Shown piece after piece: positions 1-49,398 of a DNA stretch of 49,398 nt. How positions within the stretch are numbered: position 1 is the first letter of the stretch; every line of letters starts with the position of its first letter. Origin of the DNA: Gaiellales bacterium (GTDB taxonomy: Bacteria > Actinomycetota > Thermoleophilia > BMS3ABIN01); contig QZKG01000059.1 of NCBI GenBank assembly GCA_003599855.1, positions 1 through 49,398 of the forward strand, given 5' to 3'. The notes beneath the pieces were generated by a model, which was not told the DNA's origin, ran no database searches, and saw only the letters and a program-made list of their open reading frames with translations. The translations under genes were made by a program, and so were the position numbers.

Positions 1-129
1 CTTTGTCCTCAGCATCTTCACGGCCTCATCGAAGTCCCCGCCGGTGTCGGCCAGGGCCTTCTTGCAGTCCATCATCCCGGCCCCGGTCTTCTCCCGGAGC
101 TCCTTGACCTCTTTCGCGCTGACAGTCAC
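1..129 (-). CDS. tsf: Elongation factor Ts, N-terminal part (runs off the window)
   Basis: The first 43 codons are present, with a GTG start at 129; the gene continues beyond base 1. The N-terminus has the UBA-like helix pair typical of EF-Ts: an [22 protein letters not shown] stretch in two pieces, with the family hallmark [14 protein letters not shown]-Ts exchanges guanine nucleotides on EF-Tu. One base separates this start from the rpsB stop codon, and its Shine-Dalgarno GAGGTG lies inside the end of rpsB, so the two genes are translationally coupled in the usual rpsB-tsf order. I am very sure of the identity; only the N-terminus can be assessed. Confidence 0.95.
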
Positions 130-130
130 T

Positions 131-1057
131 TCACACCTCACTCTTATCTTCTGCGGAGTCTCCCTCCGCCTTGTTTTCCTCGTTGTCTCCTGCCGCTTCT
201 TTCCCGCTGCCGCCTTCACCAGCAGCCGGCTCCCCGGCCACGGCTGTAGCGGAGGCAGCTTCGGCCTGGGCCGCGGCAGGCTCAGGCTGAGCCCCGGCTT
301 CAGCGGCCGGCGCCGCCTTGGCGGCTGGCGCCTGGGGCGCCGTCCCGGCCCCTGCCTGCATCTCCCGCTCCGAGAGCAGCTGCTGGCCTTCGAGAGCGGC
401 GCTGGCGATAGCCTTGATGATCAGGCTGCAGGAACGGATCGCGTCGTCGTTGCCGGGAATCACGTAATCGATCTCCTCCGGATCGCAGTTGGTGTCGACC
501 AGGGCCACGATGGGGATGCCCAGCTTGCTCGCCTCCCGGATCACGATCGCCTCGCGCTTGGGATCGATCACGAAGACTGCGCCAGGCAGCTTGTCCATGC
601 CGGCGACGCCGCCGAGGTTCCGCTCCAGCTTCTCCAGCTCGGCCCGCATGTTCATCTGCTCACGCGTCGGCAGCAGGTTGATCTGGCCCTCCTCCTCGAG
701 GCGCCTCAGCTCGTGGATGCGCTTTATGCGCTTGGAGATCGTCTGGTAATTGGTCAGCAGCCCGCCCAGCCAGCGATGGGAGACATACGGCATGCCGACC
801 CTGGCGGCCTCTTCGGCGATGGTATCCTGGCACTGTTTCTTGGTCCCCACGAACAGCACCTTGCCGCCCCGTGCGGTCGTATCCCTGACAAAATCATAAG
901 CATCATCGATGAGCCTTATGGTCTTCTGCAGGTCGATGATGTAGATGCCGCCGCGCTCGGTGAAGATGTAAGGCTTCATCCGCGGGTTCCAGCGGCGGGT
1001 CTGGTGTCCGAAATGAACTCCGGACTCGAGCAGTTCCTTCATTGATACAGCAGTCAA
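131..1057 (-). CDS. rpsB: 30S ribosomal protein S2
   Basis: The 308-residue product carries the S2 signature [21 protein letters not shown] at its start, then typical S2 blocks such as [10 protein letters not shown] and [10 protein letters not shown], and a VDTNCDPE motif near residue 180. I chose the TTG at 1057 because AGAAAGGA sits six bases upstream and the encoded start (TAVSMKEL) matches other S2 proteins; a longer reading frame upstream lacks family similarity. The last 70 residues or so form an Ala/Glu/Pro-rich low-complexity tail. Long charged S2 tails are known in Actinobacteria-type proteins. The gene is followed directly by tsf and is probably driven by the extended -10 promoter near 1180. 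Confidence 0.95.
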
Positions 1058-1084
1058 ACCGAGATCCTTTCTCCCGAGTTTTAC

Positions 1085-1118
1085 ACCGCCCCTCGTTGAA
1101 GCTTCCTGGCGGGGCGGT
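1085..1118 (-). promoter_or_regulatory. Hairpin in the rpsB leader
   Basis: A perfect 8-bp inverted repeat (ACCGCCCC / GGGGCGGT) with an 18-base loop lies 28 bases upstream of the rpsB TTG start. A second short GC palindrome (GTCCGGCCGGAC) lies at about 1142-1153. No T-run follows, so this is not an intrinsic terminator. Structured rpsB leaders that let S2 repress its own translation are known in other bacteria; that role here is inference from position and structure. Confidence 0.4.
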
Positions 1119-1174
1119 CTGCGCCGGGGAGCTGCCTGGATGTCCGGCCGGACGGCTCGGACTAAAACCAAAGT

Positions 1175-1183
1175 ATTTTAACA
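1175..1183 (-). promoter_or_regulatory. Candidate extended -10 promoter of rpsB-tsf
   Basis: Read on the minus strand, TGTTAAAAT forms an extended -10 (TGn followed by TAAAAT, five of six matches to TATAAT). It would start transcription about 110 bases ahead of the rpsB start, leaving room for the leader hairpins. No good -35 is visible, which an extended -10 can tolerate. Confidence 0.4.
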
Positions 1184-1247
1184 GAAAGGCGCTCTTCATG
1201 GTAGATTCGCGCCCGCGGCGTTTGTGATAATCTTCAGCGGAACCGAC

Positions 1248-1673
1248 ATGGACGACCCATTTTTTAACAGGATACTCACGGATGCCAGCGTGATCGCAGT
1301 CGTCGGCGCGTCCCCCAACCCCCAGCGCCCCAGTTACCAGGTCGCGAGCTACCTGGTAGAACAGGGATACACGGTGGTGCCGGTAAGGCCGAAAGTAAGC
1401 GAGGTCATGGGTCTCGCCTGCTACGGGTCCCTTGCTGAAGTGCCGGGCAGGGTCGATATCGTCGATGTCTTCCGCCGCCCTGAAGCCTGCCCCGGCATCG
1501 CCCGGGAAGCGGTGGCCAAGGGCGCCAGGGTACTCTGGCTCCAGCAGGGCATCGTCAGCGATGAAGCCGCCCGCATCGCCGCCGGCGCGGGCCTGGAGGT
1601 TGTCATGGACCGCTGCATCAAGACCGTCCACCAGCGGATCGCCGGTGCGGGTGGTGGTCAGCCTTGTGGCTGA
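1248..1673 (+). CDS. CoA-binding protein, YccU/COG1832 family
   Basis: The 141-residue product has a Rossmann-like CoA-binding fold. VIAVVGASPNPQRPSY near the N-terminus is the nucleotide-binding turn, followed by a VVPVRPK strand, a VDIVDVFRRPE block and a conserved VLWLQQGIVS motif. These are typical of the stand-alone CoA_binding_2 family, whose exact role is unknown. I prefer the ATG at 1248 to an in-frame GTG at 1224 because the family starts a few residues before the first helix. The stop overlaps the start of the next gene (TGATG), indicating an operon of two. Confidence 0.85.
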   Translation: MDDPFFNRILTDASVIAVVGASPNPQRPSYQVASYLVEQGYTVVPVRPKVSEVMGLACYGSLAEVPGRVDIVDVFRRPEACPGIAREAVAKGARVLWLQQGIVSDEAARIAAGAGLEVVMDRCIKTVHQRIAGAGGGQPCG

Positions 1674-2332
1674 TGCCGCTGGCGGCGGTCGTAGCGGGCG
1701 CCTCTCTCTCGGGTATGTTGCTGCGCCGTTATCTCGACAGCCGCAAGCCCGACCTGCTGGCCTGGTCTGCTTCACTGCTGCTGCTGGCAACCGCGGCCGC
1801 CTGTGCCCTGGCCGGCAGCCTCGATGCCTGGCCTGAGCTTACCGCAAAAACCTATTATCTTTGCGCTGCGGTACTGTTCACAGCCCTGGCAAGCCTGGGG
1901 ACCGTGTATTACAACACGCCGCGTATCATCGGGCACGTCTGGCTCGCAGTCCTGACGCTGGCCTCGGCTATAACCGCTGTCCTTTTGGCGGGGGCCGCTT
2001 ACGACGAGGGGAAGCTGGAGGAAGCCACCGGACCGGGCTGGCTGGCTGTCGAAGCCGGCGAGACGCTGACAGGCATCGTGGTGGCCATCAGCAGCATCGG
2101 GACCGTCATCCTCGTGGCCGCGGCCGTCTATGGCCTGGTCTATCGCCGTGCCGGGCTGGCCCAGACACTGTTGGCGCTGGGGGTGCTGCTCGTAGCGGTG
2201 GCCGGAGGGCTGGCGCGCCTGGATGCCTGGGAACTGGCGTCCATGGCCCAGCTTCCGGGAATGCTCTCGATATACACAGGGGCCATCCGCGCAGACCGCT
2301 TCCCGGGCGGCCGGTTCCCCGGCCGGCAATAA
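1673..2332 (+). CDS. Multi-pass membrane protein of unknown function
   Basis: About 219 residues with six or seven hydrophobic segments alternating with short loops, including an RRYLDSRKPDLLAW loop between the first two. The start is either the ATG overlapping the previous stop (TGATG) or a TTG nine bases upstream; the choice alters only three residues. I do not recognise a family. The arrangement of even-length helices and small loops resembles uncharacterised 7TM-type integral proteins of Actinobacteria. It is co-transcribed with the CoA-binding protein and ends at a strong terminator hairpin. Confidence 0.7.
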   Translation: MPLAAVVAGASLSGMLLRRYLDSRKPDLLAWSASLLLLATAAACALAGSLDAWPELTAKTYYLCAAVLFTALASLGTVYYNTPRIIGHVWLAVLTLASAITAVLLAGAAYDEGKLEEATGPGWLAVEAGETLTGIVVAISSIGTVILVAAAVYGLVYRRAGLAQTLLALGVLLVAVAGGLARLDAWELASMAQLPGMLSIYTGAIRADRFPGGRFPGRQ

Positions 2333-2366
2333 AAAACGGAGCGGTTGCCCGCTCCGTTTGAAAAAA
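2331..2366. terminator. Bidirectional intrinsic terminator
   Basis: An 11-bp perfect stem (AAACGGAGCGG / CCGCTCCGTTT) with a TTGC loop lies between two convergent genes. On the minus strand it is followed by six T residues, giving a strong rho-independent terminator for the gene ending at 2381. On the plus strand only a short TTT tract follows, so it is weaker for the membrane-protein gene. The TAA of that gene touches the A-run. Confidence 0.85.
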
Positions 2367-2380
2367 CCAATGCCGCACCT

Positions 2381-2731
2381 TCAGTGTATCTCTTCTTCCC
2401 AGTACTCTTCCAGCACGACCTCATCCAGTTCGTCCTCGTAATCCGCTTCCGAGAACACTTCCACTATGGCCAGGCCTTGCCCCTGGCTGAAGCCCTCAGC
2501 GGAACAGCTGTCCGTCTCAACTGCGTTCTCTTCCCGCTTGATCTTGTTGAGAAGGCTGAGGACGCCAGCGTCGTGGACCGCCTGCTTGCGGCCCTCGGGG
2601 GTCAGGTCCTGGGGCTTGCCGGTCGTTACCCACACGATCCTGTCTTCCGGCGCGACCACGAGATACCTGTCCGTTGTGGAGTCGTCGACCCGTTCGGGGA
2701 TTACCGCACTGATGATCTTGTAAGCGGCCAA
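2381..2731 (-). CDS. Small acidic protein of unknown function
   Basis: The 116-residue product starts at a TTG preceded by a strong Shine-Dalgarno (AGGAGGGAGG). A longer frame from 2803 would begin upstream of that site and is less likely. The first half contains a basic/hydrophobic segment (YKIISAVIPERVDD) and a VVAPEDRIVWVTTGKP block. The last 25 residues are strongly acidic (EADYEDELDEVVLEEYWEEE). I do not recognise a family. It may be a separate unit downstream of the phosphoribosyltransferase gene, from which it is separated by 159 bases, and it ends at a strong terminator. Confidence 0.6.
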   Translation of the reverse strand: MAAYKIISAVIPERVDDSTTDRYLVVAPEDRIVWVTTGKPQDLTPEGRKQAVHDAGVLSLLNKIKREENAVETDSCSAEGFSQGQGLAIVEVFSEADYEDELDEVVLEEYWEEEIH

Positions 2732-2806
2732 GCGAACCTCCCTCCTGTTTACCCTCTTTTTTCCAGCCCAAAGAGCCAGTAAACCGATTATTTCACCAGA
2801 CATTAA

Positions 2807-2831
2807 TCATTTCGGCACGCTGCTGAAATGA
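2807..2831 (-). other. Short inverted repeat between two minus-strand genes
   Basis: TCATTTC and GAAATGA form a 7-bp stem with an 11-base loop in the 159-base gap after the phosphoribosyltransferase gene. No strong T-run follows, so it could be a weak terminator or an RNA-stability hairpin. I see nothing else in this gap apart from the Shine-Dalgarno of the next gene. Confidence 0.3.
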
Positions 2832-2890
2832 CTTGAAACCCTCTGTTTTATGACGCCGGTGGCGCCGGGAGGATTCAGCGGGGGCGCGCT

Positions 2891-3538
2891 TCAGGCGGGA
2901 CCGCTGCCCGCCTCACGCAGGGAGGCGACGACCTCATCGTCGCTAACCTGGGAGAAGTCGCGGTAAAACTCGCCTACAGCGCCGAAATAGGATGGCGTCG
3001 AAAGGCACTGGACCTCATCAGCGAGCATGTTCAGGCGGGTCATGACGCGTGGCGAGGCGACCGGCACGACGCAGACGATCCTGGCTACGTCACGCTTCCT
3101 GAGGGACTCGAGCGCGGCAATCATGGTGAAGCCGGTGGCCACTCCGTCATCCACCACGAGGACCGTCTTCCCCTCGACTTCAGGCGGGTCTTCCGAGCCG
3201 CGATAAGCGAGGTAGCGGCGGCTGATCTCCCCGGTCTCCCGCTCGACCTCCTCGCGGATGTACCGGTCACTCACCTCGTAAAGCCTCACCGCGTTCTCGT
3301 CGAGGCGGGCGTTGCCATTGGTGTCGACCGACCCGATAGCGAGTTCGGGGTTCATGGGCGCGCCGATCTTGCGCGTCACCCAGACGTCGAGCGGCAACCC
3401 CAGGGCGGCCGCTATCTCGCGGGCTACGACGACGCCGCCGCGGGGCAGCCCCAGCACGATCGCCTTCGGGTCACCTCTGTATTCCTCTACGAGCGGCACC
3501 AGCCGCTGGCCGGCGTCAGTCCTGTCCTGGAAAAACAT
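2891..3538 (-). CDS. Phosphoribosyltransferase-fold protein (COG1926 type)
   Basis: The 215-residue product begins MFFQDRTDAGQRLVPLVEEY, typical of COG1926 predicted phosphoribosyltransferases. It contains IVLGLPRGGVVVAREIA near residue 30, the WVTRKIGAPMNPELAIG block, and a PRPP-binding loop VLVVDDGVATGFTM near residue 125. This family is related to purine/pyrimidine salvage enzymes, but its substrate is not established. I chose the ATG at 3538 over one ten codons upstream because the family starts at this residue. It lies 112 bases after tsaD and may be an independent unit. Confidence 0.85.
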   Translation of the reverse strand: MFFQDRTDAGQRLVPLVEEYRGDPKAIVLGLPRGGVVVAREIAAALGLPLDVWVTRKIGAPMNPELAIGSVDTNGNARLDENAVRLYEVSDRYIREEVERETGEISRRYLAYRGSEDPPEVEGKTVLVVDDGVATGFTMIAALESLRKRDVARIVCVVPVASPRVMTRLNMLADEVQCLSTPSYFGAVGEFYRDFSQVSDDEVVASLREAGSGPA

Positions 3539-3650
3539 ATGCGCTGCTCTCTTTCTCGCTGTTGCCAAAGTCCGATTGATAAATACTCTGGGAAAGAAGA
3601 TTTCCCTGCAGAGCTATTTCTAATCCGGGATGCCAGGGGATGCCGGCGAT

Positions 3651-4646
3651 TCAACTCGCGCCCGAGGCCCGCGCAGCCAGCGCAAGCCACTCCCCCCGCG
3701 GCAGTGGCGCCACATAGCGGGCGGCGCTGGCGATCATTGCAGCGTTGTCGGTACACAGTTCGGCTGGCGGGATGCGCAGGGTCATGCCCTCTTCCCTGCA
3801 GGCCTCAGAGAGCCGCCGGCGCAGTTCGGAGTTGGCGCTCACTCCCCCCGATAGGCAGATGCTTCCGCAGGATAGCGAACGCGCCGCTGCCACCGTCTTG
3901 CTGACCAGGGCAGTGACAACCGCCCCCTGGTACGAGGCTGCGATGTCCGCACGGCTCCGCTTGAGCACCTCGGCGCCTCCATCCCGCAGGAAGTAGTAGA
4001 GCGATGTCTTCAGGCCGCTAAAGCTGAAGTCGTGGTTGCCTTCCCTGTCCAGGCCAATGGGGAAGTCGAAGCGGCCGGAGTCACCCGATGCGGCCAGGCG
4101 GTCGAGCTCAGCGCCCCCGGGGTAATCGAGGCCCAGCAGCCTCGCTCCCTTGTCCAGCGCCTCGCCGGCGGCGTCGTCGAGCGTCTGCCCCACCAGGTCG
4201 TAGCTGCCGCGCTCGCGCACGTGGACGATCGAAGTGTGGCCTCCGGAAGCGATCAGGCAGACGAAGGGCGGCTCCACGGGGTCGGGAGGCAGGTAATTGG
4301 CCGCAATGTGGCCGTCTATGTGGCTCACGCCAACCAGGTCGACCCCCCATGAGTACGCCAGGGTCTTGGCGGTGGCGACTCCGATCATCAGGGCGCCGAT
4401 GAGGCCCGGGTGAGTAGTCACGGCGACGCGGTTCAAGTCTTCGGCTACTGCTCCCGCCTGCTCCATGGCATCGGCGATGACCGGGTTGATCAGTTCGAGG
4501 TGGCGCCGGGACGCTACTTCAGGAACGACGCCGCCGTAACGGGCGTGGAACTCGTCCTGCGAGGAAACGACGCTGGAGCGCAACTCGTCGCCGTCCAGGA
4601 CTGCCGCACAGGTGTCGTCGCAAGATGTCTCGACTGCCAGGATCAT
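3651..4646 (-). CDS. tsaD: tRNA N6-adenosine threonylcarbamoyltransferase
   Basis: The 331-residue product is a full-length TsaD/Kae1/Gcp protein. It begins MILAVETSCDDTCAAV, contains the metal-binding HIDGH motif (H109 and H113), a CLIASGGHTS block and the C-terminal ASKH-fold signature ICLSGGVSANSELRRRL. With TsaB and TsaE it transfers the threonylcarbamoyl group to A37 of ANN-decoding tRNAs. The ATG overlaps the rimI stop (ATGA), and the genes tsaE-tsaB-rimI-tsaD form a compact operon, so the modification machinery is co-expressed. Only the threonylcarbamoyl-AMP synthase (TsaC/Sua5) is missing from the window. Confidence 0.96.
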   Translation of the reverse strand: MILAVETSCDDTCAAVLDGDELRSSVVSSQDEFHARYGGVVPEVASRRHLELINPVIADAMEQAGAVAEDLNRVAVTTHPGLIGALMIGVATAKTLAYSWGVDLVGVSHIDGHIAANYLPPDPVEPPFVCLIASGGHTSIVHVRERGSYDLVGQTLDDAAGEALDKGARLLGLDYPGGAELDRLAASGDSGRFDFPIGLDREGNHDFSFSGLKTSLYYFLRDGGAEVLKRSRADIAASYQGAVVTALVSKTVAAARSLSCGSICLSGGVSANSELRRRLSEACREEGMTLRIPPAELCTDNAAMIASAARYVAPLPRGEWLALAARASGAS

Positions 4647-5095
4647 GCCAGCATGTCCTCGGAATCCTTCCACATGATCAGTGCGTCCTCATCGTTGTCA
4701 CGGTAATACGCCTTGCGGATGCCGGTGCAGATGAAGCCGAAGCCCTCGTACATCTTGATGGCGCCCCGGTTGGATTTGCGGACTTCGAGCGTATAGCCCC
4801 GGTGATGGCCATGGATGGTCTTCTCCATGAAGTGTTCCAGCAGGTCCGTGGCGATATAACAGCGCTGGAAGTCCTCGCGGACCGCGAGGTCCAGGAGGTG
4901 CCAGACCTCCACGTACTGGGTCGCGATCAGGTAGCCGGCCACCTCGCCCCGCTCGTCGGCGGTAAGGCAGAGGCTGTCTTCGTTGCTGAGCTGGGTCACG
5001 AAGGAGTTCAGGGACCAGGGGCGCGGGAAAGCCGCGTTCTCGATCTCTACGATCTCTTTCAGGTCAGAAAGGCGCATCGGCCTTATTCTAGCCAT
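4643..5095 (-). CDS. rimI: Ribosomal protein S18-alanine N-acetyltransferase family protein
   Basis: The 150-residue GNAT protein begins with the RimI pattern MRLSDLKEIVEIENAAFPRPWS. It carries a VWHLLDLAVREDFQRCYIATDLLEH stretch corresponding to motif A for acetyl-CoA binding; here the usual Q/RxxGxG/A loop reads EDFQRCYIATDL, which is atypical, with C-Y in place of G-x-G. The motif-B end LEVRKSNRGAIKMYEGFGF is standard. It overlaps tsaB by 13 bases and tsaD by 4, the usual tsaB-rimI-tsaD layout. Substrate is assigned from family and context. Confidence 0.9.
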   Translation of the reverse strand: MARIRPMRLSDLKEIVEIENAAFPRPWSLNSFVTQLSNEDSLCLTADERGEVAGYLIATQYVEVWHLLDLAVREDFQRCYIATDLLEHFMEKTIHGHHRGYTLEVRKSNRGAIKMYEGFGFICTGIRKAYYRDNDEDALIMWKDSEDMLA

Positions 5096-5817
5096 GGCTC
5101 TCTCTTTCTAAGAAGCACAGTCTTGTCCGCATCCGGCTCGCGCACGTAGACCGGGGTCACATCCAGCAGCCCGGCGAAGTCGTAGCCCCGCGTCGCGCCA
5201 GCAGGCGGCAGATGAAACCGCGCCTTTATCAGGTGCGCATCGTCGTCGACGCAGGGTACTTCGACGCCGGATGCGGCGCTGAACAGCGAATGATACTGCT
5301 GGACCCCGTCACCTGCGGCTAGCACACGGGTTCGCCGCTCGGCTTTGAGGCGCGACAGCAGGTCTCCGGGGCTCAAGCACATGATTTCTGATTGCGGCAC
5401 TGGTTTTCCTGCATTAGCGAGGCTGAAAAGCCTGGCGAAAACCTGTCCGCGCCTGGCGTCGATGACAGGTAGCAGGCTTTCGGCTCCGGTTGCACCGCCT
5501 GCTTCCATCAGTCCGGCGGCGAGGGCGTTCAGTGAGCCGGATCCGGCCAGGTGCAGAATCAGGGCCTGGGACATGGCCCTGGCGGTGGCGATGCCGACCC
5601 TGAGGCCGCTGAAGGTCCCAGGGCCTGTGCCGACGATGATGGAATCAAGCTGCTCCCGGTCGAACCCGCAGTCAGCCAGAAGCCGGTCGATTGACGGCAG
5701 CAGCAATTCCAGGTGTGACCTGCCGGCGGCGAAGGTCGCCTCACCGGCAACCTCACCATCTTTTCCGATGGCGATGCTGCAGGTCGCCGTCGCTGTATCA
5801 ATTGCCAAGACTGGCAA
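5083..5817 (-). CDS. tsaB: tRNA threonylcarbamoyladenosine biosynthesis protein TsaB
   Basis: The 244-residue product begins MPVLAIDTATATCSIAIG and carries the TsaB motif IIVGTGPGTFSGLRVGIATA near residue 60, followed by a VIDARRGQVFARLF block. TsaB is an inactive ASKH-fold partner that scaffolds TsaD and TsaE. Its start overlaps the end of tsaE by 20 bases and its end overlaps rimI, indicating tight translational coupling. No oddities were noticed. Confidence 0.93.
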   Translation of the reverse strand: MPVLAIDTATATCSIAIGKDGEVAGEATFAAGRSHLELLLPSIDRLLADCGFDREQLDSIIVGTGPGTFSGLRVGIATARAMSQALILHLAGSGSLNALAAGLMEAGGATGAESLLPVIDARRGQVFARLFSLANAGKPVPQSEIMCLSPGDLLSRLKAERRTRVLAAGDGVQQYHSLFSAASGVEVPCVDDDAHLIKARFHLPPAGATRGYDFAGLLDVTPVYVREPDADKTVLLRKREPWLE

Positions 5818-6268
5818 TGAGTTCCTCCAAAGCTCGCTGGAATTCTCCGGACCCGGTAATAAAAGACAACTCGCGGCGGTGCTCGCCGGCGTGCCGCATC
5901 TCGATGACCGCCCTGGGCGCGGCGATGTGGTCCTCTGCCACTTCCGGCCATTCTATGAAAGTGACCGCATCATCCTCGAAGAATGACGAGAAATCAGCCT
6001 CGTCCTGCGCGTCGAAGGCCGCCAGGCGGTACAGGTCCAGGTGGTGGACCGTGAACCTGCCCTGGTAGGTGTTGGCGATGGTGAAGCTGGGGCTGGTGAC
6101 AGGCCCTGGCACGCCCAGTTCCCGTGCGGCCGCCCGGACAAAAAAGGTTTTTCCGGCGCCGAGCTGCCCCTTGAGTAAAACCACATCGCCCGGTGATAGC
6201 AGGCGGGCGAAGCCGGCGGCAAGAGCCGCAGTCTGCTCTTCAGAACTGGAATCGAACCTGGTCTGCAT
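5798..6268 (-). CDS. tsaE: tRNA threonylcarbamoyladenosine biosynthesis ATPase TsaE
   Basis: The 156-residue P-loop ATPase has a Walker A at LLKGQLGAGKTFFVRA (about residues 32-47), the conserved VTSPSFTIANTYQG block, and LDLYRL followed by FIEWPE, the Walker-B-like region of the family. TsaE drives turnover of the TsaB-TsaD complex. It starts 17 bases after the uracil-DNA glycosylase gene and overlaps tsaB, so it belongs to the same operon. Confidence 0.93.
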   Translation of the reverse strand: MQTRFDSSSEEQTAALAAGFARLLSPGDVVLLKGQLGAGKTFFVRAAARELGVPGPVTSPSFTIANTYQGRFTVHHLDLYRLAAFDAQDEADFSSFFEDDAVTFIEWPEVAEDHIAAPRAVIEMRHAGEHRRELSFITGSGEFQRALEELIASLGN

Positions 6269-6285
6269 GGGACAACCGTCGCCTG

Positions 6286-6993
6286 TCAGAAAAGGCCCAG
6301 CTGCTCAGGCTCAGCCTCACCGTTGGTTGCCTCTACCTGGGGCTCAGGTTTGGTTGCAGAAGCCTCGACTTCAGGTTGATGCTTGTCAGGCGCCGAAATC
6401 AAACCGGCCATTACGTCGAAATCCTTTTCCAGCAGGGCCAGGTTCGACCAGGTGTAGAGGGCAGCAGCCGGGTGAAAAACCGGGAAGATGCGGATATCAT
6501 CGCTGTCCGGAAATGGCAGGGGTCGGCCATGTACGCTGGAGATGCCGTCGCTCTTGCCGGTCAGCAGCCTGGTGGCGAAATTCCCCATGGTGCAAACGAT
6601 GGCAGGCTGGATGATCTCGATCTGCTGCCTAAGGAACGGGCGGCAGAGTTCGATCTCTTCGGGCTGTGGGTCGCGGTTCTCCGGCGGGCGGCACTTGAGA
6701 ACGTTGGCGATGAAGACATCGTCGCGGGTATATCCTATCCGCTCCAGCAGCTTTTCCAGCAGGTCACCGGCCCTGCCTACGAAAGGAAGTCCCTGCCTGT
6801 CTTCATGATAACCGGGGGCCTCCCCCACCAGCATCAGGACAGAATCGGGATCGCCCGACCCTGCAACCGGGTTGGTGCGGGTCTCGGACAGGGCGCAACG
6901 GCGACAGCCACCGACCTGTTCCGATACCTGTCGGAGCCGGTCTGCCTTATCCTCAACCACAGGAGGAACAGGATGATTTGGAACAGGGGCCAC
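6286..6993 (-). CDS. Family 4 uracil-DNA glycosylase (Fe-S type)
   Basis: The 235-residue product removes uracil from DNA. It carries the family 4 motif GEAPGYHEDRQGLPFVGRAG (about residues 57-76), a VLKCRPPENRDPQP block and the HPAAAL motif at FPVFHPAAALY. Four cysteines at about 30, 33, 101 and 117 (CRRC, LKCR, ELCR) match the 4Fe-4S ligands. A 40-residue Pro/Glu-rich tail follows the domain and ends EPEQLGLF. The start is GTG at 6993, close behind an AGGAG, and it overlaps the end of the FmdB gene by 41 bases. It sits upstream of tsaEBD in the same operon. Confidence 0.92.
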   Translation of the reverse strand: MAPVPNHPVPPVVEDKADRLRQVSEQVGGCRRCALSETRTNPVAGSGDPDSVLMLVGEAPGYHEDRQGLPFVGRAGDLLEKLLERIGYTRDDVFIANVLKCRPPENRDPQPEEIELCRPFLRQQIEIIQPAIVCTMGNFATRLLTGKSDGISSVHGRPLPFPDSDDIRIFPVFHPAAALYTWSNLALLEKDFDVMAGLISAPDKHQPEVEASATKPEPQVEATNGEAEPEQLGLF

Positions 6994-7174
6994 AGCTCCT
7001 GCCCGCGCCGCCGGCGGAGCCTTCAGAAGGCTTGCAGGCGAAACCGGAGAACAGGCGCTGGAGTTTGCCGGAGCCGCAGGCCGGGCAGGTCAGTTCGTTC
7101 TCCGCGGCCGTGGACATGACCAGCTCCTCAAAGCGATTCTCACATGATCTGCAGCAGTATTCGTATATCGGCAT
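6953..7174 (-). CDS. FmdB-family zinc-ribbon protein
   Basis: The 73-residue product begins MPIYEYCCRSCENRFEEL and has two CxxC knuckles (CRSC and CPACG), typical of the FmdB/CxxC_CxxC_SSSS regulatory-protein family. It is followed by a Gly/Ser/Cys-rich tail ending SCSSCG. Family members are small zinc proteins found beside metabolic genes; their function is mostly unknown. It is the first gene of the minus-strand operon that continues into the uracil-DNA glycosylase. A second member of the family lies at 11543-11746. Confidence 0.85.
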   Translation of the reverse strand: MPIYEYCCRSCENRFEELVMSTAAENELTCPACGSGKLQRLFSGFACKPSEGSAGGAGRSCGPCSKSSCSSCG

Positions 7175-7256
7175 CGAAAACCCTGGAATCGGCGTTTGTG
7201 AACAGGAATGGCGCTCTTGATGCTCCAGATTAACTGTAGATTATCGCGAGAGGCTT

Positions 7257-7285
7257 TTGCAAGAGACACTGCCCGTTGTTATGCT
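7257..7285 (+). promoter_or_regulatory. Candidate sigma-70-type promoter of the panC operon
   Basis: TTGCAA and TATGCT are separated by exactly 17 bases. Transcription would start near 7292, leaving a leader of about 160 bases before panC. That leader contains a CCCGGC/GCCGGG inverted repeat near 7310-7333. I recognise no known riboswitch in it. Confidence 0.5.
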
Positions 7286-7455
7286 TTTATCACAGGTTTC
7301 CCGGCGGCTACATGCGTGCCGGGAAGTGAGCAGGCCGATGTCTGGTATCTCAGTGGAGAACTGGAACGGAGGCGGTTGGCGGCGTGGCGTTTCCTGCGCA
7401 CGCCGGTGGTTTCCGGCTTTCCCTTCCGTTCCTCATGATCGTGAGGTTGTCATCA

Positions 7456-8370
7456 ATGTCCAAGAGTATGTCTGCTTCGCGCGAGCGGCGCGATGATGGC
7501 GCGAACCACCCGCAAGTAGCGCGGACCATTCCCGAGATCCGTGAGTTGCTGGCTGCCGCGCCTGGCAAGGCCGGTGCTGTCACGGGACTGGTGCCGACGA
7601 TGGGTAGCCTGCATGAGGGTCACCTCAGCCTCGCCCGCAGGGCTGTCGAGGAATGCGACACGAGCGTACTCAGCATTTTCATCAATCCGATCCAGTTCGG
7701 TGTCAGCGAGGATTTTGATTCCTACCCGGCTGATATCGACGGCGACCTGGAACTGGCCGCCAGCGCCGGAATCGACCTTGTGTTCGCTCCCAGCGCTGCA
7801 GAGATGTACCCGCCGGGTTTTGAGACATCCATAGATGCGGGCAGCGTCGCTGAGGGTCTCTGCGGCCAGAGCCGCCCAGGGCACTTCCAGGGAGTCGCCA
7901 CCGTGGTTGCCAAACTCTTCAATATCATCCGTCCGGGACGGGCCTATTTCGGGCAGAAAGATGCTCAGCAGCTGGCCGTCGTCAGGCGAATGGCGCGCGA
8001 TCTTGACTACGAGGTCGAGATAGTGGCCTGCCCAACGGTAAGGGACAGCGACGGCCTGGCCCTGAGCTCCCGGAATGCCTATCTGTCCGCTGAGGAAAGG
8101 GAACAGGCGATAGTGCTTTTCGAAGCGCTCTCCCTCGCCCGCAAGGCCGTAGAGTCCGGTGAGACCAGCGCGGCGAGAGTGAAGCGGATGATGCGCAAGC
8201 GCATCGCCGAGAACTACCTGGTGGAATACGAGTATGCCCGCATCGCGGACCCGGATACGATCCAGCCGGTGGAGAAGATCACCGGCGGGCCGGTGCTGCT
8301 GGCGGTCGCAGCGACCATTGGCAGCGCCAGGCTCATCGATAACGTCATCGCAACCCCTCCCGGAGGCTGA
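7456..8370 (+). CDS. panC: Pantothenate synthetase
   Basis: The 304-residue product condenses pantoate and beta-alanine with ATP. It has the PTMGSLHEGHLSLARRA signature (GxLHxGH), the INPIQFGVSEDFDSYP block, the GRAYFGQKDAQQLAVVRRM motif, and the KMSKS-like LSSRNAYLS. I placed the start at the ATG at 7456, nine bases after GTGAGG; the frame could extend upstream to 7384 but those residues are unlike the family. It leads a plus-strand operon with panD two bases downstream, so beta-alanine supply and use are coupled. Confidence 0.95.
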   Translation: MSKSMSASRERRDDGANHPQVARTIPEIRELLAAAPGKAGAVTGLVPTMGSLHEGHLSLARRAVEECDTSVLSIFINPIQFGVSEDFDSYPADIDGDLELAASAGIDLVFAPSAAEMYPPGFETSIDAGSVAEGLCGQSRPGHFQGVATVVAKLFNIIRPGRAYFGQKDAQQLAVVRRMARDLDYEVEIVACPTVRDSDGLALSSRNAYLSAEEREQAIVLFEALSLARKAVESGETSAARVKRMMRKRIAENYLVEYEYARIADPDTIQPVEKITGGPVLLAVAATIGSARLIDNVIATPPGG

Positions 8371-8372
8371 TC

Positions 8373-8792
8373 ATGAGACGCACAATGTTAAAGGGCAAGA
8401 TCCACCGCGCCACCGTGACTGCCGCGAGTGTGGATTACGAAGGCAGCATCACCATCGACAGCCGCCTGATGGAAGCCGCGGACATCCTCGCCTACGAACA
8501 GGTGCACGTCTTCGACGTCGACAACGGCGCGCGGCTGGTGACCTACGCCATCCCCGGAGGCGCCGGCGAGATCTGCATGAACGGGGCCGCGGCCCGCCTG
8601 GTGGACGTGGGCGACCAGGTCATCATCGCGTCATTCTGCGAACTGGCGCCGGCGGAGGTCGACAGTTTCAGCCCCCGGCTGGTCTATGTCGACAGTTCCA
8701 ACAGCATCACCGGGACAAAGAGTCCGCCGGTGTCAGGGAACGGCGTCGGCGCCGATCCCGATGTCCCGGCTCCATTCGGGGAGCAGCAATGA
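8373..8792 (+). CDS. panD: Aspartate 1-decarboxylase
   Basis: The 139-residue proenzyme makes beta-alanine from aspartate. It contains MLKGKIHRATVT at its start and the self-cleavage site Tyr-Glu-Gly24-Ser25, where Ser25 becomes the pyruvoyl group. The NNGARLxTYAIPG-type block and NGAAAR are present. About 20 extra residues at the C-terminus are Pro/Gly-rich and exceed the usual family length. It starts two bases after the panC stop and overlaps the next gene by ATGA. Confidence 0.95.
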   Translation: MRRTMLKGKIHRATVTAASVDYEGSITIDSRLMEAADILAYEQVHVFDVDNGARLVTYAIPGGAGEICMNGAAARLVDVGDQVIIASFCELAPAEVDSFSPRLVYVDSSNSITGTKSPPVSGNGVGADPDVPAPFGEQQ

Positions 8793-9247
8793 CGCCCGAG
8801 GATAGCAGGACAACACCGGAGGCGGGGTTCGTCGTCCACACCCGCGAGCTGGAGTTCCCGATGCGGGAGGAGCTCGACATCGTGGACGTAACCGCTGAGG
8901 TGGCCGGGGTTGTCGATGAAAGCAAAGTCCGCGCCGGGACCGCCACCATCTTCGCCCCGGGAGCCACCGGCGTGGTCACCTGCCTCGAATACGAACCGGG
9001 GGTGCTGGCGGATTTCCGGGAGGCGATCGAGCGCATCGCCCCCATCAGCGGCCATTACCAGCATAACGTATTTCAGGATGACGGCAACGGCCATTCCCAT
9101 GTGCGCGCCGGCCTCATGGGACCGTCACTGGTCGTGCCCGTCGTGGAAAACCGGATGACCCTCGGCACCTGGCAGCAGATCGTGATCATCAACTGCGACA
9201 ACCGCAGGCGCGACCGCCGCCTGGTCGTGACCGTCACGGGGGTCTGA
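8789..9247 (+). CDS. YjbQ-family protein (UPF0047, secondary thiamine-phosphate synthase-like)
   Basis: The 152-residue product has the UPF0047 features: FAPGATGVVTCLEYEPG, a HYQHNVFQDDGNGHSHVRAGLMGPS histidine-rich region (in pieces), and GTWQQIVIINCDNRRRDR. These histidines are thought to bind a metal. E. coli YjbQ has weak thiamine-phosphate synthase activity, which is likely not its main role. The start overlaps the panD stop (ATGA), tying it to pantothenate synthesis and to the HPS-RraA gene downstream. The physiological function is unknown. Confidence 0.88.
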   Translation: MTPEDSRTTPEAGFVVHTRELEFPMREELDIVDVTAEVAGVVDESKVRAGTATIFAPGATGVVTCLEYEPGVLADFREAIERIAPISGHYQHNVFQDDGNGHSHVRAGLMGPSLVVPVVENRMTLGTWQQIVIINCDNRRRDRRLVVTVTGV

Positions 9248-9253
9248 GCCGCC

Positions 9254-10540
9254 ATGGCCCCGATCCTGCAGCTGGCGCTGGACTTCCTTGACCTTCCCCG
9301 CGCGTTAACCGTCGCCGAAGAGGCCGTCCGGGGCGGTGTCGACTGGCTCGAGGCGGGGACCCCGCTGATCAAGAGCGAGGGGCTGGACGCCGTCCGCGAG
9401 CTCAAGCGGCGCTGGCCCGGCAAAGTCATCCTCGCCGATCTGAAGACTATGGACGCCGGCCGCTTCGAGATGGAGTCGGCCGCCAAGGCGGGCGCTCGCG
9501 TCGCAGGCGTACTGGGAGCGGCTTCAGACGCGACGATAACCGAGTGTATCGAGGTCGCCCGCAACTACGGGCTGGAAGTCATCGTCGACATGATAGAGGT
9601 CGCAGACCCGGTCCAGCGGGCGCGTGAAGCAGAAGCCATGGGAGCTGATTACATCGGCATCCATACCGCCATCGATCAGCAGATGCGCGGCCAGACGCCT
9701 TTTGAGACGCTCGCCAGGGTCAAGGAAGCGGTGGGAATACCTGTTTCCGTAGCTGGCGGCATCAATTCGGAGACGGCTGCCGAGGCAGCGCGGGCAGGCG
9801 CGGACATCATCGTCGTTGGCGGCGCCATCATCAAGTCAGCGGACGCCGAGCGGGCCTCCCGGGAGATCCGCCAGGCGATAGAGACGCAGACCGCTGTCAG
9901 CACTGAGCTCTACAAGAGGGCGACGGCCGACACGATCAGGCCCGCGCTGGAGGCTGTCTCCACCGCCAATATCTCCGACGCGATGCACCGCAAGGGTGAC
10001 CTGCCCGGCATCAGGCCCGTCTATCCCGGGATCAGGATGGCGGGACCGGCGCTCACTGTGAGGACCTATCCCGGCGACTGGGCCAAGCCGGTAGAGGCCA
10101 TCGACAAGGCCAGCGCAGGAGACGTGCTGGTAATCGACGCCGGCGGGGCCGGGCCGGCGGTGTGGGGTGAGCTGGCGACGCACAGCGCCCTGGTGCGTGG
10201 TCTCGCCGGAGTGGTGGTGTTCGGGGCCGTGCGCGACACGCCTGAGATACGCGAGCTACGTTTCCCGGTATTTTCCAGTATCGTCACCCCGACCGCGGGT
10301 GAACCCAAGGGTTTCGGTGAGCTGGATGTTCCCGTGAACATCGCCAGGGCCAGGATCCACCCCGGTGACTGGATAGTGGGTGACGATGACGGCCTGGTCG
10401 TCATACCCCGCTCATCCGCGGCGGAAGTAGCCAACCGTGCCATGGATGTGCTGGAGCGCGAGAACCGCCTGCGCCGTGAGATAGAGGACGGCAGTACCCT
10501 GAGCGAGGTCGCTTACCTGCGGAAGTGGGAAAAGACCTGA
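9254..10540 (+). CDS. 3-hexulose-6-phosphate synthase / RraA-like fusion protein
   Basis: The 428-residue product has two domains. Residues 1-210 are an OMPDC-superfamily HPS domain with the DxKxxD metal/substrate motif (D62, K64, D67) and a C-terminal phosphate-binding VAGGIN...IIVVGGAI. Residues 218-428 are an RraA-like domain with GELA (305-308) and the aldolase-type R327-D328. HPS condenses formaldehyde with ribulose 5-phosphate, or runs in reverse to make ribulose 5-phosphate. HPS-RraA fusions are known mostly from archaea and a few bacteria. No hexulose isomerase (PHI) gene is visible nearby. It is the last gene of the pan operon and ends six bases from the convergent anti-sigma gene. 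Confidence 0.9.
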   Translation: MAPILQLALDFLDLPRALTVAEEAVRGGVDWLEAGTPLIKSEGLDAVRELKRRWPGKVILADLKTMDAGRFEMESAAKAGARVAGVLGAASDATITECIEVARNYGLEVIVDMIEVADPVQRAREAEAMGADYIGIHTAIDQQMRGQTPFETLARVKEAVGIPVSVAGGINSETAAEAARAGADIIVVGGAIIKSADAERASREIRQAIETQTAVSTELYKRATADTIRPALEAVSTANISDAMHRKGDLPGIRPVYPGIRMAGPALTVRTYPGDWAKPVEAIDKASAGDVLVIDAGGAGPAVWGELATHSALVRGLAGVVVFGAVRDTPEIRELRFPVFSSIVTPTAGEPKGFGELDVPVNIARARIHPGDWIVGDDDGLVVIPRSSAAEVANRAMDVLERENRLRREIEDGSTLSEVAYLRKWEKT

Positions 10541-10546
10541 GGTGCG

Positions 10547-10783
10547 CTAGTCTTTCGGATGTTCCATCCTGATCATCTTGTGGAGGCGCAGACGCACATC
10601 CCCCGGCAAGGTCTCGGATGGGATCTCGTGATAGAGGGTCACGGTGCGGCGCAGGGTGTTGACTACCACGCGGCAGTTCTCGCAGTCGGCGAGGTGGACC
10701 TCGATCTGCCTGCAGGCCGCATCCTTGAGCTCCTCATCGATATACTCGGACAGGCTCTCGAAGATCTCCTTGCAGTCCATCAT
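10547..10783 (-). CDS. Zinc-finger (ZAS) anti-sigma factor, soluble
   Basis: The 78-residue product has the ZAS signature H30-x3-C34-x2-C37, preceded by C24. It contains no membrane segment, so it would act in the cytoplasm, as RsrA/ChrR-type redox or metal sensors do. It overlaps the sigma-factor gene by ATGA, the typical arrangement of a sigma/anti-sigma pair. The stimulus is not visible; the cysteines suggest thiol or zinc sensing. It ends six bases from the convergent HPS-RraA gene without an obvious terminator. Confidence 0.85.
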   Translation of the reverse strand: MMDCKEIFESLSEYIDEELKDAACRQIEVHLADCENCRVVVNTLRRTVTLYHEIPSETLPGDVRLRLHKMIRMEHPKD

Positions 10784-11385
10784 TCCATTTCTCCGGCATA
10801 GTAATGTGACAGGTGGTTGCGCAGGAACATGCGGGCTCGATGGAGGCGCGACTTTACCGCGGGGACCGAGAGATCGAGGATCTCAGCCACATCGCTGGCG
10901 GGCAGTCCCTCGACATCCCTGAGGACGAAGACGGTGCGATACTTCTCTGGCAACTCGTTTATGGCTTCCCCCATCATCGCCTTGGCTTCCTCGGACAGCA
11001 GCCGTTTCGCCGGGCTGTCAGACCAGTCGTTGAGGCGTTCACCCGACTGCGCCGCCTGCTTGACCGAATAGACCTCATCGAGGAACTCACCCTCCGATTT
11101 CTCCTTCCGGCTTCTCTTGCGCAGTCGTGTCAGAGCCGCGTTGGCCGTTATCCTGTAGAGCCATGTCGAGAAACTGGATTTACCCCTGAAGCTGCCGAGA
11201 GAGCGGATGACATTGAGAAAAGTGTCCTGCAAAACGTCCTCTGCGTCTTCACGGTTCCCCACCATGCGAACAGCGAGGTTGTACACCTTGTCCTCATAGC
11301 GGGACACCAGTTCCTCCATGGCCGACCCGTCCCCCTCCTGCGCCAGGTCAACCAGTTCCGCATCGTTGAGAAGATCCGGTTTCAT
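10780..11385 (-). CDS. ECF-type RNA polymerase sigma factor
   Basis: The 201-residue product has sigma-70 region 2 (NLAVRMVGNREDAEDVLQDTFLNV, in pieces, about residues 37-60) with the SFSTWLYRITANAALTRLRK core-binding and -10 recognition helix. Region 4 is at about 135-195 (LPEKYRTVFVLRDVEGL... VAEILDLSVPAVKSRLHRAR). A linker of about 45 residues separates them. It heads an operon with its anti-sigma factor. An ECF-like promoter directly upstream suggests autoregulation. The ATG at 11385 lies only 3 bases from that promoter's -10, so translation may be leaderless. Confidence 0.93.
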   Translation of the reverse strand: MKPDLLNDAELVDLAQEGDGSAMEELVSRYEDKVYNLAVRMVGNREDAEDVLQDTFLNVIRSLGSFRGKSSFSTWLYRITANAALTRLRKRSRKEKSEGEFLDEVYSVKQAAQSGERLNDWSDSPAKRLLSEEAKAMMGEAINELPEKYRTVFVLRDVEGLPASDVAEILDLSVPAVKSRLHRARMFLRNHLSHYYAGEME

Positions 11386-11388
11386 CTG

Positions 11389-11416
11389 TTAGACTAGGGT
11401 TTGTTTTAAAGGGTTC
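11389..11416 (-). promoter_or_regulatory. Candidate autoregulated ECF promoter
   Basis: On the minus strand GAACCC is followed after 16 bases by GTCTAA, which resembles ECF promoters of the GAAC-N16-GTC type. The start codon of the sigma gene lies three bases after the -10. An inverted pair TAGACTA/TAGTCTA (11390-11396 and 11427-11433) brackets the site and could be an operator. The assignment is by pattern only. Confidence 0.45.
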
Positions 11417-11500
11417 ATGTCTCGTATAGTCTATCATCAAGTCTTTTTTCGCGACCGGTGAATCTTTTTTCCGCCGGCTTCATCAAATATAGCGAAACTC

Positions 11501-11519
11501 ACCTGCCTTCGCGGCAGGT
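11501..11519 (+). other. Stem-loop ahead of the FmdB/ferredoxin/thioredoxin genes
   Basis: ACCTGCC and GGCAGGT form a perfect 7-bp stem around a TTCGC loop, followed by TTTATTA. It lies 23 bases upstream of the FmdB start codon, between divergent transcription units. It might be an attenuator, a 5'-end stabiliser or a weak terminator; the T-rich run is short. Confidence 0.4.
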
Positions 11520-11542
11520 TTATTACGGAGGTTTACAGGAGT

Positions 11543-11746
11543 ATGGCGATTTACGACCTTAAATGTGAATCCTGCGGGCACGATTTCGAGAAGTTCGTCC
11601 CGGGGTTCCTCAAGGAGGAGCACAAGCAGTGCCCCGAGTGTGACAGCCGCGACGTGGTGCAGAAATTCAATTCTTTCAGCATCGGCTGTTCGAGTTCGGC
11701 CAGCGGTGGCAGTTGCGCGCCTCCCCGTTCCGGCGGGTTCGGCTGA
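11543..11746 (+). CDS. FmdB-family zinc-ribbon protein
   Basis: The 67-residue product begins MAIYDLKCESCGHDFEKFV and carries two knuckles, CESC and CPEC, then a Ser/Gly/Cys-rich tail. It is a second FmdB-type zinc ribbon, distinct from the one at 6953. GGAGG lies 12 bases and AGGAG one base upstream of the ATG. The next gene, a ferredoxin, starts 32 bases downstream and thioredoxin follows, so the three may form a redox operon. Function is unknown. Confidence 0.85.
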   Translation: MAIYDLKCESCGHDFEKFVPGFLKEEHKQCPECDSRDVVQKFNSFSIGCSSSASGGSCAPPRSGGFG

Positions 11747-11778
11747 GGTTAGGGAAGCGGGCCCGTGAGGTCCCTCCC

Positions 11779-11991
11779 ATGCTGGTGGCGTGCGCGATGA
11801 TGCTGGCTGTGATAGACGTGAGCAGGTGTGTGGGGCATGAGAAGTGTCATGCCCGCGGTTGCTGTCCGACCAAGGCGATCATCCAGATCGATCCGGGCGA
11901 GAAGGTGATCGTGGACACGTCTCTGTGCCACGGTTGTGGTGATTGCGTTTCCGAATGCCCCGAGGGGGCAATAAGAATCGAAGAAAGATAA
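11779..11991 (+). CDS. Two-cluster ferredoxin-like protein with an atypical first motif
   Basis: The 70-residue product has one canonical 4Fe-4S motif at its C-terminal half, CHGCGDCVSECPEG. The N-terminal half reads C-x5-C-x4-C-C-P followed by TKAI, not CxxCxxCxxxCP, so the first cluster may be of a different type or absent. The start is probably the ATG at 11779, with GTGAGG seven bases upstream; a pair of ATGs at 11797 and 11800 is possible. It lies between FmdB and thioredoxin genes and may serve as a small electron carrier for them. Confidence 0.8.
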   Translation: MLVACAMMLAVIDVSRCVGHEKCHARGCCPTKAIIQIDPGEKVIVDTSLCHGCGDCVSECPEGAIRIEER

Positions 11992-12029
11992 GTATCAATA
12001 AAGCTGGTGTTCCGGAAGGAGGTATCATT

Positions 12030-12353
12030 TTGGCAAGCGAAGTGATCGAGGTTACTGACGCGAATTTCCAGGCTGAGGTCCTGGATTCGGATATCCCTGT
12101 CATCGTGGATTTCTGGGCTGCCTGGTGCGGGCCCTGCCGTATGGTCGGTCCAATCGTCGAAGAGATAGCCAGGGACCAGGAAGGCAAGGTCAAGGTTGCG
12201 AAGCTCAATGTGGACGATAACCGTGAAGTCGCGACCAAGTACGGCATCATGAGCATCCCGACGATCCTGAAGTTCGAGAATGGCGCCGTGTCCCGCCAGG
12301 TCGTGGGGGCCATGCCCAAGAGCGCCCTGGTACAGGAGCTCGGCCTGGCCTGA
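12030..12353 (+). CDS. trxA: Thioredoxin
   Basis: The 107-residue product has the WCGPC active site at residues 32-36, within FWAAWCGPCRMVGP, and the cis-proline block MSIPTILKFENG. It is of normal thioredoxin length. The start is a TTG at 12030, preceded by a very strong GGAAGGAGG at seven bases; the frame upstream overlaps the ferredoxin gene and is not translated in this frame. It is the last gene of a three-gene unit ended by a strong terminator. It should reduce disulfides in cytoplasmic proteins. Confidence 0.95.
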   Translation: MASEVIEVTDANFQAEVLDSDIPVIVDFWAAWCGPCRMVGPIVEEIARDQEGKVKVAKLNVDDNREVATKYGIMSIPTILKFENGAVSRQVVGAMPKSALVQELGLA

Positions 12354-12368
12354 TGTGTTTTGAATCTG

Positions 12369-12409
12369 CCCGGCGACCTGCGGCGCGAGCCGCGGGCGCC
12401 GGGTTTTTT
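12369..12409 (+). terminator. Intrinsic terminator after thioredoxin
   Basis: A long GC-rich stem (CCCGGCG... CGCCGGG, extended inwards by CCTGCGG/CCGCGGG with a small bulge) is followed by six T residues. It ends the FmdB-ferredoxin-thioredoxin unit ahead of the convergent L,D-transpeptidase gene. Confidence 0.9.
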
Positions 12410-12437
12410 CATGCCCTGCAGGCCCTTCCCCCGCCTG

Positions 12438-13844
12438 TCAGTAGTGGATAGAGACTATGGTCCCTATCGGGGTCCAGTTGTAAAGGTATTCAGCCTCGTT
12501 CAGTGGCAGTCCTACGCAGCCATGGCTCGAAGGCGTACCGAATGACGTCGCCCAGTAGTTGCCATGGATCGTATAATCGCCGTTGAACATCAGGACCCAG
12601 GGGACATCCGGGGCGAAATAGCCTTCCCCGCGCATGTCCAGTTTTTCTGCTTTGGCGTAGACCGAATAGGTTCCGGTCAGGCTTGGGGTCGCCTGGGAGC
12701 CGCTCGAGCAGATCATCGTACGGACAAGGGTGTCATTGTCATAAAGCATCACGGTCTGGGTCGAAAGGTTCACATCGATCATTTTCGACGGCTTGACGGT
12801 GAAGGTGCTGTTGACGTCTTCCCTCAGGAAGCTGCCTGTACTGCCCCGCAGGGCATCCGGCCCGCCCTTCAGGCGGATAGTCACCTGCTGGCCCTGCTGC
12901 CACGGCTCCAGCGGCTTGAACTCGACCCGGTCGGCTTCAGCCCACTCCCATGTCCCTAGGGTCGCCGGCTCTACAGTCAACATGGATTCGGCCAGTTCGG
13001 GATTGCGGATGGCCTCGGTGAAGGTGAGGCTGGGATGTTCGCTCGGGCTCACAGCAGACTCACCGTCGCCCGGGACGAACGTGACCTTGAGCGGGGTGGT
13101 CGTCGCGATCTTCTGAGTCAATGGCTGCGGCAGTGCTGCGCCGTTCTTCGCTGTGGCTGAAGTCACCGTCAGTTCGAATTGCTGTTCCTGCTGGTAACCC
13201 TCAAAACTGATGACCGCCCTGGACGGGTTTTCCTCGTCGATCGTCATTGTCGAAGTCACCGCAGGCTGGATGTCGTAAGACATCTTCTCGATCGGCGTGT
13301 TGAACTCTACGACGATAGGCTTGCCGATCTCTACGATCTGCGCCTCCTCGGTGAAGAGCGGGACCGGTGTGATCACGGTGCGGAGGGTCGCGGTCTCGGT
13401 GACGGTCTTGCTCTCAATGCCTGTAAGGGAGAGGTTCTTCAGCTTCGCCTCAACGGTCACGTCGTAGAGTGAGTCAGGCTCGAAGAGACTGTCGCCGCTG
13501 GCAGGGATGAAGACGCCGTTGACCAGGCTCCCTTCGATATCCCGCTCCTCGATGCTGGCGCCCATCGGGTCCAGGGTGGTCTGCCTGACGGTCACTCCCA
13601 GGATCTCACCACGGTAGCTGCTGGCTGAGATCTTGAGCAGGTCATCGCTGGAGATATCGATGCTGCCATCGGTCGGCGAGATACTCACTGACGGCGGGAA
13701 CACCGCGCCAAAGACCAGCAACCCCAGAATCGCGAAGGCGGCGGCTATCGCCGCAATCAGCATGATTGCCTTCTTGCGGGTTCCGAGGCCGGCTATCTTT
13801 TGCTGTTCGATAGTAGAGGCTCTTCCCATATTCTCGAAAATCAT
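12438..13844 (-). CDS. Membrane-anchored L,D-transpeptidase with Ig-like repeats
   Basis: The 468-residue product has one N-terminal membrane anchor (about residues 27-50), then several beta-rich bacterial Ig-like domains, the last two reminiscent of the SbsA/Big_5 type. The C-terminal YkuD catalytic domain contains YTIHGNYW and the SHGCVGLPL motif (catalytic Cys and His). It would form 3-3 cross-links in peptidoglycan on the outer face of the membrane. M1 at 13844 or M6 at 13829 could be the start. A TATAAT -10 element lies upstream on the minus strand, so it probably has its own promoter divergent from the riboswitch unit. Confidence 0.9.
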   Translation of the reverse strand: MIFENMGRASTIEQQKIAGLGTRKKAIMLIAAIAAAFAILGLLVFGAVFPPSVSISPTDGSIDISSDDLLKISASSYRGEILGVTVRQTTLDPMGASIEERDIEGSLVNGVFIPASGDSLFEPDSLYDVTVEAKLKNLSLTGIESKTVTETATLRTVITPVPLFTEEAQIVEIGKPIVVEFNTPIEKMSYDIQPAVTSTMTIDEENPSRAVISFEGYQQEQQFELTVTSATAKNGAALPQPLTQKIATTTPLKVTFVPGDGESAVSPSEHPSLTFTEAIRNPELAESMLTVEPATLGTWEWAEADRVEFKPLEPWQQGQQVTIRLKGGPDALRGSTGSFLREDVNSTFTVKPSKMIDVNLSTQTVMLYDNDTLVRTMICSSGSQATPSLTGTYSVYAKAEKLDMRGEGYFAPDVPWVLMFNGDYTIHGNYWATSFGTPSSHGCVGLPLNEAEYLYNWTPIGTIVSIHY

Positions 13845-13877
13845 GACCGGTGAACCGGACGGATATTATATTCATCA

Positions 13878-13883
13878 ATTATA
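13878..13883 (-). promoter_or_regulatory. Candidate -10 of the L,D-transpeptidase gene
   Basis: On the minus strand TATAAT lies about 34 bases upstream of the start codon. A TTTTTA -35 with a 17-base spacer is a weak match. A second TATAAT at 13865-13870 is an alternative. A 7-bp stem-loop (ATTTCCC/GGGAAAT, 13893-13913) lies at the -35 end and could influence either direction. Confidence 0.4.
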
Positions 13884-13936
13884 CCCATCATCATTTCCCG
13901 TAAAAAGGGAAATAGCAGGTTTTTGGACGCGCCGAT

Positions 13937-13963
13937 TCAAGGAAATCGTCCCTCCGCCGATAT
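13937..13963 (+). promoter_or_regulatory. Candidate sigma-28 (FliA/SigD/WhiG) promoter of the riboswitch
   Basis: TCAA and GCCGATAT are separated by exactly 15 bases. The consensus for this sigma family is TAAA-N15-GCCGATAT, so the -10 is a perfect match and the -35 matches at three of four positions. The start of transcription would be near 13970, just at the 5' end of the c-di-GMP aptamer, an unusually good fit. No sigma-28 gene is in the window, so this rests on pattern alone. Confidence 0.5.
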
Positions 13964-13970
13964 CTATAAA

Positions 13971-14051
13971 GCAAGAACGATAAAGGCAAACCCATCGCGA
14001 GGTGGGGACGCAAAGCTAGGGGTCTCCTTCATGGAGACAGCCCGGCCGCCG
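13971..14051 (+). ncRNA. c-di-GMP-I riboswitch (GEMM-I)
   Basis: The aptamer has the conserved core GGCAAACC, a 6-bp helix capped by a GCGA tetraloop (CCCATC-GCGA-GGTGGG), then GGGACGCAAAGCT and a P3 helix GTCTCC/GGAGAC ending AGCCCGGCCGCC. This matches the GEMM-I consensus. A G at the position before GCAAACC fits c-di-GMP rather than cGAMP, in which an A is typical. It is followed by an intrinsic terminator at 14099-14137 and a small secreted protein, so c-di-GMP likely controls transcription readthrough. The window also encodes two GGDEF enzymes and an HD-GYP protein. Confidence 0.93.
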
Positions 14052-14098
14052 AAGCACAAACGTCACGGCCCAAGCCGTGGCGCGGAGTTAGAAGAAGA

Positions 14099-14137
14099 GC
14101 TCATCTGCTTTAGTTGGACCGGGCAGATGGGCTTTTT
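14099..14137 (+). terminator. Expression-platform terminator of the c-di-GMP riboswitch
   Basis: A 10-bp stem (GCTCATCTGC / GCAGATGGGC, one G-U pair) is followed by TTTTT. It lies 48 bases after the aptamer. A separate CACGGC/GCCGTG hairpin (14064-14079) sits between them and could be part of a competing fold. Whether the ligand turns expression on or off cannot be read from the sequence with confidence. Confidence 0.8.
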
Positions 14138-14198
14138 GCATCCCCACCGGGTCAGCCAGGCGCAAGCGACGAGTTTGTCCATTGGAAAGTAGCAGGCA

Positions 14199-14501
14199 AT
14201 GGGCAGCAGGAAGCAGTACAGGCAGATAAGGCAGGGATTGAGGGTTGGAATCCTTGCAATAGCGTTAGTCGCTTGCGCCTGGTTAGTGCCCGCGGGCTCC
14301 GGAGTAGCGGCATCCAGCGGCAGCGAATTCACGGTAACAGTCACGGTGCAGGACGCCATCGCCGTGGATATGGCAGCCGATGTCTATCATCTGACACAGA
14401 CTGATGATGTAGATGTGGAATTCATCGCAGGTGCCGGGTCCGCAGTCGGCGGCACTGACAGCAGCCACAGCGAACTGGTGGTTACAGTAAGCAGACTTTG
14501 A
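14199..14501 (+). CDS. Small secreted protein under c-di-GMP riboswitch control
   Basis: The 100-residue product has a basic N-terminus and a long hydrophobic segment (VGILAIALVACAWLVPAG), then a likely signal-peptidase site near VAA. The mature part of about 65 residues is Thr/Val/Asp-rich and looks beta-stranded (FTVTVTVQDAIAVDMAADVY). I do not recognise a family. The ATG at 14199 is preceded by AGCAGG. Its position behind the riboswitch terminator suggests a matrix, adhesin or pilus-related role, which is inference. A GC-rich hairpin follows at 14535-14579. Confidence 0.7.
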   Translation: MGSRKQYRQIRQGLRVGILAIALVACAWLVPAGSGVAASSGSEFTVTVTVQDAIAVDMAADVYHLTQTDDVDVEFIAGAGSAVGGTDSSHSELVVTVSRL

Positions 14502-14534
14502 CGAAGCGTCCCTCGTCGGCCCCAAACCGACTTT

Positions 14535-14579
14535 ACCGGCGGCATCCGCCCAGGTCCTCTCCTGGCGGGTGCCGCCGGT
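14535..14579 (+). other. Long GC-rich hairpin, possible weak terminator
   Basis: ACCGGCGGCATCCGCC pairs with GGCGGGTGCCGCCGGT through a long stem with one wobble pair and a small bulge around a TCCTCT loop. No T-run follows, so it is a stem-loop rather than a classical terminator. It lies 34 bases after the riboswitch-controlled gene. The remaining 14580-14789 gap shows nothing I can name. Confidence 0.5.
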
Positions 14580-14789
14580 CCCTTCACCTCTCTCACAAGA
14601 CGCGCAACTGCTGATTGAAGGAAAGGCAGTCGCGCGCGTAGAAATAAATTCGTGCGGTGGCAGGTTACATTTGCGGACCTGCCTGATACTGCCACACGCG
14701 ATTCCAGCATCAGCCGGGTATGACGACGACTCGCCTGTCGAGGAATTATTGCCTTGTGCGTTGAATTTGCGATGCCAGATTGGAGGAAG

Positions 14790-15329
14790 ATGGACCTACA
14801 GAGCTACGTGGACCAGCGGATAGAAAAGCTTGAATCCGGGGCGGAGCCGACCCGTGAGGATTGCGGTGTGCCAGACATCTCGATCAGGTGCAGTGCCGGG
14901 AATGAAGCGTCGCAGGACGCGGAAGCGGCCGGATTCGACCCGCAGCAGAACCTCGGGGACTTCTGTGAGATGGTGGACGCAGCCTTGGCGGAGATAGCAA
15001 GCCGGGTGATGGAGATAGCCGAGCAGGTTGCCGGAGACAACGCAAAGCTGGAGCAGGAGCTCATGGATTCCCGGCTTGCAGCTCTTGAGAGCGCCGAGTC
15101 GGTTATGGACATGGCGTTGAGCGTGAGGAAAAAAACCCGGATGTTCGTCGCTAATGCAAGCTTGCCTGTTTCTCATGATGACGAATCGGGTAAAAGGGGA
15201 ATCCCGGCCGGCTGCGAAATAAATGATTCAATGAAGACTCGCGCGCTGGTAAACACAGCCAATGGTGCCAGTTCAAGGGCAAGCATGCATGAAGTCGGAG
15301 TAGCTGCCCTGTTCAGGGGTTCCCGCTAA
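14790..15329 (+). CDS. Unknown soluble protein with a central coiled-coil
   Basis: The 179-residue product is not a family I recognise. Residues about 55-110 form a long amphipathic helix rich in Ala, Glu and Met (for example MVDAALAEIASRVMEIAEQV), consistent with a coiled coil. A Ser/Ala-rich tail follows. GGAGG lies three bases before the ATG at 14790; an in-frame ATG at 14772 is an alternative. It lies 39 bases upstream of a GGDEF gene in the same direction and may be a partner or adaptor of that enzyme. Confidence 0.6.
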   Translation: MDLQSYVDQRIEKLESGAEPTREDCGVPDISIRCSAGNEASQDAEAAGFDPQQNLGDFCEMVDAALAEIASRVMEIAEQVAGDNAKLEQELMDSRLAALESAESVMDMALSVRKKTRMFVANASLPVSHDDESGKRGIPAGCEINDSMKTRALVNTANGASSRASMHEVGVAALFRGSR

Positions 15330-15368
15330 GGAATCCTGTGTCCCGGTTGTTCACGGGGAGCAATAATC

Positions 15369-16421
15369 ATGCGTAATACCGAAAGCTTGAATGATTTCGC
15401 CCGCGGTAGAAGTGATGTGAATGCCGCTGCGCGGGCTTCAGCAGAAGGGCAAGGCATAGAGACTCTGGCCAGGAAGGCCGGGGCATCCCTCTCACGCCAT
15501 GAGTCCGCCGTGATAAAGGAATGGCTCAAGGGCCTGATCGACGCCCTCGGCCTGGATTCACTGAAGAGTTTTCCTACCAGCGAACTCTCCGCTGGCATCC
15601 CCAGCCTCATCAAGGGCGTGGCTGACAGCGTTGCGGTTCCCCGGGAGACGCTTTCCGGCAACACGGAGGCGATGAAAGTCGCCTCGCTCCTGGCGACGGT
15701 ACGCAAGGAAGAGCCGACCGTGGCGGATGTCATCGATGACTATTCGGCACTCAAGGGACTGCTCGTGGCTGCTCTGTCCCGTGACTTGCGCGAGTCTGAT
15801 ATCGCAGTGCTGGAGGTGTCCCGCCGCCTCGACGAGGGTTTCAACGAGGTATTCAAGGCCGGAATCGGTACTTTCTTCGAGAGTCATTCGCGTATGCTTC
15901 GCCATCTGGCTGACACGGATGCCCTGACCGGATTGCATAACGTCAGATACTTCCGCCGGCAGCTCCACAGCAACCTGGAGATGTACAAGCGCTACCGGAT
16001 GCCCTTCTCCCTGTTGATGCTCGACCTGGACAAGCTCAAGCAGCTCAATGACGTCCGTGGGCATTCTGCTGGAGACCGCGCCCTGAAACACCTGGCCAGG
16101 ACGCTTAAGGACGAGAAGCGCGAGACTGACGTTGCCGTGCGCTACGGCGGTGATGAGTTCTTCCTGCTGCTACCCGGCACGAACGCCGATGAGGCTGCCA
16201 GGCTGGCGCGGCGCATAATCCGCAAGGTGCGTGAGATCAACCTGCGTACCGGCGGCGAGGAGATGACCGGTGTATCCATCGGAGTCGTTTCCTGCCCTGC
16301 CAACGGCACTGACGTGGGCACGCTTCGCTCCAGGGCGGACAGGGCCCTGCAGCTGGCCAAGTCCATAGGCGGCAACTCAGTCGCAGGTCACGGTGACTTC
16401 AACCTGCCCTACGGCGCCTGA
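15369..16421 (+). CDS. Soluble diguanylate cyclase with an RsbRD-like N-terminal domain
   Basis: The 350-residue product has a helical N-terminal domain (about residues 30-175) with SRHESAVIKEWL, resembling the RsbR/RsbT-kinase-associated sensor (RsbRD_N) family. A GGDEF domain follows (about 180-340). The active motif GGDEF is at 260-264 and the I-site RETD at 251-254, so it should make c-di-GMP and be product-inhibited. No membrane segment is visible. GGGGAG lies upstream of the ATG. The domain assignment of the N-terminus is less certain than the catalytic one. Confidence 0.9.
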   Translation: MRNTESLNDFARGRSDVNAAARASAEGQGIETLARKAGASLSRHESAVIKEWLKGLIDALGLDSLKSFPTSELSAGIPSLIKGVADSVAVPRETLSGNTEAMKVASLLATVRKEEPTVADVIDDYSALKGLLVAALSRDLRESDIAVLEVSRRLDEGFNEVFKAGIGTFFESHSRMLRHLADTDALTGLHNVRYFRRQLHSNLEMYKRYRMPFSLLMLDLDKLKQLNDVRGHSAGDRALKHLARTLKDEKRETDVAVRYGGDEFFLLLPGTNADEAARLARRIIRKVREINLRTGGEEMTGVSIGVVSCPANGTDVGTLRSRADRALQLAKSIGGNSVAGHGDFNLPYGA

Positions 16422-16427
16422 AGATCA

Positions 16428-16910
16428 CTACAGCTTGTAACCTATCTGGCGCAGGAATTCCTTTCTTTCCGCGACGTCGGCGGCTTTCTCCATACCGGCG
16501 CTGGCGCTGCCGTCGATCACACCGATGATGCCACGGCCCTGGGATGTCTCTGCTATCACGACCTCCACAGGGTTGGCCGTGGCGCAGAAGATGCCGCATA
16601 CTTCGGGTACGCGCTTCACTGCTCCAAGCACATGGATCGGGAAGCATTCCTCCATGAGGATGATGAACGCATGGCCGGCAGCCAGCGCCAGGGCGTTTTT
16701 TTCCGCCAGCTCGACCAGATCGGCGTCGTTGCCAGAGCTCCTGACAAGACAGTCGCCTGATGCCTCGCAGAAGGCCAGTCCGAAGCGCGCACCGGGCACA
16801 GCAGTGGCCATGACCTCATGGAGATCCTCGACAGTCTTGATGAAATGCGACTGGCCAAGGATCATGTTCATCTCTCCCGGTTTGTCTATCGTCACGATAT
16901 CAGTCTTCAT
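16428..16910 (-). CDS. Adenosine-specific kinase (PF04008 family)
   Basis: The 160-residue product matches the Adenosine_kin family throughout: MNMILGQSHFIKTVEDLHE, FGLAFCEASGDCLVR, a GHAFIILMEE helix, VCGIFCATANPVEVVIAET and a C-terminal RKEFLRQIGYKL. The family is found in archaea, Thermotogae and a few other bacteria, and phosphorylates adenosine. AAGGAG sits four bases before the ATG. It ends six bases from the convergent diguanylate cyclase gene and is separated by 21 bases from the M28 peptidase gene upstream, so it may be the last gene of the mutM unit. Confidence 0.92.
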   Translation of the reverse strand: MKTDIVTIDKPGEMNMILGQSHFIKTVEDLHEVMATAVPGARFGLAFCEASGDCLVRSSGNDADLVELAEKNALALAAGHAFIILMEECFPIHVLGAVKRVPEVCGIFCATANPVEVVIAETSQGRGIIGVIDGSASAGMEKAADVAERKEFLRQIGYKL

Positions 16911-16931
16911 GTGTCTCCTTTCCCGAGGTTC

Positions 16932-18029
16932 TCAGCTGTAAGCCCGCAGCCACAAGCCGACCAGGATCACGCGGGTAGCCCTGGCGAGGGTGGGCCTGTC
17001 GATCGCTCCAGCATCATCATGGATGGTGTGGTAATAAGGATGATAAGCGCTGGGATTGCTGCCCCAGTCCCAGTCGACGGTGATTGCCGGTATGCCGTAT
17101 TCCCAGGCGAAGGGCTGTGCATCGGAGCCGATGTCCGTCCCTTCGTTTATGACGGTGGTGCCGAGGTAGGAGCCGGCCTGGGACATGGTCGCGACCAGGG
17201 GCGCCGCGGCGGCGCTGCCCTCATCCCAGACCCCGAGATAGTCGCCGCCGGTAGCGCCGATACCGTCGATATTGATCATCTCCACCCTGCCCGCCAGCCC
17301 GGCGTCGGTAATCAGGCGGCCGAGCGCCCCCGCTCCAACCTGCCCCTGCTCCTCACCGGAAAAGGCGCAAAAAACTATAGTGTCCGCCGGGCGGTATCCC
17401 AGGGACCGCAGGTTGGCCGCCGCCTCCAGGATCGTGGCCACGCCGGCGGCGTTGTCGTCAGCTCCGTTGTAGGCATTGCCCTGTCCGTCCATTCCCAGGT
17501 GGTCGTAATGCGCGGCCAGGATGACTATCGCGCCCCCTGGGTTGCTGCCGGGCAGTACCCCGATGATATTGTCATCCTCAAGGCCGCCTCCGCTGAAGTG
17601 GTGGTAGTACGAATCAAGGCCCACATGGGACCATGGCTGCAGGCCCAGGCGGCCGAATTCAGCGGCTATGAAAGCCGCCGCGGCGCGGGCGCCGTCGCTC
17701 CCTGTCCTCCTCCCCTGATACCGGTCTGATGCGAGCTCCGTGATGATGCCGTACTGGTATTCGTTGTCATAAGCGGAAAGGATCGATTCCAGTTGTAACT
17801 GGAGGGTATCATCCACAGCATTGCCGGCGGAAGGTGGATCGGGCGCCCTTCCGGGAGGCGGTGGCGGCGGCGGCAGGTAGATCTCTTCCAGCGGCTCTGC
17901 TGCAGACCGGATAGTCCCGGGGGTGGAGGGTTCCTCATCGCCGCCGCACGATGTCACCGTCAGTGATATCACTGCGGCTGCCAGCAACGCCAGCGCCACA
18001 ATCGTCGCCTGGGAGAGGTGTTCTGTCAT
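16932..18029 (-). CDS. M28-family zinc aminopeptidase lipoprotein
   Basis: The 365-residue product has a hydrophobic N-terminus ending in a lipobox (V-T-S-Cys28), a Pro-rich spacer of about 50 residues with seven consecutive prolines, then an M28 catalytic domain. The zinc ligands are visible at AAHYDHLG, NGADDNAAG, SGEEQGQVG, INIDGIG and the final YYHTIHD. It would cleave peptides on the outer side of the membrane. The ATG at 18029 overlaps the mutM stop (ATGA), which decides the start over a TTG 21 bases upstream. Confidence 0.9.
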   Translation of the reverse strand: MTEHLSQATIVALALLAAAVISLTVTSCGGDEEPSTPGTIRSAAEPLEEIYLPPPPPPPGRAPDPPSAGNAVDDTLQLQLESILSAYDNEYQYGIITELASDRYQGRRTGSDGARAAAAFIAAEFGRLGLQPWSHVGLDSYYHHFSGGGLEDDNIIGVLPGSNPGGAIVILAAHYDHLGMDGQGNAYNGADDNAAGVATILEAAANLRSLGYRPADTIVFCAFSGEEQGQVGAGALGRLITDAGLAGRVEMINIDGIGATGGDYLGVWDEGSAAAAPLVATMSQAGSYLGTTVINEGTDIGSDAQPFAWEYGIPAITVDWDWGSNPSAYHPYYHTIHDDAGAIDRPTLARATRVILVGLWLRAYS

Positions 18030-18853
18030 TTTCTCTGACACCGGGGGCAATAGTATGTTCCCCTTCCACCCACCCTGGTTTTTTCAATGGCGGTCCCGCA
18101 TCGCGGGCAGGGTTCTCCGGCGCGGCGGTGCACCTTGAATGTGTTCTGGAACCGTCCGGGGTTCCCCCGGGCGTCACGGTAAGAATCTATGGAACTCCCC
18201 TGGAGCCGTATGGCGCGTCGCAAAGTCTCCTTGATACTTTTCGTCAAAGCCGCAATTTCCTTTCCGGAAAGGCTCCCTGCGGGCTTCTCAGGGTGTATCA
18301 AGGCAGCAAAGAGGGCTTCATCGGCGTAGATGTTGCCGATACCCGCGATGAGCTGCTGATCGAGCAGGGCCGGCTTCACGGGTCTGACCCTGCCGTGGAA
18401 GATGGCAGCCAGGACCTTTGGGTTGAAGGAACGCTCCAGCGGCTCCGGCCCCAGCCTTGCCCAGTATGAATCACTGGCCCCTGCGCCAAGCAAGAACGCC
18501 TTGCCGAAGCGCCGGACATCGTGGAAAGCAAGGAATGAGCCGTCATCGAGTGTTAGCACGAGCCGGAGATGGCGCTGGTCCCCGTTGCGGGGATTCTCCT
18601 CCAGACGCGTGAGTATGCCAGTCATGCGCAGGTGGACGACGAGGGTGTCTCCCCCATCCAGTTCGAAACGGAGGTATTTGCCCCGGCGGGACAGGCCGGT
18701 TATCATCCGGCCCTTCAGCTTGCCGGCAAAGCGCGCCGGCGTCATGGGGGCGACCAGCAGCCCGTCGGTCACACGCGTTCCAGTTATGCTGCGGCCGCGC
18801 ACTTCAGGCTCGAGTTGTCGCCTGATTGTTTCGACCTCCGGCAGTTCCGGCAC
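18026..18853 (-). CDS. mutM: Formamidopyrimidine-DNA glycosylase
   Basis: The 275-residue product begins with the catalytic PELPEVETIRRQLE (Pro2, Glu3 after Met removal). It has the K58-region RGKYLRFEL, the helix-two-turn-helix NIYADEALFAALIHP and a C-terminal zinc finger CPRCG...CPRCQRK with the EKTRVGGRGTYYCP reading head. It removes 8-oxoguanine and similar lesions. The start is GTG at 18853 with AAGGGGA three bases before it. It leads a unit with the M28 peptidase gene and probably the adenosine kinase gene. Confidence 0.95.
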   Translation of the reverse strand: MPELPEVETIRRQLEPEVRGRSITGTRVTDGLLVAPMTPARFAGKLKGRMITGLSRRGKYLRFELDGGDTLVVHLRMTGILTRLEENPRNGDQRHLRLVLTLDDGSFLAFHDVRRFGKAFLLGAGASDSYWARLGPEPLERSFNPKVLAAIFHGRVRPVKPALLDQQLIAGIGNIYADEALFAALIHPEKPAGSLSGKEIAALTKSIKETLRRAIRLQGSSIDSYRDARGNPGRFQNTFKVHRRAGEPCPRCGTAIEKTRVGGRGTYYCPRCQRK

Positions 18854-18992
18854 TGGTCCCCTTCATGATCGACAGCTGACTTGCTCCGGGGATTATTATG
18901 CCTTTATCCCGCCAGGAACAAAAGTTCTCATTCGGTTATCATGGCTGGTGGGCGGGTATCCTATGCTCAGCAGGCATCGACACGGGGTCGGC

Positions 18993-19439
18993 ATGACAGA
19001 ACCGGGGTTCACCCACAAGTGCGTCATGGAGGTATCGGGCAGGGTCATCCTGCCGGCATCCTGGATTGCCAGAGTAGACATCACCGCTGGCGTGGTGGTC
19101 ATGCCCCACCTCCCCTCTCCATTGCCTGAATACATGCCGGCGGATGTCTGGCCCAACACCGATGAATACGAAAAGCACCTGGAGGCCGTAGACAGCCTTT
19201 ACTACAGCCGCTCGGCGCGCACCAGGGAGTTGTTGCGCGTGGTCTACGGGGCGATCAGCTATGAAGCCGTCGACAACGACGGCGGCGTGCTGGTCAAAGG
19301 AACAGCCCGGGACATCGCCAGGCTCGAGGGCGAGATCGTCTGTGTCGAACTCGTCGACCACCTCGAGCTGTGGAATGCCAGCAGGTGGGAAGAACGCATG
19401 GACATGTTCGACCGTTCGATCACGGACCTGCTTCCCTGA
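18993..19439 (+). CDS. Orphan MraZ-like (SpoVT/AbrB-fold) protein
   Basis: The 148-residue product resembles MraZ. It starts with a DNA-binding strand (THKCVMEVSGRVILPASW), has the MPADVWPNTDEYEKHLEAVDSL linker, and repeats the fold at VLVKGTARDIARLEGEIVCVELVDHLELWNASRWEE. The C-terminal block LELWNASRWEE is a MraZ hallmark. The usual DxxGR motif in the first half reads EVSGR. MraZ normally heads the dcw cluster; here it stands alone between divergent mutM and convergent MFS genes. The start could be 18963. It may be a DNA-binding regulator of unknown targets. Confidence 0.75.
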   Translation: MTEPGFTHKCVMEVSGRVILPASWIARVDITAGVVVMPHLPSPLPEYMPADVWPNTDEYEKHLEAVDSLYYSRSARTRELLRVVYGAISYEAVDNDGGVLVKGTARDIARLEGEIVCVELVDHLELWNASRWEERMDMFDRSITDLLP

Positions 19440-19461
19440 AGCTGAAAGTGTATCAAGCTGG

Positions 19462-20700
19462 CTACGCGACCTGGCCGGATTCTGCCTTGCGGACGGCATC
19501 CATCCTTCGTTGCAGCAGGGACCTGACAGCCAGGGCCACCAGCACGGTGGTCAGGAGGATCAGGACGCTGACCCCCATCGGAGCCCTGACGCTGACCTCG
19601 CGCCACAGGAGAGGCGCCACCAGGCTGCTGCCGAGGATACTGCCCCATTCAGCTGATGACCCGATGAAGCCGGAGACGGCTCCCCGTTCCGTCTTGAGTG
19701 TGACGTCGCCCACCAGGGAAAAAAAGGCGTTGAAGTAAGCCGGCGTCCCGGCGCCGCCGATGACGAAGCCGAGCATGGTGAAGGCTGTGCCCGGGTGGAT
19801 GAAGATGATAAGGCTCTGGAGGGCCATGATCGTGAGTCCGGCGGCCATCACCCAGACGCGGGCGCCCCGCCTGTCCGCCAGACGGCCCAGGAAGGGGCTG
19901 GAGACCGCGCCCGCTGCGCCGCCCGCCGCCAGCGCCAGGGCGATATCCGTGGCGCTCCAGGAGAGCAGTTCCGCGGTCAGGATCGGCGCGGCGGTGAAAA
20001 GGATCGCCAGGGACATCATCTGCAGGAAGTGTATCAGCGACAAGGAAGCCGCTGGCGCCGTCAGGGCCGGTCGGAGCAAGGAGTCAAGCTTTTCCCTCAT
20101 GGTCAGCCTGGCGGCAGCGGCCTTGCGCCTGGCTGCCGGGATGTCGGGGATGGTAAGGCTCAGCAGGAAACAGGCGGCCCCGAGCCCGCCACCCACCCAG
20201 AAAGGCGCCTGTATCGAGTAGGCCTGGGTGAGTGTGCCCCCGATCACCGGGCCGACGATGACGCCGGCATTGATGGCGCTGCTGTTGATGCCGTGGGCCA
20301 GGCCCCGAAACTCAGTCGGGGTCAGGTCATTGACGTATGACTGGAAGCCGACGACGAAACCGGCGGATGCGATGCCTTGCCCGAGGCGCAGCGCGATCAT
20401 CAGCCAGGGATCTGTGGTAAGCACGAACGCCGAGGTGGCTAAAGCGAAAAGCAGCAGGGAGCCGGTCATGATCAGCTTGCGCCCTACCTGGTCCGACACA
20501 GCCCCCAGCGGGAACTGAAAGGAGACCCGGCCGAGGAAGAATGCGGCCACCAGCAGGCCGATCTCGAACTCGTTGAAGCGGAGCTGACCGGCGTATTCAG
20601 GCAGTATCGGCAACATCAACATGAACCCGGTCATGATGACGCCGCTGGCAAGGGACAGGGCGTAGATGCTCCAGTGAAGCTGTCTTAGTGACCCGAGCAA
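19462..20700 (-). CDS. MFS transporter
   Basis: The roughly 412-residue product has about twelve hydrophobic helices. It carries the MFS motif A after helix 2 (FPLGAVSDQVGRKL) and its second-half counterpart SPFLGRLADRRGARVW. The start is uncertain: the frame allows a TTG at 20751 overlapping argS, but a TTG at 20700, eight bases after CGGGA, gives the normal short N-terminus (LRQLHWSIYALS). It likely exports drugs or metabolites; substrate is not visible. It is the last gene of the K-channel-DUF3006-argS unit and ends 22 bases from the convergent MraZ-like gene. Confidence 0.8.
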   Translation of the reverse strand: MLGSLRQLHWSIYALSLASGVIMTGFMLMLPILPEYAGQLRFNEFEIGLLVAAFFLGRVSFQFPLGAVSDQVGRKLIMTGSLLLFALATSAFVLTTDPWLMIALRLGQGIASAGFVVGFQSYVNDLTPTEFRGLAHGINSSAINAGVIVGPVIGGTLTQAYSIQAPFWVGGGLGAACFLLSLTIPDIPAARRKAAAARLTMREKLDSLLRPALTAPAASLSLIHFLQMMSLAILFTAAPILTAELLSWSATDIALALAAGGAAGAVSSPFLGRLADRRGARVWVMAAGLTIMALQSLIIFIHPGTAFTMLGFVIGGAGTPAYFNAFFSLVGDVTLKTERGAVSGFIGSSAEWGSILGSSLVAPLLWREVSVRAPMGVSVLILLTTVLVALAVRSLLQRRMDAVRKAESGQVA

Positions 20701-20713
20701 GGCCGCATCCCGG

Positions 20714-22396
20714 CTACATGCTCTCCGGCGCAGATACGCCGACAAGATCAAGTGTGGTGGCGATAACGTTTCGCGTCAGCTTGCAGAGATCGAGCCGGAA
20801 TGCCGCTGACGCCGCCGGGGCCTTGAGCACGGGACAGTTATGGTAGAAGACATGGAATGCGGCCGCGAGTTCCCGCCCGTACGCGGTGATCCTGTTGGGG
20901 GCACGGTATGCGGCGGCATTCTCGACGACGCGCGGCAGCTCCAGCAGTTTCAGTATCAGCGACCTCTCCTCATCGGTGACATCACCGTAAGAGTCCCCTG
21001 CGCCGGCAGCGACACCCTCTTCCCGGGCCCGTGCGAGGATGCTGCAGATGCGCGCATGGGCGTACTGGACGTAGTACACGGGGTTCTCCTCGGATCTGAG
21101 CTTCGCCTTCTCGAGGTCGAGGTCCAGGGTAGTGTCGTGGCTGCGGTCCACCAGGAAGAAGCGGGCTGCATCGACGCCGATGCTGTCAATCAGCTCTTCC
21201 AGGGTCACCATGGTGCCCGCGCGCTTGGACATCTGCTTCCTCTCACCCATCTCCATGACGTTCACGAGCTGTCCGATGACTATCTCGAGACGGCCGGGAT
21301 CGTGGGACAGGGCATCGAACGCCGCCTTCATCCGGCCGACATAGCCGTGGTGGTCAGCGCCCCAGATGTTGACGAGCTGGTCGAAACCGCGCTCCAGCTT
21401 GTCGCGATGATAAGCGATATCGGAGGCGAAGTACGTCGGCTCCCCCGTCCCCCGGATCAGCACGCGGTCCTTGTCGTCACCGTAGGCGGAGGTCTGCAAC
21501 CAGAGAGCGCCGTCCCGTTCAACGGCTTCGCCGGCCTGCAGGAGGGCCTTGATGGCGCCCTCTGTCATGCCGTTCTCGTAGAGGCTCGTCTCCGAGTACC
21601 AATTGTCAAAAAAGACGCGGAACCGCTCCAGGATTGAGCGCATCTCTTCAAGGACCAGGTCGCGTCCCTGCTGCCGGAAGAAAGCCAGCGCTTGCGGAGT
21701 CAACTCCGCTGAGAGCGGCGGCACGTCGAGGTCCCGTGAGTGGATCATGCCGGCGATGTGTTCCGTATATGCTCCGGCGTAACCTTCCTCAGGCATGGGT
21801 ATGTCCACGCCTGTGAGGCGGCCATAACGCGACGCCAGCGAGCGGGCGAACAGGTCCATCTGGGTGCCGTAATCATTGATGTAGAACTCGGTAGTGACAT
21901 CATGTCCGGTGAAGGCGAGGATCCGTCTGAGCGAGTCGCCGTAGGCGGCATAACGGGCGTGTCCTGCGTGAAGCGGACCGGTAGGATTGGCGCTCACGAA
22001 TTCCAGGAGGATTCTGCCGCCATCATGAGCGGCTGCCCTGCCGAAACCGGGTCCCAGGAAGAGCGCCTCCCGGGCCGCCGCAGCCAGTGCATCAGCCGCG
22101 AGCGTGATGTTGATGAAACCCGGTCCGGCGATCTCCACTGAATCGAGCAGAGCCGGCAGGGCAGCATCTGCCCTGATGGCGTCGATCACCTCTTCCGCCA
22201 GCTCCCTTGGCGGCCTGCCGGCAGTCCCTGCCGCCACCATGGCGATGTTCAGCGCCAGGTCTCCGTGCTCGCGGGAAGCAGGACGTTCAATGCTGATCCT
22301 GCTGGCCAGCTGCGGCGCCCCCCATGAACTGAACAGGCCCTCACAGGCTGTGGCAATCATCGCGGCGAGCTGACCGATGAAGTCATGCGGAGTCAT
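20714..22396 (-). CDS. argS: Arginyl-tRNA synthetase
   Basis: The 560-residue product has the class I HIGH-like motif PTGPLHAGHARYAAYG, then a DLFARSLASRYG segment, a KMSK-like motif KQMSKRAGTMVTLEELID, and the C-terminal DALR anticodon-binding domain. I chose the ATG at 22396, with GGGGGA three bases upstream and an N-terminus TPHDFIGQLAAMI matching other ArgS proteins. Upstream frame codons overlap DUF3006. It is of normal length. Confidence 0.95.
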   Translation of the reverse strand: MTPHDFIGQLAAMIATACEGLFSSWGAPQLASRISIERPASREHGDLALNIAMVAAGTAGRPPRELAEEVIDAIRADAALPALLDSVEIAGPGFINITLAADALAAAAREALFLGPGFGRAAAHDGGRILLEFVSANPTGPLHAGHARYAAYGDSLRRILAFTGHDVTTEFYINDYGTQMDLFARSLASRYGRLTGVDIPMPEEGYAGAYTEHIAGMIHSRDLDVPPLSAELTPQALAFFRQQGRDLVLEEMRSILERFRVFFDNWYSETSLYENGMTEGAIKALLQAGEAVERDGALWLQTSAYGDDKDRVLIRGTGEPTYFASDIAYHRDKLERGFDQLVNIWGADHHGYVGRMKAAFDALSHDPGRLEIVIGQLVNVMEMGERKQMSKRAGTMVTLEELIDSIGVDAARFFLVDRSHDTTLDLDLEKAKLRSEENPVYYVQYAHARICSILARAREEGVAAGAGDSYGDVTDEERSLILKLLELPRVVENAAAYRAPNRITAYGRELAAAFHVFYHNCPVLKAPAASAAFRLDLCKLTRNVIATTLDLVGVSAPESM

Positions 22397-22628
22397 CTTT
22401 CCCCCTGTCATCCTCCTTGCCGCGGAGCCGCTTTTGCAAACTATCAACTTCAGCCTTTACAGCCGAGCGCGCGTCGTGGTCGATCGTCAGTTCAAGGCGG
22501 AGATGATCGCCTTCGCGGGCGCCTTCCGGTAACAGGGTGGCAGGCATGGTCAATTCCCCATCGCTGCAGACGATGACAGCCACCCCCCCTTCGATCCTGT
22601 CCAGATAGAAACCGCCCTGTGAGGCCAA
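22383..22628 (-). CDS. DUF3006 family protein
   Basis: The 81-residue product has the DUF3006 pattern: LDRIEGGVAVIV near the start, a strand ending in TMPATLLPEGAREGD, and a charged helix at the C-terminus. Function is unknown; the fold is a small beta-barrel with RNA/DNA-binding speculation only. The start is TTG at 22628, two bases after the K+ channel stop, and the gene overlaps argS by 14 bases, so the three are co-translated. Confidence 0.8.
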   Translation of the reverse strand: MASQGGFYLDRIEGGVAVIVCSDGELTMPATLLPEGAREGDHLRLELTIDHDARSAVKAEVDSLQKRLRGKEDDRGKDDSA

Positions 22629-22630
22629 TT

Positions 22631-23653
22631 TCAGCTTTCCCCGGGAGTGCAGACCATCTGCTCCAGGGCCCTGATCTCATCGTGGGTGCCGGCAGCGATG
22701 ACGACATCGTTCTCTTCGAGAACCGTCGATGGACTGGGGTTGGTGTCGAATGCCCCGCCGGGTTTCCTGATGGCCAGAATGGTCGACCCGGTCTTCTGCC
22801 GCACCTGCAGGTCCTGGATGCTCTGGCCCAGGATCGGCGACTCGCAGGCCAGCTTGAGTTGTTCGACCCTGAGTTCGAGCTGGCCGCCGCCGGTTACGAT
22901 GTCAAGATAATCGCTGACCATGGGCTTGAGCATCAGCGTCGCCATCTCCCGGCCTCCGATGGCATATGGAGAGACGACCTTGTCAGCCCCCGCTTTCACC
23001 AGTTTGCTGTACGACTCCTCGGTGTTGCCCCGGGAGACGATGGTTATTTCCGGCGCCAGCACCCTGGCGGAAAGAGTCACGAAGACGTTGTCAGCGTCGG
23101 AATCGACGCACGCTACCAGCCCCTCCGCCTGCGTCAGGCGTGCTGCGTTCAGCACGTCATCCTCCGCGGCGTCGCCCTCGACGTAGGGGTAGCCGTGCTC
23201 ACGGCAATGGCTTATGCTCTCGGGGTTCGAGTCGATAATGATGAACTCCTTGCCGGAACGCTGGAACTCCTTCGCCACCTGCTCGCCAACACGTCCGAAC
23301 CCGCAGATGACGTAGTGTCCGGAATATTCAGAGATTTTCTTTTTCATGCTCCGCTCCTCGAGAAGATCCGCCAGATAGCCGCCGATCAGGAATTCGATGA
23401 AAGTTCCAAAGGCATAAAAGAGAGTGCCAACGCCGATCGCTATCACCATGATAGCCAGGATCTTGCCAGCTGCTGTCTCCGGCGACATACCAATACCGAC
23501 CGTCGAGATCAGCACGACGGTCATGTAGAGGGCGTCCAGTACCGAGAGTTCCTCGAGCATCATGAACCCTACCGTGCCGATCAACCCCAGGGTTATCAGC
23601 ACTCCGGCAAAGAACAGTATACGCTTGGGAGAGATTATCGACTGCCACTGCAT
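22631..23653 (-). CDS. Two-TM potassium channel with cytoplasmic RCK domain
   Basis: The 340-residue product has two membrane helices flanking a pore helix and a selectivity filter reading S-T-V-G-I-G (residues 50-55), where Ile replaces the usual Tyr/Phe of TVGYG. An RCK (TrkA-N) domain follows with GHYVICGFGRVGEQVA (GxGxxG at about 118-123) and a TrkA-C domain at about 250-340. It would gate K+ flow in response to ligands such as Ca2+ or nucleotides. A TTGAAA-N17-TAGACT promoter ends ten bases from the ATG, with no clear Shine-Dalgarno, so it may be a leaderless transcript. Confidence 0.9.
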   Translation of the reverse strand: MQWQSIISPKRILFFAGVLITLGLIGTVGFMMLEELSVLDALYMTVVLISTVGIGMSPETAAGKILAIMVIAIGVGTLFYAFGTFIEFLIGGYLADLLEERSMKKKISEYSGHYVICGFGRVGEQVAKEFQRSGKEFIIIDSNPESISHCREHGYPYVEGDAAEDDVLNAARLTQAEGLVACVDSDADNVFVTLSARVLAPEITIVSRGNTEESYSKLVKAGADKVVSPYAIGGREMATLMLKPMVSDYLDIVTGGGQLELRVEQLKLACESPILGQSIQDLQVRQKTGSTILAIRKPGGAFDTNPSPSTVLEENDVVIAAGTHDEIRALEQMVCTPGES

Positions 23654-23663
23654 CGGCAGTCAA

Positions 23664-23692
23664 AGTCTACTGAAAGGGTGGGTTGTTTTCAA
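23664..23692 (-). promoter_or_regulatory. Sigma-70-type promoter of the K+ channel unit
   Basis: On the minus strand TTGAAA is followed after 17 bases by TAGACT. Transcription would start near 23657, only about four bases before the ATG of the channel gene. The DUF4388 gene upstream ends at 23732, so the channel unit has its own promoter. Confidence 0.6.
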
Positions 23693-23731
23693 TTGCGCGG
23701 TTCGAGGACGTGCGCCGGGCAGCGGCCGGGG

Positions 23732-24430
23732 TCAGAGGAAAGGAAGGTCCCTGACTTCTTCCTCGTCATCCTCGTAGAACCTGTGTTCCTCCGGGTGGAA
23801 GATTGCCTCTCTGACGATCACCGGCATGTTGCGCCACAGGCAGATGCCGTCCTTGAGGTATTTCTCCCGCTGCTTCCCGTTGCAGTTCGAAGTACAGGCG
23901 CGGCAGAGCTCCTCACCGCTCAGTTCAGCCTTGGGACGCGTGGGCCGGCAGCCTTCATCAAGGCGCCTGCTGGTCTCGAGCAGCAGGTGCTGGACGTTGA
24001 TATGGGGCGAGAGCGGGAAGACGACGGGCATGCGGGGGATGGAGAACTGAAACGTCCCCTCCACCCAGTTGGACAGTTCCAGCGTGTTCTCGTAAGCCTG
24101 CTGTTCTATCACCTTCACGATCGCTTTTCTGTCGATGGCCCCGCTTTTCATCAGGGTGATGCCGAGGAACTCGTCATCCCCCTGCAGGCGGGAGCTCAGG
24201 ATGATCTTGCGCAGCTCTTTCGGGTCGATAAGACCGGCTTTCACCAGCCGGGAACCCAGCAGGTGATCCGAGCGGGGCACTGACACGGCTTCGATGAAAC
24301 CTTCGCGCAGGTAGATGATGGCCCGTTCCTCGTTATCGTTCAGTTCCAGGTTGCCCGACTTCCCGTAGCTGGCGAGCAGCTGCAGCACCATGAAGACAGA
24401 GAACTGGCTGATTTGGCCCCAGAGGATCAT
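23732..24430 (-). CDS. DUF4388 (PatA-like N-terminal) protein with Cys-rich C-terminus
   Basis: The 232-residue product starts with a DUF4388 domain: MILWGQISQFSVFMVLQLLASYGKSGNLEL, in pieces, with IIYLREGFIEAVSVP and a helical LGITLMKSG repeat. Such domains occur in signalling proteins of motility and surface behaviour. The last 60 residues contain C-x2-C-x3-C-x14-C, which could bind a metal. The far end is acidic (DDEEEVRDLPFL). I know no exact homologue with this tail. It is divergent from a nitroreductase gene. Confidence 0.8.
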   Translation of the reverse strand: MILWGQISQFSVFMVLQLLASYGKSGNLELNDNEERAIIYLREGFIEAVSVPRSDHLLGSRLVKAGLIDPKELRKIILSSRLQGDDEFLGITLMKSGAIDRKAIVKVIEQQAYENTLELSNWVEGTFQFSIPRMPVVFPLSPHINVQHLLLETSRRLDEGCRPTRPKAELSGEELCRACTSNCNGKQREKYLKDGICLWRNMPVIVREAIFHPEEHRFYEDDEEEVRDLPFL

Positions 24431-24546
24431 ATTAAACTGTTGGCTGGCCCTTGATTGGAAGCAGTGTTCTTAATAGTGTCATCGGCAATGCGCATGTCTG
24501 CTGTAATATCATGCTGGCAGCAGCGCGATCCAGGACGGGGTGTGAT

Positions 24547-25065
24547 ATGGAAATCATGGAAGCTATCAGCAGGCGGTCTTCCGTACGCAGGTTCACGGAC
24601 AGGGTGCCTGGGCGGGAGATCGTCGAAGTTCTGCTGGAGGCGGCGATCAGGGCGCCGAGCGCCGGCAACCTGCAGCCGTGGCGGTTCTTCGTCGTGAGGG
24701 ACGGCAAGGTCAGGAAGAAGCTCATGGCAGCCGCCATGGGACAGAAGCATGTGTATGAGGCTCCTGTGGTGGTGGTCATCTGCGTGGAGCCAGGGGTCTC
24801 GGCCAGGCGGTATGGAGACAGGGGGCGCGACCTCTATTGTATCCAGGACGGCGCCGTTGCGACCGAGAACCTGCTGCTTGCGGCGGTTGCCAACGGTCTT
24901 GGCAGCTGCTGGGTGGGGGCTTTCGACGAGGCTGCGGTGGCGCAGGCAGTCAGAGCGCCTGAAGGGACCAGACCGATAGCGATGGTCCCGCTGGGTTACC
25001 CGGCGGGACCATCGAGACAGTCTTCACGTATTCAGTTGGGGAGAATCGTGAGTTATCTGGGCTGA
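24547..25065 (+). CDS. Nitroreductase-family flavoprotein
   Basis: The 172-residue product has the nitroreductase hallmarks: MEIMEAISRRSSVRRFTDR, in pieces, with the FMN-binding arginines, then RAPSAGNLQPWRFFVV, an AATENLLLAAVANGLGSCWVGAFDE block and the C-terminal LGYPAG. It would use FMN and NAD(P)H to reduce nitro or quinone-like substrates, or take part in cofactor metabolism. The ATG at 24547 follows GGGGTG. The stop is five bases from the convergent GGDEF gene. Confidence 0.9.
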   Translation: MEIMEAISRRSSVRRFTDRVPGREIVEVLLEAAIRAPSAGNLQPWRFFVVRDGKVRKKLMAAAMGQKHVYEAPVVVVICVEPGVSARRYGDRGRDLYCIQDGAVATENLLLAAVANGLGSCWVGAFDEAAVAQAVRAPEGTRPIAMVPLGYPAGPSRQSSRIQLGRIVSYLG

Positions 25066-25070
25066 CTGAT

Positions 25071-26000
25071 TCACGCCGTACCCAGTTCGGCGCCCGTCTG
25101 CGGCTCCACCTTGCTGTTTGCCGCAGAGTCCCCGATCGGGTCAGGCAGCAGTTCTCCCGTGTATACCTGGTTCTTGCCGCGGCTCTTGGCCATGTACATG
25201 CGTGAGTCAGCTATCTTGACCAGCTTGTCTGCCTCAGTGGCGTCATGGCCGTATGAGGCGATGCCGATCGATACCGTGACATCACGCTTGATCTGCGGAT
25301 CAGCCAGGATGGAGCACCGCTCAGCAATCATGGTGCGCAGCCGCTCGGCTACCGCGGATGCGGTCTCGAAGTCACAGCCGAGGATCAGGGTGAATTCCTC
25401 GCCGCCGTAGCGCGAGGCCAGGTCTTCCCCTCGGGCTTCCTGCGTGATCACCTGGGCGACTTTCTGCAGAACGTAATCGCCTTCCTGATGACCGAACTTG
25501 TCGTTGTACTGTTTGAAGTCGTCGATGTCGGCGAAAAGCACCGTCAGCTCGTTGCCATCAGAGCGCAGGTTGCTGACCTTGTTCACCAGGTAGGTCTGAA
25601 AGAACCCGTGGGTGAACAGACTGGTAAGGTCGTCGGTGGTCGACTGGTGCTTCAGCTTGATCGTCTCCCTGTGTTCTGTCGTGTACAGGTAGTAGAAGCC
25701 GATCGCCATGAAGATGACGAAGAGGAACTCCATGACCTCGTAGATCTCTCCGAGTTGTGGCAAGGCTACATCAGTCAGGACCGAAATGGCCATCGACAGC
25801 CCGAACGCGATCGCCGCCAGGCTGAGGAACAGCCAGGAACGCCTCCTGACGTCCTTGCCGATGGACGGCAGGATGCGCACTGCGAAATATAGCGCGACCA
25901 GCGCGACAACGAGGCTGGCGAACTTGACGAAAGTCTCGATGGCCTCCATCAACTCGCTCTCCCCGGCCACACCTGCCATGTTTATGAGAGCTGTGCCCAT
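25071..26000 (-). CDS. Membrane diguanylate cyclase
   Basis: The 309-residue product has three predicted membrane helices (about residues 25-45, 58-76, 88-106), a short coiled linker and a GGDEF domain. The active motif is GGEEF (199-203) and the I-site RGED (190-193), so it should be active and product-inhibited. A VLFADIDDFKQYND metal/substrate loop is present. AGGGGGAG precedes the ATG. It lies 93 bases downstream of the HD-GYP gene in the same direction, pairing synthesis and breakdown of c-di-GMP in one locus. Confidence 0.9.
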   Translation of the reverse strand: MGTALINMAGVAGESELMEAIETFVKFASLVVALVALYFAVRILPSIGKDVRRRSWLFLSLAAIAFGLSMAISVLTDVALPQLGEIYEVMEFLFVIFMAIGFYYLYTTEHRETIKLKHQSTTDDLTSLFTHGFFQTYLVNKVSNLRSDGNELTVLFADIDDFKQYNDKFGHQEGDYVLQKVAQVITQEARGEDLASRYGGEEFTLILGCDFETASAVAERLRTMIAERCSILADPQIKRDVTVSIGIASYGHDATEADKLVKIADSRMYMAKSRGKNQVYTGELLPDPIGDSAANSKVEPQTGAELGTA

Positions 26001-26093
26001 TTTGATTCTCCCCCTTGTGTCCTTTCGTGGTTTTGTCAGGTGATTAAACTTCGGTAAATCGTGGTCCTGCTTTAGCGTTTCGTGCGTCTTTTT

Positions 26094-28526
26094 TCACGAT
26101 GCTTTCTGTTCCAGTTCCTCACCCCCCTCTTCTTCGGTACCGATAATGCGGGCGAATACTTCGACGACCCGGGAATCGAACTGTGTACCCCGGTTGCGCA
26201 TCAACTCCTCAAGCGCCATTCGATTTGACAGCGCCTTGCGGTAAGGGCGGTCTGAGGTCATGGCTTCGTAGGCATCGGCAACGAAGAGGATGCGCGCACC
26301 CAGCGGGATCTCTTCCTGGCAGAGGGCGTCAGGGTATCCTTTGCCGTCGTAGCGTTCATGGTGGTGGCGGACGATTGCCTGTACCGGGAAGGGGAAGTTG
26401 ACCGGGCGCAAGATCCTCTCGCTGAGGACAGGGTGTTTCTTGATGACGGCGAACTCCTCGCCAGTGAGCTTCCCCGGCTTGGTGAGGATACTGTCAGGGA
26501 TGCCGATCTTGCCGACATCATGCAGGTAGCCGGCATAGCGTATCGTCTGCAGTTCGGGGCCGTTGATGCCAAGACCGCGGGCAATAGCCTCCGCGTAGAG
26601 GGATACGCGCTCGGAGTGGCCCCTGGTATATGAGTCCTTGGCGTCGATCGTCTCTGCCAGGGAGCGGATAGTGCCGACGAATGCATCCTGGAGGTTCTCG
26701 TAGATCCTCGCATTCTCGATGGCGATGGCTGCTTCGTTGGCGATCGTAGTCAGCAGGGAGACCTCGCCTGCGCTGAATTCGCGGGGCTGGGTGAAATAGA
26801 TGCAGATCACGCCGATGCGTTGACCCTTTGAGATGAGCGGCAGGGCGATCAGTGAGGCGTAATTCTGTACAGAGGCCACGTTTTTCCAGAGCTCGTAGTC
26901 GCCGTCGGTCTCGATGTCGGAGATGGTGAAGGGCCTGCCTTCGGCATAGGCCATGCCCACCGGGCCCACGCCGATGGGCATCCGGCGCTTCTTGTTGATT
27001 GTCCAGACATATTCGGCGGAGAGCTTGTAGCTGGCGACGATATTGAGGAAATGCTCACTATCGTCAGGCATGAACACCGAGGCGTACTGGGCATTGAAAA
27101 GCGCGCCCACCCTCTTGGCGACTACGCTGACGACCTCCTGGTAGTCGAGAGTGGAAGTGAAGGCCTTGCTGATCGTGTGCATCGTCGATAGTTCCCGGAC
27201 CTGCTGCTCGGTCTTTTCATACAGGCTGGCGTTCTCCAGGGCGACGGCGGCCTGGTTCACGAGTGTCTGATAAAAACTGACCTTAGCCTCGGTGAAGGGT
27301 GTGCGGTCCCAGCGGCGTTCCTCCCCCAGCGTGACCACCCCGACGACGTCGTCCTTGGCAATCAGCGGCAAAAACAGGGCTGACTGCGTCTCGGGCGTCA
27401 GCATCCATTCCCATTCACCCCGGCGCTCATCATCGGAAGGCTGCCCGTCACGGACTACCAGGGGCCTGCCGCTGGCGATGACCTCGGCGTGGAAGGGCGC
27501 GTTATCAAGTTCAAGCCTCTCCCCGATGCCGCTCTTCCAGTCGGAGATCTTCCTGGTGGGATATGACGCCTGGATTGCAAGCACATTGCGGGAATCATCC
27601 AGCAGGGATATACGGCAATACGTGACCATCTTCGTCTGGGCGATCTTGTCACAGAGGATCTGCATGATCCTGTCCACGTGCAACGCCGAAGAGACGGCGA
27701 CGCTCGCGTCCAGCAGGAGCCTGACCTCGTCTTCGCGCTCGCCCAGCGAGGTCTGCAGGTCTTCAAAGGCCCGGGCGAGGCCACCGACTTCATCCTTGCG
27801 CGACAGCCATGGCTGCGGCAGGTCCAGTCTGCCGGGGGAATCGCTGATGCCGCGCATGGCGGCGACAAGCCCGTGGATCGGTTTGACTATGTTGAAATTA
27901 AGCAACAGGTAGAGTGCGAGGACCACGCTCAGCAGCAGGAGGTTGGCCACGATGGCAAAGCGCACCTGCTGGGCATGGATGAGGCTGTCGCGCGGGCCCG
28001 TGTCCATATAGAGCCCCAGTGAAGCAACGGGGATGCCGCTGGCGTTGCTGATAGGGGCCAGCATCTCGATCTGCCCCTTGCTCAGCCCCGACCCGGTACC
28101 GTCGGATTCCTCATGCGAGAGGCTGTCGACGATCTCGTTGCTGCCGGTGGTCATGGGGCGGATGTCTTCTTCGTCGGCAGGCCTGCCCAGCAACTCGGGT
28201 TCGCTGCTGGCGATAACGACCATATCGCCTCCCGAGGGGCCGTAGATGGACAGCTTGTCCACCTCCGGGTTCGTCTCCATGACGCTGTCCACTACCCCCT
28301 GCATCACTGAGGCGAACTCTATCGGGTCATCCGCCAGCGCGGGATCGTGGTGCCTCAGTTCCCTTGATACGAAGCCCGTGATGACTTCGCCCAGGCGTAT
28401 GTACTCGTTGTTGAATGCCCTCGAGATATACCAGCTGCCCAGAAAAGTGAGCATCCCTGAGATGATGATAACGCCAGGTATGACAAGTAAAAGCAGCTTG
28501 CCGCGCAGCCCGATTCTGGGAACCAT
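26094..28526 (-). CDS. Membrane HAMP-GAF-GAF-HD-GYP phosphodiesterase
   Basis: The 810-residue product has an N-terminal membrane helix (about 10-32), an extracellular sensor region of about 150 residues, a second helix (about 188-210), a HAMP domain, two GAF domains (about 270-420 and 440-590) and a C-terminal HD-GYP domain. The last includes HDVGKIGIP, the HHHERYDGKGYP block with the GYP triad, and ARILFVADAYEAMTSDRPYR. HD-GYP proteins hydrolyse c-di-GMP to GMP or pGpG. The GAF domains may bind small ligands. It is followed by the membrane diguanylate cyclase. Confidence 0.92.
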   Translation of the reverse strand: MVPRIGLRGKLLLLVIPGVIIISGMLTFLGSWYISRAFNNEYIRLGEVITGFVSRELRHHDPALADDPIEFASVMQGVVDSVMETNPEVDKLSIYGPSGGDMVVIASSEPELLGRPADEEDIRPMTTGSNEIVDSLSHEESDGTGSGLSKGQIEMLAPISNASGIPVASLGLYMDTGPRDSLIHAQQVRFAIVANLLLLSVVLALYLLLNFNIVKPIHGLVAAMRGISDSPGRLDLPQPWLSRKDEVGGLARAFEDLQTSLGEREDEVRLLLDASVAVSSALHVDRIMQILCDKIAQTKMVTYCRISLLDDSRNVLAIQASYPTRKISDWKSGIGERLELDNAPFHAEVIASGRPLVVRDGQPSDDERRGEWEWMLTPETQSALFLPLIAKDDVVGVVTLGEERRWDRTPFTEAKVSFYQTLVNQAAVALENASLYEKTEQQVRELSTMHTISKAFTSTLDYQEVVSVVAKRVGALFNAQYASVFMPDDSEHFLNIVASYKLSAEYVWTINKKRRMPIGVGPVGMAYAEGRPFTISDIETDGDYELWKNVASVQNYASLIALPLISKGQRIGVICIYFTQPREFSAGEVSLLTTIANEAAIAIENARIYENLQDAFVGTIRSLAETIDAKDSYTRGHSERVSLYAEAIARGLGINGPELQTIRYAGYLHDVGKIGIPDSILTKPGKLTGEEFAVIKKHPVLSERILRPVNFPFPVQAIVRHHHERYDGKGYPDALCQEEIPLGARILFVADAYEAMTSDRPYRKALSNRMALEELMRNRGTQFDSRVVEVFARIIGTEEEGGEELEQKAS

Positions 28527-28637
28527 TGCCAGATCCGCCCCTGTTGTCCGGTTTGCCTCTCCGGCACGGCCTGAGGGACCGCGCCTGCCACTAATTAATC
28601 GGCAACAGGGCTCAATGCTTTACCTGCGCCAGCGGGC

Positions 28638-28663
28638 AAAAAAACCTGAAAACTATTTTTGGG
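28638..28663 (-). terminator. Possible intrinsic terminator after iscU
   Basis: On the minus strand a small A/T-rich stem (CC-AAAA / TTTT-GG with mismatches) overlapping the iscU stop codon is followed by seven T residues. It would end the isc-type operon before the HD-GYP gene. The stem is weak, so this is tentative. Confidence 0.4.
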
Positions 28664-29030
28664 GGGTCTTCGAGCGGTAGTCCTCGATGGCCTTCTGGAG
28701 GCCGTCTGCGGCCAGGTTCGAGCAGTGCATCTTCTGGGGTGGCAGACCGCCCAGGGCGTCAGCTACGGCCTTCTTGGAGATCTGTGCCGCCTCGTCGAGG
28801 GACTTGCCTTTGGCCATCTCGGTGACCATGCTGCTGGTGGCGATGGCGGCGCCGCAGCCCAGCGTCTTGAATTTGACGTCCTCGATCTTGTCCTGGTCGT
28901 CGACCTTGATGGTGATACGCATGACGTCGCCGCACTGGGGGTTGCCGACCTCGCCTACCCCGTCGGGGTTCTCGACCTCGCCCATGTTGCGTGGGTTCTG
29001 GAAATGGTCCATCACTTTTTCCGAATACAT
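28653..29030 (-). CDS. iscU: Iron-sulfur cluster scaffold protein IscU
   Basis: The 125-residue product is a U-type scaffold with the three cluster cysteines C33, C59 and C103 (NPQCGD, KTLGCGAA, MHCSNLA), and D35. It begins MYSEKVMDHFQNPRNMGE. The ATG at 29030 has GGAGGAAAG just upstream, so the 25-codon extension in the same frame is not used. It is the last gene of a three-gene unit with nifS and a Rrf2-TusA regulator, and receives sulfur from the desulfurase. Confidence 0.95.
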   Translation of the reverse strand: MYSEKVMDHFQNPRNMGEVENPDGVGEVGNPQCGDVMRITIKVDDQDKIEDVKFKTLGCGAAIATSSMVTEMAKGKSLDEAAQISKKAVADALGGLPPQKMHCSNLAADGLQKAIEDYRSKTPQK

Positions 29031-29058
29031 CTTTCCTCCGATCTGATGCTTGCTTAAG

Positions 29059-30297
29059 TCAACTGGCGGCTTCGCAATCGCAACCTTCGGCGCTTCCGGT
29101 CGCACATTTTTTCGAGCCCCTTTTATATACTGGCGACATGCTGCGAAGCCTCTCTGTGACTTCGTAGAGCGCCTTGACCAGATAGTCGATGTCCTCGCGG
29201 TTTGTCTCCCTGGACATCGTCACTCTCACCGACCCATGGGCCAGTTCCGCTGGTACGCCCAGGGCGAGCAGAATGTGGGAAGGCTCCAGGGTTCCAGAGA
29301 CGCAGGCGGAGCCGGTGGAGATGTAGACGGGCCGGGCATCATCCGCGGTGGGGTATGAAAGTGACAGCATGATCGATTCTCCCTCGATGCCCTCGATGGA
29401 GTAGTTCACGTTGTTGGGCAGCCGGTTGGTGCGGTGGCCGTTGAGCCGTATGTCCTCGAACTTGCCCTCGATGCTCTCCATGAGGTAGTCCCTGAGACCG
29501 GTAAGCCGTTTGGCTTCGGCTTCGAGGTTCCTGCGCGCCAGCTCAGCGGCCTTGCCCAGGCCGACTATGCCGGCCACGTTCTGGGTGCCCGCGCGCCTTT
29601 TTTTCTCCTGGGCGCCTCCGTGGATGAGGGGCGTGATGCGGGTGCCGCGTCTTGCGTAGAGGGCGCCTGCCCCTTTGGGACCGTAAAACTTGTGAGCCGA
29701 TAGGGAGAGCAGGTCGCAACCCAGCTCCTGGACGTCTAACGGCACATGGCCGACGCCCTGGGCGGCGTTCACGTGGAAGGCCACACCTCTTTCCCGGGTG
29801 ATTCTGGCGATGTCCGCGACTGGCTGGATGGTGCCGATCTCGTGGTTGGCGTGGGCCAGGGTGACAAGCACCGTGTCGTCGCGTATGACCGAGGCGACCG
29901 ATCCGGGATCTACAACCCCCTCACCGTCCACAGGCAGCCAGGTCACCTCCCAGCCCTTCTTCTCCAAGAACTTGCACGGCATCAGGATCGAGTGGTGCTC
30001 GGCCACGCTGGTGATGATGTGCCGGCCCTGCTCTTCCCTGGCGTCAGCGACCCCCTTGATGGCCCAGTTGTTCGATTCAGTGGCGCCGCTGGTGAAGTAT
30101 ACGTCCTTGCTGTCGGCGCCAATCAGGTCGCCCACTTGCTGCCGCGCCTCCTCGATGGCCTGCTTGGACTGGGCGCCCAGTGTATAGAGCGTCGCGGGAC
30201 TGCCGTAGTTCTCGTCGAGCCAGGGGGACATTGCCTCGATCACTTCCCTGTCGGTCCTCGTGGTCGCCGCATTATCCAGGAATATGGGCTGCTTCAT
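29059..30297 (-). CDS. Cysteine desulfurase (NifS/IscS type)
   Basis: The 412-residue PLP enzyme begins IFLDNAATTRTDREVIEAM and has the PLP lysine K203 in SAHKFYGPKGAG and the catalytic Cys332 in STGSACVSG. Two usual PLP contacts differ: the Asn of VNNE is His152 (ANHEIG), and the Asp that binds the pyridine nitrogen is Asn177 (HVNAAQ). The C-terminus ends in a Cys-rich tail KKCATGSAEGCDCEAAS beyond the family end. The gene lies 39 bases after the regulator and 28 bases before iscU. Function is assigned from the catalytic Cys and context. Confidence 0.9.
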   Translation of the reverse strand: MKQPIFLDNAATTRTDREVIEAMSPWLDENYGSPATLYTLGAQSKQAIEEARQQVGDLIGADSKDVYFTSGATESNNWAIKGVADAREEQGRHIITSVAEHHSILMPCKFLEKKGWEVTWLPVDGEGVVDPGSVASVIRDDTVLVTLAHANHEIGTIQPVADIARITRERGVAFHVNAAQGVGHVPLDVQELGCDLLSLSAHKFYGPKGAGALYARRGTRITPLIHGGAQEKKRRAGTQNVAGIVGLGKAAELARRNLEAEAKRLTGLRDYLMESIEGKFEDIRLNGHRTNRLPNNVNYSIEGIEGESIMLSLSYPTADDARPVYISTGSACVSGTLEPSHILLALGVPAELAHGSVRVTMSRETNREDIDYLVKALYEVTERLRSMSPVYKRGSKKCATGSAEGCDCEAAS

Positions 30298-30336
30298 CTT
30301 GTCATCATCCCCTTCTGGTCCACATGCATTCGTTGC

Positions 30337-30999
30337 TCACAACGCCTTCTGTATCAGGAACTTCATCTGGTCTCCGTATTCCTCGCGGCCGATGAACTCG
30401 TTGCCGGAACCGATGCACCAGGCCGGTATGTCGGCTTTGGCTCCTTCATCGTCCGCCCAGACCTCCAGTATGCCGCCGGGCCTGAGCTCCCGCATCTTCT
30501 GGGATATCTTCACGATCGGCATCGGGCAGGCGACCCCGATGCAGTCGAGCTTGTCGTCCGGCGCAAGCTCTGCCGCGGCCTCACCGGCGGGTTCGCCCTT
30601 GAGGATGTCCGCGAGCATGGTCTCCTTGAGCACGTCCTCGTTGGCGCTTTTGAGCCTCGACCAGACGCTCGCCAGCACGCAACCCTCCAGGCGCCCGCAG
30701 CCGCTGTCACTATCGCTACCCGCGCAGGTCGCTGGTGAAACAGCTCCCTGCAGCACCATGACCACATCCAGCAGGCTGATCCTGGCCGGGTCTGCCGCCA
30801 GGGTGTACCCGCCGGAGGGCCCGCGCGTGCTCTCAAGCAGCCCGCCGTTCACCAGCTCCCGGAGCACCTGGGTCAGATAGGGCAGGGGCACCTGTTGCCG
30901 CTCGGCCACATGGCTGCGGTTCACCGGTCCGTCCTGCTGGTGGAGCGCGATGTCCATGAGCGCCAGCAGCCCGTACTCACTCTTTGAAGAAATCAGCAT
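30337..30999 (-). CDS. Rrf2 transcription factor fused to a TusA-like sulfurtransferase domain
   Basis: The 220-residue product has a winged-helix Rrf2 domain (about residues 1-120, SSKSEYGLLALMDIALH and GGYTLAAD) with C92, C101 and C107 in a spacing of C-x8-C-x5-C, then a linker and a TusA/SirA domain (about 150-220). The TusA active Cys158 lies in ACPMPIVK. I chose the ATG at 30999 because Rrf2 proteins begin M-x-I-S-x-K and the promoter -10 lies just upstream; an ATG at 31005 is possible. The fusion would link Fe-S or sulfur status to nifS-iscU expression. I do not know a described example of this fusion. Confidence 0.9.
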   Translation of the reverse strand: MLISSKSEYGLLALMDIALHQQDGPVNRSHVAERQQVPLPYLTQVLRELVNGGLLESTRGPSGGYTLAADPARISLLDVVMVLQGAVSPATCAGSDSDSGCGRLEGCVLASVWSRLKSANEDVLKETMLADILKGEPAGEAAAELAPDDKLDCIGVACPMPIVKISQKMRELRPGGILEVWADDEGAKADIPAWCIGSGNEFIGREEYGDQMKFLIQKAL

Positions 31000-31008
31000 G
31001 ACCATGTG

Positions 31009-31038
31009 ATTCTAAATAATGTATATAAGTAGAGTCAA
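31009..31038 (-). promoter_or_regulatory. Candidate promoter of the Rrf2-TusA/nifS/iscU operon
   Basis: On the minus strand TTGACT is followed after 18 bases by TAGAAT. Transcription would begin close to the start codons at 31005 or 30999, which suggests a leaderless mRNA. The TTGACTC-rich -35 resembles part of an IscR-like operator but no clear dyad is visible, so autoregulation is inference. Confidence 0.5.
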
Positions 31039-31173
31039 CAATTGCATATTGCCAGGATACCCCCGTACCCTGACAGGTAAACCGGGCTGTCCGAACGGGT
31101 GGCTGCCGGGGTCAGCCTGATAAGATGTGCTTATGGTCCATACCCGCGAGGGTGAGCGGCGGGAGCAGTGGGG

Positions 31174-31935
31174 TCAGGGGCTGAGGTTGAAAGCCCTGTG
31201 GAAGTTGGCGTGGACAGCCGCAGCCAGAGTCTCTATGGACGTATCCCTGAGGCTGGCGACCGCATCGGCCACGTGGGCTACACGGGCGGGGCAGTTAGGG
31301 CTGCCCCTGTGGGGGACAGAGCTCAGGTAGGGCGAGTCGGTCTCGGTCAGCAGCAGGTCTGCGGGGATACGGGTTGTGGCGTCGTGAAGCCGCATAGCGT
31401 TCCTGTAACTGACGTTGCCGGCCAGTGACATGTAATAACCCCTCCTGGCGCATTCCTCCACATGGTCCACGAGGGAGAAGCAGTGAAGGATGACGGTCGC
31501 GCCGGCAGCTTCCCCGGCGAGCAGGTCCATGGTGTCTGCTGCAGCCTCCCGGCTGTGGACCACCAGGGGCAGCTCGTGATCCAGCGCCAGCCTGACATGG
31601 CGGCGAAAGGTCTCCTGCTGGGTGTCGCGCGGCGCCCGGTCGTGGTAGTAGTCGAGCCCGGTTTCGCCGATGGCAACGACTTCCGGGTCCTCGGCCAGGG
31701 ATTCGAGCTCCTCGAAGTCTGCCGCGGACGCCCCGGCGGCGTCGTGCGGGTGTATGCCCACAGCCGCAAGCACCGACGGGAACTCATGGGCGAAGGCGAC
31801 GGCCAAGCGGCTGGACCGGATGTCGATGCCCACGGCCAGGATCCTCTCGACGCCGGCGCTCGCAGCATCCATGACAGCGGCGCGGGGGTCGGGCAGCATG
31901 TCCAGGTGGGCATGGCAGTCTGTGAATCGCGGCAA
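31174..31935 (-). CDS. tatD: TatD-family hydrolase
   Basis: The 253-residue product has the TatD metal-dependent hydrolase fold: TDCHAHLDM (H8, H10), AVGIHPHDA, a GETGLDYYHD block, HSREAAADT and TETDSPYLSSVPHRGSPNCP. It would act as a 3'-5' nuclease on DNA ends. I favour the TTG at 31935 because AAGGGAG lies five bases upstream; the frame could start at a TTG at 31965 overlapping metG. It follows metG, a common metG-tatD pair in Gram-positive bacteria. The 168 bases between it and the Rrf2-TusA gene hold no clear terminator. Confidence 0.9.
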   Translation of the reverse strand: MPRFTDCHAHLDMLPDPRAAVMDAASAGVERILAVGIDIRSSRLAVAFAHEFPSVLAAVGIHPHDAAGASAADFEELESLAEDPEVVAIGETGLDYYHDRAPRDTQQETFRRHVRLALDHELPLVVHSREAAADTMDLLAGEAAGATVILHCFSLVDHVEECARRGYYMSLAGNVSYRNAMRLHDATTRIPADLLLTETDSPYLSSVPHRGSPNCPARVAHVADAVASLRDTSIETLAAAVHANFHRAFNLSP

Positions 31936-31957
31936 TGACGCTCCCTTCGCCGGCTGG

Positions 31958-33472
31958 TCAGTCAAGCCGGGGGAAGAGGGGGTCGCCGGCGACCACCGGG
32001 CTGCCGGGCGCCCCCCTCCCCCACCGCGCTTTTTCGATCATCAGTTCTTCGAATGCAGGGGGATAACCCAGACGCCGCATGATCTCCACCGTGGTGGCGG
32101 GGATGAACGGGTGCAGGAGGATGGCGCAAATACGGAGGCCTTCGACGAGCTCGTAGAGTACGGTTTCCAGCTCTTCCCTCCGCTCCGGCTCCTTCGCCAG
32201 CACCCAGGGGGCGCTCTGCTCAACGTGCTTGTTGAGGCGGCGCACGAACTGCCAGACAGACTCCAGGCAGCCGGTTATGTCTGCCTTCCCCAGGGAAGTG
32301 ACAACCGTTTCCCTCAGCTTATCCACTGATCGTGTGAAGCTGGAGCCGTCTCGCGGCGGAGGCGGGACTGATGAGTCACAGTACTTGCCGACCATGGCCA
32401 CGGTCCTGCTCACGAGATTGCCGAGGTCGTTCGCGAGCTCGCTGTTGTAGCGTGATTCGAAGCCTTCAAGCGAGACCACGCCGTCCTGGCCGAAGGTGAC
32501 TTCCCGAAAGCAGTAGAAGCGGAATGCGTCCACGCCGTACTGGTCCATGACGGCGAACGGATCGAGGACGTTGCCCCGGGTCTTGCTCATCTTCTGTCCG
32601 CCCATGAGGAGGTAACCGTGGACGAACAGGTGCCGGGGCAGCTCGTAGCCCGCGGCCATCAGCAGCGCCGGCCAGATGACCGCGTGGAACTTGAGGATGT
32701 CCTTGGCCATCAGGTGGAAGTCCGCCGGCCAGAACCGGGCGGTCTGATCCTCCTCACGGGCATAGCGCAGTCCGGAAAGGTAGTTGAGCAGCGCGTCCAC
32801 CCAGACATAGACCACTTGCCCGGGGTCCCAGGGCACCGGTATCCCCCATTCCAGGGCGGCGCGGCTGATGCTGATGTCCTCGAGCCCCTGGGTGATGAAG
32901 CTGCGTGCCTCGTTTTGGCGGGTCGCCGGGATGACGAAGTCAGGGTGGGCTTCGAAGTGGTCGAGCAGGCGGTCCTGGTAGTCCGACAGGCGGAAAAAGT
33001 AGTTCTCCTCCTCCACCAGCTCCAGCTCGATGCCGTGGTCGGGGCACTTGCCTTCCACCAGGTCCTTTTCGGAATAAAAGGCTTCACAGGAGCCGCAATA
33101 GAGGCCGCTGTAGGATTTGAGGTAGATGTCTCCCCTGTCATGAAGTTTCTGGATGAACTCCTGCACTACCTCTACGTGCTGGCTGTCGGTGGTACGGATG
33201 AAGAAATCGTTGGTGGCATCGACGGCGGCGGCCAGCTCCCTGAACTTCACTACCATCTCGTCGACGTGCTGTTCCGGCGTGACGCCGCGCCTTTCCGCCG
33301 CCCTGGCTGCCGGGTTGCCGTGCTCGTCCGTTCCCGTAAGGAAGAAGACATCCTCGCCGAGCTGGCGGTGGTGGCGCGCCAGGATGTCTGCGGCGATCGT
33401 GGTGTAGGCGTGGCCGATATGGGGCACGTCGTTGACGTAGTATATTGGCGTTGTGACGTAGAACTTGTCCAC
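31958..33472 (-). CDS. metG: Methionyl-tRNA synthetase
   Basis: The 504-residue class I synthetase has the HIGH motif (NDVPHIGHAYT), a zinc-binding region with C-x2-C (YCGSCEA) and a lone CPDH, and the KMSKS motif as KMSKTRGN. It lacks a C-terminal tRNA-binding extension, as in short MetG types. The start is GTG at 33472, without a strong Shine-Dalgarno. It is upstream of tatD with 22 bases between their likely coding limits. Confidence 0.95.
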   Translation of the reverse strand: MDKFYVTTPIYYVNDVPHIGHAYTTIAADILARHHRQLGEDVFFLTGTDEHGNPAARAAERRGVTPEQHVDEMVVKFRELAAAVDATNDFFIRTTDSQHVEVVQEFIQKLHDRGDIYLKSYSGLYCGSCEAFYSEKDLVEGKCPDHGIELELVEEENYFFRLSDYQDRLLDHFEAHPDFVIPATRQNEARSFITQGLEDISISRAALEWGIPVPWDPGQVVYVWVDALLNYLSGLRYAREEDQTARFWPADFHLMAKDILKFHAVIWPALLMAAGYELPRHLFVHGYLLMGGQKMSKTRGNVLDPFAVMDQYGVDAFRFYCFREVTFGQDGVVSLEGFESRYNSELANDLGNLVSRTVAMVGKYCDSSVPPPPRDGSSFTRSVDKLRETVVTSLGKADITGCLESVWQFVRRLNKHVEQSAPWVLAKEPERREELETVLYELVEGLRICAILLHPFIPATTVEIMRRLGYPPAFEELMIEKARWGRGAPGSPVVAGDPLFPRLD

Positions 33473-33530
33473 CCGGTCTCGCGGTCTGTTTGCTGACGCT
33501 GGCTGCGAATATACTAACAGCCGGTCCTGG

Positions 33531-34535
33531 TTAGTCCAACAGCGGCATGGGAGCCGCCGGCGCCGCCTGTGTCCGGGTCCAGGACTGCCTGCCGGCTAGC
33601 AACACGGCGCCGCTGGCAGCCGCCATGATCAGGCTAAGACCAGCACCCAGCCGCAAGATGCCGCCCGGGGGGCTTGCATGCTTCGGCTGTGATGAGGTCA
33701 TGGCCCCGGGAGCCCGGCCAACCGCCGCCTGCACCGGCAATAGCGGCACTGGAGGGACAGCGGCTGCGGGCGGCTCAAAGGATCGCCAGGCCGGCCGGTT
33801 CCCGGGTAGGACCGCCCTGGCGGCAGGCGTCGCCAGGGCGGACGCCGGCAGTAGGCCAGCGTCAGGCTCCATGGCATACGCCGCGGGCGGCTCGGACAGA
33901 GCCGGCTCCAGGGTGGTGGAGGTCGCAGCAGGCGCCGGTGCAGGCGAGGTCACGGGTGCGGGGGGCGGCGCGGGCAGGACTTCCGGAGGCATCAGGACCG
34001 CCTCACTCACCTGTTCCTGCGGCAGGCCGGTGGCTTCGATGCTGTCTGCGGGGGGCAGCAACTCCAGCGGGTCCAGGTAGTCACCGTTGGCGCTCGATAA
34101 TCTGATACCGAAATGGAGCGGCCTGCCGTCGCTCGTGGCGATGACTTCCCCCTGCTCGACCCACTGTCCCTGCTTCACCACGAGTTCTCCCAGGTGCAGG
34201 TATGTGCTGCGCAGACCGCCGTCATGGCTGATGGCCAGAGTGAGGCCGCCGCCCTCCGCTGGTGTGTATCCGGCGAAGGCGATGGTTCCGGCCGCGGCGG
34301 CGCGGATCTCTCCCACGGCGGTGGACGCAATGTCAATGCCGCGATGCCCCCTGTCGCTGACGCAATCGAGGGTCCAGCCCGCGGTCAGCTGGCCTAGCGC
34401 AGGCCAGGTGAAGATGGCCTCCGCAGCGGGCGGGCGGTCGGCGCAGGCTGCCAGCGCCAGGGTCGCCGGCGAGGCTGAGAGATCGAGAAAAAGGAAGATC
34501 AGAACGATAACGAGGACGCGCCCGGGTTTCCGCAT
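33531..34535 (-). CDS. M23-family (LytM) peptidase with C-terminal membrane anchor
   Basis: The 334-residue product has a signal sequence with a possible lipobox (LAAC at about residue 31), an M23 domain with HRGIDIAS, a STYLHLGEL block and HFGIRL giving the zinc ligands, then a 140-residue Pro/Ala-rich linker and a C-terminal hydrophobic helix (about 300-322). It would cut peptidoglycan cross-bridges outside the cell, tethered at both ends. GGAGG is four bases from the ATG. A second LytM-like gene lies at 37447. Confidence 0.88.
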   Translation of the reverse strand: MRKPGRVLVIVLIFLFLDLSASPATLALAACADRPPAAEAIFTWPALGQLTAGWTLDCVSDRGHRGIDIASTAVGEIRAAAAGTIAFAGYTPAEGGGLTLAISHDGGLRSTYLHLGELVVKQGQWVEQGEVIATSDGRPLHFGIRLSSANGDYLDPLELLPPADSIEATGLPQEQVSEAVLMPPEVLPAPPPAPVTSPAPAPAATSTTLEPALSEPPAAYAMEPDAGLLPASALATPAARAVLPGNRPAWRSFEPPAAAVPPVPLLPVQAAVGRAPGAMTSSQPKHASPPGGILRLGAGLSLIMAAASGAVLLAGRQSWTRTQAAPAAPMPLLD

Positions 34536-34661
34536 GGTTCCTCCGCTGCCACTGTTGTCAAGACAGGCGACAGGGGGAATCTATCATCTTCGTGTCATCA
34601 GTTCAAGGATGATCCTGTGGCAGAGCGACCCGGATCATGCTAATTGCGTGAAAAAATCGCA

Positions 34662-36140
34662 TCAGGGCGCCAGCAGCTCCAGCACGGTCTGGCGGTCGCT
34701 GAAGGGTACCGGGCCGGAAGACATGATCTGCCTGGTCTCATGCCCCTTGCCGGCGATGAGGATGGTATCGCCCGGACCGGCGGCCTCGATGGCTGCCCTG
34801 ATGGCCTCGCGCCGGTCGGCGATTCTCAGGTAGCGGCTGCCGGAGCTGGTCAGCCCGCTCTCGGCGGCGTCCAGTATCTGCCCGGGAGGCTCGCCGTAGC
34901 AGTCATCCGTGGTCAGGATCGCCAGGTCTGAGCCCTTTCCGGCGACCAGGCCCATCTTTGGCCGCTTGTCACGATCGCGTTCACCGGGGCAGCCGAAGAC
35001 GACTATCAGCCTGCCCGGGGTGATATGGCGGGCGGCGTCGATGGCCCTTTGCAGCCCGTCCTCGTTGTGGGCGTAATCGATCACTATGTGGAAGGGGGCA
35101 TCAGTCTCCACCGGCTCGAAACGCCCGGGGGCGCCGCGGTGCCCCTTGAGGCCGGCGGCTATCTCCCCGGCGGCGAGGCCGAGGGCATGAGCGGCGGCGG
35201 CGGCGGCCAGGGCGTTGGCCAGGCTGAAGCTGCCGGGTATGGCGATCTCGACGGCGGTGACCCCTGCGGGCGTCACCAGGTCGAAGGAGGTCGTCCAGCC
35301 TGAGTAGACGATGTTGGCGGCGCTGACGAGAGCGCCGCTGGAGGCCCCGAAGCTGACTACCTCGCCCCCGGCTGCGGCCAGCTCCCCGGCCAGTCGCGCC
35401 CCGTACGCGTCATCGATATTGATGACCCCGACGGGCATGCGACTTTCCGGCTGCTCCCCTGCGATGCTGTTGTAGAAGAGCCGGCGCTTGGTCGCGTAGT
35501 AGCTTTCCATGTCGCTATGGAGGTCCAGGTGGTCGCGGGTGAGGTTGGTGAAGACCGCCACGTCGAAATCCAGCGCCGCGGCGCGGAACAGCTCGATGCC
35601 GTGTGATGAGACCTCGAGGACGGCGAATCGGTCTCCCCCCTCCACCGCCCTTGACAGCATCTGCTGCAGGTCGACCGACTCCGGCGTCGTCCTTTCCGCC
35701 GGCTGCGCCTTCCCTGCTATCCTGTATTCGACGCCGCCCAGGAGAGCCGAGCGGCGGCCTGCCGCCTCCAGGATGGACTGGATCATGTGGGTGGTTGTGG
35801 TCTTGCCGTTGGTGCCGGTGACGCCGATGAGCTTCAGTCTCTCTGACGGCCTGCCATAGAACTCTGCTGACGCCAGCGCCAGCGCCAGCCTCACGTCAGG
35901 CACCTGGACCTGGGGGATGACGGCCCCTTCGACCCACCGCTCCGTCAGGGCCACGGAAGCGCCAGCTTCGGCAGCCGCGGTTATGAAATCGTGGCCGTCT
36001 GCCTTGAAGCCGGGGATGGCGGCGAACAGTTGGCCCGGCCGCACGCGCCGGGAGTCATAGGCAAGGCCGGTGACTTCCAGCGCGGGGTCGGCGTCGCTAC
36101 GGACCGCCCCGATATCCCTGGTTATCTCGCCCAGCCGCAC
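34662..36140 (-). CDS. murE: MurE-like UDP-N-acetylmuramyl-tripeptide synthetase
   Basis: The 492-residue Mur ligase has the P-loop TGTNGKTTT (about 108-116), the TNLTRDHLDLH motif, the carbamylated-lysine region YYATKRRLF, and HIVIDYAHNEDGL. It has the usual three-domain MurE length. The motif that selects the third amino acid reads D-D-C-Y-G-E-P-P (412-419) where meso-DAP enzymes have DNPRxExP, so the substrate is uncertain. It is not beside murF, mraY or ftsI. The GTG start follows GAGG at 12 bases. The end is 126 bases from the M23 gene, with no terminator visible there. Confidence 0.85.
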   Translation of the reverse strand: MRLGEITRDIGAVRSDADPALEVTGLAYDSRRVRPGQLFAAIPGFKADGHDFITAAAEAGASVALTERWVEGAVIPQVQVPDVRLALALASAEFYGRPSERLKLIGVTGTNGKTTTTHMIQSILEAAGRRSALLGGVEYRIAGKAQPAERTTPESVDLQQMLSRAVEGGDRFAVLEVSSHGIELFRAAALDFDVAVFTNLTRDHLDLHSDMESYYATKRRLFYNSIAGEQPESRMPVGVINIDDAYGARLAGELAAAGGEVVSFGASSGALVSAANIVYSGWTTSFDLVTPAGVTAVEIAIPGSFSLANALAAAAAAHALGLAAGEIAAGLKGHRGAPGRFEPVETDAPFHIVIDYAHNEDGLQRAIDAARHITPGRLIVVFGCPGERDRDKRPKMGLVAGKGSDLAILTTDDCYGEPPGQILDAAESGLTSSGSRYLRIADRREAIRAAIEAAGPGDTILIAGKGHETRQIMSSGPVPFSDRQTVLELLAP

Positions 36141-36147
36141 CGCAGCG

Positions 36148-37272
36148 TCAGGCCTCTTTCGCGGCGGATGGCTCCTGGGCCTTCACAGCCTCCTCAGGCG
36201 CCTCCTGGTACCAGGATTCGAACGAGACGCGGGGCTTGAAGAAGGTGTACATCTCGCGCACCAGGGCGACCAGCGGCAGGGCCAGGATCATGCCGGTGAT
36301 GCCCCTGAACTCGGCCCCCGCCAGTACGGCGAAGATGACCACCAGGGGGTGCACGCCGACAATGGAGCTCATCACGTTGGGGACCAGCACGTGCCCCTCG
36401 AGTTGCTGGATGACGATGAAAAGGATGGCGACGGCGAGCGCCGACCAGGGTGAGGCGAAAAGGGCCACGACGATGGGCGGTATCGCCCCGATGATCGGTC
36501 CGATGTAGGGGATGAACTCGGTGAGGCCGGCCCAGGCACCGAAGAAGACCGAGTACTTGGAACCTTCGGGCCAGACGCCCACGACCCCCAGCAGCCAGAT
36601 GCCCAGCGCCGTGCTGGCGCCGATCAGGAGGCCCAGGAGCACCTGGGCCCTGACCCACTGTGTGAGGGCGCGCTGGCTGCGCAGGATGAACTCGTCGGCA
36701 TCGCCACCGAACTTCTCCGGGAAGAGGCGGTGCACGAAGAGGCCGATCCTCCTGGCGTCCAGCAGCATGTAGATGGAGATGACGAGCACAATGAAGAAGT
36801 TGGTCAGCGCCCCGACGAAGTTGACTGAGAAGGTGAGGAGCTGTGAACCCAGGTCGGCGATGAAATCCTCAGCCCGCTGCGCCAGCCTGTTGGTGTAGTC
36901 CCCCAGGTCGATGGGCAGGTTGAGGCTGTTGATGCTGTCCTGCCAGCTTTCCATCTGCTTCCTTACCTCTTCTGCGTACTGCGGGGAGTTGTCTAGGATC
37001 TCCTCGAGCTGGCCGAAGGCAGGCGGGATGATGAGGATCAGGAACAGCACCAGCAGACCGAGGATACCCAGATATACGAGAAATACTCCGATGTAACGTG
37101 GGATCCTGAGCCATTCCAGCTTCTTGATGAGCGGATTCAGCATCAGCGCGATGATCATGGCGCTGACGAAAAGATATATGGCATGGGCCACATGCGCCGC
37201 CGAGAACCACAACAGCAGCACCAGGATGGGCAAACCCACCAACTGGACCCACCTGGGAATCTGTATGTTCAC
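36148..37272 (-). CDS. AI-2E family membrane transporter
   Basis: The 374-residue product has about eight membrane helices and the family features: PRWVQLVGLPILVLLLWF at the N-terminus, an amphipathic helical domain (about 85-150), ISIYMLLDARRIG, the FIPYIGPIIGAIPPIVVAL block, and EGHVLVPNVMSSIVGVHPLVVIFAVLAG, in pieces. AI-2E permeases are broadly distributed; some export quorum signals, others act as Na+/H+ antiporters. GGGAGG lies seven bases before the GTG start. It is seven bases upstream of murE, so the two share a unit. Confidence 0.9.
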   Translation of the reverse strand: MNIQIPRWVQLVGLPILVLLLWFSAAHVAHAIYLFVSAMIIALMLNPLIKKLEWLRIPRYIGVFLVYLGILGLLVLFLILIIPPAFGQLEEILDNSPQYAEEVRKQMESWQDSINSLNLPIDLGDYTNRLAQRAEDFIADLGSQLLTFSVNFVGALTNFFIVLVISIYMLLDARRIGLFVHRLFPEKFGGDADEFILRSQRALTQWVRAQVLLGLLIGASTALGIWLLGVVGVWPEGSKYSVFFGAWAGLTEFIPYIGPIIGAIPPIVVALFASPWSALAVAILFIVIQQLEGHVLVPNVMSSIVGVHPLVVIFAVLAGAEFRGITGMILALPLVALVREMYTFFKPRVSFESWYQEAPEEAVKAQEPSAAKEA

Positions 37273-37411
37273 TGGCCGGCCTCCCTGACCTGGCTCATTC
37301 CCTTGCCCCGTGCGGGGTTCGGGCCGGTTCGAGGACTCATTATATCAGGGTCGTCCCCTGTTGATAGCTCACCTGCGACAAACAGCCGCTGCCCCGAAAA
37401 CGACTAGCAGC

Positions 37412-37439
37412 TTGAAAATACCCTGCAAGATGTTATGTT
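37412..37439 (+). promoter_or_regulatory. Promoter of the LytM-like/MTAP unit
   Basis: TTGAAA and TATGTT are separated by 16 bases. Transcription would start at about 37446, immediately before the ATG at 37447, so the mRNA would be leaderless. No Shine-Dalgarno is visible before either candidate ATG. Confidence 0.55.
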
Positions 37440-37446
37440 TATCTAT

Positions 37447-38220
37447 ATGTCATCAGAGCCCCAAACCATTCAACCGCGGGGAAAGGCGAGGTACAGGTAT
37501 CGCTGGCACTCTGCGGCTTTTCTTGGCGCGATGTTCATTCTGGCGGCCATCGCGCTGACCCTCATCATAGTTTCTTCGAGGGATGATCCGACGCCCCTGC
37601 TCGACGAGGAGACCATTGCCGCGTCCCAGGAGCTGGCCTCCACGGAGACGCCGCTGCAGGTGCCGCTGGCCGCGGCGGGCGAACTGGAGCTGATGCTGCC
37701 GGTGGTCGGGCAGTCGGTAACCGCCATCGGCTATCACCCGGTGGAGGACGACGACGTCATCAGCCTCAAACCTGAGGGCAAGCAGGTGAACGCATCGGTG
37801 ATCAGCGGCATCGGGCAGATCCTGGACGACGATGGGGGCATCGGCTATTACGTCATGGACGAGGACAGCAAGGTCTCGCCCACGACTTCCATGGACGTGG
37901 GCGCCCCCTACGGGACTTTCGTCTACACGCCGGTGGACGGCACTATAGTGGGCATCAAGACCTACGAGTTCGCTGGCAAGTGTCCCGATACCGAGGTGAG
38001 GATCCAGCCCTTGAACCAGTCGAACATGGTGGTGGTGATGACCCACCTGGGCAATATCGAGGCTACCCTCGGCCAGCCGGTCAAGGCGGGCGTCACCAGG
38101 ATCGGTTCCATCAACAAGCTGGATGACTGCCTGACCCACAAGATCTCAGAGTTCACCTCTGACAGCGGCAACCATGTCCATATCCAGGTAGAGCTCTACC
38201 GGCGTGACGTCGTCTCCTGA
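37447..38220 (+). CDS. Membrane-anchored degenerate LytM (M23-fold) protein
   Basis: The 257-residue product has one N-terminal helix (about residues 25-45) and an extracytoplasmic domain with the M23 shape: SMDVGAPYGTFVYTPVDGTIVG, in pieces, and a final NHVHIQVEL. The first zinc His of HxxxD is replaced by Thr (T-T-S-M-D), while the Asp and HxH remain, so catalysis is doubtful. It may be a regulatory or scaffolding LytM protein, as EnvC/NlpD are. I chose the ATG at 37447 for its fit to the promoter; 37435 is the alternative. It is two bases from the next gene. Confidence 0.75.
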   Translation: MSSEPQTIQPRGKARYRYRWHSAAFLGAMFILAAIALTLIIVSSRDDPTPLLDEETIAASQELASTETPLQVPLAAAGELELMLPVVGQSVTAIGYHPVEDDDVISLKPEGKQVNASVISGIGQILDDDGGIGYYVMDEDSKVSPTTSMDVGAPYGTFVYTPVDGTIVGIKTYEFAGKCPDTEVRIQPLNQSNMVVVMTHLGNIEATLGQPVKAGVTRIGSINKLDDCLTHKISEFTSDSGNHVHIQVELYRRDVVS

Positions 38221-38222
38221 CC

Positions 38223-39035
38223 ATGGCTGAATCGCATGCGGCAACCTGGGCGGTCATAGGCGGGTCGGGGACGCACGGCTGCGATTTCCCCGAGGCTGCC
38301 GGGAGCGGCGCCCGCATTCTGGATGAGGGACTGGTCTTCGAGACGCCCGCCGGGCAGTCCCCCCCGTTCAGCCTGTTCGAGACCGCTGGCGGCAAACGCG
38401 TCCTGCACATGCAGCTGCACGGCTGGCGCGCGGGGGTGACACGCGGCCAGGCTTCCCAGCAGGTCTTCCACGTGCTGGCCCGGGCGGGCGTGAAGCGCAT
38501 CATCTCCGAGGCGGGCGTCGGCAGCCTCAACCACCTGCTGGACCCGCGGGATATCGTCATCCCGGACGACTTCATTGATTTGACTACCCACCGTGACCCC
38601 GCCCCCGTCGCGGGCGGCCGCCTGCTCATCATGCGGGACCCGGTTTGCCCGGTGGTCGCGGGGGCGCTTCTTGAAGCCGCCCGAGGGCAGGCTGGGGGGC
38701 GGGTCTTCGGGCGAGGGACCTGCGTGGTCACCGAGGGCCCTCGCTTCGAGAGCCGCGCCGAGATACGCATGATGCAGCCCCACGGCGACGTCATCGGCCA
38801 GAGCATGTGCCCCGAGGTCTGGCTGGCCCGGGATATCGGCGCCCATTACGCCGCGCTGTACATAGTCGTCAATTACGCGGAAGGCGTCGTCCGCGACTGG
38901 GAGCACGAGGTCCTCAAGGAGATTTTCGAGGAGGATGCCGTGAGGCAGTCGCGAATCATCCTGCAAGCCATCGACGCGGTTGACGAGACGGCCGGCTGCG
39001 GCTGCGGCGAACTGAGCAAGGACACGCTGCTCTAG
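38223..39035 (+). CDS. MTAP/PNP-family purine nucleoside phosphorylase
   Basis: The 270-residue product is of the PNP_UDP_1 fold. It has VIGGSGTHGC near its start, a SEAGVGSLNHLL block, GTCVVTEGPRFESRAEIRMM (in pieces) and GQSMCPEVWLARDIGAHY, matching the methylthioadenosine/methylthioinosine phosphorylase family. It would release adenine or hypoxanthine with a ribose 1-phosphate product. A C-terminal CGCGEL segment is unusual. The gene is two bases downstream of the LytM-like gene, and with metG and cysteine genes nearby it may serve sulfur salvage. Confidence 0.88.
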   Translation: MAESHAATWAVIGGSGTHGCDFPEAAGSGARILDEGLVFETPAGQSPPFSLFETAGGKRVLHMQLHGWRAGVTRGQASQQVFHVLARAGVKRIISEAGVGSLNHLLDPRDIVIPDDFIDLTTHRDPAPVAGGRLLIMRDPVCPVVAGALLEAARGQAGGRVFGRGTCVVTEGPRFESRAEIRMMQPHGDVIGQSMCPEVWLARDIGAHYAALYIVVNYAEGVVRDWEHEVLKEIFEEDAVRQSRIILQAIDAVDETAGCGCGELSKDTLL

Positions 39036-39050
39036 CCGGGGGGTGGTTCT

Positions 39051-39482
39051 TCAGGCGGAGGGCGTCGCGTGGTACTCGACGCTCCCCATCTCCTTGTCCA
39101 GGGAGCAGATCGTGTCCCGTGAGTCACCGGCCGCCACCTCGATCCTGAAACCGCTGCAGCTTGAGGCGGTGACGTCGATCCCGTCGGGCAGCCCGGGGTC
39201 GGCGGTGCGCAGGCTTTCCAGGTCGGCGGCGTAGCAGTTGTTGTCCAGCACGAATATCTCCTGGGCGATCTCGGCCTGCTTGAGGTGGCTCTTGGCCCGG
39301 GCCAGGAGCGCCCTGTCCACAGGGGCGGGGACCGTGCCGTCGTCGCTGTCGCCCCATCCCAGTCCGAAGGAGACCACCGTATCCCCGACCGGGGCCGGCA
39401 GATCGTACATGTAGGCGGCTCCGATGGCTGTGAGCGCCAGCAGGATGGCTAGCGAGACCAGCAATGAGAGTGAGCTGCGCAT
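39051..39482 (-). CDS. Secreted or membrane-anchored protein of unknown function
   Basis: The 143-residue product has a hydrophobic N-terminus (LSLLVSLAILLALTAIGAAYMY) acting as signal or anchor. The rest includes a helical segment (RALLARAKSHLKQAEIAQEIFVLDNN) followed by a NCYAADLESLRTADP stretch and a C-terminal strand region with two more Cys. The helix plus Cys pair recalls pilin-like small secreted proteins, but no prepilin cleavage motif is seen. GGGGAGAGG precedes the ATG. It is 16 bases from the convergent phosphorylase gene. Confidence 0.65.
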   Translation of the reverse strand: MRSSLSLLVSLAILLALTAIGAAYMYDLPAPVGDTVVSFGLGWGDSDDGTVPAPVDRALLARAKSHLKQAEIAQEIFVLDNNCYAADLESLRTADPGLPDGIDVTASSCSGFRIEVAAGDSRDTICSLDKEMGSVEYHATPSA

Positions 39483-39641
39483 CGTCCTCTCCCCTGTACC
39501 CTAAAAGATCAAAAAACCGCTGCCCCAACGATGAAGATAGGGCTCATCATTCTACCACTGAAGTGCATTCTTGTACACGATGCGCGGCTGCCGGGGGGAT
39601 TGTTTCCGGCCGTTTTGGGGAAATCAGGGGCGAACAGCGGG

Positions 39642-41087
39642 CTATCCCTTGATGACTCCCAACGGCTTCAGGCGCGCCACCTTGCTGGAGAGGCCGGCCC
39701 TGTGGCAGATCTCCACCACCTCGTCGATGTCCTTGTAGACCGCCGGCGCCTCCTCGGCCAGGGTCGAAGTGCGACCGGCGCGGATGGTGATGCCGCGGGA
39801 CTCCAGCTCGCGCTTGAGCTCGTCCCCCCGGATCATCTTCTTGGCGGCCCGCCGGCCCATGACCCGCCCGGCACCGTGGCAGGTGGAGCCGAAGCTCTCG
39901 CTCATGGCCCTGGCGGTCCCCTTGCACAGGTAGGAGGCTGTGCCCATATCCCCCGGGACGATGACCGGCTGGCCCACCCCGCGGTAGCGCTCGGGCACGT
40001 CCGGATGGCCTGCGGGGAAAGAGCGCGTCGCCCCCTTGCGGTGGACGCAGAGGCGGCGTTTCTTCCCCTCGACCTCGTGCTCCTCGAACTTGGCGACGTT
40101 GTGTGACACGTCGTAAACCAGGCCCAGGCCGAGCTTCTCGGCCGATGAGCTGAAGATGTACTCGCAGGACTGGCGCAGCAGGTGGGTCATGACCTGGCGG
40201 TTCACCCGGGCGAAGTTGACGGCGCAGGCCATGGCGGCATAGTACTCGCGGCCCTCGGGGCTGGCGATAGGGGCGCAGGCGAGCTGGCGGTCGGGCAGGT
40301 CGATGCCGGCGCGGGCCGCTGCTCCTCCCATCAACCGAACGTACTCAGTGCAGACCTGGTGCCCCAGGCCCCGGGAGCCGGAGTGGACCATGATGCAGAG
40401 CTGGTCCGGGAAGATGCCGAAGGCGTCGGCCGCCTCCGGGTCGAAGATCTCATCGACCTGCTGCACTTCTATGAAATGGTTGCCGGCCCCCAGCGTACCC
40501 GGGTGGGCGAAACCCCGCTCGCGGGCGCGCTTGCTGATAAAGGCCGGGTCGGCTCCCTCGAGGACGCCGCCGTCTTCGATGACGGCGATGTCATCCGGCC
40601 AGCCGAAACCGTTGCTGATGGCCCATGGCACGCCCTTGCCCATCAGGCTGTCGAGATCCTTGTGGCCCAGCCTGATATCCCCCTTACGGCCGACGCCTGC
40701 GGGGATGTTGCGGGAGAACTCGTGCACCAGCGCCGGCACCGCGTCACGCACGTCGGCGACGTTCAGGTTGCTGCGCACGAGGCGGACGCCGCAAGCGATG
40801 TCATAACCGACGCCACCCGGTGAGATGATCCCTTCCTCGCAGTCGAAAGCCGCCACCCCGCCGATGGCGAAACCGTAGCCCCAATGGATGTCCGGCATCG
40901 CCAGGGAGGCCTCGACGATGCCCGGCAGGCAGGCGACGTTCATCACCTGTTCGAGAGCCTTCTCGGCGCGGGCCTTCTCGATGAAGTTCCTGTCGGCGAA
41001 CACCCGCCCGGGGACGCGCATGGCGCCAGTGGCGGGTATCTCCCAGCAGTAGGGGCTGACCTCGGTGATGCCTTCCAGTGCTGTCAT
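39642..41087 (-). CDS. rtcB: RNA 3'-phosphate/5'-OH ligase RtcB
   Basis: The 481-residue product has the RtcB metal and GMP-binding motifs: MPDIHWGYGFAIGG, GYDIACGVRL with the active-site Cys, GTLGAGNHFIE, VHSGSRGLGHQ, DVSHNVAK, and the guanylylated His in STCHGAGRVMGR. It joins RNA ends with GTP and Mn2+. GGGAGG lies upstream of the ATG. It follows archease by 16 bases in the same operon, and archease helps its guanylylation. It ends 159 bases upstream of the secreted-protein gene. Confidence 0.95.
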   Translation of the reverse strand: MTALEGITEVSPYCWEIPATGAMRVPGRVFADRNFIEKARAEKALEQVMNVACLPGIVEASLAMPDIHWGYGFAIGGVAAFDCEEGIISPGGVGYDIACGVRLVRSNLNVADVRDAVPALVHEFSRNIPAGVGRKGDIRLGHKDLDSLMGKGVPWAISNGFGWPDDIAVIEDGGVLEGADPAFISKRARERGFAHPGTLGAGNHFIEVQQVDEIFDPEAADAFGIFPDQLCIMVHSGSRGLGHQVCTEYVRLMGGAAARAGIDLPDRQLACAPIASPEGREYYAAMACAVNFARVNRQVMTHLLRQSCEYIFSSSAEKLGLGLVYDVSHNVAKFEEHEVEGKKRRLCVHRKGATRSFPAGHPDVPERYRGVGQPVIVPGDMGTASYLCKGTARAMSESFGSTCHGAGRVMGRRAAKKMIRGDELKRELESRGITIRAGRTSTLAEEAPAVYKDIDEVVEICHRAGLSSKVARLKPLGVIKG

Positions 41088-41103
41088 CGCGACCCTCCCG
41101 TCC

Positions 41104-41520
41104 TCACACGTCGAAGATGACCTCGGCGGACCAGTTACCGTCGACCCTGCCGATCCTCAGCATGTGGTAGGTGACCGCCTTGATGTCCGTATCCAGCCTG
41201 TGGCGGCCAGGGTCCAGGGGCTCGCCCAGCGCGATGCCCCGCACTCTGTTCGCGTCCATGCCGGTCACCCTGAAGCGGCTGAAGAGGATCGAGTTGCTGT
41301 CGTAAAGATAAAGCAGCTCGTTGAGCCATTCCACCAGCAGGGCCTCTTCATCCTCGGCCTCCACTGACACCGGGTACTCGTCCAGGGGCTTCACGCTCTC
41401 CAGGTCGGTGATGAGGCTGAACATGCCGGTAGCGGCGTTTTCAAAGACCTCTTCCCGGGACGAGCCGAACGCCCTGATGCCGATGTCCGCCGTGTGTTCG
41501 ATTGTTTCAAATGCCTTCAT
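41104..41520 (-). CDS. Archease
   Basis: The 138-residue product matches the archease family: ETIEHTADIGIRAFGSSREEVFENAA (in pieces), SVEAEDEEALLVEWLNELLYLYDS, and a TDIKAVTYHMLRI block. It binds Ca2+ or other metals and lets RtcB turn over many times. It is directly upstream of rtcB with 16 bases between. Its start is 110 bases from the Rrf2 gene, so the two units are divergent. Confidence 0.94.
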   Translation of the reverse strand: MKAFETIEHTADIGIRAFGSSREEVFENAATGMFSLITDLESVKPLDEYPVSVEAEDEEALLVEWLNELLYLYDSNSILFSRFRVTGMDANRVRGIALGEPLDPGRHRLDTDIKAVTYHMLRIGRVDGNWSAEVIFDV

Positions 41521-41562
41521 TTGCAGGTAATCCTATTGTATTTCCTGATTCCTGAATATACC

Positions 41563-41591
41563 TTGACAAAACAAATAAAAACAGTTAAGAT
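41563..41591 (+). promoter_or_regulatory. Strong promoter of the Rrf2/cysteine/sulfur-carrier operon
   Basis: TTGACA, a perfect -35, is followed after 17 bases by TAAGAT. Transcription would start near 41598, giving a leader of about 33 bases with GGAGA ahead of the ATG at 41631. The A/T-rich surrounding differs from the rest of the region and could hold Rrf2 binding sites. Confidence 0.75.
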
Positions 41592-41630
41592 TCAAAAACT
41601 CAGTATACCTATCAGATTTATGGAGAAATT

Positions 41631-42071
41631 ATGAATATCTCAGCCAAAAGCAAGTACGCAGTCAGGGCGCTTGTCGAGCTGGCCCAGCAGAACAACGGCC
41701 ACCCGATACCCATCGCCGACATCGCCTCACGCCGGGACATTCCCCTGCAGTTCCTCGAACAGCTATTCTCTACTCTCCGCAAGGCTGGAATTCTAAACAG
41801 TCACCGTGGCGTGCGCGGCGGTTTCAGCTTCAACCGGCTGCCAGAGGACGTTACGGTGCTTGACGTGGTCGAGGTCCTGGACGGCAACATCTCCCCCGCA
41901 GCCTGTACTTCAGGCGCGTCCTGCGAGCGGATCGACGGATGCATCATGAACGAGGTCTGGGGCGAGGTGAAGAGCAGCATCGAGGAGGTACTCACCTCCC
42001 ACAACATCGGAGAACTCGCATCCAGGGAGAGCCTGATGGAGAGCAAGAGCCGCGAGATGTACTACATTTGA
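41631..42071 (+). CDS. Rrf2-family transcriptional regulator (IscR/CymR type)
   Basis: The 146-residue product has an Rrf2 winged helix (SAKSKYAVRALVELAQ, GVRGGFSFNRL) and the three ligand cysteines at C92, C98 and C104, exactly the spacing and positions of E. coli IscR. It probably binds a 2Fe-2S cluster or senses cysteine/sulfide through O-acetylserine as CymR does. It heads the plus-strand operon with cysK 76 bases downstream and is likely autoregulated from the TTGACA promoter. A second Rrf2 domain, fused to TusA, controls the isc-type operon. Confidence 0.92.
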   Translation: MNISAKSKYAVRALVELAQQNNGHPIPIADIASRRDIPLQFLEQLFSTLRKAGILNSHRGVRGGFSFNRLPEDVTVLDVVEVLDGNISPAACTSGASCERIDGCIMNEVWGEVKSSIEEVLTSHNIGELASRESLMESKSREMYYI

Positions 42072-42147
42072 GCGCGGGAGCGTCATGGGGGTATAAGGGA
42101 TTTTTCAACGACTAACGGGAACAATAGGGCAGGAAGGAATGGAGAAA

Positions 42148-43116
42148 ATGACACCAAGCGACGTCACAACAGCGCGGAGAGCCCAGATGAATATCGCCAG
42201 CAACCTCTCGGAGCTTATCGGCAACACACCTCTGGTGGACCTGGGCCGCATCACCAGGGGCCTGAGCGCCTCTGTCGCGGCCAAGCTGGAAAGTTTCAAC
42301 CCCGGCGGGAGCGTGAAGGACCGCATCGGCTTCAGCATGATCGATGCGGCTGAACGGGAGGGCAAGATCGTCCCTGGCAAGACGGTCATCATCGAGCCCA
42401 CCAGCGGCAACACCGGCATCGCCCTTGCTTTCGTCTGCGCGGTGAAGGGCTACCGCCTGATCCTGACCATGCCTGACACCATGAGCATGGAGCGCCGCTC
42501 ACTGCTGCACGCCTACGGCGCGGAACTGGTGCTCACGCCAGGGCCCGAGGGGATGCGGGGCGCCGTGGCCAGGGCTGAGACCCTGGCCGCCGAGACGCCG
42601 GACTCCTTCGTGCCGCAGCAGTTCAACAACCCGGCTAACCCCGAGATCCACCGCAGGACGACCGCCGAGGAGATCTGGAAGGATACCGACGGCGGCGTGG
42701 ACATCCTCGTGGCGGGCATCGGTACCGGCGGCACCATCACCGGCGTCGGCGAGGTGCTGAGGGAGCGCAAGCCGTCGGTGCAGATCGTGGCCGTGGAGCC
42801 CCAGGCGTCTCCGGTGCTTTCCGGCGGCGACCCCGGTCCCCATCGCATCCAGGGGATCGGCGCAGGTTTCGTACCGAGCATCCTCAACACTGATATCTAT
42901 GACGAGGTCTTCCAGGTATCCAACGACGACGCTGAGGAGATGGCGAGGCGGCTGGCCCACGAAGAAGGTATACTCTGTGGTATCTCCTCCGGGGCGGCGG
43001 CCCATGCCGCTCTCGAGGTGGCCCGCAGGCCGTCGAGCAAAGGGAAGCTGGTGGTCGTCGTGTTGCCGGATACCGGCGAGCGGTACCTTACCACCCAGAT
43101 GTTCGGCGGTGCGTAG
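42148..43116 (+). CDS. cysK: Cysteine synthase, O-acetylserine sulfhydrylase type
   Basis: The roughly 322-residue PLP enzyme has [12 protein letters not shown], the Lys of [39 protein letters not shown] and the [13 protein letters not shown] phosphate cup. The pattern MSMERR is CysK-like. The start may be ATG at 42139 or 42148; the latter has AAGGA nine bases and GGAG three bases upstream. It makes cysteine from O-acetylserine and sulfide, or from a carrier thiocarboxylate as in the CysO pathway. It is followed by tusA after 30 bases. Confidence 0.94.
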
Positions 43117-43146
43117 ACAGTATCGCTCAGAGGACGGGAGGAAGAC

Positions 43147-43386
43147 ATGGATGTCAAGGAAGACCACCTGCTCGATGCCCGGGGACTGAAATGCCCGATG
43201 CCATCGGTCAAGACGGCGCTGGCCCTGGAACAGCTCGAGAGCGGCGGCATCGTCAAGGTGATCATCGACGACCCGGTCAGCAGGAACGACCTGCCGCAGT
43301 GGGTCAAGGGTAACGGGCACCATGTCCTGGGGATCGAGGAGAAGGACGATTGCGTGGAAGTGTACGTGAAAAAAGGCGGGGGATGA
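43147..43386 (+). CDS. TusA/SirA-family sulfur carrier
   Basis: The 79-residue product has the TusA active-site motif LKCPMPSVKTALALEQL, with the persulfide-carrying Cys16, and the VIIDDPVSRNDLPQWVKGNGHHV block. TusA-like proteins relay persulfide sulfur between enzymes. It lies between cysK and the ThiS-like carrier gene, with which it overlaps by ATGA. The role as a sulfur donor to the E1-carrier pair is inference. Confidence 0.92.
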   Translation: MDVKEDHLLDARGLKCPMPSVKTALALEQLESGGIVKVIIDDPVSRNDLPQWVKGNGHHVLGIEEKDDCVEVYVKKGGG

Positions 43387-43703
43387 AAGGGAACCGACAG
43401 ATGAATGCAGATGGCAGCCCGGAAATGCTAGAATTGAATGAATCGGCGCCGTCCCGCGGAAGCGGCGGCGTGATAGAACTGGTGGTCCAGGGGCGTCCGT
43501 GCCTCTATGACGGGGATCCCGACCTCGGGTCCCTGCTCGAATACCGGGGCGAGAACTCGCTCTACGTCAATGTGCGCATCAACGACGAAGTCCTGGACCA
43601 GCGTGACTTCGAGAACGTTCCCGTGCGGGAAGGCGATCGCATCGACTTCCTGTATTTCATGGGAGGGGGACTTTTTGTTCAACCTGACAGAAGAAGAAAT
43701 TGA
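43383..43703 (+). CDS. ThiS/MoaD/CysO-like sulfur carrier with a C-terminal tail beyond GG
   Basis: The 106-residue product has a ubiquitin-like beta-grasp core (about residues 29-96: IELVVQGRPCLYDG, GENSLYVNVRINDEVL, VREGDRIDFLYFMGGG). The thiocarboxylate-forming Gly-Gly normally ends the chain, but here ten residues (LFVQPDRRRN) follow GGG96. Such tails are removed by JAMM peptidases in QbsE/HcyS-type carriers. A 28-residue N-terminal extension is also unusual. The start overlaps tusA (ATGA) and the end overlaps the E1 gene by 29 bases. The Mec+-like peptidase lies two genes downstream. Confidence 0.9.
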   Translation: MKGNRQMNADGSPEMLELNESAPSRGSGGVIELVVQGRPCLYDGDPDLGSLLEYRGENSLYVNVRINDEVLDQRDFENVPVREGDRIDFLYFMGGGLFVQPDRRRN

Positions 43704-44484
43704 ACGCTATTCACGGCATATCATCCTGCCGGAGGTCGGCGGCGCGGGCCAGCAGAAGCTCAAGGAAGCCAGCGTCCTGGTGGTGGGCGCCGGCGGGCTG
43801 GGCTCCCCTGTACTGCTCTACCTGACCGCGGCCGGCATCGGCCGCATCGGCGTCATCGAGGACGACGTGGTCGACCTCACCAACCTGCAGCGCCAGGTGC
43901 TCCACACCACCTCGGACGTGGGCAAGCCCAAGGTCGAGAGCGCCAGCGAGACCATGAAGCAGATCAACCCGCACGTGCAGGTGGACGTCTACCACGAGCG
44001 CCTCAACAAGGACAACATCTTCGCGCTGCTGGACAGGTATGACATCGTCGTCGACGGCGTGGACAACTTTCCCACCAGGTACCTGATCAACGACGCCTGC
44101 GTGATGAAGAAGAAGATCCTGGTGGAGGGCGGCATACTGCGCTTCATGGGCCTGATCATGAGCATCAAGGGCGGCGAGACCGCCTGCTACCGTTGCGTCT
44201 ACGAGGAGCCGCCACCGCCGGGCACCGTCCCCAGCTGCGCCGAGGCGGGCATCCTCGGGGCCGTGGCGGGCGTCCTGGGCACCCTGCAGGCCACCGAGGT
44301 GCTCAAGATAGTCACCGGCGTTGGTGAGCCGCTCTACAACCGGCTGCTGCAGTTCGATGCCGAGGAGCTGCGCTTCCACGAGGTTAACGCGCGGCGCAAC
44401 CCCAGGTGCCCCGTCTGCGGCGAGAAGCCGACCATCACCGAGCTGGTGGAGTACGACCATTCCTGTGAGATCCAGGCGCCGTAA
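43675..44484 (+). CDS. ThiF/MoeB-type E1-like adenylyltransferase
   Basis: The 269-residue product begins FNLTEEEIERYSRHIILPEVG. It has the ATP-binding GAGGLGSP (38-45), DLTNLQRQVLH, the DGVDNFPTRYLIND block, the catalytic Cys188 in PSCAEAG, and the zinc CxxC pairs 171/174 and 245/248. It would adenylate the carrier's C-terminal Gly and assist thiocarboxylate formation. The TTG at 43675 has GGGAGGGGG just before it, within the end of the carrier gene. A C-terminal rhodanese domain, as in MOCS3, is absent, so sulfur must come from elsewhere, perhaps TusA. Confidence 0.93.
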   Translation: MFNLTEEEIERYSRHIILPEVGGAGQQKLKEASVLVVGAGGLGSPVLLYLTAAGIGRIGVIEDDVVDLTNLQRQVLHTTSDVGKPKVESASETMKQINPHVQVDVYHERLNKDNIFALLDRYDIVVDGVDNFPTRYLINDACVMKKKILVEGGILRFMGLIMSIKGGETACYRCVYEEPPPPGTVPSCAEAGILGAVAGVLGTLQATEVLKIVTGVGEPLYNRLLQFDAEELRFHEVNARRNPRCPVCGEKPTITELVEYDHSCEIQAP

Positions 44485-44491
44485 CGGGGCC

Positions 44492-44905
44492 ATGGCTCAA
44501 CCCTTGCGGCTTTCTGCCGGACAGTACCAGTCCATCATCGACCATGCCCGCGCCTGCTCGCCGGAAGAGGCCTGCGGCGTCCTGGCGGGCGCCGGCGGCG
44601 AGGTGGAGCGGGTCTTCCTGATGGAGAACGCCGAGCACAGCCCCACCTTCTACATGATGGATTCCCGGGAGCAGTTCGAGGTGTTCGATGCCATCGAGCG
44701 CGACGGGCTGGAGCTCGTCGCCATCTTCCATTCCCACCCCCACTCCCCGCCGCTGCCCTCGGCCCAGGACATGGAGCTGGCCTTCTACCCCGATGCTTTG
44801 TACCTGATCGTGTCGCTCATGGGTGAAGAACCGGAGGGCCGTGCCTTCCGCATCGTCGAGCGTGAGGTGACCGAGGCTGGCCTGGAGGTGATCGGCGATG
44901 ACTGA
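44492..44905 (+). CDS. Mec+-like JAMM/MPN+ metallopeptidase
   Basis: The 137-residue product has all JAMM zinc residues: E26 (PEEACGVL), H80 and H82 in FHSHPHSPPLPSAQDM, and D93. It matches Mec+ proteases, which release cysteine from the CysO-cysteine adduct or trim carrier tails. The E1 gene ends seven bases upstream and larE overlaps by eight. Together with the tailed carrier it suggests processing of the tail, adduct hydrolysis or both. Confidence 0.93.
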   Translation: MAQPLRLSAGQYQSIIDHARACSPEEACGVLAGAGGEVERVFLMENAEHSPTFYMMDSREQFEVFDAIERDGLELVAIFHSHPHSPPLPSAQDMELAFYPDALYLIVSLMGEEPEGRAFRIVEREVTEAGLEVIGDD

Positions 44906-45800
44906 AGACGGGCGAAAGCAGGAGGAGCTGTCCGAGGCTTTCGACGAGCCCACCGGTGAAGAGCTCGCCGCCGGCAACGAGCGGGCGCGGATGATGCATG
45001 CCACTGACCTCTTGAACCGGCTGGTGGATTATATCCGCCCCCTGGAGAGCGCTGTCGTCGCTTTTTCGGGCGGCGTGGATTCCACCCTGGTGCTGCTCCT
45101 GGCTGTAAGGGCGCTTGGCGCGGGGAATGTGCTGGCGCTGACCGCGGATTCAGACACGCTGCCGGCGCGCGAGCGGCAGGAGGCCGTCGATCTGGCGCGG
45201 CAGATCGGGGTCAGCCACACCCTGGTGGCCACCGAGGAGATGAAGAACGAGGATTTCAGCGCCAATCCGCCGGAACGCTGCTTCCACTGCAAGACCGAGC
45301 TATGGCGCCACGGGCGTCAGCTTGCCGGCCAGAGGGGCCTCAAGCACCTCCTGGACGGCGTCAACGCCGACGATGAGGGCGACTTCCGTCCGGGGATCGA
45401 GGCGAGTGACGCTGCGGGGGCGCTGCACCCCCTGGCAGCCTGTGGCGTCGGCAAGGAAGGCGTGCGGCTGCTGGCCCGGGAGCTGGGCCTGCCCAACTGG
45501 GACAAGCCGTCCCAGGCATGCCTGTCATCCCGCTTCCCCTACGGGCAGCAGATAACGCCGGCGGGGCTCAGGAGGGTCGACCAGGCGGAGGAGCTACTGC
45601 GCGGCATGGGATTCAGGGCGCTCAGGGTGCGCGACCACGGCGCCATAGCCCGCATCGAGGTGCCCCTGGATGAGATCGCCCTGCTGTCGGGCGGGGAGCG
45701 GCGGGCCGAGGTCGTCGACGGGCTCAGGGAGCTCGGCTATACCTATGTGACCATCGACCTGGAAGGCTTCCGCAGCGGCAGCATGAACGAGGCGCTGTAA
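44898..45800 (+). CDS. larE: LarE-type ATP-dependent sulfur transferase
   Basis: The 300-residue product has the PP-loop SGGVDS (57-62), a GVNADDEGDFRPG motif and the SQACLSSRFPYG signature. It has a C-x2-C pair (C128, C131) and C208. LarE of the sacrificial type uses one Cys; three Cys suggest the type with a 4Fe-4S cluster that carries a labile sulfur. LarE makes the nickel-pincer cofactor precursor with LarB and LarC, neither of which is in the window. A 40-residue acidic N-terminal extension precedes the core. It is the last gene of the operon. Confidence 0.92.
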   Translation: MTEDGRKQEELSEAFDEPTGEELAAGNERARMMHATDLLNRLVDYIRPLESAVVAFSGGVDSTLVLLLAVRALGAGNVLALTADSDTLPARERQEAVDLARQIGVSHTLVATEEMKNEDFSANPPERCFHCKTELWRHGRQLAGQRGLKHLLDGVNADDEGDFRPGIEASDAAGALHPLAACGVGKEGVRLLARELGLPNWDKPSQACLSSRFPYGQQITPAGLRRVDQAEELLRGMGFRALRVRDHGAIARIEVPLDEIALLSGGERRAEVVDGLRELGYTYVTIDLEGFRSGSMNEAL

Positions 45801-45874
45801 TATTCTGGCAATATTACTCCTATGCCAGACTCAGTGGTCGGCGCTGAGCACCAACCCGCGAACTCTTTCTTGTA

Positions 45875-46462
45875 TTACGGCTCCAGGCTGAAAGGCGGGT
45901 AATCGTCGGTGATGAGCAGCATCGCGTAAGCCTGCACCCTTATCCCCCACCGCATGACCCCCAGAACGAAATCGAACATCCCACGCGGATACCTGCCGGT
46001 GATGAGAATGGCGAACCAGGCGATCAGGGTGACGAACATGACAGCTACTCCCAGGAAATACAGGATGAAGATATGGGGGACCGCCAGCAGCCACTTCACC
46101 AGCGGCATGCCCCGACCCAGCTTCTGCGCGTCGGGGTATTCCAGTTCGAGGTGGACCGACTGCTGTTCGTCGGAAGACGGGTATTCATGGGTCAAGAGCA
46201 GCATGTAGCTGTAAATCCTCAGGCCGAAGCGCGTCAGCGCCAGGTTCCAGTCGAACCACCAGCGAGGATATTTCTTGCGGAAGAGGATCATGAGCAGCAG
46301 GGCGAAGAAGAGGTAGCCGGCGGCGTAGGACGCGAGGCTCCAGATGATGGCGATGGGGATGACCACGATCAGGCGGAAGAAGGTGGTCAGCCGGTTGGCG
46401 GCTTCGGGATAATCGATGTGCAGGCTGGCTGGGTAGCCCCGGACGGATGCTTCAGTGGCCAT
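45875..46462 (-). CDS. DUF4389 membrane protein
   Basis: The 195-residue product has two similar halves, each with a hydrophobic pair of helices followed by a RYP/KYPRW-type loop: FRKKYPRWWFDWNLALTRFGLRIYSYMLLLT and ITGRYPRGMFDFVLGVMRWGIRVQAYAMLLIT (in pieces). This duplication is typical of DUF4389. Function is unknown. CTGGAGG precedes the ATG at 46462. It converges on larE across 74 bases. Confidence 0.88.
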   Translation of the reverse strand: MATEASVRGYPASLHIDYPEAANRLTTFFRLIVVIPIAIIWSLASYAAGYLFFALLLMILFRKKYPRWWFDWNLALTRFGLRIYSYMLLLTHEYPSSDEQQSVHLELEYPDAQKLGRGMPLVKWLLAVPHIFILYFLGVAVMFVTLIAWFAILITGRYPRGMFDFVLGVMRWGIRVQAYAMLLITDDYPPFSLEP

Positions 46463-46759
46463 GATGTCCTCCAGTGTCGGTTGTCCTGCAAATAATGCTT
46501 CGCTAGCGGCGGCGCGTCTCCTTCCGGTGGCAGCGCCCTCCGAAAGCCAGATGCTCTAATCAACTATCCGGTAGCGGCGAACCGTAAACAGGAGAATGGC
46601 GCAGGGAAGTCCGTCAGTGTTGTGGCGCCAGGGGTTGCTGTCTGACCGCCATCGTCAGACTGACGCCCAGGAGGGTGTTGCCGAAGGAGTCTTCTTCAGT
46701 GGTGGAGAGGGCCGGCTGATGGACTGGTTTCCCGACACGGGACCCTTGCGGGCAGATAG
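46463..46759. other. Intergenic stretch without a clear gene
   Basis: These 297 bases separate DUF4389 and the NIL-domain gene. A 7-bp inverted repeat (GTCTGAC/GTCAGAC) lies at 46640-46660 without a T-run. A short frame from 46596 follows AGGAG but runs antisense into the NIL gene and is probably not a gene. I see no riboswitch motif that I can name. Confidence 0.4.
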
Positions 46760-46996
46760 CTACTCCACGAACGAATCGAGGAACTCGATCTCGACGCCGA
46801 TCTCCTTGAGGTATCCGTAGGCGCGCTGCAGCGCCTCCTCCTCCCCGCTAAGCTCCATGATGATCTGCCCGAAGGTCTCGTCGACGCTGGCACGCCGGAT
46901 GTTGGGGATGACGTCGTATTCCTTCACCAGTTGATAGATGATCGGCTTCTTGATCAGCTTTTCCGGGAAAACAAGCTCAAGCCGCTGGGTCTTCAT
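46760..46996 (-). CDS. NIL-domain protein
   Basis: The 78-residue product consists almost only of a NIL domain (RLELVFPEKLIKKPIIYQLVKEYDV, in pieces, then IIMELSGEEEALQRAYGYLKEIGVEIEFL). NIL domains occur at the C-terminus of MetN and beside ferredoxins in sulfur assimilation, where they bind methionine or related ligands. AGGAGG lies upstream of the ATG. It is divergent from cysE, consistent with a sulfur amino acid link. Confidence 0.88.
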   Translation of the reverse strand: MKTQRLELVFPEKLIKKPIIYQLVKEYDVIPNIRRASVDETFGQIIMELSGEEEALQRAYGYLKEIGVEIEFLDSFVE

Positions 46997-47123
46997 CCCG
47001 AGTACCTCCTTCAGGCCGGGTATCTGCCGGCTGTAGATGATTCTGTTATATTATCAGCAAGTGACGCAGCCATACTATCCGAAGCGGGCGCGGGATGGAA
47101 CCGTCCGCCGAAGAAAGGTGAGA

Positions 47124-47936
47124 ATGGGCCTGTTGAAGAAAACCGGCGCCGCGCTGGCGGCAGGGGGCGCCGCCCTGCTGGCGCTCAGAGAGCGGGAGCA
47201 CCTGGGCGAGACCGCCCGGGCGATCCGGCGTGACATAGCGGCGATCCAGGAGCGGGACCCGGCGGCGGCCAACATCGTCGAGGCGCTGACCTGCTATTCC
47301 GGCCTGCACGCGGTGATGATGCACCGGGTGGCGCACATGCTCTACGAGCAGAACCTGCCGGTGGTCCCCCGCATCCTTTCCCAGGTGAACCGGTTCGTCA
47401 CCGGCATCGAGATCCACCCCGCCGCCAGGATCGGCGAGGGGTTCTTCATCGACCACGGCGCCGGCGTCGTCATCGGCGAGACCACCGAGGTGGGCAATAA
47501 CGTCACCATCTACCAGGGCGTGACCCTGGGCGGCACCGGCAAGGAGACCGGCAAGCGCCACCCCACGCTCAAGGACAACGTCACCATCGGCGCCGGGGCC
47601 AAGGTGCTGGGCTCGGTGACCGTGGGCGAGAACGCCAAGATCGGCGCCGGCAGCATCGTCATCCACGACGTGCCGGCTGACTCGACGGTGGTGGGCAACC
47701 CGGGACGTCCCGTGCGCGAGCAGGGGCGCAAGGTGGGCGCCGCCGACGTGGACTGGACACACCTCCCCGACCCGGTGGCCGACGCCATGCGGTCGCTGGT
47801 GAGCCGGCTGGTGGAGCTGGAGAACGAGATGAAGGAAGCCTTCCCCGAGATGAAGGAGCGCATCGAGCAGGGGCAGGAAGAAGGAGAACGGGAGCTGGAC
47901 AAGGTATTCGACTACTATCAGGGGCTGGAAGAATAG
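47124..47936 (+). CDS. cysE: Serine O-acetyltransferase
   Basis: The 270-residue product has a helical N-terminal domain and a left-handed beta-helix with hexapeptide repeats (IHPAARIGEGFFIDHGAGVVIGE, GVTLGGTGKETGKRHPTL, IGAGAKVLGSVTVGENAKIGAGSIVIHDV, all in pieces). The active-site His in FIDHG is present. AAAGGTGAG precedes the ATG at 47124. A 60-residue acidic helix follows the beta-helix and the chain ends in Glu-Glu rather than the Ile that CysE uses to bind CysK. It supplies O-acetylserine for the CysK at 42148. Confidence 0.93.
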   Translation: MGLLKKTGAALAAGGAALLALREREHLGETARAIRRDIAAIQERDPAAANIVEALTCYSGLHAVMMHRVAHMLYEQNLPVVPRILSQVNRFVTGIEIHPAARIGEGFFIDHGAGVVIGETTEVGNNVTIYQGVTLGGTGKETGKRHPTLKDNVTIGAGAKVLGSVTVGENAKIGAGSIVIHDVPADSTVVGNPGRPVREQGRKVGAADVDWTHLPDPVADAMRSLVSRLVELENEMKEAFPEMKERIEQGQEEGERELDKVFDYYQGLEE

Positions 47937-47954
47937 TCCGCCCTGACCGATAAG

Positions 47955-47983
47955 TTACGCACCGGGCCCGCCTCTGGTATCAT
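47955..47983 (+). promoter_or_regulatory. Candidate promoter of the DUF211/VIT unit
   Basis: TTACGC and TATCAT are separated by 17 bases, just after the cysE stop. Transcription would start near 47990, about 40 bases before DUF211. Confidence 0.45.
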
Positions 47984-48032
47984 CCTGGTGGCGCCTGGCA
48001 AGGCGAAAACTGACTAATGGAGTGTGACGAGA

Positions 48033-48341
48033 TTGGCTAAAGTAAGAAGGCTGGTGCTGGACGTGCTCAAGCCCCACCAGCCGACCATCCTGGATCTGGC
48101 AGTGAAGCTTGGGGACCTCGAAGGGGTAGACGGCACTGACCTGGTGCTCAATGAGATCGACAACAAGGTAGAGAACATCAAGATCACCCTTGAGGGACCG
48201 GAGATAAATTTCGATGAAGTCGCGGCCGTGATACAGGAGAGCGGCGGCAGCATCCACAGCATCGACAAGGTTTCGACGGGCAGTTCCCTGGTGGAGGAGG
48301 CCAACACGCCCCAGGACATCAGCGCCCGCTGGATGAGGTGA
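48033..48341 (+). CDS. DUF211 protein
   Basis: The 102-residue product matches DUF211: AKVRRLVLDVLKPHQPTILDLA, in pieces, then VDGTDLVLNEIDNKVENIKITLEG and a helix with FDEVAAVIQESGGSIHSIDKV. The family is best known from archaea, forms ferredoxin-like alpha/beta oligomers and has no assigned function. The start is TTG at 48033 with GGAG ten bases upstream; a GTG at 48024 lies one base after that GGAG and is unlikely. The VIT-family gene follows 31 bases later. Confidence 0.87.
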   Translation: MAKVRRLVLDVLKPHQPTILDLAVKLGDLEGVDGTDLVLNEIDNKVENIKITLEGPEINFDEVAAVIQESGGSIHSIDKVSTGSSLVEEANTPQDISARWMR

Positions 48342-48372
48342 GTGGGGTGACCGAGGGGTCTCCCCGGACGCC

Positions 48373-48960
48373 TTGAAACTGCCCAGCATACGCACCCTGC
48401 GCAAGTACCACCGCATCACCGAGGTCGGTGAGATAATCCGCCGTTATTTCGCGCTGAATGCGTTCGACGGCGTCATCACCATCCTCGGCGTCCTGGTGGG
48501 CAGCTATTTCGGCAACCTCCGCAGCGCCGCCTCCTTCATCACGCTGGGCCTGGCGACGTCGTTCGCCATGGGCGTCTCCGGCTTCTACGGCGCCTACATG
48601 GCCGAGCGGGCCGAGCGCCGGCGCGAGCTGGCGGAACTGGAGGAGTCGACGCTGGCCAGCCTGAAAGGGACCGAACTCAGCCACGCGGCGATCTACGCGG
48701 CGATAGCCGTCTCCCTGGTGAACGGCCTCTCCCCCGCCGGCGCGGCCCTCATCGCTGTCTTCCCCTTCTTCTTCACAAGTATCTATTCGGTCGAGACGGC
48801 CTATCTTGCCTCCTTCGCAGTCGCTTTCGTCGAGCTGTTCGCAATAGGCACCTACCTGGGGACGGTCTCAAAGGAGCGGTTCATCCTGTCCGGGATAAAG
48901 ATGGTCGTGGTGGGGCTGCTGTGCGTCGCCATCGGATACCTGCTGGGCGCAGCGGTGTGA
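48373..48960 (+). CDS. VIT1/CCC1-family transporter
   Basis: The 195-residue product has about five membrane helices and the VIT features: YFALNAFDGVITILGVLVGSYFG (in pieces), a SGFYGAYMAERAERRRELAELEES cytoplasmic helix, and a final pair of helices. VIT/CCC1 proteins move Fe2+ or Mn2+ out of the cytoplasm. The start is TTG at 48373 with no good Shine-Dalgarno nearby; DUF211 may supply coupling. Metal specificity is not determined. The DUF211 partner upstream may be a metal sensor or chaperone, which is speculation. Confidence 0.85.
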   Translation: MKLPSIRTLRKYHRITEVGEIIRRYFALNAFDGVITILGVLVGSYFGNLRSAASFITLGLATSFAMGVSGFYGAYMAERAERRRELAELEESTLASLKGTELSHAAIYAAIAVSLVNGLSPAGAALIAVFPFFFTSIYSVETAYLASFAVAFVELFAIGTYLGTVSKERFILSGIKMVVVGLLCVAIGYLLGAAV

Positions 48961-49278
48961 AGCTGACGCAATCGGCCCGGTTCTGGACAGCAGTGATAAC
49001 TTCATGATGGCTGACGAAAGGCAACGGTAAGCAGCCGGGGGTGTTGCCGGGAGCGACTCAGCCCGCGGCACGTTGAATGGTCGCGAAAACAGGGATCCTT
49101 CGTCGCTTTGCTCCTCAGGATGACAGGGTGGCTCCACTCCTCAGGATGACAGGGTGGCTCCACTCCTCAGGATGACAGGAGACTATCGCACCAGGCCGAA
49201 CCCCTGTTTTTTCGCGGAGCCTGCCGGAGGAAGAAGCACCCGGTCCGGCATCCCTTGGAGCCAGTCATCCGCCAACCT
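48961..49278. other. Intergenic stretch with an interspersed-type repeat
   Basis: These 318 bases contain no convincing gene. A GGATCCTTCGTCGC...CTCAGGATGACAG sequence begins near 49093; on the minus strand it reads CCTGTCATCCTGAGGAGC, a repeat type frequent between genes in many bacteria. Tandem copies follow (see 49113-49179). An apparent minus-strand frame across it is a by-product of the repeat. Confidence 0.6.
49113..49179. repeat. Tandem repeat, 26-bp unit, about 2.6 copies
   Basis: The unit CCTCAGGATGACAGGGTGGCTCCACT starts at 49113 and 49139, with a partial copy from 49165 to 49179. The first two copies are identical. This arose by duplication of the CTCAGGATGACAG interspersed repeat; there are no spacers, so it is not a CRISPR array. 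Confidence 0.9.
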
Positions 49279-49287
49279 TGCTATGAT
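49279..49287 (+). promoter_or_regulatory. Extended -10 promoter of the UvrD/PcrA gene
   Basis: TGCTATGAT forms an extended -10 (TGn plus TATGAT). The ATG at 49294 lies six bases after it, where transcription would be expected to start, so the mRNA is probably leaderless; no Shine-Dalgarno is visible. Confidence 0.5.
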
Positions 49288-49293
49288 TGGGTC

Positions 49294-49398
49294 ATGGCGA
49301 AAACAGGCGACACGAAGGCCGCTGTCGAGCGTCTGCTCGAAGGCCTCAACGAACCCCAGCGGCGCGCCGTGGAGCACCCCGGCGGGCCGCTGCTGGTG
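49294..49398 (+). CDS. UvrD/PcrA-type DNA helicase, N-terminal part (runs off the window)
   Basis: The first 35 codons are present: after a short charged lead, residues 14-35 read LLEGLNEPQRRAVEH and PGGPLLV, in pieces. This is the Q-motif region (LNEPQRxAV) that precedes Walker A (GAGSGKT) in superfamily 1 helicases PcrA, UvrD and Rep. The motif is distinctive, but the choice between PcrA and UvrD cannot be made from 35 residues. Confidence 0.85.
   Translation, partial: MAKTGDTKAAVERLLEGLNEPQRRAVEHPGGPLLV

Follow-up and report, generated by a model that had tools for sequence, protein, structure and literature searches.

An Rrf2 regulator fused to a TusA domain heads the nifS-iscU operon in a family of uncultured actinobacteria

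The fusion gene and its operon

The window analysed here is a stretch of 49,398 nucleotides from a Gaiellales bacterium (contig QZKG01000059.1), and all positions refer to it unless a contig handle is given. An Rrf2 regulator fused to a TusA sulfurtransferase had been predicted at positions 30337 to 30999. The coordinates proved correct, and the gene, for which no strand had been given, lies on the minus strand; translation of the plus strand across the same interval is broken. The minus-strand frame from 31005 to 30337 is a single intact open reading frame in which a linker joins an Rrf2 domain to a complete TusA domain, and both domains were recovered by Pfam within it. An ATG at 31005 would give a product of 222 amino acids. 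The second ATG of the frame (M3), at 30999, is the likelier start codon, because a start is possible there in all 16 aligned fusions and the -10 hexamer of the promoter ends at 31009. Residues are counted from M3, and with this start the numbering originally given to the cysteines (92, 101, 107 and 158) holds. As had also been proposed, the gene heads a nifS-iscU operon: nifS follows after a gap of 39 bp, iscU comes next, and profile searches identified NifS and IscU as typical members of their families. The features of the locus, all on the minus strand, are as follows.

31017 to 31041 (-): putative operator WTGTTGACT-N7-TNYACAWTA, an imperfect dyad across the -35 hexamer and spacer
31009 to 31038 (-): sigma-70-type promoter TTGACT-18-TAGAAT
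30337 to 30999 (-): Rrf2-TusA fusion gene, 220 amino acids from the conserved ATG at 30999
30598 to 30993 (-): Rrf2 winged-helix domain and dimerisation helix (Pfam PF02082, E 4.5e-36; AF2 pLDDT about 90 in the winged helix)
30976 to 30978 (-): Glu8, invariant in 16/16 fusions, aligned with the position of NsrR Asp8
30679 to 30726 (-): Cys92-Cys101-Cys107 loop, putative Fe-S ligands, invariant in 16 fusions
30553 to 30594 (-): flexible linker, about 13-33 residues in relatives, low pLDDT at residues 136-144
30346 to 30552 (-): TusA domain (Pfam PF01206, E 3.5e-21; Foldseek TM 0.87 to E. coli TusA, 3lvj_C)
30517 to 30528 (-): CPMP motif with acceptor Cys158; Cys158-Pro-x-Pro161 invariant in 16 fusions
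29059 to 30297 (-): nifS, cysteine desulfurase (TIGR03402, 3e-151), PLP lysine and catalytic Cys loop kept
28653 to 29030 (-): iscU/nifU-type scaffold (TIGR03419, 1.5e-61); a longer GTG frame reaches 29105

Distribution of the fusion

The fusion was found at full length in 16 of the 19 genomes of the taxonomic family, which consists of uncultured actinobacteria. One of these genomes is 'Bacterium BMS3Abin01', and the order BMS3ABIN01 has been placed in Actinobacteriota (PMC9948709). The search of related genomes that had been proposed along with the prediction thus yielded 15 further fusions, from distinct assemblies, with 59-66% identity and no internal stops, and wherever a fusion contig extends far enough to either side, the gene order is always metG-tatD-fusion-nifS-iscU. 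The Rrf2-TusA domain architecture is therefore real and conserved. A search of 5.39 million papers returned no report of an Rrf2-TusA fusion, in agreement with the original statement that no characterised example was known, and the architecture is apparently undescribed so far.

Three family genomes, G014, G017 and G018, were without the fusion. Since G017 (85% complete) and G018 (78% complete) are incomplete and also lack the operon, including its IscU, the locus is probably unassembled in both. Beyond the family, no fusion turned up among 399 genomes from the class and 397 drawn from the phylum, in the class to which the nearest unfused relatives belong, or in plasmid records (0 of 350 records covering 80%). 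The apparent restriction to the family applies to these class and phylum samples, since the single-sequence contig query reaches close relatives alone.

The Rrf2 half

Membership of the Rrf2 family was clear (PF02082, 124.3 bits against a cut-off of 30), and a Foldseek search with the AF2 model recovered IscR, CymR, RsrR and NsrR as PDB relatives. The equivalog models were not reached: scores were 86.9 against 207.55 bits for IscR (TIGR02010), 24.6 against 182 for NsrR and 80.2 against 195 for CymR (NF047409). The three predicted cysteines are conserved in the fusions, the three-Cys loop is also present in unfused relatives, and residues 90-106 of the loop are disordered in the AF2 model. Spacing in the fusions is C-X8-9-C-X5-C, with no His at +3 and hence no His107. 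Judged by its sequence the regulator is not a canonical IscR, because it falls below the IscR equivalog cut-off, differs in Cys spacing, lacks His107 and carries an invariant Glu8. The original comparison with IscR-type regulators is thus borne out by the three cysteines and the nifS-iscU operon, but not by the TIGR02010 score, the C-X5-C-X5-C spacing or His107.

The TusA half and the linker

The C-terminal domain is a TusA by Pfam (PF01206, 75.3 bits against 28.6), with CPxP and the equivalents of E. coli Asp45 and Asp51 in 16/16 fusions, and lies below the cut-off of the E. coli TusA equivalog (NF001423, 48.4 against 78 bits). The predicted CPMP active site is intact, and the CPxP cysteine, whose loss in homologues would have refuted a sulfurtransferase role, is kept in every fusion. 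Cys153, Asp184, Asp190 and Cys195 are also invariant in all 16; Asp184 and Asp190 correspond to Asp45 and Asp51 of E. coli TusA, two residues that help in sulfur transfer (PMC2854127). Mean identity, compared across the same 10 genomes, was 75% for TusA and 66% for Rrf2; the linker averaged 14% over all 16 fusions. That TusA is better conserved than Rrf2 across so variable a linker points to strong selection for keeping TusA both functional and tethered. The AF2 model (pTM 0.54) consists of two confident domains with a disordered Cys loop and linker and gives no relative orientation of the domains, and the TusA half is best read as a loosely tethered domain competent to carry a persulfide.

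The residues with which E. coli TusA docks on IscS are largely replaced, R27 and F58 being S/A and G in the fusions, with matching changes at their IscS partners W45 and E49, which are S/A and mostly Q in the NifS of the operon. The sole retained pair is R31, kept in 11/16 fusions, opposite D/E52 of NifS. By homology to the E. coli IscS-TusA pair, docking of the fused TusA on NifS is at most a candidate interaction.

Promoter and putative operator

The dyad, or a diverged version of it, occurs upstream of all fusions. Its centre gave the highest complementarity of all centres tried (0.50; runner-up 0.41). With at most one mismatch, exactly one site was found in each of 14 family genomes, and each time it preceded the fusion gene (or, in G014, its TusA-less form), against 0-1 matches for the reversed control pattern. 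As the pattern was built from these same sites, the information lies solely in its absence from other positions, and the promoter accounts for part of the conservation. The three fusion genomes without a match carry diverged sites. Since the dyad occurs once per genome and always before the fusion gene, the protein is best read as a single-target autoregulator. The promoter (31009-31038) lies so near the start codon that the mRNA is predicted to be nearly leaderless in most relatives. An operator shared with the second Rrf2 gene of the window (41631, plus strand) was considered and rejected, as the promoter there is different.

A regulator without TusA

In G014 the gene order is tatD-Rrf2-nifS-iscU, with a regulator of 163 amino acids and no TusA domain (L055:2011-2502, minus strand); the operator and operon are the same. 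Its Rrf2 nests inside the fusion clade as sister to that of G001 (100/94), and on this placement the G014 form is a secondary loss of the TusA domain (n=1). Since regulator, operator, nifS and iscU are all kept there without TusA, regulation of the operon can do without this domain, which is not indispensable.

Origin of the fusion

The closest unfused Rrf2 proteins (G686, G660, G669 and G545) are about 140 amino acids long. On three contigs of these relatives (G686, G660 and G545) the gene lies in an rrf2 - nifS-like - dsrE2 - tusA operon, followed in G660 by NfnAB/SudAB-like genes. The Rrf2 domains of the fusions and of these operons form one clade (99/99), and the fused, operonic and DsrE2-linked TusAs form another (99/100), in which the fused TusAs group together (83/94). 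That the relatives of both halves are operon partners when unfused fits the Rosetta-stone prediction, and the unfused operon would represent the precursor of a fusion that arose once. In the NifS-like proteins of the unfused operons (L099:2171-3361, L100:4167-5378 and L102:5480-6637, all minus strand) HK has become SQ or NQ, so that the PLP lysine is missing, but the catalytic Cys loop SGSAC is kept; these proteins are perhaps PLP-free persulfide carriers.

Sulfur and Fe-S genes of the family

SufB/D was not found in 17/19 family genomes, the other two giving weak partial matches; its presence in all 14 control genomes makes the absence unusual. The IscU of the operon is the only NifU_N match in nearly all family genomes, apart from a degenerate domain fused to MnmA, and nifS-iscU is the only dedicated Fe-S assembly operon seen in the family. 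With no SufB/D in 17/19 genomes and only one intact NifU_N in nearly all, the fusion regulator sits on the central Fe-S operon. Most family genomes have 2-5 TusAs besides the fused one, and several DsrE and DsrE2 genes are present.

The tRNA 2-thiouridylase MnmA is fused behind an N-terminal IscU/NifU_N-like domain in 19/19 family genomes (for example L174:1204-2898, minus strand, and L175:1397-2899, plus strand). In the G009 protein this domain retains just one of three scaffold cysteines; it is possibly a built-in sulfur-delivery domain. A second sulfur cluster of fixed synteny lies at 41631-47936 on the plus strand of the window (Rrf2b - cysK - tusA - ThiS/MoaD - moeB - JAMM protease - LarE-like - cysE). 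It resembles a CysO/Mec-type cysteine route plus a TusA, and the promoter of Rrf2b differs from that of the fusion gene.

Possible mechanism

The fusion suggests that sulfur supply is wired directly into a gene switch. The explanation that we favour, tentatively and at somewhat less than an even chance, is that the protein is an autoregulator of the family's only dedicated Fe-S operon, in which a cluster-reading Rrf2 is combined with a TusA persulfide carrier that senses NifS sulfur left unused. The Rrf2 half would dimerise on the dyad that overlies the promoter of its own gene, repressing it, and a cluster on Cys92, Cys101 and Cys107, possibly with Glu8 as fourth ligand, would read Fe-S status by analogy with IscR and NsrR. 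The TusA half would most likely take sulfur from, or dock on, the NifS encoded by the same mRNA. IscU and TusA exclude each other on IscS (PMC2854127), which suggests that a shortage or saturation of IscU would leave NifS available to the TusA of the regulator. Further precedents are the cluster ligation of NsrR (PMC5411485) and the action of CymR through a partner enzyme (PMC9338935). The regulator would thereby feel desulfurase sulfur that IscU had not used and adjust the operon, perhaps through an effect of the persulfide on DNA binding. Observed parts of this explanation are the architecture and its conservation, the operon, the once-per-genome dyad, the single origin and the one loss of TusA. 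Against it, TusA is dispensable in G014, neither the unconserved linker nor the pTM of 0.54 hints at a fixed contact between the domains, and the E. coli-type docking residues are replaced on both the TusA and the NifS side. An extended form, in which Fe-S status through the Rrf2 cluster and sulfur flux through the TusA persulfide are integrated at a single operator, so that a bacterium lacking SUF could match its sulfur to its scaffold, is conceivable and rather doubtful. Of the two roles first proposed, a regulator reporting sulfur flux is possible on the sequence evidence. Relaying sulfur to the scaffold is the less convincing one, because in E. coli TusA and IscU vie for the sulfur of IscS (PMC2854127).

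Coupled sensing and an uncoupled bifunctional protein lie close in probability. It may well be, even if we lean away from it, that the fused TusA is a sulfurtransferase of the usual kind serving other acceptors (DsrE-type proteins, or cofactor or tRNA thiolation), joined to an independently acting Rrf2 for co-expression or stoichiometry. The floppy, unconserved linker and the clean loss of TusA in G014 with all else kept agree with such an arrangement, and the DsrE and DsrE2 proteins of the family could be its acceptors. However, near-complete genomes, each of which already holds 2-4 free TusAs, need no regulator attached to an extra carrier, a low-abundance DNA-bound repressor is an odd site for a bulk carrier, and MnmA, the usual client of TusA, has its own IscU-like domain and may not need the fused one.

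It is improbable that the TusA half delivers sulfur from NifS either to IscU or to the cluster site within the regulator itself, so that the sensor would acquire its cluster faster. A carrier and a three-Cys loop do share one flexibly tethered chain, in an operon with nifS and iscU, but free IscR matures without a carrier domain and G014 manages without TusA. In E. coli, moreover, IscS cannot accommodate TusA and IscU at once, the two being competitors (PMC2854127). Still less probable is a sensor of sulfane sulfur only, whose Cys loop and TusA cysteine would react with polysulfide like other persulfide-sensing repressors and hold no cluster. The nearest unfused Rrf2s do head operons of DsrE2, TusA and, in G660, NfnAB/SudAB-like genes rather than an Fe-S scaffold, and the C-X8-9-C-X5-C spacing is unlike that of cluster-binding IscR or NsrR, but the fusions share with cluster-binding Rrf2 proteins an unvarying third Cys and Glu8, and the operon under control is one for Fe-S assembly. 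The artefact against which the prediction had cautioned, a frameshift or misassembly joining two genes, found no support beyond the one genome (G014) without the TusA half, whose nested position (100/94) marks a loss, and is ruled out by the 15 other intact fusions.

The favoured mechanism is sharply testable. Known Fe-S regulators read clusters; a regulator that carries a sulfurtransferase domain of its own brings the largely unexplored sensing of desulfurase sulfur flux within reach of one point mutation (C158A), with G014 as a natural TusA-less control under the same operator and operon.

Comparison with known systems

IscR of E. coli and of Thermincola potens (4cic, the best PDB sequence match) shares with the fusion the Rrf2 fold, three cysteines and a place at the head of a desulfurase-scaffold operon, and autoregulation is probable in both. 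E. coli IscR has C-X5-C-X5-C-X2-H (His107), whereas the fusion differs in spacing, lacks this His and has an invariant Glu8; unlike IscR, it also carries a C-terminal TusA and apparently has one target site per genome. NsrR and RsrR have a carboxylate at position 8, as does the fusion, in which ligation by Glu8 is a candidate only. The [4Fe-4S] cluster of NsrR is held by three Cys and by Asp8 of the other monomer (PMC5411485). NsrR differs in sensing NO and controlling hmp genes, and its sequence match to the fusion is weak. CymR of Bacillus and Staphylococcus is an Rrf2 regulator of sulfur metabolism with a partner enzyme, but has neither a TusA domain nor an isc operon; a passage of PMC9338935 describes it as acting in complex with a cysteine-synthesis enzyme.

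E. coli TusA (3lvj_C) has its fold (TM 0.87), CPxP and the Asp45/Asp51 equivalents in common with the fused domain, which differs in being joined to a regulator and in the replacement of R27 and F58. In E. coli, TusA and IscU bind IscS in a mutually exclusive manner and not successively (PMC2854127). The fused TusA is nearest to TusAs encoded with DsrE2. The unfused rrf2 - nifS-like - dsrE2 - tusA operons of G686, G660 and G545, with separate proteins, no iscU and a NifS-like protein without the PLP lysine, hold the nearest relatives of both halves, and show which parts became joined.
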